Assembly (NCBI GenBank): GCA_030220185.1 | Contig: JASPKZ010010232.1 | Span: 1-64,000, forward strand | Origin: Diploptera punctata | Lineage: Eukaryota; Arthropoda; Insecta; Blattodea; Blaberidae | Direction of reading: 5' to 3' | DNA length: 64,000 nt | Shown: one piece after another, positions 1-64,000 of the stretch | Numbering within the stretch: position 1 is the first letter of the stretch | Layout of the letters: every line of letters begins with the position of its first letter | Position numbers and translations under genes: made by a program | The notes under the pieces: generated by a model | The model's database searches: none | Told to the model about the DNA's origin: nothing | What the model saw: the letters and a program-made list of their open reading frames with translations, nothing else

Positions 1-600
1 ATTAAGTAAATGTAGGTGATATTATTCTTCACCGTCAATTCAAAAAATAAAATTTCTTCCTTTCTTAAATCAATTATTCTTTTTGTATTAAATATTACAT
101 TTTATCAGGAGATTTCTTCTTGCTTCTATCTTTGTTGAAAGTTGTATGCAGAATGACTAATGTAATTTTTTTTTATAATTTTAAGACCATTATTACATCA
201 CATGATGTTATATTTAAATTCTATTGGTTAATAGTCCTTTAAATATAAGGTTTAATTTGATTTGTTAAATAAGAAAGTTAATTGTTTTAACATCCAATCA
301 GAGTTTAGTTTACTTTCATTTAAGAATATGAAGTTAAGCAGGTGTTCTTATTACAGTTATAACAGAAGGATTTATAATTTTGACAACAATGACTTAAAAC
401 AATTTTTTAAAAGCATTCTTTACAAAGACTGTTATGTAGTATAATTTCTTTAAAAGTTACTGATACATTTTTATTCAACAATAACCAACAATGAATTATT
501 TAGATGATTTATTTATTTATTTAAGTTATATTTAAATATTAAAATAATTTTAAAATACAAAATTATTAACTTTAACTTTTATATTTATTATGATATTAAA
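1..600. other. AT-rich DNA, nothing recognised
   Basis: Low-complexity AT-rich sequence. The short ORF at 262-444 is K/N/F/Y-rich, as random AT-rich DNA would be, and shows no domain or splice context. Confidence 0.6.
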
Positions 601-607
601 ACCCTGC

Positions 608-930
608 TATAAAACTCCATGGTGCGCCAGAAATGTTATAGAAGACAACATGGTGGCATTTATCTCCATGGCGCAACAGGCCTAAAAATCCCCTGTGCCT
701 ACAACCGGCTACTGGTTTCACATTCAAATGTGCCACTTACAGAGCTGGACGGGGGTACAGGCAATTTAGAATGACCTACAATCTGCACGCCAATCCCATA
801 TCCGTTATAGAAAATGTTACAACTTGGAGTCGTTACTTATTGATGTTACCCAAATTATTCACGACGCTGGATAGGCAGTAGCCGAAATTCCACGAGAAAA
901 GTTCTTGCCATAGGAATGCGAGCAAGCACC
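608..930 (-). mobile_element. SINE-B, strongly diverged copy
   Basis: The segment follows the order of the better SINE-B copies at 29193 and 33169: CTCCATGGCGC..CAGGCCT at the 3' end, then an equivalent of ACCCAAATT..CACGA.GCTG and CCGAAATTCCACGAGAAAA, then a decayed head. It is the most decayed SINE-B copy in the window. Confidence 0.55.
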
Positions 931-935
931 GTCTC

Positions 936-1750
936 GTACTAAAAATACTTATTATGGAAATAAACGAACATTGCCTTCATCAAAAAATATACTGGCGAGT
1001 GACTTAGTGAAAATTTTAATATATTAATAGACACCATAAGTCTATAACCAATTTTTTAAAATATATACTGTACATTCTAATATTATTTTACCTACGATTT
1101 TTCCTAAGGATTTGGGTCATTTTCCATCTTTTACATCAAAACGCTCAATTCATTCCTTTATTTCAACATACAAACAAATTAAGCCATTTTTAAATGTCTT
1201 ATTTACTTAAATATCTTAACAAATTCCGAACTTTCAATAAAATTGATTATTATCCGACACAGCGGAACATTGACCTGCTTCGTTTGTGGATGATTTGCGA
1301 AATAATACCGTGTCATCCCGCGTACACTCGCTACACGTCAGTATATGGCGTCGAGGAGTGCAGTGCTATTACCCTAAATAAGTTGGGTAAGTATTTCATT
1401 TGCTATTTGTTCCTGATTATAAGCGGTTAATATGTAAGTCAATGCGACTTAGCAACAGTGCTGTTGTGGCTGGAGATAATCGTTGTGTTGTATAAAACTT
1501 TAATATGTGAAGAAATTCAGTCGTTTTCACATGTCTATTTTATTTTAATAAGTAAACACGTTCAGCCATTTTCAAGTGTCTTTTTTTTACTTCAATATAT
1601 AAACAAGTTCAGTCATTTTAAATGCCTTGTTTCCTTTAATGATTGAACAAACTCATCCGGTTTTTTAAGTTTTAGATTCAACGTAATATAAGAATAACAT
1701 AAAAGAATTTCATAACAATCTTTAAATTATATATATATATATATATATAT
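936..1750. other. no recognised gene; short internal repeats
   Basis: A motif of about 45 bp (CAAGTTCAGCCATTTTAAATG-like) recurs near 1165, 1555 and 1600. A 78-codon ORF (1194-1430) ends over a donor-like GTAAGT at 1387. I see no acceptor or domain, so a 5' exon is only a remote possibility. A (TA)n run fills 1729-1750. Confidence 0.4.
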
Positions 1751-2104
1751 GTCCACCGCTGTGGTCTCGAGGTAGCGTGCTGCCTTGTCACGCAGCGGGC
1801 CCGGGTTCGATCCCCGGTCGGGGCAGTTATTCTGGGTAAGGTTTTTATCGGGGTTTTTCCTCACCTGTAAGACAAATGTCAGGAAAACTTTAAAGCCCAA
1901 ACGGTCCCCGAAATCATATGGCCATCACCATCATCAACACCCTTATCATTAACATCATCATCATCATCATCATCACCCGTCACAGGTGTGGAAAGCAACG
2001 GGAAGCTACCACACCTACACAATTCCCTAGTAAAGCTGCAAGCATTGCATGAAAATGCTATAATTGCAGTGAAGGACCTGCCTTCGGGCAGAATTACTAT
2101 GGAT
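1751..2104 (+). mobile_element. SINE-A, full length
   Basis: The tRNA-like head contains an A-box-like TGGTCTCGAGGTAGC and a perfect B box GGTTCGATCCC (1804-1814). The conserved middle (ACCTGTAAGACAAATGTCAGG), a CAT/ATC-rich variable tract and the 3' end GGGCAGAATTACTATGGAT follow in the order seen in all other copies. It sits in a (TA)n tract that continues on both sides, which hides any target-site duplication. The D-rich antisense ORF here comes from the CAT tract. Confidence 0.85.
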
Positions 2105-2719
2105 ATATATATGTTTTGATTAAATAACCCATTTTTGTAATTCTGACGAAACATAAAAAATATTCTTTCCGATAATAGGTTATTGTGTTAGAATCTGGGT
2201 ATCAGTTCGATAAATAAGAACAATCTAAAATAGAATAAAGAAAATACAATTTACTCGCATCACGTACGTTCTGGGAATTATTTCAACAAAGTAAATGGAA
2301 AAGAAAACACTAAAATGAATCAAGCTATCCTTCGTTTGATTGAAACTATTAAACTAGATTAAGAAAACTTGTCTTGCTGCACAGAATCCGAGATCGATCT
2401 CTACCATTAAGCGGTTCTAATCTCAATTTCAGCTCAGGAGATGGCACTAACCACAATCCGTTCATCTTGTCCCAAGGCTTTCTTCTCTAAATACCTTAAA
2501 GGGGATTAATGGAACTTCGTTCAACTAAACTCAAGGTTCTCCTCTCGATATATCTATAGGAGACTAATTAAAGATACGCTCTCTAGATGATGGCACAATA
2601 AGAAATACGTATAAACCGAGAAGAAAATGTCATCTAAAATGAGAAAAAAAACATTATTTCGAAACCAATGTTGAAATACAGACAATTAGGCGAGAGAACT
2701 TGAAGGCTATATAAATAAT
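2105..2719. other. no recognised feature
   Basis: AT-rich sequence. I found no tRNA-like box, LINE motif or inverted repeat. Confidence 0.5.
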
Positions 2720-3309
2720 AGTTTTTAAAAACTAAAACAACACGCTTTATTAGAAAACCAAACTAAAAAATAAAAAATAAATAATGGTTTAAAAAATTAA
2801 AACAACACGCTTTATTAAAAAGCGAAGTAAAAAATGAAAAATAATTTTAGTTTCCAACACGCTTGGGATAAAATTAAACTGGTCAGCAAAAAAAAAAAAA
2901 TCATCTCCAACACATCTAGAATAAAACTAGAGTTATCTACAAAAAAGTAATTTTACCATCAAAAGCGAGGGGTGCTTTTTATCAATTAACATATTTGATA
3001 ATAAACACATATTGGTAAAAGTAAAGTCTCTAAGAAGAAAACTTAAAAACCATAAAAAGCACCCCGCGCTTTTGATGGTAAAATTATTTTTTGCAGATAA
3101 CTCTAGTTATATTCTAGATGTGTTGGAGACGATTTTTTTGTTGACAACTTTAATTTTATCCCAGGCGTGTTGGAAATTAAAATTATTTTTCATTTTTTAG
3201 TTCGGTTTTCTAATAAAGGGCGTTGTTTTAGTTTTTTAAACTATTATTTATTTTTTTATTTTTTAGTTCGGTTTTCTAATAAAGCGTGTTGTTTTAGTTT
3301 TTTTAAACT
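2720..3309. mobile_element. foldback (long-TIR) element, copy 1
   Basis: The two halves are inverted repeats of about 290 bp around 3010. AACAACACGCTTTATT near the left end is mirrored by AATAAAGCGTGTTGTT at the right, and TTTACCATCAAAAGCG by CGCTTTTGATGGTAAA. Both ends read AGTTT..AAACT. The terminal subrepeat is itself doubled on both sides, as in Foldback-type elements. It has no coding capacity. The second copy is at 11846-12420. Confidence 0.8.
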
Positions 3310-3349
3310 ATTACTTATTTTTTAAATTTTTAGTTTAATTGATTTCCAT

Positions 3350-4091
3350 AAACCGAAATCTCATGAAAATTTATGGACTAAAAAGTCGATAAGTCCGCAA
3401 CCTATTAGACCGATTTTCATTTTTTTGATGTCCTGATGATCCTGGCCAGGATCTTGGAAAAGAATTATGAAATTATTATTTTTTTTTGAGATATACTAAT
3501 TATTTTATTAGTATCTTTTGGTGTATAAGTAATATTCATTAATTCTTGACGCATAAATTCTTCCTTCTTTTCCCTAAAAACTGAACGAACTTCGTCCAAT
3601 TCTTGAACTTTCATCACAGAATGCACCTCTTTAATTTGTAAATTGTAAATAGAGCGCTTGATTCGCGAACGTTGTGTTATTAAAATTTATGAATTGTAGA
3701 TGGCAAGTAAACATGAATCCTGAAATACACGAGGAAGAGGAAGAGGTATGCGAAAGCAAGGACAAGAGCACAGAGAGTTGCGACGACCACATAGTGAAGA
3801 CAAAATTGGTAATGCATCTAGCAGTAATAATTCTCAACCAGATCCTGATAGAGGTGGAGATGTGCCACAGCTGAACTCTACATTATCTGCAACTGCAAAA
3901 GAATTTTATCCCAGGGGGATATGGCCCTTCGCCTGTAGAAAATAATTATGAAATTATTGTATTGTCATTGGTCCTTTACAAGTATACAAAGTTTGAAGTC
4001 GATCCAATATTTTTAAGTGGGTGAAAATCGTGTTCAAAGATTCCATTACATAGATAGATACAGGTCAAGCTAATATAAAGCGTGTAATAAG
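3350..4091 (+). repeat. repeat G, interrupted at 3478-3943
   Basis: The two halves (3350-3477 and 3944-4091) join into one repeat seen uninterrupted at 12600-13030: GTCGATAAGTCCG, ATTGTCATTGGTCCTTTAC, AAGTATACAAAGTTT, then CAGGTCAAG.TAATATAAAGCG at the 3' end, preceded by (ATAG)n. The family is probably a non-coding transposon, but I cannot assign its class. Confidence 0.65.
3478..3943. pseudogene. retrocopy-like insertion encoding a PAM2 motif (Paip1-like?)
   Basis: The insertion lies inside repeat G between 15-bp direct repeats AATTATGAAATTATT (3463-3477 and 3944-3958); the paralogous site at 12.7 kb lacks it. On + the frame at 3748-3945 contains STLSATAKEFYP (3877-3912). This fits the PAM2 consensus (L..A.EF.P), the peptide that binds the MLLE domain of poly(A)-binding protein, and resembles the N-terminus of Paip1. 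A frameshift follows. Upstream frames hold an RG-rich stretch, and the ATG at 3699 runs into TGA after seven codons. On - , 3487-3660 reads as a second open coding-like stretch ending in an A-rich tract (poly-T at 3479-3487 on +). Opposite orientations with one poly(A) and one duplication fit a 5'-inverted (twin-primed) retrocopy. Paip1 identity is inferred from the motif only. Confidence 0.5.
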
Positions 4092-4260
4092 GAACAAATT
4101 TCATAAAATTCTTTGCTAAGCTTGGTTTAACTTTATTTTAATATCAATACTTTTAAAATTTATTTGGAACCATCGTTCAGGTTGTTATGTAAAAAGTTAA
4201 AATATTACAATTTATTTTAAGTCAAAATTAAAGTGGAACGTAACTCTATGAGGTATTTTC

Positions 4261-4489
4261 AATATATAAATGAGTTGGAGAAAATGTTTTTATATCTCAC
4301 CTCATAAAGTTCTGTGTTTTCATCATACCGGTTTCAAAGGCCATTTTACCTTCATTTTTAGTCAAACTTCAACTGTTGTTGTTGGAGTTTGACTGAAGAA
4401 GAAGTTAAAGTGATGTTTGAAACAGGTATGGTGAAAATACAGAACTTTAACGGTGAGATGTAAAAACATTTTCTCAAATTCATATATAG
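4261..4489. repeat. imperfect palindrome, arms about 110 bp
   Basis: The arms meet at 4375. The left arm carries GTTCTGTGTTTTCATCATAC and the right arm its mirror GTATGGTGAAAATACAGAAC. GAGAAAATGTTTTTA (left) mirrors AAAAACATTTTCTC (right). There is no coding content. A related stem follows at 4944-5045. Confidence 0.75.
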
Positions 4490-4514
4490 ATTAACATTTG
4501 TACCTGAAATATCG

Positions 4515-4940
4515 AGAGTAACAGGAACCCTTGATAGAGGTCCACTCCAGGGAGTAGGCGCCCCTGCTCTTTTGTGAGCTCCAGGTCCCACTCGCCCAGT
4601 GGGTAGTACCTGGGTAGGGCCCCGTCCACAGGGTTACGTGGGGAGAAGAGAAGTCCCCAAAACCGTAGTGAAGGCAACTTCTCTAGAAGACGAACACTCC
4701 GAAATTCCAGTTCCCTGCCCTCCAGGAAGAGGGGTTTGGCTAGAGGCTGGTAACCTCTACTAGTAAAAAATAACTTACTCAAAAACTTCAGCAGAAGAAA
4801 AGCCAGAATGAATGAAGATAGATATCCAAAACAAATAACAAAATACAAACCTAAAGGCACCCGAGATGTGGGCAGACCTAGAAAGAAATGGGCTGAAGTC
4901 GGAACGGGTCAACAGATCTAATCCATGAATGCAGATGATG
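4515..4940 (+). pseudogene. LINE C-terminal remnant, GC-richer than its surroundings
   Basis: In translated + frames the end (about 4790-4925) reads RKARMNEDRYPKQ, then KPKGTRDVGRPRKKWAE, the R-x-P / GRPRxRW signature found at the extreme C-terminus of RTE-like non-LTR elements. The upstream part (LQGVGAPALL, SRRRTLRNS in shifting frames) has the same look as those C-terminal linkers. Frames are broken and no RT motif is present. It lies between two palindromic segments. Confidence 0.55.
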
Positions 4941-4943
4941 ATG

Positions 4944-5045
4944 ACCTGAAATATCAGTCGACCTAAAAAAATCATTAAAATAGTGAAGGTCTTCCACTGC
5001 TTTAATGATTTTTAATTTGTTGAGGACGACTGATATTTCAGGTAC
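4944..5045. repeat. inverted repeat
   Basis: CCTGAAATATCAGTCG (4947-) is mirrored by CGACTGATATTTCAGG (ending 5042), and AAAAATCATTAAA by TTTAATGATTTTT. A decayed third copy of the end, TACCTGAAATATCGAG, lies at 4501, so the LINE remnant between them may be an insertion in a larger foldback. Confidence 0.65.
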
Positions 5046-5090
5046 AAATTTTAATATTTTGACTTTTTAATATTTTGTAGTTGTTGTTGT

Positions 5091-5462
5091 CTAATGTGCT
5101 GCATCTAACACTGAAGTCATTAGCAGTCTCGCTCTCCAATACTTAGAGGTCTTAGAATCTTCATGTTTGACAGCGATACAGTTGTTCAGATTACCTTCGT
5201 CCATTTCTTCATCAGGGTGATTGCATAAAATGCATTTCGGTGAAGGCAGAACATTGTGAAGGTGTTTTGCCAGGCAGTCGTGGTCCGTTGTCATCCTAAA
5301 ATTTGCTACTTCTGTTTTTCTTGGTATGCTCGGTATATCAGTATGTTTTATTAGGCATTTCCATTTTTTGTATCTGGCCACTGTTTGAAGTCTACTGTCA
5401 TAATTTTTAATGAGATAGAGAAATAATATAAATGTTATTATCGAAATTATACGGGAAGACAA
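5091..5462 (-). pseudogene. non-LTR retrotransposon C-terminal zinc-knuckle region, truncated
   Basis: The 123-codon frame contains VANFRMTTDHDCLAKHLHN, then P.CILCNHPDEEMD and a final C, followed by KYWRARLLM. This is the conserved tail (FRLxTGHDxLxKHL, CPLCxxxEEMDxxHLxxC) found downstream of RT/RNase H in Jockey/R1-type elements. The histidine of the usual CCHC is replaced (GNLNNC). The RT is absent, so the copy is 5'-truncated. The N-terminal 30 hydrophobic residues look like spurious extension into flanking DNA. Confidence 0.6.
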
Positions 5463-5629
5463 GCGAGCTAAACACAGCGTCAGAATTAACCGTCAAGTTG
5501 TCAATGTATCGTAAAGGCCTAAGATATTTTGGTTAAATTTATTTGCTATTTTCAATAAAGCGATGGAAAAATTAATCAGTATTTGTAGAGATTATTTAAA
5601 GTTGTGGCAAATTATGCAACTACAACTCC

Positions 5630-5796
5630 CAGTTGGTAGACCAAGAATGAAGTGGGAGAATAACAATCATGATTTGAGGGAAACAGATTATACGGGGGAT
5701 GATTCGAAAATATTAGCTCAGGATAGGGCTGTATGAAGAGCTTATGTCCGCGCGGCCATGAACCTACAGGTTTGTCAGAGTCAATGAGTTAGTTAG
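5630..5796 (+). pseudogene. LINE-A 3' fragment
   Basis: Begins at the GRPRMKWENN codons, runs through the conserved NNNHDLRETDYTGDD and the ALCPRGHEPT-equivalent region, and ends in the (GTTA)n-like tail TGAGTTAGTTAG typical of LINE-A. It keeps only about the last 50 codons and has an in-frame stop (TGA in GTATGAAGAGC). Confidence 0.75.
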
Positions 5797-5839
5797 ATTG
5801 TTATATAACAATATGCAATAATAAAATACGGTTATTCAA

Positions 5840-7580
5840 GATTTGTTTTCACTGCAGTACGACACATTTAAATAAGCTGACATAAAATATTGAGTTTCGC
5901 TAATTTTAAGGGTTAAAATTATCGCTCTCTTCTCTATTCCTTTGCCAATGACCAGTAACCGAATTTTAAAAGGAAATTTGCATCCTTTACTGCATTAAGA
6001 ATTAATTATACTTAATTGCATTCAACATTTCAATATGTCTAAAGGTTAGATATTGTCTCTTTGAATGTAGAATGTACAAGGACGCTCGTTGCTCTACACC
6101 AACAAAAATATTTAGTTTTGACTCTGAACTTCAAATCGTTGCACGGTACCAATTTCAGATTTTGAATTTTTTATAAGTTTTCATTTGATATATTTTTTGT
6201 GGTTTATATAATAACATAAGGTAGGTCTAGATTATCGAAATTTGTGTCAAATTATATAAAAATGGTATAATAAAAACATATTTGGATGATAAAGGGAACA
6301 TAAATTAAAAACGGGGGAAAAACAGAAAGTTCAAAGTACAAAATCTATTTTAGACAGATACAAGCTCTTAGGTAGATTATTTCCTCTGATGTAATACAAA
6401 AAAAAAGCATTCCTTTCAAAATCCGGTCTCAACTCATTACACTTGTTTTTGATAACACAGTGGGTATTAAGAATGCTTATATTTTCTTCACTTAATATGC
6501 ATCAGGATTTAGACAATCATTCAATTGGAAGAAGAAAATTCCGAATCACGATCGCTCTTTTTTTACGCCAAAGTTTTGTTTGCATAACAACATAAAAAGT
6601 CTTTCACGCAGGTAATTTATCAGCTAGTCGAATTTTTGGTGCGATTTTGATTGTTAACGGAATGTCTCTGTTGTTAATTCAATCCTATATAGCCAGTTTC
6701 ATTGCGAGAAAACAAAAATGGCAGCTAGAGCAATATTGAAATTTCGACTTTTAGGTAAACCGAACTTCTGATTATTGGATTTCACCGATGTTTGGAGAAT
6801 ACCTGTCTAGTGTTATTTCAATGTCAAATACTAAGTTTCGTTCCTAATAACCGAAAATTGTGTCTGCTAGAGTGGTTTTTAAAATTTCGCTTCAGATTAA
6901 CCCCATTCCTAATGATTCAATTTTGGAGATAAAAAAGTTTATTTAAAAAAATATTATGTAGCGAGGAAAATATTTGCTGGATTGTTAATAAAATACATAG
7001 AACAATCAGAATTAAAATTACTTATAATCATGAATGGTACTCTGACAAATTAATAACTGAAGTGGAATGCAATATTCCTGCATCACAAGAATATTAAATC
7101 AAAATAGCATATCAAAATAACATTTTAATATTAACTGCAATTAAATATTGATATAATATTCAATTTAATATATTTACTTAATCATTCTATTGGAAGCACA
7201 GGATAAAAGTAAACGAATATTATGACAGATATAATGAAAAAACCGCCATTCAGATTATGATATTCATTTTACCATGGCTAGCATCATATTCCTGTAATAT
7301 GATTGAATTTGTGGTTTTAATTTTATTTTATTTACAGAGAGTAAATGAAAAATAAATGGAGATAGATCTGAGATATATTAATATGTTTTATTTACATACA
7401 ATTCAATTATATTATTGAAATATATGAATTTTGTTATTTTATTTAATGCCAAGTCTCATTTCAGCAATGCTCTTATAAAAGGCTAGAAATTTGAACATTG
7501 TAGTATAATGTACTTTTAATATTAAAAAAAAACATCCAATTTTCATGAAGATATGGAAAATAATGGAAAAATTAATTTGG
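5840..7580. other. gene-poor AT-rich stretch
   Basis: No ORF, tRNA-like box, LINE motif or long inverted repeat is recognisable. A segment near 6715-6920 (ATGGCAGCTAGAGC.., CTGCTAGAGTGGTTTTT) weakly resembles 20020-20160 and 62205-62225, hinting at an old dispersed repeat. Confidence 0.4.
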
Positions 7581-7813
7581 AAAATTACAAGTTAACAAGC
7601 AACAGTAACCCTGAGCAACAAAAAAGAAACTTTTTTTTTCGTCTCAGAAAGAGAAATATGCGATTCTGATAGTATTTTTTTTCTCCTGAATTCAAATATG
7701 ATATTGGTTTTTCTCCATCACGCAAGGTTTCCGAGTAACAGGCATTTATAATATCAAACACTTTAATATTTTCTACATTCGTGACTACACAATATTCGAA
7801 CATTCGGACTCAA

Positions 7814-7960
7814 CTAGAAAGTAAGAAATGACGATTTTCTGCTATATTTCGCCTGTGGAGCATCCCTCTTGATGGTCCAATAATAATCGGCCAGCATATT
7901 AGGATTCCATTTGGCTTGTTCTCTCTTTTCCATAGCTGAAACTATTTGAGTTAGCTCATT
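7814..7960 (-). pseudogene. C-terminal fragment of a repeat-associated protein (SMEKRE..LADYYWT type)
   Basis: The - frame ends with MEKREQAKWNPNMLADYYW, then KRDAPQAKYSRKS and a stop at 7814. The same C-terminus is encoded at 35613-35852. I recognise the motif from many arthropod and cnidarian hypothetical proteins found in repeats, but do not know its function. Only about 40 codons are related; residues upstream of PNELTQIVSAMEK look like flanking sequence. Confidence 0.5.
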
Positions 7961-8284
7961 TGGTTTTATTTTACAATGTACAAATGGACGAAAAAAGTTT
8001 ATTAAAAAAATAAATATTAAATCCATTAATTGAAATTGAAATAAAAAAACTGTGGGTAATGGAGAAATTCCGAATACATATTTGAAAACACGATAAAAAA
8101 CTGCATTAAGAACAGCTATTGGTACTCATGAGATAAAAATCATGTTGACTAGTGTTAATCAATAGAAATAGTAAATAGACATAAACAATGAATTCATATC
8201 ATCAGTACATATTTCATTATCAGGCCAACTTAAATGATTTCACATAACAATAAAGTATTTTAACAGTTATGAATCAATTTTTGT

Positions 8285-8653
8285 CGGCTGCTATGGACTA
8301 GTGGTTATACTCCTTGCCCCTGGTCCCGAGGGTCGTGGGTTCAAACGCAGCCGGGTTCGATGGATTTTATAGGACGGAAATATCCAAGGAGCAAGTCCTC
8401 CGGGAGGGACATTAAGCCGCGGGTCCCGAGTCTGAAGATTTTCAGGCTCGATAAAGTTCCTTAAGACTGAATAAAAAAGCCTCTAAGCAAAATTTACCGA
8501 TCTCAACGTCCTACTAATACCTTATTTTCCTATGAGATGTCTCAATGAATCGTATGCCATTCATGACATCTATGGGAAAATACGGTAACTAAAATTTAAC
8601 TTGGTCTAGTAACTCCTAACAAAGGAGAGGCTATGACTCAACTATGGCTAGGC

Positions 8654-8659
<6 letters not shown>
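8285..8659 (+). mobile_element. SINE-D, full length
   Basis: The head has an A-box-like TGGACTAGTGG (8294-8304) and a B-box GGTTCAAACGC. The body follows the family order: GGATTTTATAGGACGGAAA, GGAGGGACATTAAGCCG, CTGAAGATTTTCAGGCTCG, CCTAACAAAGGAGAGGC, with the 3' end running into (TAA)n at 8659-8713. It is the best-preserved of six SINE-D copies. Confidence 0.8.
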
Positions 8660-8710
<51 letters not shown>

Positions 8711-8713
8711 TAA
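8659..8713. repeat. (TAA)n microsatellite tail of SINE-D
   Basis: About 18 TAA units with two TGA variants directly follow the SINE-D body, as expected for a SINE 3' tail used for target-primed reverse transcription. Confidence 0.85.
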
Positions 8714-9002
8714 TACAATTTATATTTCATGTAGTCAATTGGAAAAATGATTGGATCAGCCTTAAATTGTTTTGTTTCTTTTACAACTAATATTGCAATG
8801 TGGACTATGTATTCATAATTTAAGAGTTTATGCAATGATTACTATTATCTTGGTACATATATTTTGGATATATATGCTCTTTCATTTATCTTTATTTTAA
8901 AATAGATCTCATAACCTCAACATTATAAGAAAATATGATCTACTTATATAACATTTTCCAATGCTGTTATTTTTAACACAGTTCCAATAATGGATCATAT
9001 TA

Positions 9003-9124
9003 TAATATTATAATGATATTGTGAAAAGAAAAATTAATGTCTGAACCAGGAATCGACTATATGTCCACGGTTCGATTCCTGGTTTAGACATTAATTTTCC
9101 TTTCACAATATCATTATAATATTA
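9003..9124. repeat. near-perfect hairpin, 53-bp arms
   Basis: The left arm (9003-9056) and right arm (9072-9124) are reverse complements with four or five mismatches, around a 15-nt loop. The arm tips read AACCAGGAATCGA / TCGATTCCTGGTT and the right arm includes a B-box-like GGTTCGATTCC (9069-9079), suggesting origin from two inverted tRNA-like heads. Confidence 0.8.
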
Positions 9125-9419
9125 TCTATGTAAAGTGGTCTGTTAATGTGGTGCGTTAATTTAAAATAGATAATATTAACGCCATCTATCCGCCCAGTAC
9201 GGAACCAGAAGCACGTAGTGGTCGCATTAGAACACACACATGGCGAGCCAGTTTATTATGTTCATATTATTTTCAGATCAGTAGTTTTGTATGAGTTTTT
9301 AAATAGTTACGAATATTTTAATCTAAAAGTGATGAAATTCGGCATAGGAAATAAAATGTTGTACATTATAACAAGTGAAGGTGTTTTCATTATTAGTTTT
9401 TAAATACCGTAAGAAGCTA

Positions 9420-10094
9420 AAGCAGAATATTTATTCTAATTTAAAATGGCATGAGCAAGTAAAACAAACATCTAAAAGGATCTTCTCCATAATGCATTCC
9501 CTAAAGCGACTTAAACATTTTCTTCCTACAACTCTTAAAAGAATTTTAATCCAAACTTTAGTGATGCCGCATTTTGACTACTGTGACGTTCTACTAACTG
9601 ACATAAGTGACGGATTGTCGGACAAACTGCAGCGTGTCCATAATATGTGTATCAGATTCATATTTAATGTTCGAAAATACGATCACATTTCTCCATTATT
9701 CCACGAATTGTCATGGCTACATCTAAAAGAGAGAAGAAAATCGCACTGTCTAATTCTCCTATTTAAGATCCTACATACCTCGATTCCCAATTATTTATCA
9801 TCCCGTTTCCAGTATCTATCCTCAAACCATAACTTAAACACAAGATCACAACATAGTCTCTTACTTAATATACCGCAACATAGGACATCACATCACTCCA
9901 TGTCATATACCATCTCCACTTCTCGCAACTGGAATTCCCTACCACAAGAAATAAGGGGCTGCCGGACATTGGCATCTTTTAAAAGAAATCTAAATTTATA
10001 TTTGCTCTAAAATCGACTTCATTATTATCCAGTGTAAGATATATATATATATATATATATAAATTGGTGTTTCCCGTATAATGTATCATATTTA

Positions 10095-10139
<45 letters not shown>

Positions 10140-10326
10140 CGTATCATTATTGTTATTACCCTATAAAATGTTGTTTGTACATGACATTTACATTGTTACA
10201 TTTATTGTATCTTTAAGTGTTTATAATTAGTATAGTGTATATCTATATTTGTCGAATATTTATTTGTATTTGTACTGGTTGAGTGGAAGAGAGGGCCTTA
10301 TGGCCTTAACTCTGCCAGAATAAATA

Positions 10327-10395
<69 letters not shown>
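9420..10395 (+). mobile_element. LINE-B (CR1/Jockey-like), 5'-truncated but uninterrupted 3' end
   Basis: The open frame to the stop at 10008 encodes about 195 residues of the region after the RT domain: LIQTLVMPHFDYCDVLL, LQRVHNMCIRFIFNVRKYD, WLHLKERRKSHCLILLFK, PNYLSSRF, RTSHHSMSYTIS, WNSLPQEIRGC and FKRNLNLYLL. This order (S.L.YC, LQ..QN..R.IF, WLP...R, P.YLS, WNSLP) is that of CR1/Jockey-group LINEs. The ORF is unbroken, so the copy is young. The 3' UTR has an internal (TAT)n at 10095-10140, then the hairpin GGCCTTATGGCC near 10294 and a terminal (ATT)n. All RT catalytic motifs are lost by truncation. Confidence 0.8.
10331..10395. repeat. (ATT)n tail of LINE-B
   Basis: About 21 ATT units directly follow the conserved LINE-B 3' end CTCTGCCAGAATAAATAAAG. 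Confidence 0.85.
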
Positions 10396-10397
<2 letters not shown>

Positions 10398-10548
10398 TTA
10401 GGATAATTAAATCTTAAATTAAAAATTAATATTCTACTTCTTAAAAATATTTAATATTCATTTTAACTTTGTAAAGAATCTAACTATTTCATATACATTT
10501 ATTTGCTGGATAAAAATAGTGCTCTAAATAATTAAATAATATTTTTAA

Positions 10549-10995
10549 CAAGGGAACTCTCAACCATTGCATGCCAAAACCTACCTTGAAATTTCTCCCA
10601 GAGAAGCGTTGTGGTGTACCAAGTTAGTGTCTGAAAAAAATATGTGCATTTTTAACTGCAAGACACTATAATTCAGCGCCAAAATTCTCATTTAAACTAC
10701 AGGGAAGTAATAAAACTTCTGAGTTGGTGAAATGGATAAATCTGAAAACATGTCCGCACCCCGCGCCCCGCCACACAACAACCGTGACAACGAAGGCCGC
10801 TTCCCGCCATTCTTCTCTCCCCTTTTCTCATTCAGGGAGTCCATCTGCTTTGCACAGTGGATTCTGACTTCAATATTTGTGCCTTGCAGTTAAAACCTGT
10901 AGATATTTTTTGGACACGGTCTTGGTACATCATAACGATTCCCTGGGAGTAATTTCAAGGTATGTTTTGGCATGAAGAGGTTGACAGTTCTCTTG
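10549..10995. mobile_element. foldback element with 112-bp inverted ends and GC-rich centre
   Basis: The left end CAAGGGAACTCTCAACC is mirrored by GGTTGACAGTTCTCTTG at the right. ACCTTGAAATTTCTCCCAGAG is mirrored by a CCCTGGGAGTAATTTCAAGGT-like arm, and CTTGCAGTTAAAA (10883) by TTTTAACTGCAAG (10659). The centre 10671-10882 includes a GC-rich segment, CCGCACCCCGCGCCCCGCC. No ORF is present, so it would be a non-autonomous DNA element. Confidence 0.75.
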
Positions 10996-11024
10996 TGAGA
11001 TACATAATTACTTAGATTATTTAA

Positions 11025-11615
11025 CACATGCCTCAAATGGTAGTCAATAACCAATCACGTTTGAATGAATTTTGTTTTACAATCAATGGCAGTCGTGTTT
11101 CACCTCGCTCTTTATCGATTTCTCTTTATCGGCTCCTGCTTTTGTGATAAAGAAAGCTCCTCCTTTTTAATATTCTGAACAGGTCAGAACGTTATTTTTC
11201 TCCAACAAATACATTGAATATATAAAATAATGAACAGATTCTTTGATTTTACTGTTGTTTACTAAAAAAAAATAAACGAATAAACTATAACGTTGAATAT
11301 CATATACAGTTTGATGTGTTTAATCATTTCTCCACTAGGGTGCATTCTTAAAACATTGCGATCCTATTTGACAATAAATAATATGTTCAAGTTGCAGTGA
11401 TAGAACATAAGCTCACATTTCTAATTTCTTTTCAAACATTGCTGTTTACATTAAATATATAAATATTTTAAAATACCGGTAACTATATTTAAATAATGCT
11501 ATTTGAATAAACAGCTTACTTTTATTCGTTAAATAATCCTAACAAATGTCACTCTTGAATTCCAAATTCTCTAAATAAATTGGAAATCACTCGTGGCATT
11601 ACATATGATAATTGT
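11025..11615. repeat. repeat H, copy 1
   Basis: Shares an ordered series of segments with 41875-42640: CCTCAAATGG.AGTCAAT, CAGTCGTGTTTC.CCTC, CTCCTCCTTTTTAA, TTTCTCCACTAGG.TGCATTC, TTTACATTAAATATATAAAT and GTGGCATTAC. It is non-coding and its class is unknown. Confidence 0.65.
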
Positions 11616-11845
11616 ATTCAATACAAATTTCATTTCTACAATTAAATAATATTTAAAATGCCTTAAGAGAATCAACGCGAAAACCACTGAGTTATCCAAC
11701 ACACAACCTACCAGGATTTATCCTAGATATTAATCATCTCATTAAACCCTTTTGTAATATTTCCTGTTATTCTCAAGGAGGCTAACGTATCGCCATAGCC
11801 CGAGGTAATATTAATTACGAAATCCTAGTACTTTAATAAATATTA

Positions 11846-12420
11846 GTTTAAAAAACTAAAGCAACACGCTTTATTAGAAAAACGAACTAAAAAATGAAAA
11901 ATAATTTTAATTTCCAGCACGCTTGGGATAAAATTAAAGTGGTCAACAAAAAAATCATCTCCAATACATGTAGAATAAAACTAGAGTATTCAACAAAAAG
12001 AAAATAATTTTACCATCAAAAGCGTGGGGTGCTCTGTATCAATTAATATATTGTATAATAAACAGATACTGGTAAAAGTAAAGTCTCTAAGAAGAAAATG
12101 TAAAATCATAAAAAGCACCCCACCCTTTTGATGGTAAAATTATTTTATTTTTTGTTGATAACTCTAGTTTTATTCTATATGTGTTTGAAATGATTTTTTA
12201 GTTAACCACTTCAATTTTTTCACAAGCGTGTTGGAAATTAAAATCATTTTTCATTTTTTAGTTCGGTTTTCTAATAAAGCGTGTTGTTTTAGTTTTTAAA
12301 AACTATTATTTATTTTATTGACCACTTTAATTTTATCCCAACCGTGTTGGAAATTAAAATTATTTTTCAATTTTTAGTTCGGTTTTCTAATATAGCGTGT
12401 TGTTTTAGTTTTTTTAAACT
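11846..12420. mobile_element. foldback element, copy 2
   Basis: Same family as 2720-3309. AGTTTAAAAAACTAAAGCAACACG at the left matches the inverted right end TGTTGTTTTAG.TTTTTTTAAACT, with the TACCATCAAAAGCG/CGC.TTTTGATGGTA pair around the centre at about 12085. The right arm carries a duplicated terminal module (near 12190-12310 and 12320-12420), so the arms are unequal. Confidence 0.8.
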
Positions 12421-12520
12421 ATTATATATTTTTTAGTTTTAATATTTTACAGAATAAGATACAAATGTAAATATCTTTAAATTCGATACTATTGTAGAAG
12501 GTAATACTCTATTAAAAAAA

Positions 12521-12614
12521 TCCTCCGGGCCGGATTTGAACCAGCGACCTATGGATTACTGAAATTATATACCACTACAGTCCACCGCTCTACCAACTGA
12601 GCTCTTACAACGAT
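12521..12614 (-). tRNA. tRNA-Tyr(GUA)-like sequence with intron, acceptor arm broken
   Basis: On - , the D arm AGCTCAGTTGGTAGAGC, the anticodon stem-loop GTGGA-CTGTAGA-TCCAT (anticodon GTA), the T arm GCTGGTTCAAATCCGGC and the 3' end CCGGAGGA follow tRNA-Tyr. An intron of about 18 nt (TGGTATATAATTTCAGTA) sits one base 3' of the anticodon, where eukaryotic tRNA-Tyr introns lie. The 5' acceptor strand should read CCTCCGG but reads about GTTGTAA, and the A box starts with G instead of T. This is most likely a pseudogene or a tRNA-derived repeat. It adjoins repeat G. Confidence 0.65.
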
Positions 12615-13030
12615 TAAGGAGTTGATAAGTCCGTAACCTATTATACCGGTTTTTATTATTTTTATTTTCTGATGATTCTGCCAGGGTTTTGGTAAAACAT
12701 TTATGAAATTATTGTATTGTCATTGGTCCTTTACAAGTATACAAAGTTTCAAGTTGATCCAATGATTTTAATGGGAGAAAATCGTGTTGAAAGATACCGT
12801 TACATAATTACACAGACACTTTTTTTGATTTTCTGATGATTCTGGCCATGATTTTAGAAAAAAAAGAAATAATTGTATTGTCATTGGTCCTTTACAAGTA
12901 TACAAAGTATATAAAGTTTCAAGTCGATCCAATGATTTTAAGTGGATGAAAATCACGTTGAAAGATTACGTTACATAGATAGGTAGACAGATAGATAAAT
13001 ACAGGTCAAGGTAATATAAAGCGTGTAAGA
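12600..13030 (+). repeat. repeat G, tandemly doubled copy
   Basis: The block TTTCTGATGATTCTG..ATTGTCATTGGTCCTTTAC..GATCCAATGATTTTAA..GAAAATC.GTTGAAAGAT occurs twice (about 12660-12805 and 12830-12985), ending in (ATAG)n and CAGGTCAAGGTAATATAAAGCG. Confidence 0.7.
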
Positions 13031-13906
13031 AGAGGTTTTAACATAGAAGCGAATTACAGCTGTAGAACTAAATAAATATTAAATATAATATTTTATCAAC
13101 TCTTCCATGAAACCTCACATTGAAACATTGAAACTTAAACAACCATTAAAATTTAAAAGTTAAGTTATTAGCATTATGGTAATGTGATTAAATGAAAGGC
13201 AGAAGCGTGTTTTCTAAATGTAGATCGCGGTCCTTTTGAACCTGCGTGACGAAACGAGGAAGAATGATTGCTTTATTTGTACTCTTAATTTTTTAATTCG
13301 TGTTCATCTACCACTGATCATCCGATCTGAGAGCACAACACTGTGGCAGTACGACTTTGTCCAAGGTGGATGGCCGCCCAATCCTGAAGAACAGACGCCA
13401 TTTGTAGTCGCCCTTCAATAGAGACAGACATTACATTTACCCGTCACCCTGGGTATGAGATTCATTATCGGGTACTGATAGCCGCACCAGCTGAGCTCGA
13501 GTTTTTTTTTACGAGATGTTATTTTCCCTCTCCTCCTTTTCGTCAAAATATAAAACAAAGAAAAAATATGGAAAATATCTCCACTGTAAAATTGGTATAA
13601 AAAAACTGGAAACTCCATCAGAACGTCACTGAAACGAAAAGAACAGCTATATAAAGTATTAATACAGGGTATCTTAGAACTCTTAAATGATAGACGACAA
13701 GAATACATTTCCAATCTGCTCGAAGCGTAATGCGAAAAAAAAAAGTTCCAGTGTATCAACAGCTCAGAAACGGAATGGAATCAACCTCCAGATGTAATAA
13801 AATTAATCTACATATTAACAAGTAAAGAAAAAACTTTGTACCCCATTTTAAGCACGTATGAATGTGATATTTGGCATAATTAAAAGTTCATATAGAGAAG
13901 GAGTGC
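13031..13906. other. no recognised gene
   Basis: Several short ORFs overlap on both strands (13236-13421, 13415-13759) without domains. The CACCCTGGGTATGAGATTC..GCCGCACCAGCTGAG part at 13445-13495 has a tRNA-like flavour but does not fold into one. Confidence 0.35.
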
Positions 13907-14716
13907 AGAAAAATAACATTTATGTATAATGGGTTACATTTAAATTAAAATAAACAAAAATAAAATAAATTGTCTCTTAGGAATTTATATGTTTTTTTAA
14001 TGCCCCCACTTTGTCCTTTTAGACACTTCTGGTGTTCTCTCCTGGCAATGGGGTAATTGTAACCCACTTCTGAGGTTGGGGCGCCTGGAAGGCGGGGTTA
14101 CGTTGTCCCGATGATATGATGGGTGATGATGATGATGATGATGGTGCGCCAGGAGAGTCCCTAATCCTAAACTTAATCTAAAATGAATATGAATGATGAT
14201 GATTGCAATGGCCATATGATTTCGGGGACCGTTTTGGCCTTAAAGTTTTCCTGACATTTGTCTTACAGGTGAGGAAAAACGCCGATAAAAAACCTCACTC
14301 AGAAAAACTGCCCCGACCGGGGATCAAACCTGGGCTCGCTCCGTGGCAAGGCAGCACGCTACCTCGAGACCACAGCGGTGGACCAGGAATTTATATGTAG
14401 ACCCTATTACTCATTCATTTGCATACTCATTAATTTGTTTACATTCATACTGAAAATGCATTGTTTACTTTGTACATACATTGTATATTTCGTCTAATAG
14501 GTATTTATATATCATATTATTTTATATGCAGAAAAATAAAATTTATGTATATGTGTTACAAATAAATAAAATAAATTGTCTCAAAGGAATTTATGTGTAT
14601 TACTCTTTCATTTGTGTGCTCATTCATTTGTTTACGTTCATACTGAAGGTGCATTGTTTACTTTTACATACATTGTATATTTTGTCTAACAGGAATTTAT
14701 ATAATCATATTATTTT
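13907..14716. repeat. tandem duplication of about 200 bp, one copy carrying a SINE
   Basis: GCAGAAAAATAA.ATTTATGTAT..AAATAAATTGTCTC..AGGAATTTAT..CATTCATTTG..GCATTGTTTACTTT..ACATACATTGTATATTT occurs at 13907-14527 (interrupted by 13993-14384) and again at 14528-14716. The second copy shows the uninterrupted site CTCAAAGGAATTTATGTG. Confidence 0.75.
13993..14384 (-). mobile_element. composite SINE (SINE-A head + second body), copy 1
   Basis: On - it starts with the SINE-A head (B box GGTTTGATCCC) and the SINE-A middle through GGCCATATGA. It then switches to a different body: CTCTCCTGGCGCACC, (CAT)n, CCGCCTTCCAGGCGCC, TTGCCAGGAGAG, ending in an A-rich tail. It is flanked by a perfect 14-bp duplication AGGAATTTATATGT (13979-13992, 14385-14398), so the composite inserted as one unit. 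Confidence 0.85.
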
Positions 14717-14789
14717 ACATTATATTGAATTAAAAATTTTCCAACAGCAATGCGAATTGACTTACTGTCGCGTATTTATTATTAGTGAT

Positions 14790-15207
14790 TTAAAAAATGG
14801 AGATACGAAACTTAAATTATATAAAACAATGGCTGTTCTTTTGTTGTTATATGGAAGTGAAAATTGGATAATGAAATCGAGGGATAAAAGCAGGATACAG
14901 ACTGCGGAAATGCTGTTTTTACGTAATGTGAAAGGATGCACAAGAGCGGATAGAATAAGGAATGAAACTATACGAGAAGAATTAAATATATATAAAATTG
15001 AAGATAAAATCAGCGAAAATAATAAGAAATGGACAGAACACTTAATGAGAATGAACAACGAAAGAATACCAAAAAGAACCTTCCTGTATAATCCCAGAGG
15101 AATAAGAGATGTTGGCCGACCACGCAGAAGATGAACTCCACTTTTAACTTCGCCGGAACGGGCTGCATAGCCTAAACCTTGTAGTAGAAGAAGAAGAAGA
15201 AGAAGAA
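14790..15207 (+). pseudogene. LINE-E C-terminal fragment
   Basis: The frame encodes TKLKLYKTMAVLLLLYGSE, then RIQTAEMLFLRNVKGCTR, DRIRNETIREELNIY, EHLMRMNNERIPKR and GRRDVGRPRR-like codons before a stop at 15132, followed by a (GAA)n tail (15183-15207). This is the post-RT C-terminus of an RTE-like LINE (LYGSE.W, R.LR...G, GRP.RRW). The open frame spans about 115 codons; upstream RT is missing. Confidence 0.7.
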
Positions 15208-15659
15208 AAATTGAGTACATTTTATTATTTAAATTTAAATTAAACCCTGTTTAATCTTGGTTTCAGTGAATTCATTACATACAATTTTTTTTATGTGTAT
15301 CGCACCTACTTCCATTATGCCTCGACATAGAACATTGACGGGTAGGAGTCAGACACAAAGAAGAAGAGATATATATTCCCGTATACATAATAATAGGCCA
15401 AATGCAAATTTACATAGTATAAATAGTATACAAAATTAAGAAATTATTTTGAGAGATACATTTAAATGCGCACTGAATGTCATTCCAAGAAATTTTAATA
15501 GTTTTGATTGTGGATTGACGGATTTACAATGCAGGTTTTGCAATGCAAAGCATTTCGAATCTGAAGGCACTTAAGTGAAAGGACAGCGTTCACTTCAAGT
15601 TGTCATAAGGTAAAGTAATATTACCGACCTTAAGCCAAAATATTTTAAATTATTGTATT
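15208..15659. other. no assigned feature
   Basis: AT-rich sequence between two LINE fragments. The 60-codon ORF at 15257 (MPRHRTLTGRSQTQRRRDIY inside) looks LINE-like in composition but I cannot place it. Confidence 0.3.
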
Positions 15660-16128
15660 TATTTCAATGGGTGCGAAACGTGGACTCTTACTTTAAGAGA
15701 AGAGATAGGAGATTACAAGTATTTGAGAATAAAGTACTTAGGAACATTTTTGGACCAAAGAGAGATGAACAGACAGGTGAATGGAGAAGACTACATAACA
15801 ATGAACTACATGGTCTTTATAGGAAGCCAGATATAATAAGAACAGTTAAGAGTCGTAGACTGCGATGGGCAGGACGTGTTGCACGTATGGGGAATGAAAG
15901 ACTTGCATGGAAGCTTCTTGTAGGAAAGCCAGAGGGAAAACGCCCAGTCGGTAGACCAAGAATGAGGTGGGAAAATAACATTAACTATGATTTGAGGGAA
16001 GTAGAGTAGATTATACAGGGAATGATTGGAAAGCATTAGCTCAGGTTAAGGATGTATGGAGAGCTTATGTCCGTGCGGCCATGACCTACGGGGTCGATAG
16101 TGCCAGTGAGTAAGTAAGTAAGTATTTC
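15660..16128 (+). pseudogene. LINE-A C-terminal fragment with late frameshift
   Basis: Encodes WVRNVDSYFKRRDRRLQVFE, KVLRNIFGPKRDEQTGEWRR, HNNELHGLYRKPDIIRTVKS, RRLRWAGRVARMGNERLAWK and GRPRMRWENNINYDLREVE. An insertion near 16005 (GTAGAGTAGATT) shifts the frame and ends the ORF early. The tail is GCCAGTGAGTAAGTAAGTAAG. It is nearly colinear with the intact copy at 50392-51488. Confidence 0.8.
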
Positions 16129-16508
16129 AAATGAACTATTTTACCATTTAACTTTCAAAGAATTCTTTCACTTCACCAGGTTAAATTATACAGATATTAA
16201 CAGTTATGAATTATTTGTGACAAACTTAAAATTTTAATGAATTTTGATAGAATTTTGACCACTGGACGACCGCTAGTTCAAAATAATAATTTCATGGGCA
16301 TGGTTTAGAATAACCTAGGATAAGCAGCAGCAAACAACAATGTTTCGGTGAAATGCAAAGTGTGCCACATTTAGATGATTTCCATATCCTTCCATCGATA
16401 TATCTGGAATAATGCACGTTTCCCATTGACTAGATAATATTTTATTTTATAATCAAGTTTTATTCAGCATCACTCCATGGTCCGTGCTTTTTTATTAATG
16501 GATGTAGG

Positions 16509-16604
16509 GCAGAATAGAATAATCATATAGAAATAATGGTTAGATAATGATAATTATTTTCTTCAACCACTTGTTTTCTTATATGAAATATTGGAAAATC
16601 AGTA
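16509..16604. repeat. segment duplicated next to SINE-A ends (copy 1)
   Basis: AGAATAGAATAATCATATAG..AAATAATGGTTAGATAATG..CTTCAAC..TTGTTTT..TATATGAA recurs at 21620-21714. Both copies touch a SINE-A 3' end. Confidence 0.75.
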
Positions 16605-16860
16605 ATAGTAATTCTGCTTCATAGCATTTTCATGCTATGCTTGCAGCTTTACTAGGAAATTGCAGGTGCGGTAGCTTCCTGTTGCTTTCCCACACCGGTG
16701 AAGGATGATGATAATGATGATGATAAGGATGATGATGGCTATATGATTTCGGAGACCGTTTGGGACTTAAAGTTTTCCTGACATTTGTCTTACAGGTGAG
16801 GAAAAACCCCGATAAAAACCTCACCCAGAAAAACTGCCCGACCGGGGATCGAACCTGGGC
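16605..16860 (-). mobile_element. SINE-A, head truncated
   Basis: From 16605 (TAGTAATTCTGC) through GCTTTACTAGGAAATTGCAG, the (GAT)n tract and GTCTTACAGGTGAGGAAAAA to the B-box complement GGGATCGAACC, then the match stops at GGGC. The first 35 nt of the head are missing. Confidence 0.8.
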
Positions 16861-17584
16861 ATAAATCATAAAAACTAGAGCACATTCAGCACTTCATGGA
16901 TATATTCGTAAACGGTGCACTTGAAAACATAGAAATTCGCTGAGATATCCAGGGCAACAATTTGTTTTTGTAGAGCTGTGTAATCATTGCTCAAAATGTA
17001 TGCTTCAAACTTATCTTCTGCTGGTTGGAGTTAAAATAAAATAGAAAGAAACCTTTGAAAATTAAGATTTAATGAAAGGGAACGTATTTATAAGAAACGT
17101 ATATTGAAATCAGTGATGGAAAAAATCTCTTTACATCACCGGTTTTTTAAAACCTCTGCGCCTATAAGGCTATCTCATAAAAGAGAGCATGATTAAAAAG
17201 GAAAATAGAAATACATAAAACAGCAAAAATCCTTTTATGTAGTCAACTTGAAGTAAATAACAAATATTTCAAAGCTAAAAGTAAGCATTTTAAAGGAAAT
17301 AAATTAAAACTGAGGAATGGAAACACAATTTTTCACATTTTTCCTGTCTAACAGAATGGAACAGAACTCTATCACAGAATGTTCAGAGATGACTTATTAC
17401 AGAGATCAGTAATGTGTTCTTGATGTGTTAGAAAACAACATGTCCATTGCGATAAGATGGATTCTGAAGATTACAAAGAAAAACTACAAATTAAAATTTA
17501 CTTTAAACTAAGAAACATATGAATAATATTAAACAAATAGTGTAATTTTTTACAGTTAATTATTATATTTTTTTTTCATATATG
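16861..17584. other. no recognised feature
   Basis: AT-rich and without repeats I can match elsewhere in the window. Confidence 0.4.
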
Positions 17585-17990
17585 TACTGTCATTGTCACG
17601 TATGGATCTGAAGTAGTTTGGAAATTCAACAAAAACTTGTGTCGATGTAAATGTATTTCAGATGTTAAAAAAAAAAAGAAGAAATACTGTCATAAGAAAA
17701 GAATATTAGATATTCAATAGTAGACTATATAAAATACAAGCAATTAAATTGGTATGGGCATGTACGACGAATGCAAGAAAAAAGGTTACCCAGAGAAACA
17801 TCGGAATGGTGTCCACCTGGAAGAAGAAGGTAAAGAAGACTTTGAAACTCATGGATGCAAGAAATAAGAACAGGAATGAGAACAAGAGGACTGGAAAGCA
17901 AGGAGTGGATGGATAGAGACGAGTGGAGAAAGAAAATAAAACTTTAGGCATACAAAGATGTGTCAACATTAAAAATCTGTATATAAACAA
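17585..17990 (+). pseudogene. LINE-C 3' fragment
   Basis: Aligns with 58350-58785: WKFNKNL, then SIVDYIKYKQLNWYGHVRRM, a WCPPGRRR-like stretch, RTRGLESKEWMDRDEWRKKI, TL, and the same 3' UTR ACTTTAGGCA.A.AAAGATG.GT. Frames are broken by stops and an A-run near 17665. SINE-E lies directly downstream. Confidence 0.7.
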
Positions 17991-18005
17991 ATTATATAGG
18001 CTATA

Positions 18006-18307
18006 TAAAGTAAAGTGATCCCACAACAGGCCCGGAGGCCCTTGGGGTAGTAGGAGGTTAAGGCTCCCACTTTTTCTAGACAATCGGCACTTTTATGTCA
18101 GCCGGGTTGTCAGCCCTGCGTGACGGCCGCCTTTACCCCCAGAACAAGCTTCTGGTACTCATTTCCCTTAGAGGCTGAGTCGACCCCAGGGCCATAGTGC
18201 CGCCAGAGGGTTTGGGTCAGTTTAAAAATCCAGACCCCAACGGGACTTGAACCCTCGACCCTCCGGCTTGTAGCTCAGTGCTTTAACCACTACGCTACGG
18301 CGTGCCC
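18006..18307 (-). mobile_element. SINE-E, full length, copy 1
   Basis: On - the head matches the Pol III boxes: A box TAGCGTAGTGG and B box GGTTCAAGTCC. The body runs TCTGGATTTTTAAACTGACC, CTCTGGCGGCACTATGGCCC, CTGAGTCGACCCC-complement segments and TCCTACTACCCCAAGGGCC to the 3' end. Short duplications AAATTATATA (17989) and AATTATATAT (18309) flank it. The copy at 54931 is almost identical, so the family is young. Confidence 0.85.
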
Positions 18308-19010
18308 CCAATTATATATATAGCTCTTTCAAACCAATGGAAATAATCGATTATAATAAAAATAAAATAATGTGAATAAACATTTATACAAATTAAACTA
18401 AAATTTAAATAAATCAAATTAATGTTATTAGAGAAACAAATTATGAAAAATCCATCAATTAATATCTGCTGAGAGACCAAAATGAAAATCTCAAAACATT
18501 ACGACATTGACTAAATTTAAAATCTGACAGGGTCCATAAGGTGAATATTAGTTTTAAATCTGCTTCTAGGACCTCACATGTTGAACTTCGCAACATGCTA
18601 GGAATGTGAATGACTGTTGAGTAAGACACGTACAGTATATCTGGCATCGCATCTGTTAATGATATACATTGTACAAACCTTTTTATTCCTCGGAGCTCTG
18701 TAATAATTGCAAATTAATTAGAGACTGGAATGAAATTCAGTGCTGTCCGTGGACACCTAGTTATAAACATTTCACCCTTTTCATGGCAGTACTAACAATC
18801 GAGTGTCATTGAAATTTCAACATGTCAGCTTCTAGTTACAGAAAACACTAATTTACATACCGCAACTACAAATGCGTAGTTTGTACGCTTAAATATCACG
18901 CGTAAATTATTCCATGATTTAAAATTCGTGACTAAAAGTTATATTTATCTCTACTAATTATATTATACTTATTTTTCTAGTAATTTTTAATTTAAAAGTA
19001 TATTTTATCG
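18308..19010. other. no recognised feature
   Basis: AT-rich; ORFs on - (18295-18647) are low-complexity and overlap the SINE edge. Confidence 0.4.
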
Positions 19011-19185
19011 ATCCAGGTGCAATACTGATTACCATGCTTCTGATTCCGAGGTTCGCGGTTCAAATTCGCCCCTAGTTATGTATTTTAAAGGCGGAAAAAT
19101 CCTAGATAAAGCACCCTTCGGAAATAATTTAAAGCCGTGGACCCCACGTTATAATTTTACGGATCGTAAACGAACCTCAAACATG
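19011..19185 (+). mobile_element. SINE-D, 3'-truncated and diverged
   Basis: Decayed head (TGATTACCATGCTTCTG, B box GGTTCAAATTC), then AAAGGCGGAAAAATCC..AGCACCCTTCGG..TTTAAAGCCGTGGACCCC in SINE-D order, stopping at an A-run. Confidence 0.6.
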
Positions 19186-19321
19186 AAAAAAAAAGCAATA
19201 AGCAATTTGTTGGCCATTTACGCTGAGATTTGAATTATGAGCTAATGACCACTTTAAATAAAAGAGTAACTAAATAATCCACATTTATGGTTTTCCAGTA
19301 ACGTCGTCGGTTCGGGCAGTT

Positions 19322-19525
19322 TCATTAAAACCCTTGTGGAGAATATTGTGTTACCACACTTCAATTGTTGTAACTTTATACATAATACCTTATCTATGAT
19401 TTGTCGCAGAGACTGCAGCGTGTTCATAATGCCTGCGTTCGTTTCATTTTCAACATCCGCCGTTACGATCATATTTCCGAATACTTCAATAATATATCTT
19501 GGCGCCTGATTTCCAAGATATTGAG
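19322..19525 (+). pseudogene. LINE-B coding fragment
   Basis: Homologous to 9540-9725: the region for LQRVHN..CVRFIFNIRRYDHIS is preserved (CTGCAGCGTGTTCATAATGC.. and CGCCGTTACGATCATATTTC), ending near ATATCTTGGCGCCTG. It is shorter than 70 codons and bounded on the right by an unrelated LINE tail. Confidence 0.6.
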
Positions 19526-19529
19526 GACC

Positions 19530-19640
19530 AGTAGTAGTAGGACTTTATTAGACTACAATTAATATACATACAATGTTATTTACAAATATGGGTCGCACGG
19601 GCATCAAGCCGTACGTGCTAAGGACTACTCCGCGAAATAT
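19530..19640 (-). mobile_element. LINE 3' tail (GCACGTACGGCTT family)
   Basis: On - : TTAGCACGTACGGCTTGATG, CCCGTGCGACCCATATTTGTA, AATAAC, TCTAATAAAGTCCTACTA. The same tail occurs on + at 42980-43080, with AATAAAGCCCTACTATATA as its end. No coding part is attached here. Confidence 0.6.
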
Positions 19641-20847
19641 ATAGAATAGAGAAATGTTTTGCTCTGTGAACTGATATTTAAATCACGATTTGAAAACAAG
19701 GAATTAAAGCGAGAAGCCAGATAGTTATATGTAGAGTTTAGTAGAATTTGGAAAAGAAGAACAAGATAATTTAGGTTTAATATATACGAGTGACATAACA
19801 TTAAATTACTTTCAGAACCAGCTGTGGTAGATCAACCCAATAACTATAATGATAATTAATTTGAATACACAACATATAAAAAGCCCTTCATTCAGGGTCT
19901 GCAAGAACTAAGCGAGTTCCACAATAAGTCGAATTTTTTATCTAAATTTGGTAGTTATGGGAATATATTTATTTTTGTAATTAAATCGTATGTACCAAGT
20001 TATTTTGTGAGAATACAACATGACAACAGCTACAATTATTTTTAAATTACGAATATCAGCTAAATTCCCTCTTCTGTCGGATTTTGTTGATTTTTTGGAG
20101 AACACCTCATTTTATTTCTATGACATTACACGTTTCGTTGCGAAAAATCGAACATTGGATTCAATGGAGCAGTTTTTATATTTTACCTTCAGAGGAAGCC
20201 CCACTCCTAGTGGTAGGAATTTATTTCAAGTAATATCATACTATTTTGCTGGTTAACATATTATACCTTCATTGTTATGCATCTACCGACTGAACTCCAT
20301 TTATTAAAAAAAATAGATATATTTTGATGCCACCTGTTGCACTGGCTCAGGAGGTACGCACACTTTTAGCGCCAAATCTTTAAATATAGCCTTATTATTA
20401 AAACAAATGTAAACGTCATCAGTCCTATCAGAGATTTTATGTTTTGCAACAAACGACTATGAAACCAGATATTCATAAATGCAAATCTAAATGTTTGCAT
20501 CATGCAGCTAAGCGATATATCTTACCGCTCTTAGATTGTTGATGCATAACTGTCAAATAAGGAAAATTACATGCAATACCCAGTATTGCCAGTTTGGCGC
20601 TAACAGTGAAGATTGACTTAAACTTTAAACGCATTTTTCTCGAAACTTACAGAATGGCGCATAACCGGTTGATGCATAACATCGTCAAATTTTCTAAATT
20701 TATTGCTATATACCGAGTTTTATTTTTAAAAAAGTGGCCGCTCAGAGCGTTAGCTATTAAGGATCTATAAAAATTTATATAAACTTTTTATGGAAATATT
20801 TTCATGAGAACAACCTCCTTCGGAATTCGTTAAAATCGGCCTGTACA
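19641..20847. other. no confident gene; unexplained ORF at 20020-20256
   Basis: The 78-codon + frame (MTTATIIFKLRISAKFPLL..) has no domain I know and partly resembles DNA near 6717. 20780-20850 (GAGAACAACCTCCTTCGGAA) recurs in decayed form near 42665 (-) and 62250. Confidence 0.35.
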
Positions 20848-21159
20848 TTTTTTTTATCTAATGCCACCAGGCTGTTTTTTAAGACATTTCTGGGTTTCTC
20901 TCCTGGCATTGACAGAATTGTAATCCTTTTCTTAGATTGGGGGCATCTGGAAGGCGGAGTTTCGTTACCCCAATGATATGATGGGAGATGAATGATAATG
21001 AAGTGCCAGGAGAGTTCTTAACCTAACTTCCAAACCATGGGCAACCACAGGAATAATTCTCTTTAAGAAAAAAATCCTATGGTTTGACCGGGAATCGAAC
21101 CCGAGGCCGCACGAACTGTAGTAAGAAACGCTGACCACTAGCCCATGAGGCTGGTCAAA
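20848..21159 (-). mobile_element. SINE-C: second body with a different tRNA-like head
   Basis: On - : head with TGGGCTAGTGGTCAGCG and a perfect B box GGTTCGATTCC, a linker, then the body AACTCTCCTGGCACTTC, CGCCTTCCAGATGCCCCC, TGCCAGGAGAGAAACCC and an A-rich end. The last 170 nt match the composite SINEs at 13993 and 39225; the head does not. Duplication GGCCTGTACA (20838-20847, 21160-21169) shows integration as one unit. Confidence 0.8.
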
Positions 21160-21328
21160 GGCCTGTACACTAGACATTGCCAATATCGAACCGTCAACTT
21201 TTAATGTGGAAATGCCAAACAGTTATAAATAAATATTTAAAAAAATAATCACAGATAGGAGTAATATAAATTATATTGATTATCAAAAACTCTTTGAACT
21301 GTAAAAATATTTCAATATTATGTGATTT

Positions 21329-21618
21329 CGCGGTAGCGTGCTGCCTTGTCACGCAGCGGGCCCGTGTTCGATTCCCGGTCGGGACAGGCTCCTGGGTGAG
21401 ATTCTTTTCGGGGTTTTCCTCACATGTAAGACAAATGTCAGGAAGCCAAGGACCCAACGGTCCCCGAAAATCATCGCCCATCATCATTATCATCCTTATC
21501 ATTTCACCGGCGTGGAAAACAATGGGAAGCTACTGCACTTATAATTCCCTAGTGAAGCTGCGAAGCATACCATGGAAATGCTATGATTGCAGTGAAAGAC
21601 CAGCCATAGGGCAGAACA
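21329..21618 (+). mobile_element. SINE-A, 5' end slightly truncated
   Basis: Starts within the head (GCGGTAGCGTGCTGCC), B box GTTCGATTCCC, through CCTCACATGTAAGACAAATG, (CAT)n, CCGGCGTGGAAAACAATGGG to a diverged 3' end AGGGCAGAACACG. Confidence 0.8.
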
Positions 21619-21619
21619 C

Positions 21620-21714
21620 GATAGAATAGAATAATCATATAGAAATAATGGTTAGATAATGATAATTTTTTTCTTCAACGTTTGTTTTGTTATATGAACT
21701 ATTGAAAGATCAGT
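21620..21714. repeat. segment duplicated next to SINE-A ends (copy 2)
   Basis: Matches 16509-16604 over about 95 bp with a few changes; here it directly follows the SINE-A 3' end on the + strand. Confidence 0.75.
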
Positions 21715-22690
21715 ATTTACAATCGAAATACATTCCTTTTACTTGATATAGTTATCAATAAATATATAATGCAAAAACATAATTCACTTTGAAACATTTG
21801 TAACTGTGTAACAATCGGAAATGAAATCAATCAGAAATAAAACCACTGTCGACTTCAAAATTAACGAGCTATGAAATTGATCAGAGTGAAAGTTGTTTGT
21901 ATCTATTTGGAGTATTTTTATATGCATGCTACAGTAGACAATTCAATGGGAAATCATCAATTCTTTCCAATAATGAATCCTCCTCACACATTGAGAACAT
22001 TCACAATGAAGTTTGCAAATGGATTTTGTGTAGCTGTGCTTGCCTTTCATTTGTAAACTACATACACAAACATATATATATATACACAAATAAACACACG
22101 CATACACGCGCTTTAACAATGTGAAAAACATGTTTCGGTGCCCAATGTTCTGTTTTAAATATAGAATTTCAATTTCTTCTCCAGTCTTCCTTATTATTCT
22201 ATTAGTTGTTTTTTTTACATCCTGAGTCCAAGTAGCTTAATTTGGACTCCCTGTCACAGGGAAGTCGAAGTTTCTCTGTCTTCAACCTGTCGGGCGGCAG
22301 CTATTGCAGTTCACGTTGAAATTTACTTAACCCTTAAATTGGCAAAAGAACTGGACTGGACTGGATAAGGCGAAGTCTAGCTTCACCCAGTGTGCTGCGT
22401 ACGTTAGAACCCACTAGGGCTCTTTGGCAGCTAAGTTAATAGTGGCTATCATTACGGGGTTGTAGTTCACTTAACCCGAGCCTATGACAAAAGAATAATT
22501 TCTCGTGCCAGTTATTTAAATGTTACGAACCGCAAAGAAAACAAAATCATGTAAAACTAAATTATTATTGTACATTATTACGTAATTTGACACAAACTTA
22601 AATCATTTCAAATTAATTGTTTTTTTATTGTTTTACAAACAATAATAAATAAATGAAGTCAATGTATCTTATAAGATACATTGTGAAATA
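21715..22690. other. no gene; GC-richer patch at 22215-22470
   Basis: Three overlapping ORFs at 21871-22131 share one locus on both strands and look spurious. 22215-22470 is GC-richer, with CTGTCACAGGGAAGT similar to CTGTAACAGGGAGTT at 32150, which suggests an old transposon. Confidence 0.35.
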
Positions 22691-22692
22691 TA

Positions 22693-23525
22693 CAATGTCT
22701 TGCATATGCTGATGATGTAATAATAACAGCAAGAACAAAAAATTCCCTACTGGAAACCTTTGACAAATTGAAAAACGAAAGTATAAAATATGGGCTTGTA
22801 ATCAATCCAAATAAAACAAAATATTTAAGATGTATGAGAAATAAAACAAATGTGAATGAACTAACTACAAATAGTGACTGTATTGATCAAATTAACTCCT
22901 TTAAGTACCTAGGCACAATACTAAACGATAATAATACTGTTGAAGAAGAAATCAAAACAAGAATATCGCAAGGGAATAAAGCATATTTTGCTAATTTCGA
23001 TATATTCAAAAGCAAATTAATATCAAAAAATGTTAAATTCAAATTATATAGGCCTACAGCAATAATAAGACCAATCATATATTATGGAGCTGAAACCTGG
23101 GTACTAAAAGAAGCAGATAAATTAAGATTATTAACGTTTGAGAGGAAAATATTTAGAAGAATGTTAGGGTCCAGTAAAGGAAAATGGAATTTGGAGATTA
23201 AGAAGGAATAATGAATTATACCTCAAGAATAATAAAGAAAATATAGTTAGTTTCATCAAATCCAAAAGATTACAATTGTTTGGACTTACACTAAGAATGC
23301 CAAAAGGAAGATTGCCGAATTATATTTTGAATTGCAAGCCACAGGGAACAAGACCACGAGGAAGACCCAAAGATCGATGGGAAGATGACGTAATTGAAGA
23401 TTTAAGAGAGATGGGGATTTTTGATTTGAAATCTACTATACAAGATAGGAAGAAATGGTGTAAACTAGTTGAGAAGGCCAAGACATTCCACTGGAAGTCG
23501 TAGAGCCTGACGAAGAAGAAGAAGA
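22693..23525 (+). pseudogene. LINE-D, RT 3' half and C-terminus, one frameshift
   Basis: The frame opens at CLAYADDVIITARTK (YADD of RT motif C at 22705-22716), then FKYLGTILNDNNTVEEEIK, GNKAYFANFDIF, PIIYYGAETWVLKEAD and FERKIFRRMLG. A frameshift near 23200 moves to a second frame with SFIKSKRLQLFGLTLRMP, PQGTRPRGRPKDRWEDDVIE and a stop at 23501, then (GAA)n. The element is cut just upstream of YADD, so motif A is missing. RTE-like by its GRPxxRW C-terminus. The first AUG-started ORF (22768) begins after the catalytic motif and is not the true start. Confidence 0.8.
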
Positions 23526-23980
23526 TGGTTTGTATACCTCCGTATATGAAGATATTTTTAAGATTAATTTTCTGAAAATTTTATTAAACAGCAATTCAGG
23601 TCAAGGTACAATTTACGTTTACGTGGTGATGTATTACAATACCATTTTAATTTAATTAAGTAACCACAGTACTTGGACCGTGCAAAGACAGCAACAACTT
23701 CAATATAAAGAAGAGAATTTCGCGGGCAGTGGTGGTAGATATACCACTAATATTGAAATCAAACAAAATCTAAATCATAAAGACATTACAGTTTTGATCA
23801 GAGAGATCAGAGTTGTTGAAGACGAAATATTAGAAAATGTCTTATCTAATCACGTATGGCTTAAAAAAATATTTGAGGCTAGTTTTGGTTTCGTAATGGT
23901 AATTGCACACATTAGTACGAATTTTAATTTTCTCTTTATTATATTTCATTTTACTATATAAATATTTTTTTTATTTAGGA
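23526..23980. other. no recognised gene
   Basis: A 93-codon + ORF (23680-23961) contains VLIREIRVVEDEILENVLS but shows no known motif or splice signals I would trust. Confidence 0.3.
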
Positions 23981-23982
23981 AT

Positions 23983-24500
23983 ATTCCACAATACAGTGTT
24001 TCTCCTTCAACCCAAAGTGATTTGTCGCCAGAGGTTCCTGTCAAAAGCATCTTCTTCCCTCAAATCTCTATCTTCCATACTTCTCTTCACTTCTTACATC
24101 CATCATTCTCTAGGCCTGCCTCTTCCACTTCTTCCATTAGCATTCCAATTAAGGATCTTCTTTGGTATACTCTCTTCTTGCATTCTTATGAGCTGTCCAT
24201 ACGACTTCGAAGGTTTTTCTTCTATTTTTTCTTGTTGCTTACTTCCTCAAGCAATTAAGTTCCGGCGTGTTACTTTAAAGTCAGATACCACTATAATTAC
24301 TGCAATTTAACTTACTTCCTTTCTTTTGAATGGGACAAAGTATTGACATTTTATGGTCTAGAGCCTTAGTTTCTGTTTTCCATACATCTATAATTAACTC
24401 GTATATATACTTCCACAAAATTTTGTCCCCAGATTTAATCAGTTCAGCAGTAATTAATCCTTCCCTGGTGCTCAATTATATTTTAATGATCGTATGCTAT
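23983..24500 (-). pseudogene. LINE remnant with internal deletion (RT N-part joined to C-terminus)
   Basis: On - , 24475-24281 encodes LITAELIKSGDKILW, a linker, and SILCPIQKKGSKLNCSNYSG: the start of the RT domain (AELIK..G, PI.KKG....NYRGI). Directly downstream, 24260-23985 encodes in broken frames PSKSYGQLIRMQE, NWNANGRSGRGRPRE and a TLG-type end, the C-terminus. The RT core between them is missing. Confidence 0.6.
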
Positions 24501-24583
24501 CATTGGTCATATCAGAGGTGGATTCAGATATATGGAGCTGGGGTCCAAAATAAACTCTAATTCAACATTATTATCATCGTCAT

Positions 24584-24910
24584 GTCCACCGCTGTGGTCT
24601 CGAGGTAGCGTGCTGCCTTGTCACGCAGCGGGCCCGGGTTTGATACTCGGTCGGGGCAGTTTTTATGGGTGAGGTTTTTATCGGGGTTTTTCCTCACCTG
24701 TAAGACAAATGTCAGGAAAACTTTAAGGCCCAGACGGTCCCTGAAATCATATGGCCATCACCATCATCCTTATCATTATCATTCTTCACCGGTGTGGAAA
24801 GCAACGGGAAGCTACCACACCTACAATTCCCTAGTAAAGCTGCAAGCATAGCATGAAAATACTATGATTGCAGTGAAGGACCTGCCCTCGGGCAGAATTA
24901 CTATGGATGG
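24584..24910 (+). mobile_element. SINE-A, full length
   Basis: Complete from GTCCACCGCTGTGGTCTCG to GGGCAGAATTACTATGGATGG. The B box is weakened (GGTTTGATACT). It faces another SINE-A at 24974-25286 in inverted orientation. Confidence 0.85.
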
Positions 24911-24973
24911 ATCATCATCGTTAAAGTTATCATCATCCATATTACATTTATATACATCTATCCATTCATCCAT

Positions 24974-25284
24974 TCATAGTAATTCTGCCCGAGGGCAGAT
25001 CTTTCACCGCACGCTATGCTTTGCAGCTTTACTAGGGAATTATATGTGTGGTAACTTCCCGCTGCTATCCACACCGGTGAAGGATGATGAGGATGATGAT
25101 AAGGATGATGATGATGATGGCCGGATGATTTACGGGAACCGTTGGGCCCTAAGCTTTGTGATATTTATCTTATAGGCGAGGAAAAACCCCCGAAAAAACC
25201 TCACCAGGAGCCTGTGCCGACCGGGAATCGAATCCGGACCCGCTGCGTGAGAAGACAGCACGCTACCATGAGACCACAGCGGTG

Positions 25285-25286
<2 letters not shown>
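24974..25286 (-). mobile_element. SINE-A, full length
   Basis: Complete on - , with B box GATTCGATTCC-like (complement GGGAATCGAATCC at 25223). It belongs to the variant with CCTGGTGAGG instead of CTGGGTGAGG. A (TA)n run follows at 25287-25322. Confidence 0.85.
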
Positions 25287-25327
<41 letters not shown>

Positions 25328-25440
25328 GCAAGGACAATATTGTTACTTTTACACACACAAAAAAAAAGTGATTCAACCTTAAAACATGAGATAAAACAAA
25401 TCTAATGAAACTATCTATTTAACTACAATAGCGTAACATC

Positions 25441-25812
25441 ACAATGTTGGGCTACATCTCTCCTTTGTTAGGAATTACTAGACCAAGTTAATTTAGATTC
25501 GCTTATTTCCGTACAGTTGTCATGAATGGTATGTGATCAACATAACTACCCATTGAAAAATCTAGTAGGCAACTAACAACTAAAATATTAGTCCTACTAG
25601 GATGAAGAAGCTTAAGGTTCTTTTACGAGCCTGGCTAAGATTCTTTTATGACTCTGGAAATCTTCAGACTCGGAACCCACGGGTTAAAGTCCCCGTCGGA
25701 GGAGTTGCTCTTTGCATTTTTGCATTCTAAAAAATACATCAACACCGACCAAGTTCGAACCCGCGACCCTCGGGACCAGAGGCAGGGATAGAACCACTAG
25801 TCCGCCGCGGCC
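25441..25812 (-). mobile_element. SINE-D, near full length
   Basis: On - : GGCCGCGGCGGACTAGTGG head, B box GGTTCGAACTT-like, TTAGAATGCAAAAATG, GACGGGGACTTTAACCCG, CAGACTCG complement, down to CAAAGGAGAGATGTAGCCC. It contains a small internal duplication of the GAGCCTGGCTAAGATTCTTTTA part. Confidence 0.75.
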
Positions 25813-25982
25813 TAATAACCATGTAACTCAGAAAGAGAAGTTTATTGCTAAACATAAGTCTATTCATGCTCATTATTTCTCCTTCGGAGAAGGTGTTAAC
25901 AATCTCCGGAAGTATCGTATCACAGATGTGTGTGGTGTGTTAAAACATTTTCAGATATGAAAATGACATTCCATCCTTTCAT

Positions 25983-26323
25983 CCATAGTAATTCTGCCCG
26001 AAGGCAGGTCCTTCACTGCAATCATAGCATTTCCCATGCTATGCTTGCAGCTTTACTACGGAATTGTAGGTGTGGTAGCTTCCCGTTGCTTTCCACACCG
26101 GTGTAGGTTGATGATGATGATGATTGCTAATGATAAGGATGTTTCTGAAGGCCATACCATTTCGGGGACCGTTTGGACCTTTAAGTTTTCCTGACATTTG
26201 TCTTACAAGTGAGGAAAAAACCCCGATAAAAACCTCACCCAGAAAAACTGCCCCGACCGCGGATCGAACCCGGGCCCGCTGCGTGACAAGGCAGTACGCT
26301 ACCTCGAGACCACAGCGGTGGAC
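25983..26323 (-). mobile_element. SINE-A, full length
   Basis: CATAGTAATTCTGCCCGAAG start to CCACAGCGGTGGAC end, intact B-box complement GGATCGAACCC. Confidence 0.85.
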
Positions 26324-26408
26324 AAAATGACACTAGTGGTATGATATTACCATAGGTATAGAAACTCATATTTTGATGAACGCTACGCGATTATCCTTAC
26401 ACCATAAC

Positions 26409-26712
26409 TTACTAACTAACTCATTGGTACTATCTAACCCGTAGGTTAATGGCCGCGCGAACATAATCTCTCCATACATCCCTATCCTGAGATAATGTTT
26501 TCCAAAACATTCCCTTTATAATCTACTTCCCTCAAATCGTAGTTAATGTTTTTCTCCCACTTTATTCCTGGTCTACCAACATCTACCTGGATGTTTTCCC
26601 TCCGCTTTTCCTACAAGAAGCTTCCATGCACGTCTTCCATTCCCCGCTCGTGCTACATGTGCTGACCATCGCGGTCTAAGGGACTTAACTGTTCGTATTA
26701 TATCTGGCCTCA
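26409..26712 (-). pseudogene. LINE-A 3' fragment
   Basis: On - : ends with (GTTA)n tail (TAACTAACTCATTGG complement), preceded by the AMNLRV-type end, NINYDLREV region, HVARAGNGRRAWKLLVGK and SLRPRWSAHVARA. The frame is shifted in the GRPR segment (HPGRCW). Confidence 0.75.
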
Positions 26713-26719
26713 TATAAGT

Positions 26720-27360
26720 ATGTAAAATTCCATTAAAACGAGCAGATGCTAATTGTGTGTGTAATATCTTCACTCCATAAGAAATATGACAAAAACTTTT
26801 GACTAAATGTGCGTTGGGAGCAGTTGATTTAAAGTCCAAACTCAAGGCATAGATTGTACATCGAGTCATTCAAAATACATAGCAATTATCTCTATAGAAA
26901 CATGGAGTACCATGACACCATTCAAAGCTAAGTGTTCCCTTTAAGAGCAGCGACTTCAATTTCAAAGGTAGACCTTTGGAGTTATTCCTCTACGGCATAA
27001 GGTAGTGTTTGAGTATATACTCGGGATCGTAAGGATGAATATAGAAATCTAAGATACAATAGTATCCGAGATACAAAATGTTCGTGCCACACAAGCAATG
27101 TTTACTGCATGTATGAAGCCATACGTTTCTCAATAGCAAAAATAACTCCTTCTTTTAAGAATAAATATTTATTATTATTGTTATTATTTTTTTATTGTAT
27201 CTCCAAATATTTTGAAACCCTATTTCGCCACATAGGTGTGCTAGGGTTGTAGCTTACTATAACAATATTATACTATACATTGTAAAACAAAAATATTAAC
27301 TTATGGTTTTGAATGAGTTTTATGAATTACATAAATCGTCTATAAATGTCCTAGAAAAAA
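26720..27360. other. no recognised feature
   Basis: Nothing recognised apart from a short (ATT)n-like run near 27170. Confidence 0.4.
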
Positions 27361-27362
27361 TA

Positions 27363-27745
27363 CTACATATTGTTATGAATTTCATAATTTTGGTTCTTAA
27401 AAATCACTTCATACATTGAGGCAGAAGTCTCATCATCGTTTAAAAGTAAGTTTAACCAGAATCGTTGTCTTTCGAATATAGGGCAATTAAACAAAACATG
27501 TTTTACGGATTGATTCTTGACATTTAAAATTATGATCATTGCCTGGATTAATATTAAATCTCCTAAAATAACTTCCAAATTTTTCATGACCAGTCAAAAA
27601 TTGTGTTAAGATGAAATTTGGAATAACATGTTTTATATTTAGCCTATGGTGCACTGCAGGAAAGAAGAGCTCTTTATTCAAAGCACTATTTGCAATGTTC
27701 ATTCCAATCAGTGATGATATAGTCCAACAGTTTATTTTTAACATA
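27363..27745 (-). pseudogene. LINE C-terminal remnant (TGHEKFGSYFRRF / CPIFERQR type)
   Basis: Two - frames overlap across a frameshift near 27510: the first encodes HVIPNFILTQFLTGHEKFG, SYFRRFNINPGN and HNFKCQES; the second QSVKHVLFNCPIFERQRFW and LNLLLND. This is the post-RT zinc-knuckle tail (TGHG.F..Y..RF...C.C....S..H.LF.CP) of I/Jockey/R1-type LINEs. The RT part is absent. Confidence 0.65.
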
Positions 27746-27780
27746 GGATATTGGGCACTTTGAAAATGAATAATGAAGCT

Positions 27781-27781
27781 C

Positions 27782-27838
<57 letters not shown>
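27781..27838. repeat. (ATT)n microsatellite
   Basis: About 19 TTA units. Confidence 0.85.
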
Positions 27839-27839
<1 letters not shown>

Positions 27840-28020
27840 GGAAATATAAATCTTCAAAACATTTAAGGACAATTCCATATTATGAAATCGACAAAAAATA
27901 ATAAAAAATTGAAAGCTGATATCGCGTCTTAAAAAAATACAATTTTTTATAACGAAACATTATGGTGCACTTAACATCTAAACTAGGTTTCAGATCTCAG
28001 TTTGATATACTGTTCCATCC

Positions 28021-28279
28021 ATCCATAGTAATTCTGCCCGAAGGCAGTCCCTCTCTGCAATCGTAGCATTTCCATTGCTATGCTTGCAGCTTTACTAGGG
28101 AATTGTAGGTGTGGTAGCTTCCCACAACGGTTTGGGCCCTAAAGTTTTCCTGACATTTGTCTTACAGATGAGGAAAAACCCCGAATAAAAACCTCACCCA
28201 GAAAAACTGTCCCGACCAGGATCGAACCCGGGCCCGTTGCGTGACAAGGCAGCACGCTACCTCGAGACCACAGCGGTGG
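28021..28279 (-). mobile_element. SINE-A with internal deletion
   Basis: Ends intact, but the (GAT)n tract and part of the middle are missing: GCTTCCCACAACGGTTTGGGCC jumps from the 3' body directly to the centre. Confidence 0.8.
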
Positions 28280-28598
28280 GCGATATATTGTTATTAATGA
28301 ATAACAGATCTGTCAATTCATCCGTGAACTTGAAAATACATTATAAATAATTTTATGCACTATCGCTTGAACATTAGTTCGCTGATATCTACATTTTTTC
28401 CAAACCGCGTAAATACAATTAATGTACAATTGACCATTTTAACCATTTTATATAAATGAATAACAGGTTATTCTGTGCTGACATTTTCTGATATATTTAT
28501 TTATTGGTAGATGAAAGGGAAGCTCATAATATATATTTTTTAAACAATTTTTCATATAAATACATTTATGTAAATTTCTAAACAACGTATTTAGTATA

Positions 28599-28925
28599 GT
28601 TGAATGCAGGCTTTCACGGCCGGTAATCATAATGTTGAGTGATTCCGGGTTATGTGGCCGTGGTCCATAGTTGGTGTTGATACCAGGGATTATTATTATA
28701 ATCCCTGGTTGATACCATCAGCAAGAGCCACGCCCACTCACCCTGCACCCACCACTAATACAACGTCCACAACGTCCGCAGCGCTCACTCTAAGTAGATC
28801 TTCCGACCAGGAAACACGCCTAGAAGCACTCGCCACTGAAGATGCCCTCCGCAGTTGAGGGCGAAACGTCTGGTATCAACACCAACTATGGACCACGGCC
28901 ACATAACCCGGAATCACTCAACATT
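28599..28925 (+). mobile_element. SINE-F: palindromic element with hammerhead-like core (Penelope-like remnant?)
   Basis: Flanked by a perfect 14-bp duplication ACGTATTTAGTATA (28585-28598, 28926-28939). The left arm GGCTTTCACGGCCGG, TGTGGCCGTGGTCCATAG is mirrored by CTATGGACCACGGCCACA on the right. The right end stops about 30 bp short of the left arm's full length, an asymmetry shared by all copies here. A hammerhead-like core lies at 28832-28874. A small palindrome CCAGGGATTATTATTATAATCCCTGG interrupts the left arm. Minimal hammerheads of this form are known from terminal repeats of Penelope-like retroelements; the class is therefore inferred. No RT or GIY-YIG ORF is present. Confidence 0.7.
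28832..28874 (+). ncRNA. hammerhead-ribozyme-like motif
   Basis: Core CTGAAGA (28836-28842) fits CUGANGA. Stem II is GCCCTC/GAGGGC, six perfect pairs around CGCAGTT, with one extra U before it. GAAACGTC (28863-28870) supplies GAAA, a two-pair palindromic ACGU stem III with no loop, and a GUC cleavage triplet. Stem I is GCCA/TGGT. With no stem III loop a monomer is unlikely to be stable, so a dimer would be needed, as proposed for Penelope-like minimal hammerheads. Confidence 0.65.
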
Positions 28926-29192
28926 ACGTATTTAGTATATTTTATTTACAGTACTAAATATATATTCAATTTTTTTTTCGCATGTAATATACAGGCTTAT
29001 ATTCAAAGTGTAAGGCTTGTAGAATGTAGGTTCCATCAAATAATTTATTCAATACTAACTCTTTAACTTTCGCAATCATTGTACACACTTATTTTGCTTA
29101 TGAAGACTATTTACTGCTCCAGGTAAATTTGATCCAACGGTTTCCCGATAGCTCTCGGTTGTATTCTAAGCCCGCATTCCCCTCTCTAAAAC

Positions 29193-29530
29193 TAAACTCC
29201 ATAGTGCGACAGGCCTAGTAGGTCCTTGGCCTACCAGCAGGCTGCTGGCCTAACATCTACATGAGTTAATCACAGGGATAGACGATCAACATGCCAGTAT
29301 AAGATTGATATTTGGTCAGTATGTAGGGACCCCAGCCGATAGAGCTGGTTTTCTCAACGTGGAGCCACCAATTATTGTAGCTACCCAAATTCCGCACGAT
29401 GCTGAATGGGCACTGGTCCCATACTGGTCGAAATTTCATGAGAAAATTTCTTCCCCCATGGAGACCCGAACCAGCGCAAGTTCCGTAACTCTGCTACAAG
29501 GTATCTTGCCTTAATTAGTCGGTTACGGCG
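29193..29530 (-). mobile_element. SINE-B, near full length
   Basis: On - : decayed A-box region, TTGTAGCAGAG, B-box-like GGTTCGGGTCT, CATGGGGGAAGAAATTTTC, GGGTAGCTACAATAATTGG, AACCAGCTCTATCGGCTGGG, GTCGATCGTC-like, TAGGCCAAGGACC and ACTATGGAGTTTA end. It serves as the family reference. Confidence 0.75.
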
Positions 29531-29714
29531 CACTCCCCTGAATTCGCCAAGTTCCTCCGCAGAAGCAACAAGACTGGAAAGATCAGGGAGCGAGCTTCGA
29601 GCGGGACTGAACGTGTATTTGACCGGTTCTAGCATTGACGTGTTAGACATGTATAAATTCAGTTGGGTTTTTGGTAGATTAAAAGAAAAATAAAAAATAA
29701 TCAGTAACTAATTT

Positions 29715-30260
29715 TTTACGCGATAGTGCGTTTTGTCGTACTTACAGCGACGACGACCATGATTGTAAGTTCAACTTCCTACGTTAGGGGTTGCCAACCT
29801 AAATAACTATACTATACTAAAATAACTATAATTTAATATTATATAATATAACCACGCGGTGTGGGAAGTACAACCACCGCCCTCTATATATACTACATAC
29901 AATATATATACAAAAAAATATCCAATAGGTAGTGTTAATATACATTATATGAAACAAATCACTGCATTTTAAATTAATTGAACTTTATTCGAAACAATAT
30001 AAAACGATAAATACGTATTTGCCGCCATTTTATCGCTAAATTGTCTCACGGCCTCCTGTAGTTTTAACTAATAACCACTGCCCACACTGTTAAGGTTAGT
30101 CAATTGTTTATAATGAACACAAATATTTCTAACAAAGATGTTATTATTTTACTATTATTATTATTTTGAAAACACCATCGCGCAAAAAATAATGTACAAC
30201 GCACGTTTGTGAAATGTTTTACAGAATCGAGGAAAATGTTTAAAAACCGAGCGATAGCGT
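29715..30260. repeat. repeat K, copy 1
   Basis: CGCGATAGTGCGTTTTGTCG, TACTTACAGCGACGACGACC, ACTGCCCACACTGTTAAGG, TTGTTTATAATGAAC, CATCGCGCAAAAAATAATG and CACGTTTGTGAAATGTTTTAC match 61055-61710 in order. TTTTTTACGCGATAGTG and CCATCGCGCAAAAAATAA form an internal inverted pair, but homology continues past it. Confidence 0.65.
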
Positions 30261-30412
30261 TATATACTATTGAGCGATATTTTGTTAAAATCTCATTTTT
30301 AATGATTGATGAATTGATTGATCACCGTTCGTCCCACTGCGGGGACATGGGTGATTGCCTAGTGGAAAGTTACTTAACCAGACTAAATTAATTATGCCTG
30401 TTTCCCTACATA

Positions 30413-30707
30413 TACCACGAATGGCATGTGGTTAGCATACCGACCCAATAAAACATCTAGTAGGAAATTAAAGTAGTACGTGGATTTTGAAGGTCGGTAA
30501 ATTTTTATTAGAGGCCTCTTTTTTCAGGCTTAAGGTTCTTTTACGAGTCTCAAAATATCCAGACTTTGGACTCACTGTTCAAAGTCCCTCCCGGAGGACT
30601 TTTCCTTGGATTTTTCCATCCTAAAAAATCCATCGACCCAGGCCGGGTCTGAACCAGCGATCCTCGGGACTACAGGCAAGGAACAAAACCACTAGATAAT
30701 CGCGGCC
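30413..30707 (-). mobile_element. SINE-D, 3'-truncated
   Basis: On - : GGCCGCGATTATCTAGTGG head, B-box-like GGTTCAGACCC, TTTTTTAGGATGGAAAAATC, GGAGGGACTTTGAAC, CTGAAAAAAGAGGCCTC, ending near CATTCGTGGTAT. Confidence 0.75.
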
Positions 30708-31178
30708 GAATTTTTAATGATTATTCCATAATTTTGTGATACTGATTATCAATACATAAGTCGTTTTTCTCTAATGCTGATATTTTGCATGTAGGGCCTA
30801 TACCCGAATCGCCATATCTCCGGCTCTGAAGTTTAGGCTATACGAGGGGTAAAGGGAGCATTCGCCCTCTACTGCCAATTAGGATATGTTGTAGTGAGAG
30901 TAGATGTCTGCCACAACCAATCAGTGTTCTTGATGCAGCTATAGCGCGCTAGTAAGGTTTGAAATTGCCAAGATGTTGTCAGCTGTATGTCTGCTAACCG
31001 CATACATAAAGCGGCCACTCCCACTGAATATCAATATCGGCAACACTGTTGTGAAAATTCAAGGCCGGAGAATCAGTGGCTGCAGTATAATAAAATCAAT
31101 ACTGAAAAAATATTAAAAAACAAAAATTACATGCTTATTAAAAAGATATGCGAGTATTTAGAGAAATCGAACAATACT
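30708..31178 (+). other. unassigned segment with a 5'-exon-like ORF start
   Basis: Locally GC-richer DNA (30795-31020) has a CCAAT-like ACCAATCAG (30917-30925), then an ATG at 30987 opening a frame (MSANRIHKAATPTEYQYRQ.., later KNKNYMLIKKICEYLEKS) that runs into SINE-D at about 31179. I recognise no domain. It could be a first exon, a transposon edge or chance. Confidence 0.25.
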
Positions 31179-31350
31179 TTCGGGAGGGACTTTAAGCCGT
31201 GGGTCCTGGATCTGACGATTTTCAGGCTCGTAAAAGAACCGTAAGCTTGAATAAAGATGAACATAAACAAAATTTTCGACCTTCATCATCCTTAGTTGCC
31301 TACTAGATGTCTCATTGGGTCGGTATGTTGGCCGAATACAATTCATGACA
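31179..31350 (+). mobile_element. SINE-D, 5'-truncated
   Basis: Begins within the body at TCGGGAGGGACTTTAAGCC and continues GGTCCTGGATCTGACG, TTTTCAGGCTCGTAAAAG, CTACTAGATGTCTCATTGGG, abutting SINE-A at 31354. The head is missing, as in a LINE-style 5' truncation. Confidence 0.75.
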
Positions 31351-31353
31351 TCC

Positions 31354-31841
31354 ATCCATAGTAATTCTGCCCGAAGGCAGGTCTTTTACTGCAGTCATGG
31401 CATTTTCGTGCTATGCTTTGCAGCTTAACTAGCGAATTATAGGTGTGGTAGCTTCCCGTTGCTTTCCGCACCGGTGAAGAACGATAATGATAAGGATGAT
31501 GATGATGATGGCTGGATGATTTTTGGGGACCGTTGGGCACTAAGTTTCCTGACATTTGTCCTACAGGTGAGGAAAAACCTCCAAAAATTAAAAAGATAAC
31601 TGCAATTAAGAAGAATCGCAGGGAAAATGGTAGGCTAAGATTGAATTTCATAGGATGAAATTTCGGGAAGGAATAAGTCAAAATGTTGAGGGGATGACTA
31701 TTAATCCTAATAATGTTCTAATTCAATTTAGTGAAAGGCTATAGAAAAAAAGCTCACCCAGGGGCCTATCACGACCGGATATCGAACCCGGGCCCGCTGC
31801 GTGACAAGGCAGCACGCTATCTCGAGACCACAGCGGTGGAC
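31354..31841 (-). mobile_element. SINE-A split by about 170 bp of unrelated sequence
   Basis: The 3' body and middle occupy 31354-31582 (to GGTGAGGAAAAACC), and the head 31753-31841 (CTCACCCAGG to GCGGTGGAC). The insert 31583-31752 has no known motif and both junctions are A-rich, so no clean duplication is visible. Confidence 0.75.
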
Positions 31842-31850
31842 AACAATTTG

Positions 31851-31926
31851 CTGTCTCGACCGGGAATCGAACCCGGGTCCGCTGCGTGACGAGGCAGCAG
31901 CCTAACTCGAGACCACTGCGGCGGAC
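31851..31926 (-). mobile_element. second, solitary SINE-A head
   Basis: TCGACCGGGAATCGAACCCGG, GCTGCGTGACGAGGCAGC and CTCGAGACCACTGCGGCGGAC form a tRNA-like head only, ten bases from the complete head of the preceding copy. Confidence 0.75.
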
Positions 31927-32295
31927 AATTCATGACAAGTGTAAGGATCACCGAGATACGTTTGTAACTCGCAAGGAATACTGTAACACTTTTTATAACT
32001 GTAGACTGACATTCTGATTATTTACATTTTATACTGGAAACTCCTCCAATGATTAGTTCTGGAATCTGGCACAGTATACTGAACATGTATGTGCTATGCA
32101 TTGCGAAATTCCGGTTTGTTAATGGTATTCATGGCAGAGCATCCTGTCCCCTGTAACAGGGAGTTAGGCTAAGTAGTTATACATGCAAATGTGGTTCTTA
32201 GTGATGAACCTCTTTTCACAATTTAGCGCCTACGTCAAATTCCTTCTTCTTTAAAATTCTTCTGAAAGAGTCCCAGATAAATTTCTAGATTTTAC
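31927..32295. other. no recognised feature
   Basis: Unassigned, except CCTGTAACAGGGAGTTAGGC near 32150, related to 22240. Confidence 0.4.
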
Positions 32296-33040
32296 TTTAT
32301 GTATATATATAACATATAAAAATGAATGTTTGTTCGTATTTTATGCGCTGCCATACCGTTCATCCGATTGTAATGGGGCTTTTTGTAAAATGTTCAGGAA
32401 TTTCCCGGAAAGGTTATATGCTATAAGAGAGTTGTAATACTCAATCCCTTCACCCTTAAAAATCACCCTTTGTAGTGAAAAGTCGTTTTTTGAACGTTTA
32501 AATGGCTTACGCTGCTTAAACCATATCAAATAAAATTAATGTGCAGAGCACTGAATAACTCAAAACACTATACAAAAAAGTCCGCGACAGCATATGTTTA
32601 TCTTTTACGGATAACTCACACCAATTTTGTCTTTCATTTATGCAAAGAAGATCGGGTTAAGTAGATTCCCGGGCTAGCAGCGCGCGGTGGGTATTTATTT
32701 AGAAATAACTCACAATAACGAATTTTGTCTTTCAGTCATTTATGAAAATAAGATCGGAATAAGTACATTCCCGAGCAACACCGGGTAATCAGCACTGGGT
32801 ATCTTAAAATAATTAGGATATACATTTATAAATATTTTTCCTTTTACTTATTCAACTAAATATAAAAACACATTAATTTTCGTATTTCCGCTCATTTATG
32901 CTAAGAAGATCGGGATGGGTAATCAGCACGGGGTATCTAAAATATTTACGATATAAATGTATAATTATTTTTCCTTTTACTTATTCAGCTAAACATAAAA
33001 ACACATTAATTTTAATCCATTTAGGGCGTAGCAGGACGTC
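32296..33040 (+). mobile_element. Helitron-like non-autonomous element with repeated 3' ends (tentative)
   Basis: Starts in TATATATAACATATAAAAATGAATGTTTG, a beginning I associate with insect Helitron-type repeats. It carries three GC hairpin ends in AT-rich DNA: CCCGGGCTAGCAGCGCGCGG (32672), CCCGAGCAACACCGGGTAATCAGC (32772) and GGGATGGGTAATCAGCACGGGG (32910). A spacer (TTTTTCCTTTTACTTATTCA.CTAAA.ATAAAAACACATTAATTTT) occurs twice, period about 145 bp. No CTRR terminus or Rep/helicase ORF is certain. Confidence 0.4.
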
Positions 33041-33119
33041 GGGTATTAGCTTGTGTGTGTGTGTGTATATATGTACATATGTGTATATATGTATGCATGT
33101 ATGCATGTATCTGCAATAT

Positions 33120-33121
<2 letters not shown>

Positions 33122-33168
<47 letters not shown>
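33122..33168. repeat. (TA)n microsatellite
   Basis: Pure TA run abutting the SINE-B 3' end; a matching TA run (33511-33546) lies on its other side, so the SINE appears to have split a TA tract. Confidence 0.85.
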
Positions 33169-33173
<5 letters not shown>

Positions 33174-33508
33174 CCAAGCGCGACAGCCCTAGAAGGCCTT
33201 GGTAAACCAGCCGGCTGTTGGCCTCACATCCACATGTGTTAATCACAGTGGTAGATGATCATCTAGCTAGTGTAGGGGTGACATGTGGTCAGAAAGTCGG
33301 GTCCCCCAGCCGTTATAGCTGGTCTTTTCAACCTGGAGCTGCTACTTATTGTAGCTACCCAAACGCCTCACGATGCCGGATGGGCACCGGTCCCATACTT
33401 GCCGAAATTCCATATCAAAATTTCTTCCCCCATGGAGATCCGAACCAGCGCAAGTCCCATAGCTCTGCGCCAAGGCTTCTTGCCTTAACCACACGTCTAC
33501 GACGCGGG

Positions 33509-33510
<2 letters not shown>
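33169..33510 (-). mobile_element. SINE-B, full length
   Basis: On - : CCCGCGTCGTAGACGTGTGG head, B-box-like GGTTCGGATCT, CATGGGGGAAGAAATTTTG, complete to TCGCGCTTGGAGTTT. Lies between two (TA)n tracts. ORFs on + across it are antisense artefacts. Confidence 0.8.
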
Positions 33511-33554
<44 letters not shown>

Positions 33555-33555
33555 T

Positions 33556-33706
33556 TTTCCCCTATGGCCTGACAGACCTAGAAGGCCCTTGGCCTACCAG
33601 CCAGCTTCTGCCCGCACGTCCACATGTGTTAAACACAGAGGTAGACGAAACTACAGTCAGTATAGGGATGACATGTGGTTAGCATATCAGGTCCCCCAAC
33701 CGTTAT
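33556..33706 (-). mobile_element. SINE-B, 5'-truncated
   Basis: Only the 3' half: AACGGTTGGGGGACC complement, ACATGTGG, GTAGGCCAAGGGCC and CCATAGGGG, next to a T-run at 33546-33557. It inserted at the same TA tract as the preceding copy. Confidence 0.75.
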
Positions 33707-33890
33707 ATATATATCAGTAATTTTTACTTTTTCTTTGAATGACAGATGAAAGTGAATCACTAATTAAGATAAATGAATTGTGGGATGATCTGCTCTATAA
33801 ATGATTGGTCAGAGTCAATAGGCGTTAGTCAATTTTTGTAACTTTTCAGGAGAAAACAGATATGTTGAACGGAATCAAATAAATACATTT
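33707..33890. other. no recognised feature
   Basis: Short AT-rich spacer between SINE-B and the next palindromic element. Confidence 0.4.
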
Positions 33891-33990
33891 AATAAATGTC
33901 TTATCAGTTGAATGCAGGCTTTTACGGCCGGTAATGATAATATTAAGAGATTCTGGAATATGTGGCAGTGGTCCATGATTGATGTTCCTT

Positions 33991-34033
33991 CCAAGACGTT
34001 TCTCCCTCGACTGCTGAGGGCATCTTCAGCGGC
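33991..34033 (-). ncRNA. hammerhead-like motif, degenerate
   Basis: On - : CTGAAGA, U, stem II GCCCTC/GAGGGA (closing pair lost), GAAACGTC. Stem I (GCCG/TTGG) barely pairs, so this copy is probably inactive. Confidence 0.5.
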
Positions 34034-34114
34034 GAGTACTTATAGGTAGTGTTCCCTGGTCGGAGGGTCGACATTTACAAGCCTCCGACCACGGTACACT
34101 AGTTAGAAGTACTC

Positions 34115-34157
34115 GCCACTGAAGATGCCCTCCGCAGTTGAGGGAGAAACGTCTGGA
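34115..34157 (+). ncRNA. hammerhead-like motif
   Basis: CTGAAGA, U, GCCCTC-CGCAGTT-GAGGGA, GAAACGTC, stem I CCA/TGG. The innermost stem II pair is G/A instead of G/C. Confidence 0.55.
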
Positions 34158-34469
34158 AGAAACACCAGTTATAGACCACGGCCACACAGCCCTGAATCTC
34201 TTAATAAAAATGTCTTATTCTTTAAAGCAGTTTTCTTGTATGTACAGGCTTATGTCACAGTAAAAATACGACTCAAATGTCTCATCCACATTAAAAAAAA
34301 TAAAATTGACTTAGATTAAGGAACAAAACAAGAAAGGACACTCAATTTTAAATTTGATAAAATAATTACTTTGGTATTATATTTTCATGACGTGAATGTT
34401 CGGTGCTGAATAAAAAGGATGAAATAGAATAAATGCTTCAGAAATTAATTTTTAAGAGCAGTTAGAGGA

Positions 34470-34742
34470 TGCTTATTAAAAGACCATATTACGAGTAGAA
34501 GTGAAGATATAGACCTACGTAAAAAATTGCAAATTATACCCCTCCTAGATAAAGGTAAAACTTACAGTACAAAATAGATCGACACCTTGAAACAATGAAA
34601 GAGAACCGAATACCCACAAGATCGTGGATATATGCATCTGTAGACGAGAGATCCCAAGGAAGATCAAGAAGGCGATGGAATGAAGAACTGGAACAGTCCA
34701 TAAGGTCTATACCATGAAGTTGACGATGGTGATGAAAACTGA
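34470..34742 (+). pseudogene. LINE C-terminal fragment (KENRIPTRSW type)
   Basis: In broken frames: RKLQIIPLLDKGKT-like, MKENRIPTRSWIY, ERSQGRSRRRWNEELEQSI, stop, and a GATGGTGATGA end. The R-R-R-W segment corresponds to the GRPxxRW end of RTE-like elements. Confidence 0.5.
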
Positions 34743-34744
34743 CT

Positions 34745-35270
34745 TAATACTTGGGATGTCATTTAGGCAATGACAGAAATTTAGATAAACGCACTAAAAT
34801 ACTACGATTCAATTATCTATGTGACACAATTAAAAGCACTTTATTGAATAAGACTAGAAAAGAAACTATTTTGAAGTTGTACAAAGTATTGGCAGTTCCA
34901 TCTCTTATCTATGGATGTGAGACCTGGACATTATCAAAGGCAGATAGTAAACAAATAGAGGCTGCAGAAATGAAGATGTTGAGAGCAATAGCAGGATACC
35001 AAAGGACCGATAAAAAGAAAAACGAAGATATAAGAACAGAACTTAATATATTTAATCTCTGAGAAAGAATAAAATATTATCAAAATGCTTATCTTCAGCA
35101 CGTATTACGAAAGAATGAACAGCGCATACCAAGAAGAATGTATAATTATAAACCAAAAGGGAGAAGAATGTTGGGAAGACCATCGAAGAGATGGAAGGAC
35201 CAATTCGATCTATAATGTGATCGGAACAGGCCATTGGGCTTAATCCTTGTTGTTGATGATGATGCTACTT
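34745..35270 (+). pseudogene. LINE-E C-terminal fragment with two stops
   Basis: NYLCDTIKSTLLNKTRKE, LKLYKVLAVPSLIYGCETW, AAEMKMLRAIAGYQRTDKK, NEDIRTELNIFNL, stop at 35060, then LQHVLRKNEQRIPRRMYNY, GRRMLGRPSKRWKDQFD, stop, and a GATGATGATG end. Same protein type as 14790-15207 but with the conserved Y.C.T/G.ETW variant. Confidence 0.7.
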
Positions 35271-35580
35271 TTAAGCTCCACGGTTCACAAAATTTTTAAG
35301 GAAAGCTTTAGATTTTAGAGTTCACATGGTTTATTTGTATATATTTACTAACATGAGTATAATGTGTTTTAATTAACATAACGATATAAATAATGAATTT
35401 ATATAATGAATATTCGAGATTCAGTGTTAATAGTCTAGCCAAACTATAATAACACTGGACGACAAGGTTTTCTTCACAAGAAATCTGAATAGTGAATCTA
35501 GTGCATTTCTTCATACTGAATTCAGAAATGTAGTCAGAATTTTTCCATCAGGTACAACTTTTTTGTGACATACTTTTATA
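35271..35580. other. no recognised feature
   Basis: AT-rich spacer. Confidence 0.4.
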
Positions 35581-35612
35581 AAAATCGATTTTAGCATTCT
35601 CTTTGACCTGTC

Positions 35613-35852
35613 ATGGAATGCAGCATTTCCTTAAAAATACACTTTTTGGACTCTCACTTAGACTTCTTTCCGAAAAATCTTGGGGCTGTCTCTGATGAGC
35701 ACGGTGAGCGTTTTCATCAGCAAATTTCCACATTGGAAAAGAGGTACCAAGGGAATTGGAGTTCTAATTTGCTGGCTGACTACTGTTGGACCAAGAAGAG
35801 AGATGTTCCAGATGCAAAATATGCCCGAAAATCACTATCTACCACTTTCTAG
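35613..35852 (+). CDS. C-terminal exon-like remnant of a repeat-associated protein (HGERFHQ..LADYCWT type)
   Basis: The 79-codon frame encodes SLKIHFLDSHLDFFPKNLG, AVSDEHGERFHQQISTLEKR, YQGNWSSNLLADYCWTKKR and DAKYARKS before a natural stop. I know this C-terminus from many uncharacterised arthropod proteins that occur in multiple copies; its function is unknown to me. The frame is intact over its length and DxHLDFFP..DEHGERFHQ looks constrained. The ATG at 35613 is not necessarily a start; upstream codons (LSWNAAF) are in another frame. A shorter relative is at 7814-7960. Confidence 0.5.
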   Translation: MECSISLKIHFLDSHLDFFPKNLGAVSDEHGERFHQQISTLEKRYQGNWSSNLLADYCWTKKRDVPDAKYARKSLSTTF

Positions 35853-36029
35853 GTAAGTCAGAACGAGTTAGAGTTAGATGGATTTTATATTAAAAATTAT
35901 AAAAAATGTAAATGAATATCACAGAAAACTCTTGCCTGATAGGAAAAAAACTGAAATGGTTTTTAAATTCAGGATGAAAAATACTTCTAAAATCTCATAA
36001 TTTTATTCTTGTGAAAAAAAAAATCATTT

Positions 36030-36283
36030 TTGTCGAATCAGTGTAATTTGAGAATAAAGTGCTTATGGAAATCCTTAGATAAAAAGAGACAAACAGATAG
36101 GTGAATGAAGTGAGTACTTAATAATGAGCTATATGATCTTTATGTGAAACCAGATGTAATATGACTGCGATGGTTTTGAACATGTGGCAGGAATGGAGAA
36201 TGAAAGAAGAGCATGTAAGCTTCTTGTAGGAAATCAACGAAAACTCCCATATTATCCCAAGAATTATGTGGAAAAATATCTCC
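36030..36283 (+). pseudogene. LINE-A fragment, left part
   Basis: TTTGAGAATAAAGTGCTTATG..AAAAGAGACAAACAGATAGGTGAATG..AATGAGCTATATGATCTTTATG..GCTTCTTGTAGGAAATC follow LINE-A with several deletions. Interrupted at 36284 by SINE-B; it resumes at 36593. Confidence 0.65.
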
Positions 36284-36592
36284 CGCGCCGTAGCGAGTGG
36301 TTAAGGCAGAGAACGATGGAAATTGCGCTGGTTTCTGTCTCCATGGGGAAATAAATTTTCCCATTTGAATTTCGGCCAGTATGGGACCGGTGCCCACCCA
36401 GCATCATTGAGGTACAGCGACGTGTGGTTGAGAAAACCAGCTATAACGATTAGGGGACACGACATGATGACTACATATCACCCCTACACTGGGTGGATAA
36501 TCGTCTACCACTGTGATTAGTATATTTAGATGTGAGGCCAGCAGCCGACTGGTAGACTAAGGACCTTCTAGGCCTATCACGTCATGGTGTTC
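36284..36592 (+). mobile_element. SINE-B inserted in LINE-A
   Basis: Full length on + : A box CGTAGCGAGTGGTTAAGGC (36290-), decayed B box GGTTTCTGTCTC, CATGGGGAAATAAATTTTC, ending TAGGCCTATCACGTCATGG. It separates LINE-A codons for RPRIMWKN and EVGKNINHDL; GTGGAAAAATAT and GTGGGAAAAAAAAACAT at the junctions look like a decayed duplication. Confidence 0.75.
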
Positions 36593-36775
36593 TGAAGTGG
36601 GAAAAAAAAACATAAATCATGATTTAAGGAAGGTAAATTACACAGAGAATAATTGGAAAATATCTCAAAATAGGAGTAGGCCTATATGGAAAACTTATAT
36701 ACAAGCGATCACTGACCACCGGATTCGATATTTCCAATGAGCGAGGGAGTGAGTTAGTTACCCAATCTGTAAGAA
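36593..36775 (+). pseudogene. LINE-A fragment, right part
   Basis: AAATCATGATTTAAGGAAGGTA..ACACAGAGAATAATTGG..AGGAGTAG..GGAAAACTTATA..GGATTCGATATT..GAGTGAGTTAGTTA: the LINE-A 3' end with a (GTTA) tail. Confidence 0.65.
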
Positions 36776-36887
36776 CGACAGGCCTTTGAAAATCAGTGAG
36801 TGAGTGACTTAATGGTTTACTCCCGTGATTACATTACCATTATTATAAATACATTTTATTGTGGAGAAGGCTGTCTTGGCGCTTATA

Positions 36888-37220
36888 GTTTTTTCCCTCC
36901 ATGGAGCGACAGACTTAGGAACTCTTTCATCTACCAGCCGACTGCTGGGTTTATATCCATTGTATCGTTTAGAAAAATTACCCAAATAGTATAGGAGTGA
37001 CATGTGGTCAGCATGACTGGTCCCTAGCCCATTATATCTGGTTTTCTCAACCACGAATCCTTAATTATTGTAGCTATCCAAATTCCTCACGATGCTTGGT
37101 GGGCATCTGTTCTACACTGGTCGAAATTCCATTGGACTACTTATTCTGTCATGAGGACTCGAACCTGCGCAAGTCCGAAGCTCTCCACCATGGTATGATG
37201 CCCTTAATGTTCTGCTAGGG
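36888..37220 (-). mobile_element. SINE-B, near full length, diverged
   Basis: CCATGGAGCGACAGACTTAGG start to GCCCTAGCAGAACATTAAGG head on - , with GGTTCGAGTCC as the best-preserved SINE-B B box in the window (complement GGACTCGAACC at 37155). Confidence 0.75.
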
Positions 37221-37538
37221 CAAGTCACACCGATTTATATATATATTATTTAAATAGTTCAAAATGCGAAGAGTAATATACCAATTTTGACTTAATGCCT
37301 TACAACTCTGACCGATTCTTAACAAAAAAGTGTTGTTCTTACATTAGAAGTTAAATATACGGCTAGAGGGGAAGTATGTTAATGCTATTTTCGTAAACTA
37401 TTTCTCTATGGAAGGAAGATCCCAAAATACATGTGAAATATTATTATATGGTTGCCAATTTAGCCATTTAGCTAACGACGTCTGAAGGTTTCGGATCATT
37501 TAAAATCGCAGTGTTTTTTTTATCTATTTCCAACCTCA

Positions 37539-37539
37539 C

Positions 37540-37629
<90 letters not shown>
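37539..37629. repeat. (AAT)n microsatellite
   Basis: About 30 uninterrupted units, at the 3' end of the LINE-B tail that follows on the - strand. Confidence 0.9.
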
Positions 37630-37630
<1 letters not shown>

Positions 37631-38100
37631 CTTTATTTTAGCTGGCAGAGTTAAGGCCATAAGGCCTTCTCTTCCACTCAACCAGTGAATAGTAGAATTA
37701 TACAAAAATTACATAGGCCTACATATTACAATTTTAAGTTATTATTAAAATACAGACTAAACAAAATACAATGATGATGTGATCTAATACTAGGTAATAC
37801 TAACAAAAACACAGAATATAATAAAATTAAGATGATATAAATAAAGTAAGTAGCTTCCTAGATGATTATTTATGGAATGCACAATACAACATAGCGGACT
37901 GGAATTGGCAACATGTAGAGGAAGACAAAGAAAGGACAGCTCATTCTCCAGTAATAACATGATTGCCGGATTATTCATTTGGTCAACGACTACTGTAGGT
38001 GACGGATGATTTAAAAACACATAATTTACCAGTGCGTACCCTCCCTGTCAAATAACACAATATAGGGGACAGGAAGTGGCAACGTAGTAAGAGAAGAAAG
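37630..38100 (-). mobile_element. LINE-B 3' end
   Basis: On - the last 55 nt read TTGAGTGGAAGAGAAGGCCT, TATGGCCTTAACTCTGCCAG, CTAAAATAAAGC before (ATT)n, as at 10280 and 46150. Upstream (37890-38100) a segment with CCTC.ACA.GTTGCCA.TTCCAGTCC is duplicated imperfectly (37900-37960, 38060-38120); whether it is LINE-B 3' UTR or separate is unclear. Confidence 0.65.
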
Positions 38101-38905
38101 AAAATTGACAGTGTATTCCGGGAATAATTTCCGCATGCAGATTTAACTTCGGGAGAAATAGTGTGACAGTGTGCATGAAGAGATAATGCGTGAGAGAGGG
38201 TGGAAGATGATTGATGATCAAAGGAGAGATAGAGAGGAGGTCGAAAACGGTGGGAGAGCGAGAGAGAAACAATATTCGAGGCTTAGTTTTGTATATATTT
38301 TTTTCATTTTTATACTTGACAACACTTGATGAATTGCTAACACTTGGAAAAAATTCATCCATAACAACTAATTTTTTATCATTCGTAATTCTGAAATATA
38401 GAAAATCCATACACGGTATTTTGTAAACAGTCGTTATTTTCAGTTTCTAAAAGGATTTCAAGCTTGGGTCGAACTTAACCTGAAATGTGGATATGGAGAA
38501 GTGATTGAAGAAAAATCAATAATTTGGAAACATAAAAATGATGTAATCTTATACCATCACTTATTTTGATTCTTTGAGCATCCAGAAGTTTACATTTTAA
38601 TTCTATCTGGATTTGAAATAATTACTCATATTATCTGCCATGGGAGTGGTAAAAGGAAGCCTTTGGCAATTTAGGAATAATTTTTGCTATTGGTTTACTA
38701 GAATGTCTAGCTCTATTTTATTGGAATGAATTCTAATGTATCAAGAGGGCATAGGAAGTAAATATCAAGAAGAATGCGATGATAATAATTAATTTTTTTT
38801 GTAGGCTCATGATTTTCCCTTTACAGAGATTTAGACGCTCTCCCCCTACAGGGAAGAATTTGAACCATACTAATATAGTTAAGCTTGTTTTCGTATAGAT
38901 GTAAT
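38101..38905. other. no recognised gene
   Basis: A 120-codon - ORF (38048-38410) and an overlapping + ORF arise from compositionally skewed DNA (GAGAG-rich at 38190-38275). No motif supports either. Confidence 0.35.
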
Positions 38906-38909
38906 TTGA

Positions 38910-39194
38910 GTGGTCCGCGGTCAGCGTTCCGCCTCATACTGACATCTAGGAAACCAAGGTAGTACTAGGACGGGAAAATTCGGTAAATTTTGCTTAGAGA
39001 CCTTTTCATTCTGGCTTAAGGATTTTGTACGAGCCTGAAAATCTTCAGACTCGGGACCCACGGCTTAAAGTCCCTCCCTGAGGACTTGCTCCTTCGATTT
39101 TTCCGTCCTAAAAAATCCATCGGCAACGGCCGGGTTTGAACCCCAGACCCTCGGGACCAGAGGCAAGGAGCATAACCACTAGTCCACCGCGGCC
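38910..39194 (-). mobile_element. SINE-D, 3'-truncated
   Basis: On - : GGCCGCGGTGGACTAGTGG, B box GGTTCAAACCC, GATTTTTTAGGACGGAAAAAT, GGGAGGGACTTTAAGCCG, CTGAAGATTTTCAGGCTCG, AGGTCTCTAAGCAAAATTT; the best SINE-D head in the window. Confidence 0.8.
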
Positions 39195-39224
39195 GACATG
39201 ACAATAATTATACTTATTGAAATA

Positions 39225-39611
39225 ATTTTTTTTGCGAATGCCCCAGGTTGTCTTTCGACATTCCTGGTGTTCTCTCCTGGCATGACGTACTTGTAACCCA
39301 CTTGTGAGGTTGGGGCGCCTGGAAGGCGGGGTTACGTTGCCCCGTTGATATGATGGGTGGTGATGATGATAGTGGTGCACCAGGAGAGTCTCTAATCCTA
39401 AGCTTAGTAAGATGAATATGAATGATGATTATTGCAATGGCCATATGGGTTCGGGGACCGTCTGGGCCTTAAAGTTTTCCTGACATTTGTCTTACAGGTG
39501 AGGAAAAACCCCGATAAAAACCTCACCCAGAAAAACTATCCTGACCGGGGATCGAACCCGGACCTGCTGCGTGACAAGGCAGCACGCTACCTCGAGACCA
39601 CAGCGGTGGAC
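39225..39611 (-). mobile_element. composite SINE (SINE-A head + second body), copy 2
   Basis: Same architecture as 13993-14384. Perfect 13-bp duplication ACTTATTGAAATA (39212-39224, 39612-39624) and an A-rich end (poly-T at 39226-39233 on +) bracket the whole composite. The two copies are close to identical in order and length. Confidence 0.85.
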
Positions 39612-39667
39612 ACTTATTGAAATATTTATAGTATAAAAACATATTTTGTTCATTGAAGAGTGCCATG

Positions 39668-40240
39668 ACTAATGAAACCAACTCACTGGCACTATTGAAG
39701 CCGGAGTTTCATGACCCTGGTGCATAATCTCTTCATACATGATACAGCTTTATGCTAAGTTAATATGTTTCAATAATTTGTGTATAATTAGCTTTTCTCA
39801 AATAATGGTTACTATAATTTTTCAACTTCATCTTGGCATATCTATTGACCCCTTTTCCCTCTTGTTTCCCTACAAATGGTTTCTATACCCATTTTTTTCA
39901 TTCCCTATTCGTGCCACATTGTCCTTATTGTCCTTCCCATAGCAGTCCTCAAAACTTAAATGTTCTTGTAACATTTTCCCATAAATATCATATAGTTCAC
40001 TGTTAGAGTTTTCTTCATTCACCCGTCTGTTCGTCTCTCTTTGATTCATTTTTTCCCAAACACTTTATTCTCAAATAATTCATATAGATTAACATAAGTG
40101 AAAGAATGACCACTACTTTAACATATTTTTTGAGACAAGTTAAATGGCAAAAGCACATATAATACATAGCAATATCCATTTCCAAAGTTGAAACTGTTTA
40201 ATTTCTCTCTGCACTTCATTCCTTTTTGTATCTATTGTTC
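39668..40240 (-). pseudogene. LINE-A fragment, diverged
   Basis: On - the 3' end complement AACTCACTGGCACTATTGAAG, then regions for the RPVGK, RMGMK, LKTAMGRT..MWHE stretch, MKVKTLTVN and CVCEK segments are recognisable (e.g. TTCACCCGTCTGTTCGTCTC, ACACTTTATTCTCAAATAATT). Frames are lost. It faces a + copy at 40255. Confidence 0.6.
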
Positions 40241-40254
40241 AAAAACAAGAAACC

Positions 40255-40545
40255 AGATACAATGAGAACAGGAAAGTCTCATAGACAGTGGTACGCAGGA
40301 CATGTGGCACGAATGGGAATTGAGAGAGGGCATGGAAACTTATTTTAGGAAAACCAGAGGGAAAACGCCCAATTGATAGACTAACGACGGGGGTGGGAAA
40401 ATAACATTGACCACGATTTGAAGCAGGTAAATTGTACAGGGGATGACTGGAAAACATTAGCTCAGGACAGGAGGTATGGAAAGCATATGCCGCGCGACCA
40501 TGAACCTATGAGTACAATAGTGCCAGTGTGTCAGTTAGCTAGTTA
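40255..40545 (+). pseudogene. LINE-A 3' fragment
   Basis: GATACAATGAGAACAGGAAAG..GGACATGTGGCACGAATGGG..GAGGGAAAACGCCCAATTG..TTAGCTCAGGACAGG..TATGAGTACAATAGTGCCAG and a (GTTA)n-like end. Frameshifts are present. Confidence 0.7.
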
Positions 40546-40687
40546 GGTTTTTGAATTCAATAGTTTTTTCAAAATTTTCCTCATTTGATGCTCTAATCTA
40601 TTGAAGAAAAACGTTAAGTAAATAAATATTAAGTAGTATAAGCCTATTAGATGTATTATATGTATTACGAATTAAACTGACCATTTC

Positions 40688-40689
40688 CG

Positions 40690-40730
<41 letters not shown>
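40688..40730. repeat. (AAT)n microsatellite
   Basis: About 14 units. Confidence 0.85.
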
Positions 40731-40732
<2 letters not shown>

Positions 40733-40734
40733 TA

Positions 40735-41254
40735 ATTTTGATGTCCCAACTCCTTTCAAAAAAACGTTAAACTGAAAATATATAAAACTATTATTCTACC
40801 AGTTATATTATATGGGTGCGAAACATGGACTCTTACTTTAAGGGAGGAAAGGAGATTACGAGTATTTGAGAATAAAGTACTTAGGAATTTTTTTGGACAA
40901 AAGAGAGATGAACAGACAGGTGAATGGAAAAGACTACATAACAATGAAGTAGGCCTACATGGTCTTGATAGGAAGCCAGATATAATAAGAACAGTTAAGT
41001 CTCATAGACTGCGATATGCAGGACATGTTGCGCGTACGGGAAATGAAAGACGTGCATGGAAGCTTCTTGTAGGAAAGCCAGAGGGAAAACGCCGAGTTGG
41101 TAGACCAAGAATGAGGTAGGAGAATAACATTAACCATGACTTGAGGGAAGTAGATTATACAGGGAATGTTTGGAAAGCATTGTCTCAGGATAGGGATGTA
41201 TGGAGAGCTTATGTCCGCGCGGCCATGGACCTACGGGTTCGATAGTGCCAGTGA

Positions 41255-41256
<2 letters not shown>
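40735..41256 (+). pseudogene. LINE-A C-terminal fragment
   Basis: Begins at the codons for LMSQLLSKKR, then KIYKTIILPVILYGCETW, TLTLREERRLRVFENKVLR, NFFGQKRDEQTGEWKR, RYAGHVARTGNERRAWK, LLVGKPEGKRRVGRPRMR and a stop (TAG at 41117). The 3' end GGGTTCGATAGTGCCAGTGAG is intact and runs into (TAA)n of the neighbouring LINE-B tail. Confidence 0.75.
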
Positions 41257-41299
<43 letters not shown>

Positions 41300-41360
41300 T
41301 ATTTTACCCGGCAGAGTAAAGACCTTAAGGCCTTGTCTTCCATTCATCCAGGTTAGAAAA
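41257..41360 (-). mobile_element. LINE-B 3' tail
   Basis: (AAT)n 41257-41294 followed on + by TACTTTATTTTACCCGGCAG, GACCTTAAGGCC and CTTCCATTCATCCAGG, the complement of the LINE-B end. It abuts the LINE-A 3' end tail to tail. Confidence 0.7.
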
Positions 41361-41874
41361 AAATACAAAAAACTAGTCTTACGTCTAAATCACAATAAAC
41401 ATAGGCTAAATGAAGAGATGTACGAATACCGGTATGACATGGGAATTGCCTTGCCACACTTGTTCAATATACACGAAATGGATACATTCTTCCCGTTTGT
41501 CTCTCCGGACCTTCATAACTTTACAATTTCAGTCAGACACTAATGTTTGTACTTCATTCTTTAACATGAAAGAAATTATTATACTTTTCTTTTCATAAAT
41601 GATAGTTCTCTCGGAACCATACCATGACAGACACTTGACGATTATCGCATGCTTAGCACCCAAAGCAAGTAGTTTTTGTCGGATTTTAAATGTCGGCACG
41701 TTTCATTATAACAAGAAGTAGAACAAAGTACATGATTAACTACACATGTTTCGGCATCTTTCAACTTTGTCTAACGTGATATTATACTTACTAACATTGT
41801 ATCAATAGAGATAACCCTCATTTTAAATTAGGCTTAGGTATTATCAGTTATGTTTCTGTAGACTATTTATTTAA
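41361..41874. other. no recognised feature
   Basis: Unassigned sequence, perhaps including LINE-B 3' UTR for the first 100 bp. Confidence 0.35.
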
Positions 41875-42640
41875 CTCAAGCCCCAAATGGGAGTCAATGA
41901 CCGATCACATTTCAATGATTTTTGATTTACAACCAATCACAGTCGTGTTTCGCCTCAAATTTATCAACGGAAGTTTATCATATTAAAGAAAACTCCTCCT
42001 TTTTAACATTCTGAGTAGGTCATAGCATTACTTTGCAGTGACTGACTCCCTAAGAAATACGGCTTACCAGATTGTATTATATAGTGCATGAATGTCAACA
42101 CGTAGCGCATACGAGATATAATATAAAAACATTTGTAGTAATTGATTATACCACAAAAAAAAAAGAAACCACTGTTTGCACTTTCTTAAATGAATTATTT
42201 TCCAGGAAATGACGTTGCAGAAAAATATAATTGACATATTTACATCATAGGGCATCATAAATTAATTAATACCTATAACGTTGGTTATGAATTTCTCCAC
42301 TAGGATGCATTCTTACAACATTGCGATCTTTTGGCAATAAATACGTAATATTATGATCTGGTTGCAGTGATGAACAAAAGAAGCAAATGAAGCGTACCAA
42401 TCGTTTCTCATTTGTTTTCAAACATCGCCGTTTACATTAAATATATAAATATTTTAAAATAACTGTAGTTAAATAATGATTTGTGAGTAAACAGCTTAAT
42501 TTTATTCGTTAAATAGTCCTAACAAATGCCAAGCTTGATTTCCAAATTCTCTAGATAAATTCACTCCTCACTTCATGTATCGTGGATTTATCAATAATTT
42601 GGAAATCTTTCGTGGCATTACTTATGAAAAACTGATGTGT
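41875..42640. repeat. repeat H, copy 2
   Basis: Matches 11025-11615 segment by segment; contains two extra inserts (42000-42260, 42555-42600) absent from the first copy. Confidence 0.65.
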
Positions 42641-42756
42641 GTTACAAGTACTTAGTTTTAGCGAATTCCGAAGGAGGTTGCAGCCTACCAATGAAAACAG
42701 TTTTCATTTTTTACAAATATTCATTTATCCTACTTAGCAGACACCAACTATTATCA

Positions 42757-42757
42757 T

Positions 42758-42806
<49 letters not shown>
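42757..42806. repeat. (TA)n microsatellite
   Basis: Pure TA run. Confidence 0.85.
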
Positions 42807-42809
<3 letters not shown>

Positions 42810-42829
42810 CTATTATTGTGTTCTTTATG

Positions 42830-43085
42830 TAATTGTAATGTTAATGTTTTTTTAGTGTATAATGCTATTGTGTTATTATTTAATTGTAATATTATTGTGT
42901 TTTCTTTATGTAATTGTAATGTTATTGCTTTTTTTGTTGCTTATTTTTCTTTACACTAGTACCAATTATTACTTTATTGTAACGGACTGTCAAAAGCACG
43001 TACGGCTTACTGCCCGTGCGACCCATATTTGTAAATAATATTGTAAATATCTTACTTTTTGTCTAATAAAGCCCTACTATATATA
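42830..43085 (+). mobile_element. LINE 3' UTR and tail (GCACGTACGGCTT family)
   Basis: The TATGTAATTGTAATGTTATTG motif is repeated three times (42815-42930), then AAAAGCACGTACGGCTTACTG, CCCGTGCGACCCATATTTGTA, AATAAAGCCCTACTATATATA. The tail matches the - strand of 19530-19640. No coding part is preserved. Confidence 0.6.
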
Positions 43086-43575
43086 TACGTATGAGATGAA
43101 AAGAAAAAGAAACGCCTGAGACTGAATTTGAACCCAAGACTTCTAACCGCGCCACTCAGGCATTCCACAAAAAAACATTTACTTTTCTTCCTTATATATG
43201 ATTCTCTATCACGAGGAACAGCGGGACATCGTTCGTGCTGCCGTATCGTGGCTTCTTTAACAAGCATATAAAGAGAATATTTACTTATAACAATAACGCT
43301 TATTTATTTCGATGTTATGATTTAATTTTGACATTTAGCAATGAAGGTCAAATATGACGTGAAATGAAATATAAACAGCTACCCCTTGTGATAGAGAATA
43401 ATACATAAGGAATAAAAATAAATGTTTGTGCTGGAATGGCTGGTGGCGCAGTTGGGAGCGCGCTAATGTAAATAGTTAGGGGTCTCGGGTTCAAATATCG
43501 GTCCAGGCGTTTATATTTATGTTCATGCCACATTTGGCCTTGATTGCTAAATGTCAACATTTAATCATAACAACG

Positions 43576-43582
<7 letters not shown>
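43086..43582. mobile_element. cluster of tRNA-headed SINE copies in inverted orientation
   Basis: A complete + copy spans about 43376-43582: leader GTGATAGAGAATAATACATAAGG, A box TGGCGCAGTTGG, B-box-like GGTTCAAATAT, GCGTTTATATTTATG, tail TTGATTGCTAAATGTCAA. A - copy head lies at 43103-43222 (GGTTCAAATTC, TGAGTGGCGCGG). A separate - tail lies at 43300-43372. Leaders and tails mirror each other. Confidence 0.6.
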
Positions 43583-43609
<27 letters not shown>

Positions 43610-43689
43610 GAGTATATATACTCGTCTAATTTTGGTATTGTTTGTAGCTATAGCATTTTGTAAATGATTAATTTTTAATGTTTCTTTGT

Positions 43690-44160
43690 AATCTATCAGA
43701 GCTCTTCTTATCATGTCCAAAAACATATGATACATACCTAACATATCTCTCACGATCGAGAGAAAATTTAACTCTAGCTATTCCTCTACATCGAACATCT
43801 CACTATTCATCATCCTTCCTTGTTTCAGCCACACGACTCTGGAATTCCCTCCCGTTCCATGTATACTTTTATTGTTTCTTCACATTTTAAACTTTCTTTA
43901 CCAAACCATTTACTTAATCTAATTATAGGTTATTATTATTATTATTGTTATTATTATTATTGCCATTACTATTATTATTATTATTATTACTATTTTTCTT
44001 TCTTACCCCTGTAAAATTTATATTGTGTAGTTTATATCTATTATGTATCAACCATAATTCTTACTGAATGTATAATTTAACCCTGGTGAAGTGGAAGAGA
44101 TGACCTTACGGTCTTAACTCCATCAGGTAAAATAAATAAATAAATAAATAAATAAAATAA
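43690..44160 (+). mobile_element. LINE-B 3' fragment
   Basis: Encodes LSRSRENLTLAIPLHRTSHY, SSSFLVSATRLWNSLP and then a frame break; 3' UTR with (TTA)n at 43928-43990, ATTTATATTGTGTAG, GAAGTGGAAGAGATGACC, TTAACTCCATCAGGTAAAA and an (AATA)n tail. The GGCCTTATGGCC hairpin is mutated to GACCTTACGGTC with pairing largely kept. Confidence 0.7.
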
Positions 44161-44321
44161 AACAAAATAAATAAATAAGTAAATAGATATCACAACATAC
44201 TAATCGGTAATAAGGATACCATGAGCTCGTTACATCGAAACACTCATTCAACATCCCTGAACAACCAGTGACCGTTTGTCGATGTAGTTATATACAATCC
44301 TGTATATATTTCAAAGCAGTA

Positions 44322-44395
44322 GATCGATGATTCAAGTCCATGTGGGTCAGGATTTCTAAACTGACCTAAACCTTCTGGCGGCTCTACACGTCTGT
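44322..44395 (+). mobile_element. SINE-E fragment, old
   Basis: GATTCAAGTCCATGTGGGTC (B box region), GGATTTCTAAACTGACC, CCTTCTGGCGGCTCTA: 70 bp of the SINE-E head/body boundary. Confidence 0.55.
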
Positions 44396-45825
44396 GTCGT
44401 TTAATTAAATGATTCATTCAAGTTTATTAAGTCCTATGATAATCTTCGTCGAATCCATAAAATGAGTCACAAAGACCTATTTGTATAGTTCATAATATTC
44501 AATATTGTTTTTCATTATCATGGTTACGAGATAAATTGATTTTTCGGCTTACGTAAGGTCAGTCAAATTTATTTCTGGGACCATTGCATGCCATTTTCAC
44601 AAAACATGCATCCTCGAATGACTATATTGATTAGAAATTAATACTCGCCGGTTTCAGTATATAATGTAACGTATAGGCCTATAAGGTTATAAATTATGTT
44701 TTCTTTTATTTTTCTTTTGGCGTTTTGCGATCGTGACTTTATATCTTGACGTAATTCTTTTAAGTTTGTATTGCGTGATTTTCAATCTGATATTAAAGCG
44801 TCTATAAATAACAGTTAAATAAAGTATGCCATCAGAAAACGGAACCAATAGTGACTAGCGAGTAATTGGACGAGATGTTTTGGACCAATATAACTTAACT
44901 GAATGAACAAAAAATGGACGTACAGTTAGGAGACGGAATAATAAATTGGACGAAATATATTGGACTAAAAATTGAGGGAATGCGATTGGACGAAACTTCT
45001 GCTAACCGTATGTATGCATATAACTCTGTAGGTCGCATGTTTATATGTTTCATTAATTTATAGTATGATGTGGGATCGTAGGGTCACTTCTTTAAGTTTA
45101 TAATTTAATGTTCCTTACATTATGAAGGCCTATATTAAAACATATATTAGAATGTTTTTATAATCTACTTTTACATAGTATTTTTATTGTGATGTTTCAA
45201 TTACAATTCCATACTTTATACTATAATGTTTTAAAGTTTCTATATTTTAATTTGTGGCGATGAACCGGCATTCTCATATGTTTTGAATAACATAATTGCT
45301 AATTTTATTATGTTTGTAATTTTTCAGAGTTTGCAAATTTATAAATTGCTCATACTTTATATTAAAATTATTTAACGTTTCTACATTTTATTTTGTGGCC
45401 TTGTGTTAGGAATAATAAGCTTATACTTCCTTTTTTGTGTCGTGATGTGATTACGTTGTGTTTTAGCTTGAAATGTTGTATTCATAAGTTGAATAGCAGT
45501 TACTTATGTCTTACTGTTACGATATAAATGAATATTTAAGTTTTTCAGTTGTTTTGTATTTCATGTGCATATACTGTATTGTAGCATTTTTTATTTTTGC
45601 TCTTTATATCGTGATGTTTGTGAGATTAATTTCTTTTAATTTTTAGGCTATGTAAACTTTTTAACTGAACTATGCTAATTTGAATTTATATTTTTTATAC
45701 TTTTCTATAATTTGAAAGTATTAAATTCATGTTCATATATATTGAATTTATAGTTGTCGCATCATGTATTGTATAATTTACTGTTTATGCTGAGCTGAAC
45801 AACTTGCTGTGGGGGTATTGTTGTT

Positions 45826-46200
45826 GCAGCGACGTCAGGGTTCAGGTGAGCGGTTCAGACAGAAGAACTGTACATTTTCTAAACATACCGAACATTAAGA
45901 AAAATACAGAAAGACTGGAATTGACGACTTCGAGGTCACCGTTTCTGGATTAATTTATACATTTTCTTTCCTGCAGTTGTATTAGCTCTCCTACCTGATT
46001 TATTTAACTTCATTCATTTCTCTACAGCGGGTTGTTCAGTTCAGTATATAACAATAGTTGTTTGTTGTATGTATGATTTGATTTGTACTTTATATTATCA
46101 TAATGTAATATGTATTTAATTTTTTTGTGTAATTCTACTATACGCTGGTTGAATGGAAGTGAAGGCCTTATGGCCTTAACTCTGCCAGCTAAAATAAAGA

Positions 46201-46243
<43 letters not shown>
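45826..46243 (+). mobile_element. LINE-B 3' end inserted in superrepeat unit 1
   Basis: CGCTGGTTGAATGGAAGTGA, AGGCCTTATGGCCTTAACTC, TGCCAGCTAAAATAAAG and (ATT)n to 46243. TATTGTTGTTG before and TATTGTTGTG after are a likely target duplication. The 5' boundary is uncertain. Confidence 0.6.
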
Positions 46244-46268
46244 TGTTGTGCCTTATATTACAATGTAG

Positions 46269-46308
46269 TTGGAAGTTTTTAACATTTGTTTATCCAGTTT
46301 GTATCACC
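46269..46308 (+). other. exon-like 40-mer, diverged founder copy
   Basis: Preceded by TATTACAATGTAG and followed by GTAAGA. It matches the array 40-mer at roughly three quarters of positions (TTGGAAGTTTTTAACATTTG..TATCCAGTTTG) and has exactly the same length. Confidence 0.55.
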
Positions 46309-46656
46309 GTAAGAGTCTCATCACACTAATACATGCTTAAGAACATAAAACAATGCAACGACTGTAAGGTTATATATTATGCTTTTTTAATTTGACACTT
46401 CTGCGATCATGTCTTTATATCTCGACGTAATTTTTATAAGTTTGTATTTTGTAATTTTTAATTAAATGTTAAGTAATCGATAAATAACAAGTAATAAAAC
46501 ATATTGTCGATTACGTAAAGAATTTCTGTGAAGTGAATGCCTTCTGTTATTTTACGTAACCTACGTAACGAGGGGCAACGTCGAAGACATAAAATGGATC
46601 ACAATCGCTTGTTATTTGTATTGTTTACATGTTTTTAATAATGCTATTCACTAACA

Positions 46657-47584
46657 TGGTTACGAGGTTAATTATTTTTAGGTTTAGATAAGGTCGGTCA
46701 AAATTTTATTTCTGGAATAGTTATACGCCATTTTTTACCTGTAAAATTAATCAGGATAATTTACTGTAAATGAACATTTGCTGGTTTTTGAAGGTTAGAG
46801 TTAATTTCAGCATTCTATCAATAGCGAATAATACGTTATTGAGCGAAATAGTTTGGAAGACATTGATAAAAAAATAATTTAAACTTGAATGACGAAAAAA
46901 GCAAATTGGACTAAATAACATATTGGAAGAGAAAACAATTGGTTGGAAGGTAACTAGACGAAAATTCTGCTAACTGTAAGTAAGCATATAACTTTGTAGA
47001 TTGTATGTTGACATATTTCCTTAATCTATATTACGAGATATATAAAATCACTTAAGTTTGTATTTTAATGTTCATATACCAATATGCCTCCTCGAACTTC
47101 CAGGAAGATTAGAAGTGAATATTTTCTGGTTTATGAGAGTTACAGTATTCTATTAATAGCAAATAATATGTTATTAGGCGAGATATTTTTAGGCGAAAAT
47201 CTAAATGGACTATTAAAATTGGATGCAAAGTTAATAAAAGAAAAAAATATATACGACTAAATAAAACATTGGACCAGAAAAGATTGTAAGACATCTGATT
47301 TGAGGAAATTTCTGCACATTAAATATTTTTAATTTATCAAATAGAATTGAGTATATGAGAAACAATTGGTATGAACATGTTAAAAGAATGCCTATAGATA
47401 GAATCCCTCAGCTGTTATCAAAGTATAAACCAATAGGACATAGATAGAAGTGTTGGACGCCCATTTAATAGATGGGAATATTCATTAAATCCCCTTGATG
47501 ACAAAACAGGTCAAAAGGCCTAATTTAATTAAATAGAAGAAGAAATATATACACACACATAACCTAATCCGTATGTTTATATGT

Positions 47585-47627
<43 letters not shown>

Positions 47628-48620
47628 TAAAATATTGTAATATATTTTACGGTTATAATGTATTTTTTACGTACTTTGTATTCTAATATTTTTAATTTTA
47701 CAGAGTTTATAAAATATTTTGATGCTTTATGTTATAAAGATAAAAACATTCTATATTTCAGTTCTTTATGTTGTATTCTCTTAAATTTAGAATAATATAC
47801 TTAATTTTGTTATGTGATATTTCAGGTTGAACTGTGATGTTCATAAATTGGAAAAGCAGTTTAACTTTTACTGTTATATTATGAATTTCTAAAACTTTTC
47901 AATGTGTTGTATTTCATGTGCATATATTATGAATACTGTGTTTTATTTTTGCTTTATATCTTGACATTTGTAATTTTGTTTTTAATTTGTAGACCTATTG
48001 TGAACTTTCTATCTGAACCATATTAATTTTAATTTCCTATGTAATTTTTTTTTTTACTTTTCAGAAATTTGAATACATTAAGTTTATATACCTTTTAATT
48101 CATTTTTGCAGTCTGTACGAAACATAATGTATTATAAAGTTGTGATTTATGTGTATAAAGGGCTATGTTTTAGGTTGCACTTGATATTATCTTATGGTGT
48201 TTGCATGCATTTTCTTAAAAGTAATTTGAAGTTTTTAACATTTATTTATCCAGTTTGCAACATGATAAGTTTCTGAATTCCGTTTCCTTTTATCCTCATC
48301 ATAGTGATACAGATTTAAGTGTAACATTTAAAACATTGTTTTAAGTTCATAAATTATACTTTTTTATGCCGATACTGTGATCATATCTTCATATGTGTTA
48401 TTTTATAAGTTTGTATTTCGTAATTTGTAATATGATATTATACCGTCTATAAGTAACAATTAAATAAAACATATTGTCGATTTCGTAAATAATTTATATG
48501 AAGTGATCATATTGTTTTATTTTACGTAACCCACGCAACGTGGATTAAGTCCAAGCCATAAAATGCATCACAACCACCTGTAATTTGTATTGTTCACAAT
48601 TTTTAATATTATTTATCACT
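46657..48620 (+). repeat. 2-kb superrepeat, unit 2
   Basis: Starts CATGGTTACGAGGTTAATT, has AGTTATACGCCATTTTT, AGCGAAATAGTTTGGAAGAC, GAAGATTAGAAGTGAATATTTT, TTGTAGACCTATTGTGAAC. Its 40-mer (about 48218-48262) has lost the donor (CATGATAAGT). It carries a LINE insertion at 47345-47530 and (TA)n at 47588-47621. Confidence 0.75.
47345..47530 (+). pseudogene. LINE C-terminal fragment
   Basis: MRNNWYEHVKRMPIDRIPQL, LSKYKPIGHR, stop, VGRPFNRWE-like in another frame, LIKLNRRRN and a GAAGAAG end: the R-M-P-x-x-R-I-P and GRP..RW signature of RTE-like elements. Confidence 0.6.
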
Positions 48621-49464
48621 AACATAATTACGAGGTAAATTAATTTTCAGGAGTATGTAAGGTCGGATAAACTATTATTTTTGGGACAGTTATACGCCAT
48701 TTTTGCCTCCTCCAGTGACCAGAATAACTGTATAATAATATTTTCAGGTTTATGAGAGTTAAAGATAACATCAATTATCTACCAATTTCGAACAGTGGGT
48801 TATTGGGCGAAGTAGTCTGGACGAAATTGATAACACGGATTTAAAGAACAGAAAAGTAAATTTGACTAAATAACATAATGGGCGGAAAGTGACTGGACAT
48901 AAATTCTGTTACATGTACTTATGCTTATAACTTTATATTTGAATGATTTAAATGATCTTGATATGTTTAAAATATACTTTGTTACCTTATGTTATAATCA
49001 AATTAAGTTTATATATGTTAGTTTGTGATCTTGTGTTCTTATAAGTTAAGAATAATATACTTCCTCATTTTGTTTTATGTATTAACATGAACTGTGGTCC
49101 CATTAGTTAGGAAAGCAGATTCGTAGCTTTTACTGTTATATTGATGGATTTGTGAAGTTTTACAGTTAATTGTATTTTATGTGCATGTATTATGAAATCT
49201 GTGTTCTATTTTTGCTTTATGTCTTGATATTTGTAATTCTGATTTTAATTTGTAGACCTATTGTGAACGTTGTATCGGAACAACATTAATTGTATTTTCC
49301 ATTTTTTTTTACTTTTCAATAATTTGAATGCAATAAGTTTATATATTTCTCATTTAGCTATCTCTATCACATAATATAATGTATTATACAAGTTAGTGAT
49401 GAGTGTAAATATATTTTTAGGATGCAGTTTAAATTATATTAAGATATGTGTTTGTAATTTCTTT

Positions 49465-52400
49465 CAATGCAGTTTGAAGATTTTGACATTTGTTATCCAG
49501 TTTGCAACATGGTACGTTTCTGCATTATGTTTTTTTATATTTAACGTAGTGATATATATTTAAGTGTACACTTTAAAAGACCGTTTAATTATAAACATTA
49601 ACTTTCTATTTTATTTTAACTTTACTGTGATCGTTTCTTCATATCAAATTTTATTATATAAGTATGTATTTTCTTTCAATTAAGGTTGAAGATGTTGGCA
49701 TTTGTTTAACCAGTTTGCAACATGGTAAGTTTCTGCATTTTTTTATAGAAGTGATATATATTTATGTGTATAATTTAAAAGAAAGTTTAGTTACAAAAAT
49801 TAACTTTTTTCTTTTGATTTTTGACTTTACTGTGATCGTTTCTTCATATCAAATTTTATTATATAAGTATGTGTTTTCTTTCAATGTAGGTTGAAGATGT
49901 TGGCATTTGTTCATCCAATTTACAACATGGTAAGTTCCTGCATTTTTTTTATTTTTATCGTAGTGATATATATTTATGTGTATAATTTAAAAGAACGTTT
50001 AGTTATAAAAATTAACTATTTTTTTATATTTTTAACTTTACAGTGATCATTTCTTCATATCAAATTTTATTATATAAGTATGTATTTTCTTTCAATGTAG
50101 GTTGAAGATGTTGGCATTTGTTTATCCAGTTTACAACATGGTAAGTTTCTGCATTTTTTATTTTTATCGTAGTGATACATATTTATGTGTATAATTTAAA
50201 AGAACGTTTAGTTATAAAAATTAACTTTTTTTTTATTTTTAACTTTACTGTGATCGTTTCTTCATATCAAATTTTATTATATAAGTATGTATTTTCTTTC
50301 ATTATAGGTTGAAGATTTGTCTATCCAATTTGCAACACGGTAAGTTTCTGCATTTTTTTTATTTCTATCGTAGTGATATATATTTACTTACTTAATCACT
50401 GGCACTATCGAACCCGTAGGTTCATGGCCGCACGGACATAAGCTCTCCATACATCCCTATCCTGAGCTAATGCTTTCCAATCATTCCCTCTATAATCTAC
50501 TTCCCTCAAATCATAGTTAATGTTATTCTCCCACCTCATTCTTGGTCTACCAACTGGGCGTTTTCCCTCTGGCTTTCCTACAAGAACCTTCCATGCAAGT
50601 CTTTCATTCCCCATACGTGCAACATGTCCTGCCCATCGCAGTCTACGAGACTTAACAGTTCTTATTAAATCTGGCTTCCTATAAAGACCATGTAGTTCAT
50701 TGTTATGTAGTCTTCTCCATTCACCTGTCTGTTCATCTCTCTTTGGTCCAAAAATTTTCCTAAGTACTTTATTCTCAAATACTTGTAATCTCCTTTCCTC
50801 CCTTAAAGTAAGAGTGCATGTTTCGCACCCATATAATATAACTGGTAGAATAATAGTTTTATATATTTTCAGTTTAACGTTTTTTGAAAGGAGTTGGGAC
50901 ATCAAGAGTCTCTGCAATGCATAATAGCACGCATTTCCAGAATTGAGCATATGTTTAATTTCTTTGTGCATCTCATTCCTATTTGTGATTATTGTTCCTA
51001 GGTATTTGAATTCATCCAGATCCTCAAAATTTCCCTCATTTGTCACTAGCTGTCCATTTCCATTATTTAATGAATTTCTACGTGTGACCATATATTTAGT
51101 TTTATTGATATTTACTTCTAGCCCTAATTTCTTAGTGTTACTCAACAGTGTGTGCGTGTTGTCCTTTAGTATCTCCTCGCTATCGGCCAACAATACTACA
51201 TCATCAGCATAAACTAACAGCTTATTAATACCATTCAGTTGTAAGCCTTCCTCATTCTCTAAAGATTTAATGGCATGCTCTAGTACAAAATTAAATAGTA
51301 GAGGAGATAGTGCATCTCCTTGCTTCAACCCATTCTGGATTTCAAAAGTGTCCGAAAATTGTTTGCCCACACGCACCCTAATATTTGTGCCATTTAGATA
51401 CATTCGTATAAGTCTAACTAACTTTTTAGGAATTCCGAACTCCATCAGGATACTATATATCTTCTCCCTCTTAATTGAATCATATGATTTTATGTGTATA
51501 ATTTAAAAGAACGTTTAGTTATAACAATTAACTCTTTTTATTTTTAACTTTACTGTGATCGTTTCTTCATATCAAAGTTTATTATATACGTATGTATTTT
51601 CTTTCAATGTAGGTTGAAGATGTTGGCATTTGTTTATCCAGTTTGCAACTTGGTAAGTTTCTGCATTTTTTATTTTTATCGTAGTGATATATATTTATGT
51701 GTATGATTTAAAAGAACGTTTGGTTATAAAAATTAACTTTCTATTTTATTTTAACTTTACTGTGATCGTTTCTTCATATCAAATTTTATTATATAAGTAT
51801 GTATTTTCTTTCAATTAAGGTTGAAGATGTTGGAATTTGTTTAACCAGTTTGCAACATGGTAAGTTTCTGCATTTTTTTAATCGTAGTGATATATATTTA
51901 TGTGTACAATTTAAAAGAACGTTTAGTTATAAAAATTAACTTTTTTCTTTTGATTTTTGACTTTACTGTGATCGTTTCTTTATATCAAATTTTATTATAT
52001 AAGTATGTGTTTTCTTTCAATATAGTTTGAAGATGTTGGCATTTGTTCATCCAATTTGCAACATGGTAAGTTCCTGCATTTCTTTTATTTTTATCGTAGT
52101 GATATGTATTTATGTGTATAATTTAAAAAAACGTTTAGTTATAAAAATTAACAATTTTTTTATATTTTTAACTTTACAGTGATCATTTCTTCATATCAAA
52201 TTTTATTATATAAGTATGTATTTTCTTTCAATGTAGGTTGAAGGTGTTGGCATTTGTTTATCCAGTTGGCAACATGGTAAGTTCCTGCATTTTTTATTTT
52301 TATCGTAGTGATATATATTAGGTGTATAATTTAAAAGAACGTTTAGTTATAAAAAATAACTTTGTTTATTTTTAACTTTACTGTGATCGTTTCTTCATAT

Positions 52401-53950
52401 CAAATTTTATTATATAACTATGACTTTCTTTCAAGGTAGGTTCAAGATATTGGCATTTGTTTGTCCAGTTTGCAACATGGTAAGTTTCTGCATTTTTTTC
52501 TATTTTTATCGTAGTGATATATATTTATGTGTATAATTTAAAAGAACGTTTGGTTATAAAAATTAACTTTCTATTTTATTTTAACTTTACTGTGATCGTT
52601 TCTTCATATCAAATTTTATTATATAAGTATGTACTTTCTTTCAATTAAGGTTGAAGATGTTGGCATTTGTTTAACCAGTTTGCAACATGGTAAGTTTCTG
52701 CATTTTTTTAATCGTAGTGATATATATTTATGTGTACAATTTAAAAGAACGTTTAGTTATAAAAATTAACTTTTTTCTTTTGATTTTTGACTTTACTGTG
52801 ATCGTTTCTTCATATCAAATTTTATTATATAAGTATGCGTTTTCTTTCAATGTAGGTTGAAGATGTTAGCATTTGTTCATCCAATTTGCAACATGGTAAG
52901 TTCCTGCATTTCTTTTATTTTTATCGTAGTGATATGTATTTATGTGTATAATTTAAAAGAACGTTTAGTTATAAAAATTAACTATTTTTTATATTTTTAA
53001 CTTTACAGTGATCATTTCTTCATATCAAATTTTATTATATAAGTATGTATTTTCTTTCAATGTAGGTTGAAGATGTTGGCATTTGTTTATCCAGTTGGCA
53101 ACATGGTAAGTTCCTGCATTTTTTTATTTTTATCGTAGTGATATATATTTAAGTGTATAATTTAAAAGAACGTTTAGTTATAAAAATTAACTTTTTTTTT
53201 ATTTTTAACTTTATTGTGATCGTTTCTTCATATCAAATTTCATTATATAAGTATGTATTTTCTTTCAATGTAGGTTGAAGGTGTTGGCATTTGATTACCC
53301 AGTTTGCAACATGGTAAGTTTCTGCATTTTCTTATTTTTATCGTAGTGATATATATATTTATGTGTATTATTTAAAGGAACGTTTAGTTATATAAATTAA
53401 CTTTTTTTTTATTTTTAACTTTACTGTGATCGTTTCTTCATATCAAATTTTATTATATAAGTATGTATTTTCTTTCAATGTAGGTTGAATATGTTGGCAT
53501 TTGTTTATCCAGATTACAACATGGTAAGTTTCTGCATTTTTTTATTTTTATCGTAGTGATATATATTTAAGTGTATAATTTAAAAGAAGGTTTAGTTATA
53601 AAAATGAACTTTTTTTTTTTCTATTTTTGACTTTACTGTGATCGTTTCTTCATATACAATTTTATTATATAAGTATGTATTTTCTTTCAATGTAGGGTGA
53701 AGGTGTTGGCATTTGTTTATCCAGTTTGCAACATGGTAAGTTTGTGCATTATTTTATTTTTATCGTAGTGATATATATTTAAGTGTATAATTTTAAACAA
53801 CGTTTAGTTATAAAAATTATTTTTTTTTATTTTTGACTTTACTGTGATCGTTTCTTCATATCAAATTTTATTATATAAGTATGTATTTTCTTTCAATGTA
53901 GGTTGAAGATGTTGGCATTTGTTTATCCAGTTTGCAACATGGTAAGTTTC
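49465..53950 (+). repeat. tandem array of a 208-bp cassette with exon-like 40-mers
   Basis: Seventeen cassettes, spacing 202-212 bp, with a LINE-A insertion between the fifth and sixth. Each reads: branch-like TTTTTAACTTTACTGTGATC, TTTTCTTTCAATGTAG, a 40-mer, GTAAGTTTCTGCATTTTTT, TATCGTAGTGATATATATTT, ATAATTTAAAAGAACGTTTAG. 40-mers start at 49473, 49685, 49890, 50101, 50308, 51613, 51820, 52026, 52237, 52440, 52650, 52856, 53066, 53274, 53484, 53696 and 53902. All have AG immediately before; 16 have GTAAGT after, the first GTACGT. The one at 50308 is 32 nt and the first 39 nt; the rest are 40 nt. One reading frame is open through a single 40-mer (VEDVGICLSSLQH), but joining two puts TGA at the junction (CAT GGT TGA). 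Confidence 0.9.
50392..51488 (-). mobile_element. LINE-A, young 5'-truncated insertion with intact RT 3' half
   Basis: On - the frame is open from the truncation point (about 51488, before SYDSIKREKIYSILMEFGIP) to the stop at 50405, about 360 codons. It carries QNGLKQGDALSPLLFNFVLE (RT motif 4), LLVYADDVVLLADS (YADD, motif 5), FKYLGTIITNRNE, VILYGCETCTLTLREERR, GEWRRLHNNELHGLYRKP, RRLRWAGHVARMGNERLAW and GRPRMRWENNINYDL. The N-terminal RT with the first catalytic aspartate and any endonuclease are missing, so it cannot mobilise itself. The first ATG at 51443 is only internal. The 3' tail is GTGATTAAGTAAGT. Flank duplication is short (TTTA). RTE-like by its C-terminus. It lies antisense to the 40-mers. 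Confidence 0.85.
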
Positions 53951-54303
53951 TGCTTTATGTTTTTTTTTACATTTATAGTAGTGATAAATATGTAAGTGTA
54001 TAATTTATAAGAATATGTAATTATAAAGAATAACTTTTATTTTTTATTTTTTACTTTACTATAACCGTTTCTTCATATCTAAATGCTATTTTATTATTTT
54101 ATACGAGTATTTCATAATTCTGAATCTGATATTAAAGCGTCAATAAGTAGCAATTAAATGAAAGATATTATCGATATTGTGAATCATTTTATGAAGCGAG
54201 TGCCTTTTATTATTTTACGTAAAACTCGCAATGTGGAAGCTATAAAATTAATCGTAACTGCTTCTAATTTGTATTGTTCACAATTTCTAATTTTGTTTTT
54301 CAG

Positions 54304-54928
54304 TAACATGATGAGGTAAATTTACTTTTAGGTTTATGTAAGGTCGTATAAAATGTTATTTTTGGGACAGTTATACGCCATTTTTGCATCCTCCACTGAT
54401 CATTATAACTATACATAAACATTTGCTGTATTTTAGAGTTACAGCTAACATTAGCATTTTACAAATATCAAACAGAACGTTTTGGACGAAATTCATAAAA
54501 CATATATTTAAAGGACAGAAAAGTAAATAGTACTAAATAACATAATGGACGTAATGTGATTGAAGAAGAATTCTGTTAGACGCACGTATGCTTATAAGTT
54601 AGTATTTGTATGTTGATATATTTCCTTAATCTATGTTATGAGATATGTGAAATTAAGATTGTATATAATGTTCATAAACTATTATGACTACTCAAACTAT
54701 CTGGAAGATTAGAAGTAGATATTTGCTGGTTTACGAGAGTTACAGTAATTTACCAGAGCAAATATTGGACGATATATTTTTGGAGGAAATGCTAACTTCA
54801 CGTATAAGAGCGAACGCAAAATTAAAAATAAAACGAGAATATAGTAAATGAAACATTGGACGAGAAAAACAAAATGTACATCTAATATGAAGACATTTCT
54901 GCTAATAGTATGTATATATGCATGTATG
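54304..54928 (+). repeat. 2-kb superrepeat, unit 4, truncated
   Basis: GTAACATGATGAGGTAAATT, GGGACAGTTATACGCCATTTTTGCATCCTCC, AAACAGAACGTTTTGGACG, TGTATGTTGATATATTTCC, GAAGATTAGAAGTAGATATTTGC. It ends at SINE-E; the region that holds the 40-mer in other units is not present. Confidence 0.75.
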
Positions 54929-54930
54929 TA

Positions 54931-55231
54931 AAAGTAAAGTAAAATGATCCCACAACAGGCCCGGAGGCCCTTGGGGTAGTAGGAGGTTAAGGCTCCCACT
55001 TTTTCTAGACAATCGGCACTTTATGTCAGCCGGGTTGTCAGCCCTGCGTGACGGCCGCCTTTACTCCCAGAACAAGCGTCTGCTACTCATTTCCGTTAGA
55101 GGCTGAGTCGACCCCAGGGCCATAGTGCCGCCAGAGGGTTTGGGTCAGTTTAAAAATCCAGACCCCAACGGGACTTGAACTCTCGACCCTCCGGCTTGTA
55201 GCTCAGTGCCTTAACCACTACGCTACGACGT
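54931..55231 (-). mobile_element. SINE-E, full length, copy 2
   Basis: Almost identical to 18006-18307 (a handful of changes such as ACAAGCGTCTGCTAC). A box TAGCGTAGTGG, B box GGTTCAAGTCC with one change (GAGAGTTCAAGTCC). It truncates superrepeat unit 4. Confidence 0.85.
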
Positions 55232-55578
55232 AGAGTTAGTTAGTTAGAATGTGAAGGCTTATTGTCGGAACCAGGAAGTTTAAGTTTGCATATAATCTCA
55301 TATCAGGAAATGTACCTGTTCCCCGCTACAAGCAACACGAACTACATCCTTTCAGCAACGATACAATATCAAAATGTGAGCAGGATTTCTGGAAGACCAT
55401 GTTTTTGTTCCCTGCCTTTTATCACTTAAACTCACAAGTGACACGTACTTGCTTTTCGTTCAACGCCAGATGTAGTGTGCCGCTAAATATTTGTTAAAAT
55501 ATGTGATTTCAGCACGAATAAGCACAACTTCATCTTTCTCTTACGGTCCGAGATATTCTGAATACATTATTTAGGAAA
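55232..55578. other. unassigned, possibly upstream part of the transposase remnant
   Basis: Contains TTCTGGAAGACCATG and other mixed-composition sequence; no frame is convincing. Confidence 0.3.
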
Positions 55579-55592
55579 AAGTGGATAGATCT

Positions 55593-55787
55593 AACTAACT
55601 AACTAACTCACTGGCACTATCGAACCCGTAGGTTCATGGCCGCACGGACATAAGCTGCCCATATATCCCTATCCTGAGTCAATGTTTTTCAATCATCCCC
55701 TGTATAATCTACTTCCCTCAAATCATAGTTAATGTTATTCTCCCACGTCATTCTTGGTCTTACAACTGGACGTTTTCCCTCTGGTTT
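55593..55787 (-). mobile_element. LINE-A 3' fragment with target-site duplication
   Basis: 195 bp of the LINE-A 3' end, (GTTA)n tail first on + as AACTAACTAACTAACTCACTGG, up to the KPEGKRPVG codons. Perfect 14-bp duplication AAGTGGATAGATCT at 55579-55592 and 55788-55801. The truncation removes all but the last 60 codons. Confidence 0.85.
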
Positions 55788-55789
55788 AA

Positions 55790-56080
55790 GTGGATAGATC
55801 TGGTTGTCCTAATTTCATGGTCTGGATGATCCCCGGACTTTATTTCGCTAGATTATTTCCTGTAGGGTTACTTAAAACGTCTAATTTTAGAGACTCCTTT
55901 GGAATCAGAGGAAGAGTTTCTGGCGCGAGGTTATGGCAGCGGAAGAAGTTGAACTAGCAGATATTGGGACCGTGCATATATCTGAACACAATATGTAAAT
56001 AAGACATTTGTGAAGACGATGGCCACCAGCTCGAGGTTTTCTTGTACGTGAACACGGAAGTTATATAAAATAGCGTAATT
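55790..56080 (+). pseudogene. decayed DDE transposase C-terminus
   Basis: Combining frames on + : IGRSG..P, then P(R)SPDFISLDYFL.GYLKT, then ETPLESEEEFLAR, VMAAEEVELADIGTVHI and RRWPPARGFL. SPDLxPxDFFLWGYLK followed by TPVxSxEELxARV is the C-terminal signature of mariner/IS630-like DDE transposases widespread in insects; the D in SPDxxxxD is the third catalytic acidic position. At least two frameshifts and stops. The LINE-A copy at 55593 is inserted into it. Confidence 0.55.
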
Positions 56081-56485
56081 AGAATAAACAGAAGAAGTAG
56101 AGATTTTAACGTGTGGTATTTTGTTTATGGCGGGGAAAGGTACGTTTCCTGAGATGCAAAACGTAACGTTCACGGTTCCAACTTACAATTCCTGAAAATC
56201 TGTAGTGCACATATAGATATATTCTGTATATAATATCCCCTCTATTCGAAGTCGCCTCATTTACATATTATATTATTGGTAGGTTATTGCAATCTAATGT
56301 ATGTAATGTTTGAAGTATTATAATTTAACGTCTTATTTCATATCATCGCTGCCATATCTTACTATATACATATGTGATATTTCTTAGCGCAATCTTCTTT
56401 GAAATTCAATTTCATAAACTGTTATAACAATGTAAATATTTAGTTTATCATTTTTACTGTAAAATATTTACAGATTTAATCTATG
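56081..56485. other. no recognised feature
   Basis: The - ORF at 55931-56173 is antisense to the transposase remnant and has no motif. Confidence 0.35.
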
Positions 56486-56486
56486 T

Positions 56487-56660
<174 letters not shown>

Positions 56661-57132
56661 TAATGCAAAACAATTTTTATTTTTTCCTCGCTTTTTTACC
56701 TTGAAATTTTTTTAAAAATATATTATAATTAGCAGTTTTATTTTAATATCTTGAGCTTATTATGTATAATAACAGCATTTATATATTTTATCTTGTTAAG
56801 TTTGAGAATTAATATTCCATTTTTTTAAATTTTGTACTGACACGAATTAGGTACTGGTATTTGTAAAATATATTTTTACTATCTAATCACACTTTGTAAT
56901 GTATTTTCGAGGTTTGTTCATGACTGTCTGTGTGATATATCTGTTAAATGCCTTAAATTCCACGGTTCGATTACCGGCTAAGATACGGAAACTTTGCTTT
57001 CGGTATAAGTTCTGCAAAGAGGTCTATTCAGCCACCAGACAACAACTGAGAAATAGGGAATGCAGTTAAGAAAACTGAAAATAAGGGTGAGGAAAACCAT
57101 CACAATAACAATATAACACAATAACTCCCTAA
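56661..57132. other. no recognised feature
   Basis: A GGTTCGATTACCGGC (56964) resembles a B box with no recognisable SINE body around it. Confidence 0.35.
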
Positions 57133-57149
57133 AAGATATCATACTGCTA

Positions 57150-57332
57150 TGAGATTTTCGGTGGTTCGGTGATTCGAGTACCAGTGAAGGAAGATATTTT
57201 CTCTTATCATTTTGCCCAGAGTAGGATCGCAGTATCGTGAAAAATTTGGGTAGTTATAACATGTAGCGATTCTACCTATAACGGCTTGGAAACCTGACAT
57301 GACATGATATGTCACCCCTATACTGACTAGGA
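57150..57332 (+). mobile_element. SINE-B, diverged and truncated
   Basis: AATTTGGGTAGTTATAACATG, CCTATAACGGCTTGGAAACC, TGACATGACATGATATGTCACCCCTATACTGACTAGG follow SINE-B order on + . Confidence 0.55.
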
Positions 57333-57607
57333 GTAATTTTATAATATAGTTAATTAATATAGGCATATTTGAATTGTAAAATGTCATTACATTAAATAAG
57401 ATGTAATGATCTCTTCGCTCTATGAAAAGAGCTCGAATTGCTCTGCTCTCGGAGGCGAGAGGCATTAGGTCGAAGGAGCAACAAACAGGGGACGTGAAGT
57501 CAGTGGCTGTTCCTAAAAGTGCGTAGAAGTAATGGTGCCTTTTTTTGCATCGAAGACCCGAGACTGGTACTGTCGCTGGATAATAAACCTAGATGAAAAA
57601 TGCTTCA

Positions 57608-57940
<333 letters not shown>

Positions 57941-57944
57941 TTCA

Positions 57945-58782
57945 GGAATGGGAGTACGAATTGGAGATGGATCAACAGATACAATATATGCACTGTTATT
58001 TGCGGATGACCAGATAATAATTGCTCAAGAATATGAAGACATGGAGTTTATGTTCAGAAAATTATTGGACGAATACGATAATTGGGGTTTGAAAATAAAT
58101 TTAGAAAAAAAAATATATGGGATGTGGAGCCGAAACCGAAGATTTGATATTAGTAGATGAAAGTTGTATATTAGAGGATATGAAGAATTTGAGTATCTGG
58201 GAGTAAAATTAGATAAAGAGGATAAACAAGAAAGTGATATTAAGAACAGAATAAATAAAGGTAGAGCAATAACAGCAATGATGAATGGAGTCTTATGGAA
58301 CAGGCATATAACCAGGAAAAATAAGTTACTAATATATAATTCAATAGTGAGAAGTACTGTAACATATGGAGCTGAAATTTGGAAATTGAACAAAAACTTA
58401 GATCAAAAACTTATGTCGACGAAAATGGATTTCTTGAAGAGAGCAGCAAGATATTCAAAATTAGACAAAATAAGAAATATTGTCATAAGAGAAAAAATGA
58501 ATATTGTTTATTCAATAGTAGATTATGTACGGTATAAGCAATTAAATTGGTATGGGCAGGTACGATGAATGCAAGAAGAAAGATTACCAGGAAAACATTG
58601 GAATGGTGTCCACCTGGAAGAAAGAGGAGAGGAAGACCCCGAAACTCGTGGATGCAGGAAATAAGAACTGGAATGAGAGCAAGAGGACTGGAGGACATGG
58701 CTTGGATGGAGAGAGACGAGTGGAGAAGAAAAATAAAACTTTAGGCACAGAAAGATGCGTAAACATTAAATTCCTGTATATA

Positions 58783-58785
<3 letters not shown>
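57945..58785 (+). pseudogene. LINE-C (FADDQ family), RT 3' half and C-terminus with frame breaks
   Basis: IGDGSTDTIYALLFADDQII (motif C FADD), then EDMEFMFRKLLDEYDNWGLK, INLEKK; after a stop at 58158, YEEFEYLGVKLDKEDKQE, RAITAMMNGVLWNRHITRKN, SIVRSTVTYGAEIWKLN, YSIVDYVRYKQLNWYGQVR; a further shift gives WCPPGRKRRGRPRNSWMQEI and LEDMAWMERDEWRRKIKL. 3' UTR ACTTTAGGCACAGAAAGATG and (AAT)n. It is truncated just before FADD; the upstream sequence is microsatellite. Confidence 0.75.
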
Positions 58786-58852
<67 letters not shown>

Positions 58853-58880
58853 TAATAATAATTATTATTATTATTATTGA
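58784..58880. repeat. (AAT)n with short (ATT)n
   Basis: About 22 AAT units then an imperfect junction and six ATT units; tail of the LINE-C copy. Confidence 0.85.
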
Positions 58881-58924
58881 TAAAAGTTATTCAAAATGTA
58901 TATATAAACTCATATGTGAAAGTA

Positions 58925-59848
58925 AAAGTAGGAAAATATTTGTCAAAAGGATTTGAAACCAACTAGGGATTACGCCAAGGATGCAGCATCCCCCACATTA
59001 TATAAAATCTACACAGAAAAAGCTATAGAAAGTTGGAAAACAAATGTAAAACTATGGGAATTCCAATAGATGAGGAATCAACAATATATTCCCTCTAATT
59101 TGAGGATGATCAACTTATTGTGGCACAAGAATATGAAGGCATAGAATATATTACCGGATAATTGATTCCAGGATATAATAAATGGGAGCTTAAGGTGAAT
59201 ATGGGAAAAAACCATGTATATGGTCTTAGGATATATTCATCAAGATTTAATACTGGAAGATGAAATGGGGGTAATTAAACACATAGGGGAGCACAAATAT
59301 TTGGTAGTAAAAATTACAGAAGATGGGAAGCTGGAAAAGGAAATAAGATCAGAGATAAATTTCGGAAAGTATGTATATCTGCCCTGAATGGAATATTATG
59401 GGATAAACATATAAAATAGAAACTAAAGTTATACATTTTAAAACAATAGTATGGAGTATTATGACTTATACTTGAGAGGTATAAATTATCAGATGAAAAT
59501 AAAATTAATGGTAGCAGAAATGGACAATTCGAGAAGATCTGCTAGGATACCAAGGAAAGAGAAAATAAGAAATGATGTTATAAAAGAGAATATGAATGTA
59601 AAAATCTCTATTTTAGAATTTATCCAAGAAAAGCAACTAAAATGGTACGGGCATATTAAGCGAATGGAAGATGAAAGATTACAAAAAAGAAAATAATGGA
59701 ATGGACGCCATCAGGAACGAGAAGGAAAGGACGACCAAATCTGACGTGGATCCAAGGGATTAAAGAAACTTTCAAGGACTGGGAAATAGAGGAAAAACTG
59801 TGTTATAATAGAGACGAATGGAGAAAAATTGTTGAAATATTGTGAATT
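58925..59848 (+). pseudogene. LINE-C, second and longer copy, heavily broken
   Basis: KGFETN.GLRQGCS.SPTL-type RT motif 4 (58938-59000, frames mixed), KIYTEKAIESW, MGIPIDEESTIYS, LIVAQEYEGIEY (FADD decayed to FEDDQ), FNTGRX, KYLVVKITEDGKLEKEIR, LNGILWDKHIK, RSARIPRKEKIRNDVIKENM, EFIQEKQLKWYGHIKRMEDE, WTPSGTRRKGRPNLTWIQGI, DEWRKIVEIL. It extends further 5' than the copy at 57945 and lies directly downstream of it in the same orientation. Confidence 0.7.
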
Positions 59849-60087
59849 TATAATTGGTTAATGATTTAAGTATGTTAAAATTTTACTTAAAATATTTCAT
59901 TTTTTTTTATTTTAAAATTTTACTATAATGTTTTAATTATTATAATATTAAAAGTAATAATGATTAAATTAGTATATGAGGAATTAATTTGCACTTTATT
60001 TGGTAAATTATTTTATAAAACGAAATTGAAGCCAAATAATTGGTGCCGGAAAAATGTATCAACATTGTTAAAACCGGATATACATAT

Positions 60088-60088
60088 A

Positions 60089-60125
<37 letters not shown>
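60088..60125. repeat. (ATT)n microsatellite
   Basis: About 12 units. Confidence 0.85.
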
Positions 60126-60126
<1 letters not shown>

Positions 60127-60229
60127 AGTAATTTTAATATGTTTGTTGTTTCCTTGTCATCTGCATATTATATAGCCTATGCCCATTGTGTATTATTACT
60201 CGTAATAGAGTTGTAGATATTTCCTAATT

Positions 60230-60277
60230 GTTAATATCCACAGATTTAACACGGTGAGGTGGAAGAAGTAAACCACA

Positions 60278-60335
<58 letters not shown>
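60230..60335 (+). mobile_element. LINE-B-like 3' tail
   Basis: ACACGGTGAGGTGGAAGAAG, then (ATT)n 60278-60333. The hairpin is replaced by AAACCACA, so this is a diverged subfamily. Confidence 0.5.
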
Positions 60336-60493
60336 ATCTGATGGTTTTTACTTTTAAGAGTAACCTAATTTAATTTCTTATAAGAAAACATTTCAAATAA
60401 AATTTTATTAAAAATACATTAATTATGAGATAATATTTATAGAATTGTCATAACAATTATATTATTAGGCATATTATTATTTTTTAAAATAAG

Positions 60494-60679
60494 ATTGAAA
60501 TTGAAGGGAATATTTGAGAATCACAGAGAGGGTGATTTTTTAAAGGTAGATTCCCTTGAAAATTCAGGAGAAGCTTATAAATTTATTAAAAAAAGTATTT
60601 CATCATTGGAACAAGATTATTGGTATCTGGGAAAGGAACATGCATTTCAATCAGCAAAGCAGTTGGAAACGAGGAGAAG
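60494..60679 (+). CDS. candidate coding exon, function unknown
   Basis: An open frame (ILKLKGIFENHREGDF.., ending QLETRRSK) is bounded upstream by ATTATTTTTTAAAATAAG and downstream by CAAGTGAGTG, a good donor match, giving a candidate exon of 186 nt. Composition is unlike surrounding AT-rich random ORFs: charged and aromatic residues are mixed (ENHREGDFLKVDSLENSGEA, YKFIKKSISSLEQDYWYLG, KEHAFQSAKQLETRR). I do not recognise a domain. The frame read on past the donor ends within a few codons (TGA at 60684), as expected for intron. The acceptor polypyrimidine tract is weak. It could also be an old transposon remnant. Confidence 0.4.
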
Positions 60680-60689
60680 CAAGTGAGTG

Positions 60690-61050
60690 ATACTTGAGGA
60701 CGTGTTAACGGAAGTACTCCACGTGTAGTATATACAAATAGTTAAAATAATATTGGAACTACACAAGAAGTAATGTAAGGAGTAGGAATTTAGACGAAAC
60801 CTTTTAACTTCTAGTTTTCCGTCTACCATACTATCTCCGGAATTTACCTCCATGAAAATACATTGCTTTTCAAAATAGATGGAACACACATGGTTGGTAA
60901 ACAAAACTAAGGTTCATTCAATAAAATAAAATCGATATCACCTATAAGTACACTTAAACCGAAATGTCCGTCATGCAGGAACTGTATTAACTAAGCGGAT
61001 TTTTCAGAAAGTCCCATATTGCTAGTTTACAGAATATGTAGGTTATACTT
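60690..61050. other. no recognised feature
   Basis: Unassigned spacer before repeat K. Confidence 0.4.
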
Positions 61051-61054
61051 CTTT

Positions 61055-61710
61055 TTTTTGCGCGATAGTGCGTTTTGTCGTACTTACAGCAATGACGACC
61101 ATGATTGAAAGTTCAATTTCCTACATTTCGGGATTGCAAACCTAAATACTACACCGTAATATTAAATTTACACCCATGTGCGGGAAAAAAAAAAACCACT
61201 GCCCTGTATGTATACTACGTACAACGTATATACAAAAAATATCCATTATACGAAACAAATCACTGCATTTTAAATGAACTTAACTTTATTTGAAACAATA
61301 TAAAACAATAAATACGTACTTCCGGCCATTTTATCAATAATAATGGTCTCAAGGCCTCCTGTACTTTCAACTAATAAACACTGCCCACACTATGTGGACT
61401 TAGGCTTTCACGGCCGGAATTAATATGATGATCTTGTACAAGATTTCCGGGCTGTTGGCCGTGGTCTTGAGGCTCTGGCGAAACGTCGTGGAACTACAAG
61501 CCTCAAGACCACGGCCAACAGCCCGGAAATCTTCTACAAGATCATCATAATTGCCCACACTGTTATCGTCACTCAATTGTTTATAATGAACGCACATATT
61601 CGAACAAATATATTATTTTACTACTATTTATTATTTCGAAAATACTATCCCGCAAAAAAAATAATGTACAAGGCACGTTTGTGAAGTGTTTTACAGAATC
61701 TCGGAAATTA
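61055..61710. repeat. repeat K, copy 2, with a palindromic insertion
   Basis: GCGCGATAGTGCGTTTTGTCG, ACTTACAGCAATGACGACC, CACTGCCCACACT, (insertion 61392-61551), TGCCCACACTGTTATCG, TTGTTTATAATGAACGC, CCCGCAAAAAAAATAATG, CACGTTTGTGAAGTGTTTTAC. Past 61690 it contains an inverted pair GAAGTGTTTTACAGAATCTCG / CGATTCTGTAAATACCACTTC. Confidence 0.7.
61392..61551. mobile_element. SINE-F, short palindromic copy without full ribozyme core
   Basis: 160-bp insertion between 10-bp repeats TGCCCACACT (61382-61391, 61552-61561); repeat K copy 1 at 30068 shows the empty site. After GGCTTTCACGGCCGG, a 50-bp arm (61425-61474) is mirrored almost perfectly at 61499-61548 (AGATTTCCGGGCTGTTGGCC / GGCCAACAGCCCGGAAATCT). 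The 24-nt loop keeps GCGAAACGTCGTGG but lacks CTGAAGA. Confidence 0.8.
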
Positions 61711-62380
61711 AAATCCTTGCTGTCGCTCGGTTTTTATACATTTTTCTCGATTCTGTAAATACCACTTCCCAACCTTGCACCGTACTATTGTCAAATTGGA
61801 GAAACACTATTTCTGATGCCAGATTATTTAAAAATGTCGATCCGTAATTGAAAAAACTCATGTATGACCGTAAGTTATTACCTATTTGCATATTATTGTA
61901 TGATTTTACATGAATTTAAACAGTCTACCGATTCATTTTTTTATTACATTATTAAAGTTATTAAATACATTAAATGAATGTATTATAATATGATACATTG
62001 CCAATGTAAGAGATAATTAAATTGTATGTTATACATTGTAACGAACGAAACATGCATTTGCTAGAGAACATTTTAAATTTCAGATTTGAGGCATACCCCA
62101 CTTTTAATGCTAGGATTTCTCTAGTTTTGCTACACACCTTCCTCTGCTTATTTTATGTTAATATCGTACATTTAGTTTCGTTGTAAGACATTAAAAAGTA
62201 ATACAGCTAGAGTGGTTTTTGGCTAAGATCTGTAAAAAAATAAATCTTTTAATGAGAACAATCTCAATAGGTTCTTCCTTGGGAATTTGCTAAAGTCTTG
62301 TGTATACTCATATATACTAATATTCGGTTTGGTATTAACTACATAATTTTTTGTTTTTCTTATAGCTATTTTCTACCCAA
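61711..62380. other. no recognised gene
   Basis: AT-rich. 62205-62310 (AGCTAGAGTGGTTTTTGGC, GAGAACAATCTCAATAGG) weakly matches 6863 and 20810. Confidence 0.35.
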
Positions 62381-62384
62381 ACAC

Positions 62385-62600
62385 ATGTCCAGCGAATGGA
62401 AGAGGATCGGGTACCAAAATGTGTTTTGGAATGGAAAGCTGAGGGAAGACGAGGCAGAGGAAGACCTAAAACCTTCTGGAGTCAGGGAATATATTTATAT
62501 AAGAAGGAGAAACATCTACAACCAGGAGATTGGACGGACAGACAAAATTGGCTATTAGGAATCGGATGATGTCAAAGACATTAATCAACCGATGATCTAT
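62385..62600 (+). pseudogene. LINE C-terminal fragment (VQRMEEDRVPK type)
   Basis: Frames give QRMEEDRVPKCVLEWKAEG, RRGRGRPKTFWSQGI, then in the other frame NIYNQEIGRTDKIGY, stop. The R-V-P-K / GRGRPK signature is that of an RTE-like C-terminus. Ends in a GATCTATCTATC run. Confidence 0.65.
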
Positions 62601-63561
62601 CTATCTCCCAAACAAAACTGATTTTAACCAGTATAAACATTAATCTATATTTTAAATTGACATTACAGAATTTTATTTGAATTAATACTTATGAAACATT
62701 CATGTAGTACAGGACGAATTAATTAAATATTATTAATTTTTATTTATTAGCTTATACTTTTTAATTACATTACTACATTTAAACTTAATTCAGTCTCTTT
62801 TTTTTAAATAAAATATATTTTTAATACTATTTTAATTTCCTTGTTAGAAGAAATTCGAGGGTGTCAAAAGATAGATCTAAACTCTGAACTGTATTTCAAG
62901 GAAATTATAAATGAATTTGTAAGCATGCAATGATAATGGAAATGTTTATTTTAAACTAAAGATTGTTCCAGTTACAATGAATACAGATGACTTTCTTTGA
63001 AAATCGAAAGAGCCTTTAATATCTAAGAAGAAGTAACTTTTATAATGGAATGTGGGATGCTTAGTTTGTACATTCTTCTACAATCTTTTTTTTTTTTAAT
63101 CCAACATTACAGAATTTTCTTTGAATTGATAATACGGCTATTCTATGCCACCGTGCCACTTATGAATATTCGATCAGAGAACAAGTGACTGCTAGCATCA
63201 TGTTGGTCATGTTCCTCTAGATCCAATTGCCAACATGTTTACTCACATATAAGGGTATTCTATCCTAGGAGTCAGCATGTTAGTGTTAGATGGGTGAGTT
63301 AGTTTTGGTCAAGATGGAATGAGAAAATGGGCGAGTTTATACACGGGTTGTTAGCGAGTTTTTGTGATAAGTTGATTACACTGTCTGAGGAATGACAAAT
63401 ACATACTTTTACGTTGCAAATATGCTAATTTTAGGTTACTTTGAGCTCAACTTCTAACTTCATTTTTAGGCATTTCTCACATTTTCTTTGGAAAAAAGAA
63501 AAATGAAAAAATATATTTCTCTCGGGAAATTTTTCACATATTGAAACAATAAATTATGTAT
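62601..63561. other. no recognised feature
   Basis: 63140-63370 is less AT-rich with paired CAACATG/CATGTTG words but no structure or ORF I can support. Confidence 0.4.
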
Positions 63562-63645
63562 AACTGTAGGCTTTCACGGCCGGCGTCTTGATCCCTGTTA
63601 GGTTCGTCTTCCGGGCATATAGGCCGTGGTCCAGTCGTTCTTCTA

Positions 63646-63686
63646 CTCGACGTTTCGTCTACTGCTGCGGTAGACATCTTCAGGAG
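63646..63686 (-). ncRNA. hammerhead-ribozyme-like motif
   Basis: On - : CTC-CTGAAGA-U, stem II GTCTAC/GTAGAC around CGCAGCA, GAAACGTC, GAG. Stem I CTC/GAG and stem II differ from the 28.8-kb copy at both partners while pairing is kept. Confidence 0.65.
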
Positions 63687-63972
63687 ATACTGCGTGCTCT
63701 CTGTGAACTCCTCAACAGTCGGCTGCAGACTGGCTGGTCGTTGGAAACTCCCTCCCTATTTATAGGCACGCCCCTGGTGGAGAGGCACTGCACAATACGA
63801 CAACGAAGCCTATGACTTCTGCTAGCGACAGCCTGGACAAAACAGCACGCAACACGGACCGCGCAGAAAACCGCCTCTCCACCAGGGGCGTGCCTATAAA
63901 TAGGGAGGGAGTTTCCAACGACCAGCCAGTCTGCAGCCGACTGTTGAGGAGTTCACAGAGAGCACGCAGTAT

Positions 63973-64000
63973 CTCCTGAAGATGTCTACCGCAGCAGTAG
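63973..64000 (+). ncRNA. hammerhead-like motif, truncated by the window end
   Basis: CTC-CTGAAGA-U-GTCTAC-CGCAGCA-GTAG: the mirror copy of 63646-63686; the GAAACGTC half would lie just past 64000. Confidence 0.55.

Follow-up and report, generated by a model that had tools for sequence, protein, structure and literature searches.

Seventeen exon-like tandem units in Diploptera punctata: very probably a local repeat that resembles exons by descent

Contig JASPKZ010010232.1 of the Diploptera punctata assembly GCA_030220185.1 carries a tandem array in which a segment of about 40 nucleotides, preceded by AG and followed by GTAAGT, recurs head to tail in 17 copies (c1-c17; donor scan and alignment). 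The array lies within the window, the whole stretch of 64,000 nucleotides (positions 1 to 64,000, forward strand) that was analysed. Very probably it is an ordinary local tandem repeat whose exonic look comes from descent: the copies would share their splice-like signals through having been made from one another and not through selection, and the array is probably not spliced in RNA. Three readings were offered in the original prediction, namely mutually exclusive coding exons, a non-coding or regulatory transcript, and a satellite that is exonic by descent. The third is supported by the block structure of the array, by older units, and by the fact that, of three relatives elsewhere, two have lost the donor.

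The array is detected by TRF at 49453-50386 and 51489-54084 with a period of about 210, and the scores of these two parts (1386 and 4061) are far beyond chance. Its components are:

49453..50385, plus strand: array part 1, copies c1-c5 (TRF, donor scan, alignment); the LINE cuts the c5 unit downstream of the donor
49512, 49725, 49930, 50141, 50340, plus strand: donors of c1-c5 (donor scan)
50386..51488 (borders approximate), minus strand: LINE fragment inside the array, with a Pfam RVT_1 match
51489..54084, plus strand: array part 2, copies c6-c17 (TRF, identity matrix)
51653, 51860, 52066, 52277, 52480, 52690, 52896, 53106, 53314, 53524, 53736, 53942, plus strand: donors of c6-c17 (donor scan)
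53902..53941, plus strand: exon-like 40-mer of c17, given as an example, flanked by AG upstream and GTAAGT downstream

The donor scan matched the predicted count of 17 cassettes; as also predicted, all 17 have the AG and 16 of 17 an exact GTAAGT, the exception being GTACGT in c1. The cassette does not have the fixed size of 208 bp originally described: donors are spaced 199-213 bp apart, with one gap of 1313 bp that is due to the LINE insertion. The 40-nt length stands for 15 of the 17 copies and fails for c1 (39 nt) and c5 (32 nt). Similarly, the described acceptor type holds for its AG and not for its context, which reads AATTAAG in c2, c7, and c11 and departs from AATGTAG also in c1, c5, c8, and c10. 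The sequence TATATAAG begins 30 bases upstream of the 40-mer in 14 of 17 copies.

In the LINE fragment, Pfam matches RVT_1 (PF00078, E 2.4e-22) to an open frame of about 365 codons. Among the 120 listed relatives of this frame (50408-51499), out of 5541 above threshold, 110 are proteins of Periplaneta americana, Blattella germanica, or D. punctata, and the remaining 10 are listed with no organism. The array continues in register past the LINE and is therefore older than the insertion.

Kinship among the copies is organized in blocks. Pairwise identity among 15 complete units, the LINE-broken unit being left out of the matrix, averages 89.2% (range 81-98%). Within c6-c13, units four apart are on average 95.8% identical (n=4; three pairs at 96.7-98.1%, one at 90.9%), whereas lags of 1, 2, 3, 5, and 6 give 88.0-89.3% and lag 7, a single pair, gives 91.8%. 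Three of the four c6-c9 units thus come back in c10-c13 at 96.7-98.1% identity, and the first three units of the array (the c1-c4 region) match the same recurring trio at 91.5-97.6%. Private changes are common to c2/c7/c11, to c3/c8/c12, and to c4/c9/c13, grouping the copies by their position in a four-unit block; corresponding units within these sets are 94.7-98.1% identical, against the all-pair mean given above. Because the copies share their changes block by block, the 17 kept signals stand for fewer lineages. Head-to-tail copies with block periodicity are the hallmarks of a higher-order tandem repeat. The array resembles local, low-copy tandem repeats of minisatellite type with higher-order structure in its head-to-tail arrangement, its 81-98% likeness between copies, its recurring blocks, and its setting in transposon-rich DNA. 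It may differ from abundant satellite DNA, which has many long arrays in the genome: a whole-genome search with 501 array bases, giving counts as lower bounds and skipping very common words, found the array solely at this locus.

The array lies inside an older unit of about 1.26 kb, with one half of that unit on either side. These halves, and relatives of the unit upstream in the window, are:

44444..44823, plus strand: fragments of still older units, with no recognisable 40-mer nearby
46235..47204, plus strand: old unit A; 40-mer at 46269-46308, AG kept, donor GTAAGA
47705..48945, plus strand: old unit B; 40-mer at 48225-48264, with AA at the acceptor and ATAAGT at the donor
48965..49671, plus strand: unit C, the left half of the array-bearing old unit; 75% identical to B 47705-48418
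53881..54795, plus strand: unit D, the right half of the array-bearing old unit; 74% identical to B (53881-54612) and 69% to A

Units A and B are 75% identical over 46365-46926, and A and D about 69-72%, the figure of 69% for A and the right half coming from a plain ungapped scan. An AAT/ATT microsatellite (46201-46241) lies at the left edge of A. Beside the still older fragments, the 40-mer search scored 20 (44200-44450) and 18 (44540-44720), both inside the background range of 180-base windows (median 18, maximum 29). The 501-base search of the genome (3.12 Gb in 10165 contigs) returned at least 12 matches, of which 11 are in the window (one of these in unit B) and one is on another contig, at C6630:272086-272194. 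The latter belongs to a diverged, interrupted copy of the larger unit, unit E (C6630:271391-272497), which borders on a run of N. In 20 kb around E, part of which is N, TRF detected no array of 208-bp units, and the open frames there look like mobile elements. When pieces of A, B, and D and of the array were compared with the next 40 kb of the array-bearing contig (C9698, 126,782 bases long; 64001-104000, including 5000 bases of N), none matched.

Outside the array the splice-like signals are less well kept. Unit E has its AG and has TTAATT at the donor; of the three relatives, B and E have lost the donor, B has also lost the AG, and A keeps both. As A retains AG-40-GTAAGA at about 72% identity to D, the ancestral unit probably had the pair already. 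We envisage an ancestral unit of about 1.26 kb that would have contained, by ancestry, a short stretch with the chance form AG-40 nt-GTAAGT. Within one such unit, about 208 bp including this stretch would have been amplified to 17 copies, partly as multi-unit blocks, by unequal crossing over or slippage, and the LINE would have inserted into the array later.

Two other views of the older unit bear on this account and would alter it little. The 1.26-kb unit could be a non-autonomous transposable element with the 208-bp array as its internal repeat, an idea compatible with the local-repeat explanation and which we regard as possible, if somewhat doubtful. The diverged, interrupted copy on the other contig speaks for it; however, the copies in the window are close together and in a single orientation, and no terminal repeats were identified among the 25 longest of 779 inverted pairs. 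A dead exon is unlikely: on this view the 1.26-kb unit would descend from a genuine gene, or from a transcribed non-coding RNA, that had a 40-nt exon, and after tandem duplication it would now be decaying. This would fit the AG-40-GTAAG common to A and the array, as well as the somewhat greater likeness of the 40-mer between old units (75-92%, versus 72-75% for the rest). Yet overlapping windows as conserved as the 40-mer or more so are numerous (43 of 882 for A-B, 255 of 943 for A-D, 111 of 856 for B-D, and 51 of 697 for B-C); the 40-mer is therefore mildly above average rather than an exceptional block. Moreover, the frame list for 42000-63900 shows no long open frame within units A to D, and a second exon was not identified.

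The strength of the splice signals was scored with approximate weights. These rate the donor as good, at 6.3 bits in 14 of 17 copies, and the acceptor as weak, with a median of 3.6 bits and four copies at 0.3 to 0.7. On the same approximate scale, the sequence outside the array has 167 and 189 acceptors of at least 2.6 bits per 59.3-kb strand and 12 donors at the level of the array in 2 x 59.3 kb. Nine of those 12 outside donors have an acceptor of that strength 20-300 nt upstream, and one of the 12 has such an acceptor 20-60 nt upstream. Close pairing of acceptor and donor is thus uncommon outside the array, a slight argument for a real ancestral exon; one ancestral event suffices to account for the acceptor-donor pairs of all copies.

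The original prediction proposed that substitution in the 40-mer and at the splice sites be compared with that in the spacer, and this comparison, one half of the refuting condition set there, goes against the exon reading, save for eight core columns. The main count used c2-c16, leaving out the edge copies c1 and c17; columns with letters in fewer than 80% of copies were dropped, and c5 was omitted from the downstream spacer. Changes per column are 0.50 in the 40-mer, 0.33 in the pooled spacer (upstream 0.245, downstream 0.38), 0.27 in the 22 splice-site columns, and 0.43 at acceptor positions -16 to -3. Compared with the spacer, the 40-mer shows no slower change (p 0.14, the direction being a faster 40-mer), and the 22 splice-site columns show no difference (p 0.84). 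With all 17 copies the values are 0.55 for the 40-mer, 0.54 for the spacer, 0.41 for the 22 splice-site columns, and 0.125 for the core (core one-sided p 0.08). The eight AG+GTAAGT columns show zero changes in c2-c16, with a one-sided p of 0.07 and a column-shuffle p of 0.02, both post hoc, in tests that take no account of the block structure among the copies; the core was chosen after the pattern was seen. Five of 162 placements of the AG+GTAAGT mask, the observed one included, are equally invariant. These eight columns are the sole hint of constraint.

The prediction had described the single 40-mer as open in one frame. Comparison of the three offsets does not bear this out across the copies, for no reading frame is open in all 17: stops fall in c2, c7, and c11 at offset 1, in c14 at offset 0, and in every copy but c10 (16 of 17) at offset 2. 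Copies c2, c7, and c11 share the in-frame TAA along with the AATTAAG acceptor. The further statement that two joined copies create an immediate TGA is correct from offset 0 and incorrect from offset 1, where the frame runs on through a pair of typical copies and meets its stop upon entry into a third.

Nor was a surrounding gene recognised, either among the eight frames scanned with Pfam or by eye among 91 frames of at least 55 codons at 42000-63900 and frames of at least 120 codons at 64001-104000, a search that small exons with long introns would escape. The Pfam scan covered eight of the 24 listed frames of at least 110 codons; two matched, both to RVT_1, and one of these is the LINE within the array. 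The frames judged by eye in the two regions look like pieces of mobile elements and simple repeats, among them one at about 74352-74909 that we take to be transposase-like.

Mobile and repetitive DNA is in general frequent around the array, the surrounding DNA being rich in transposons. Two near-palindromic stretches, 2711-3318 (608 bases) and 11835-12314 (480 bases), are about 84-85% self-inverted, 87% alike over most of their length, and foldback- or MITE-like. A 128-base inverted repeat with 100% identity (63659-63786 and 63873-64000) stands at the very end of the window. A short interspersed repeat family occurs in both orientations at 1750-2104, 14182-14383, 24583-24909, 25980-26324, 28127-28279, 31350-31842, and 39437-39612, its members mostly about 78-96% alike, with one tandem pair at 31772-31928 (TRF). 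AAT/ATT microsatellites of up to 99 bases are frequent across the window (TRF; e.g., 37540-37629, 56488-56586, and 57849-57939). Elsewhere, L009:3689-4015 and 6559-6834 hold an identical open-frame start twice, 2.87 kb apart and arranged as in an LTR retroelement, and the frame between these copies has what we take to be a CCHC-like motif. Further along the array-bearing contig, at C9698:64969-65971, a low-complexity stretch rich in Ser/Leu/Arg/Glu with several frames open is a simple repeat.

Searches for RNA elements were similarly unproductive at the array. Rfam gave zero matches at E <= 1 in 46200-54900, and folding of one unit per strand showed nothing unusual (z -0.71 and 0.05). At the gathering score, the single Rfam match in the whole window is a tRNA at 12529-12603 (minus strand, 36.8 bits), which may be a repeat derived from a tRNA. 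In viral_contigs, an exact 41-base spacer pattern had 0 matches. It is most improbable that the units are functional small-RNA, piRNA, or spliced-leader-like tandem genes. Their tandem arrangement, the donor-like GTAAGT, and the placing of TATATAAG ahead of the 40-mer would suit such genes, but there is neither an Rfam match, an unusual fold in the unit folded per strand, nor a slower 40-mer, and we know of no spliced leader in insects.

Comparison with known exon systems leads in the same direction. Like mutually exclusive exon clusters of the Dscam type, the array consists of tandem copies of a short homologous segment between AG and GT; unlike them, it does not keep frame and length throughout, its segment is not slower than the spacer, and no surrounding gene was recognised. 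Such clusters lie between constant exons of one gene and give one copy per transcript. PMC3228551 characterizes mutually exclusive clusters by similar exon lengths differing by multiples of three, a conserved reading frame, and matching splice-site patterns. Set against that description, the segments measure 40 nt in 15 copies, 39 in c1, and 32 in c5, every offset is stopped in some copy, and AG and GT are present in 17 of 17 within the array, with GT gone from B and E and AG from B outside it. The runs of very short exon-like segments also recall schistosome micro-exon genes; the very short exons of those genes are symmetrical according to PMC4350168, in contrast to a 40-nt segment that is no multiple of three and lies in no recognised gene.

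The reading as mutually exclusive coding exons is therefore not supported, given the absence of a common frame, two frame-breaking lengths, and the lack of a recognised gene in a limited search. More broadly, a working alternative-exon cluster, in which a long transcript crosses the array and takes one copy per transcript, whether coding or untranslated, is very improbable. It would account for the AG in 17 of 17, the GTAAGT in 16 of 17, and the core left unchanged in c2-c16 (shuffle p 0.02). Against it stand the lack of a common frame, two copies of 39 and 32 nt, a 40-mer that changes no more slowly than the spacer, weak acceptors (median 3.6 bits by the approximate matrix), and the absence of a recognised gene among the open frames inspected. 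The non-coding reading, taken as a conserved exon array, is not supported either, given a 40-mer that is not slower, splice columns at 0.27 against 0.33 in the spacer (p 0.84), and a donor lost in B and E. A putative non-coding RNA with constraint limited to the AG/GTAAGT borders, from which the spliceosome would pick one 40-mer per transcript or skip along the copies, is a very slim prospect as well; if true, it would be a young exon cluster from satellite-type amplification, with its borders selected and its exon content free.

The literature searched, consisting mostly of listings and the opening lines of abstracts, contained no published description of the array, which is weak evidence. 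As a local tandem repeat, the array shows that tandem copying can mimic conserved exon-like signals, since 17 copies here represent far fewer independent lineages. If RNA showed splicing at these borders, the array would instead be an exon cluster that arose out of a repeat of satellite type.
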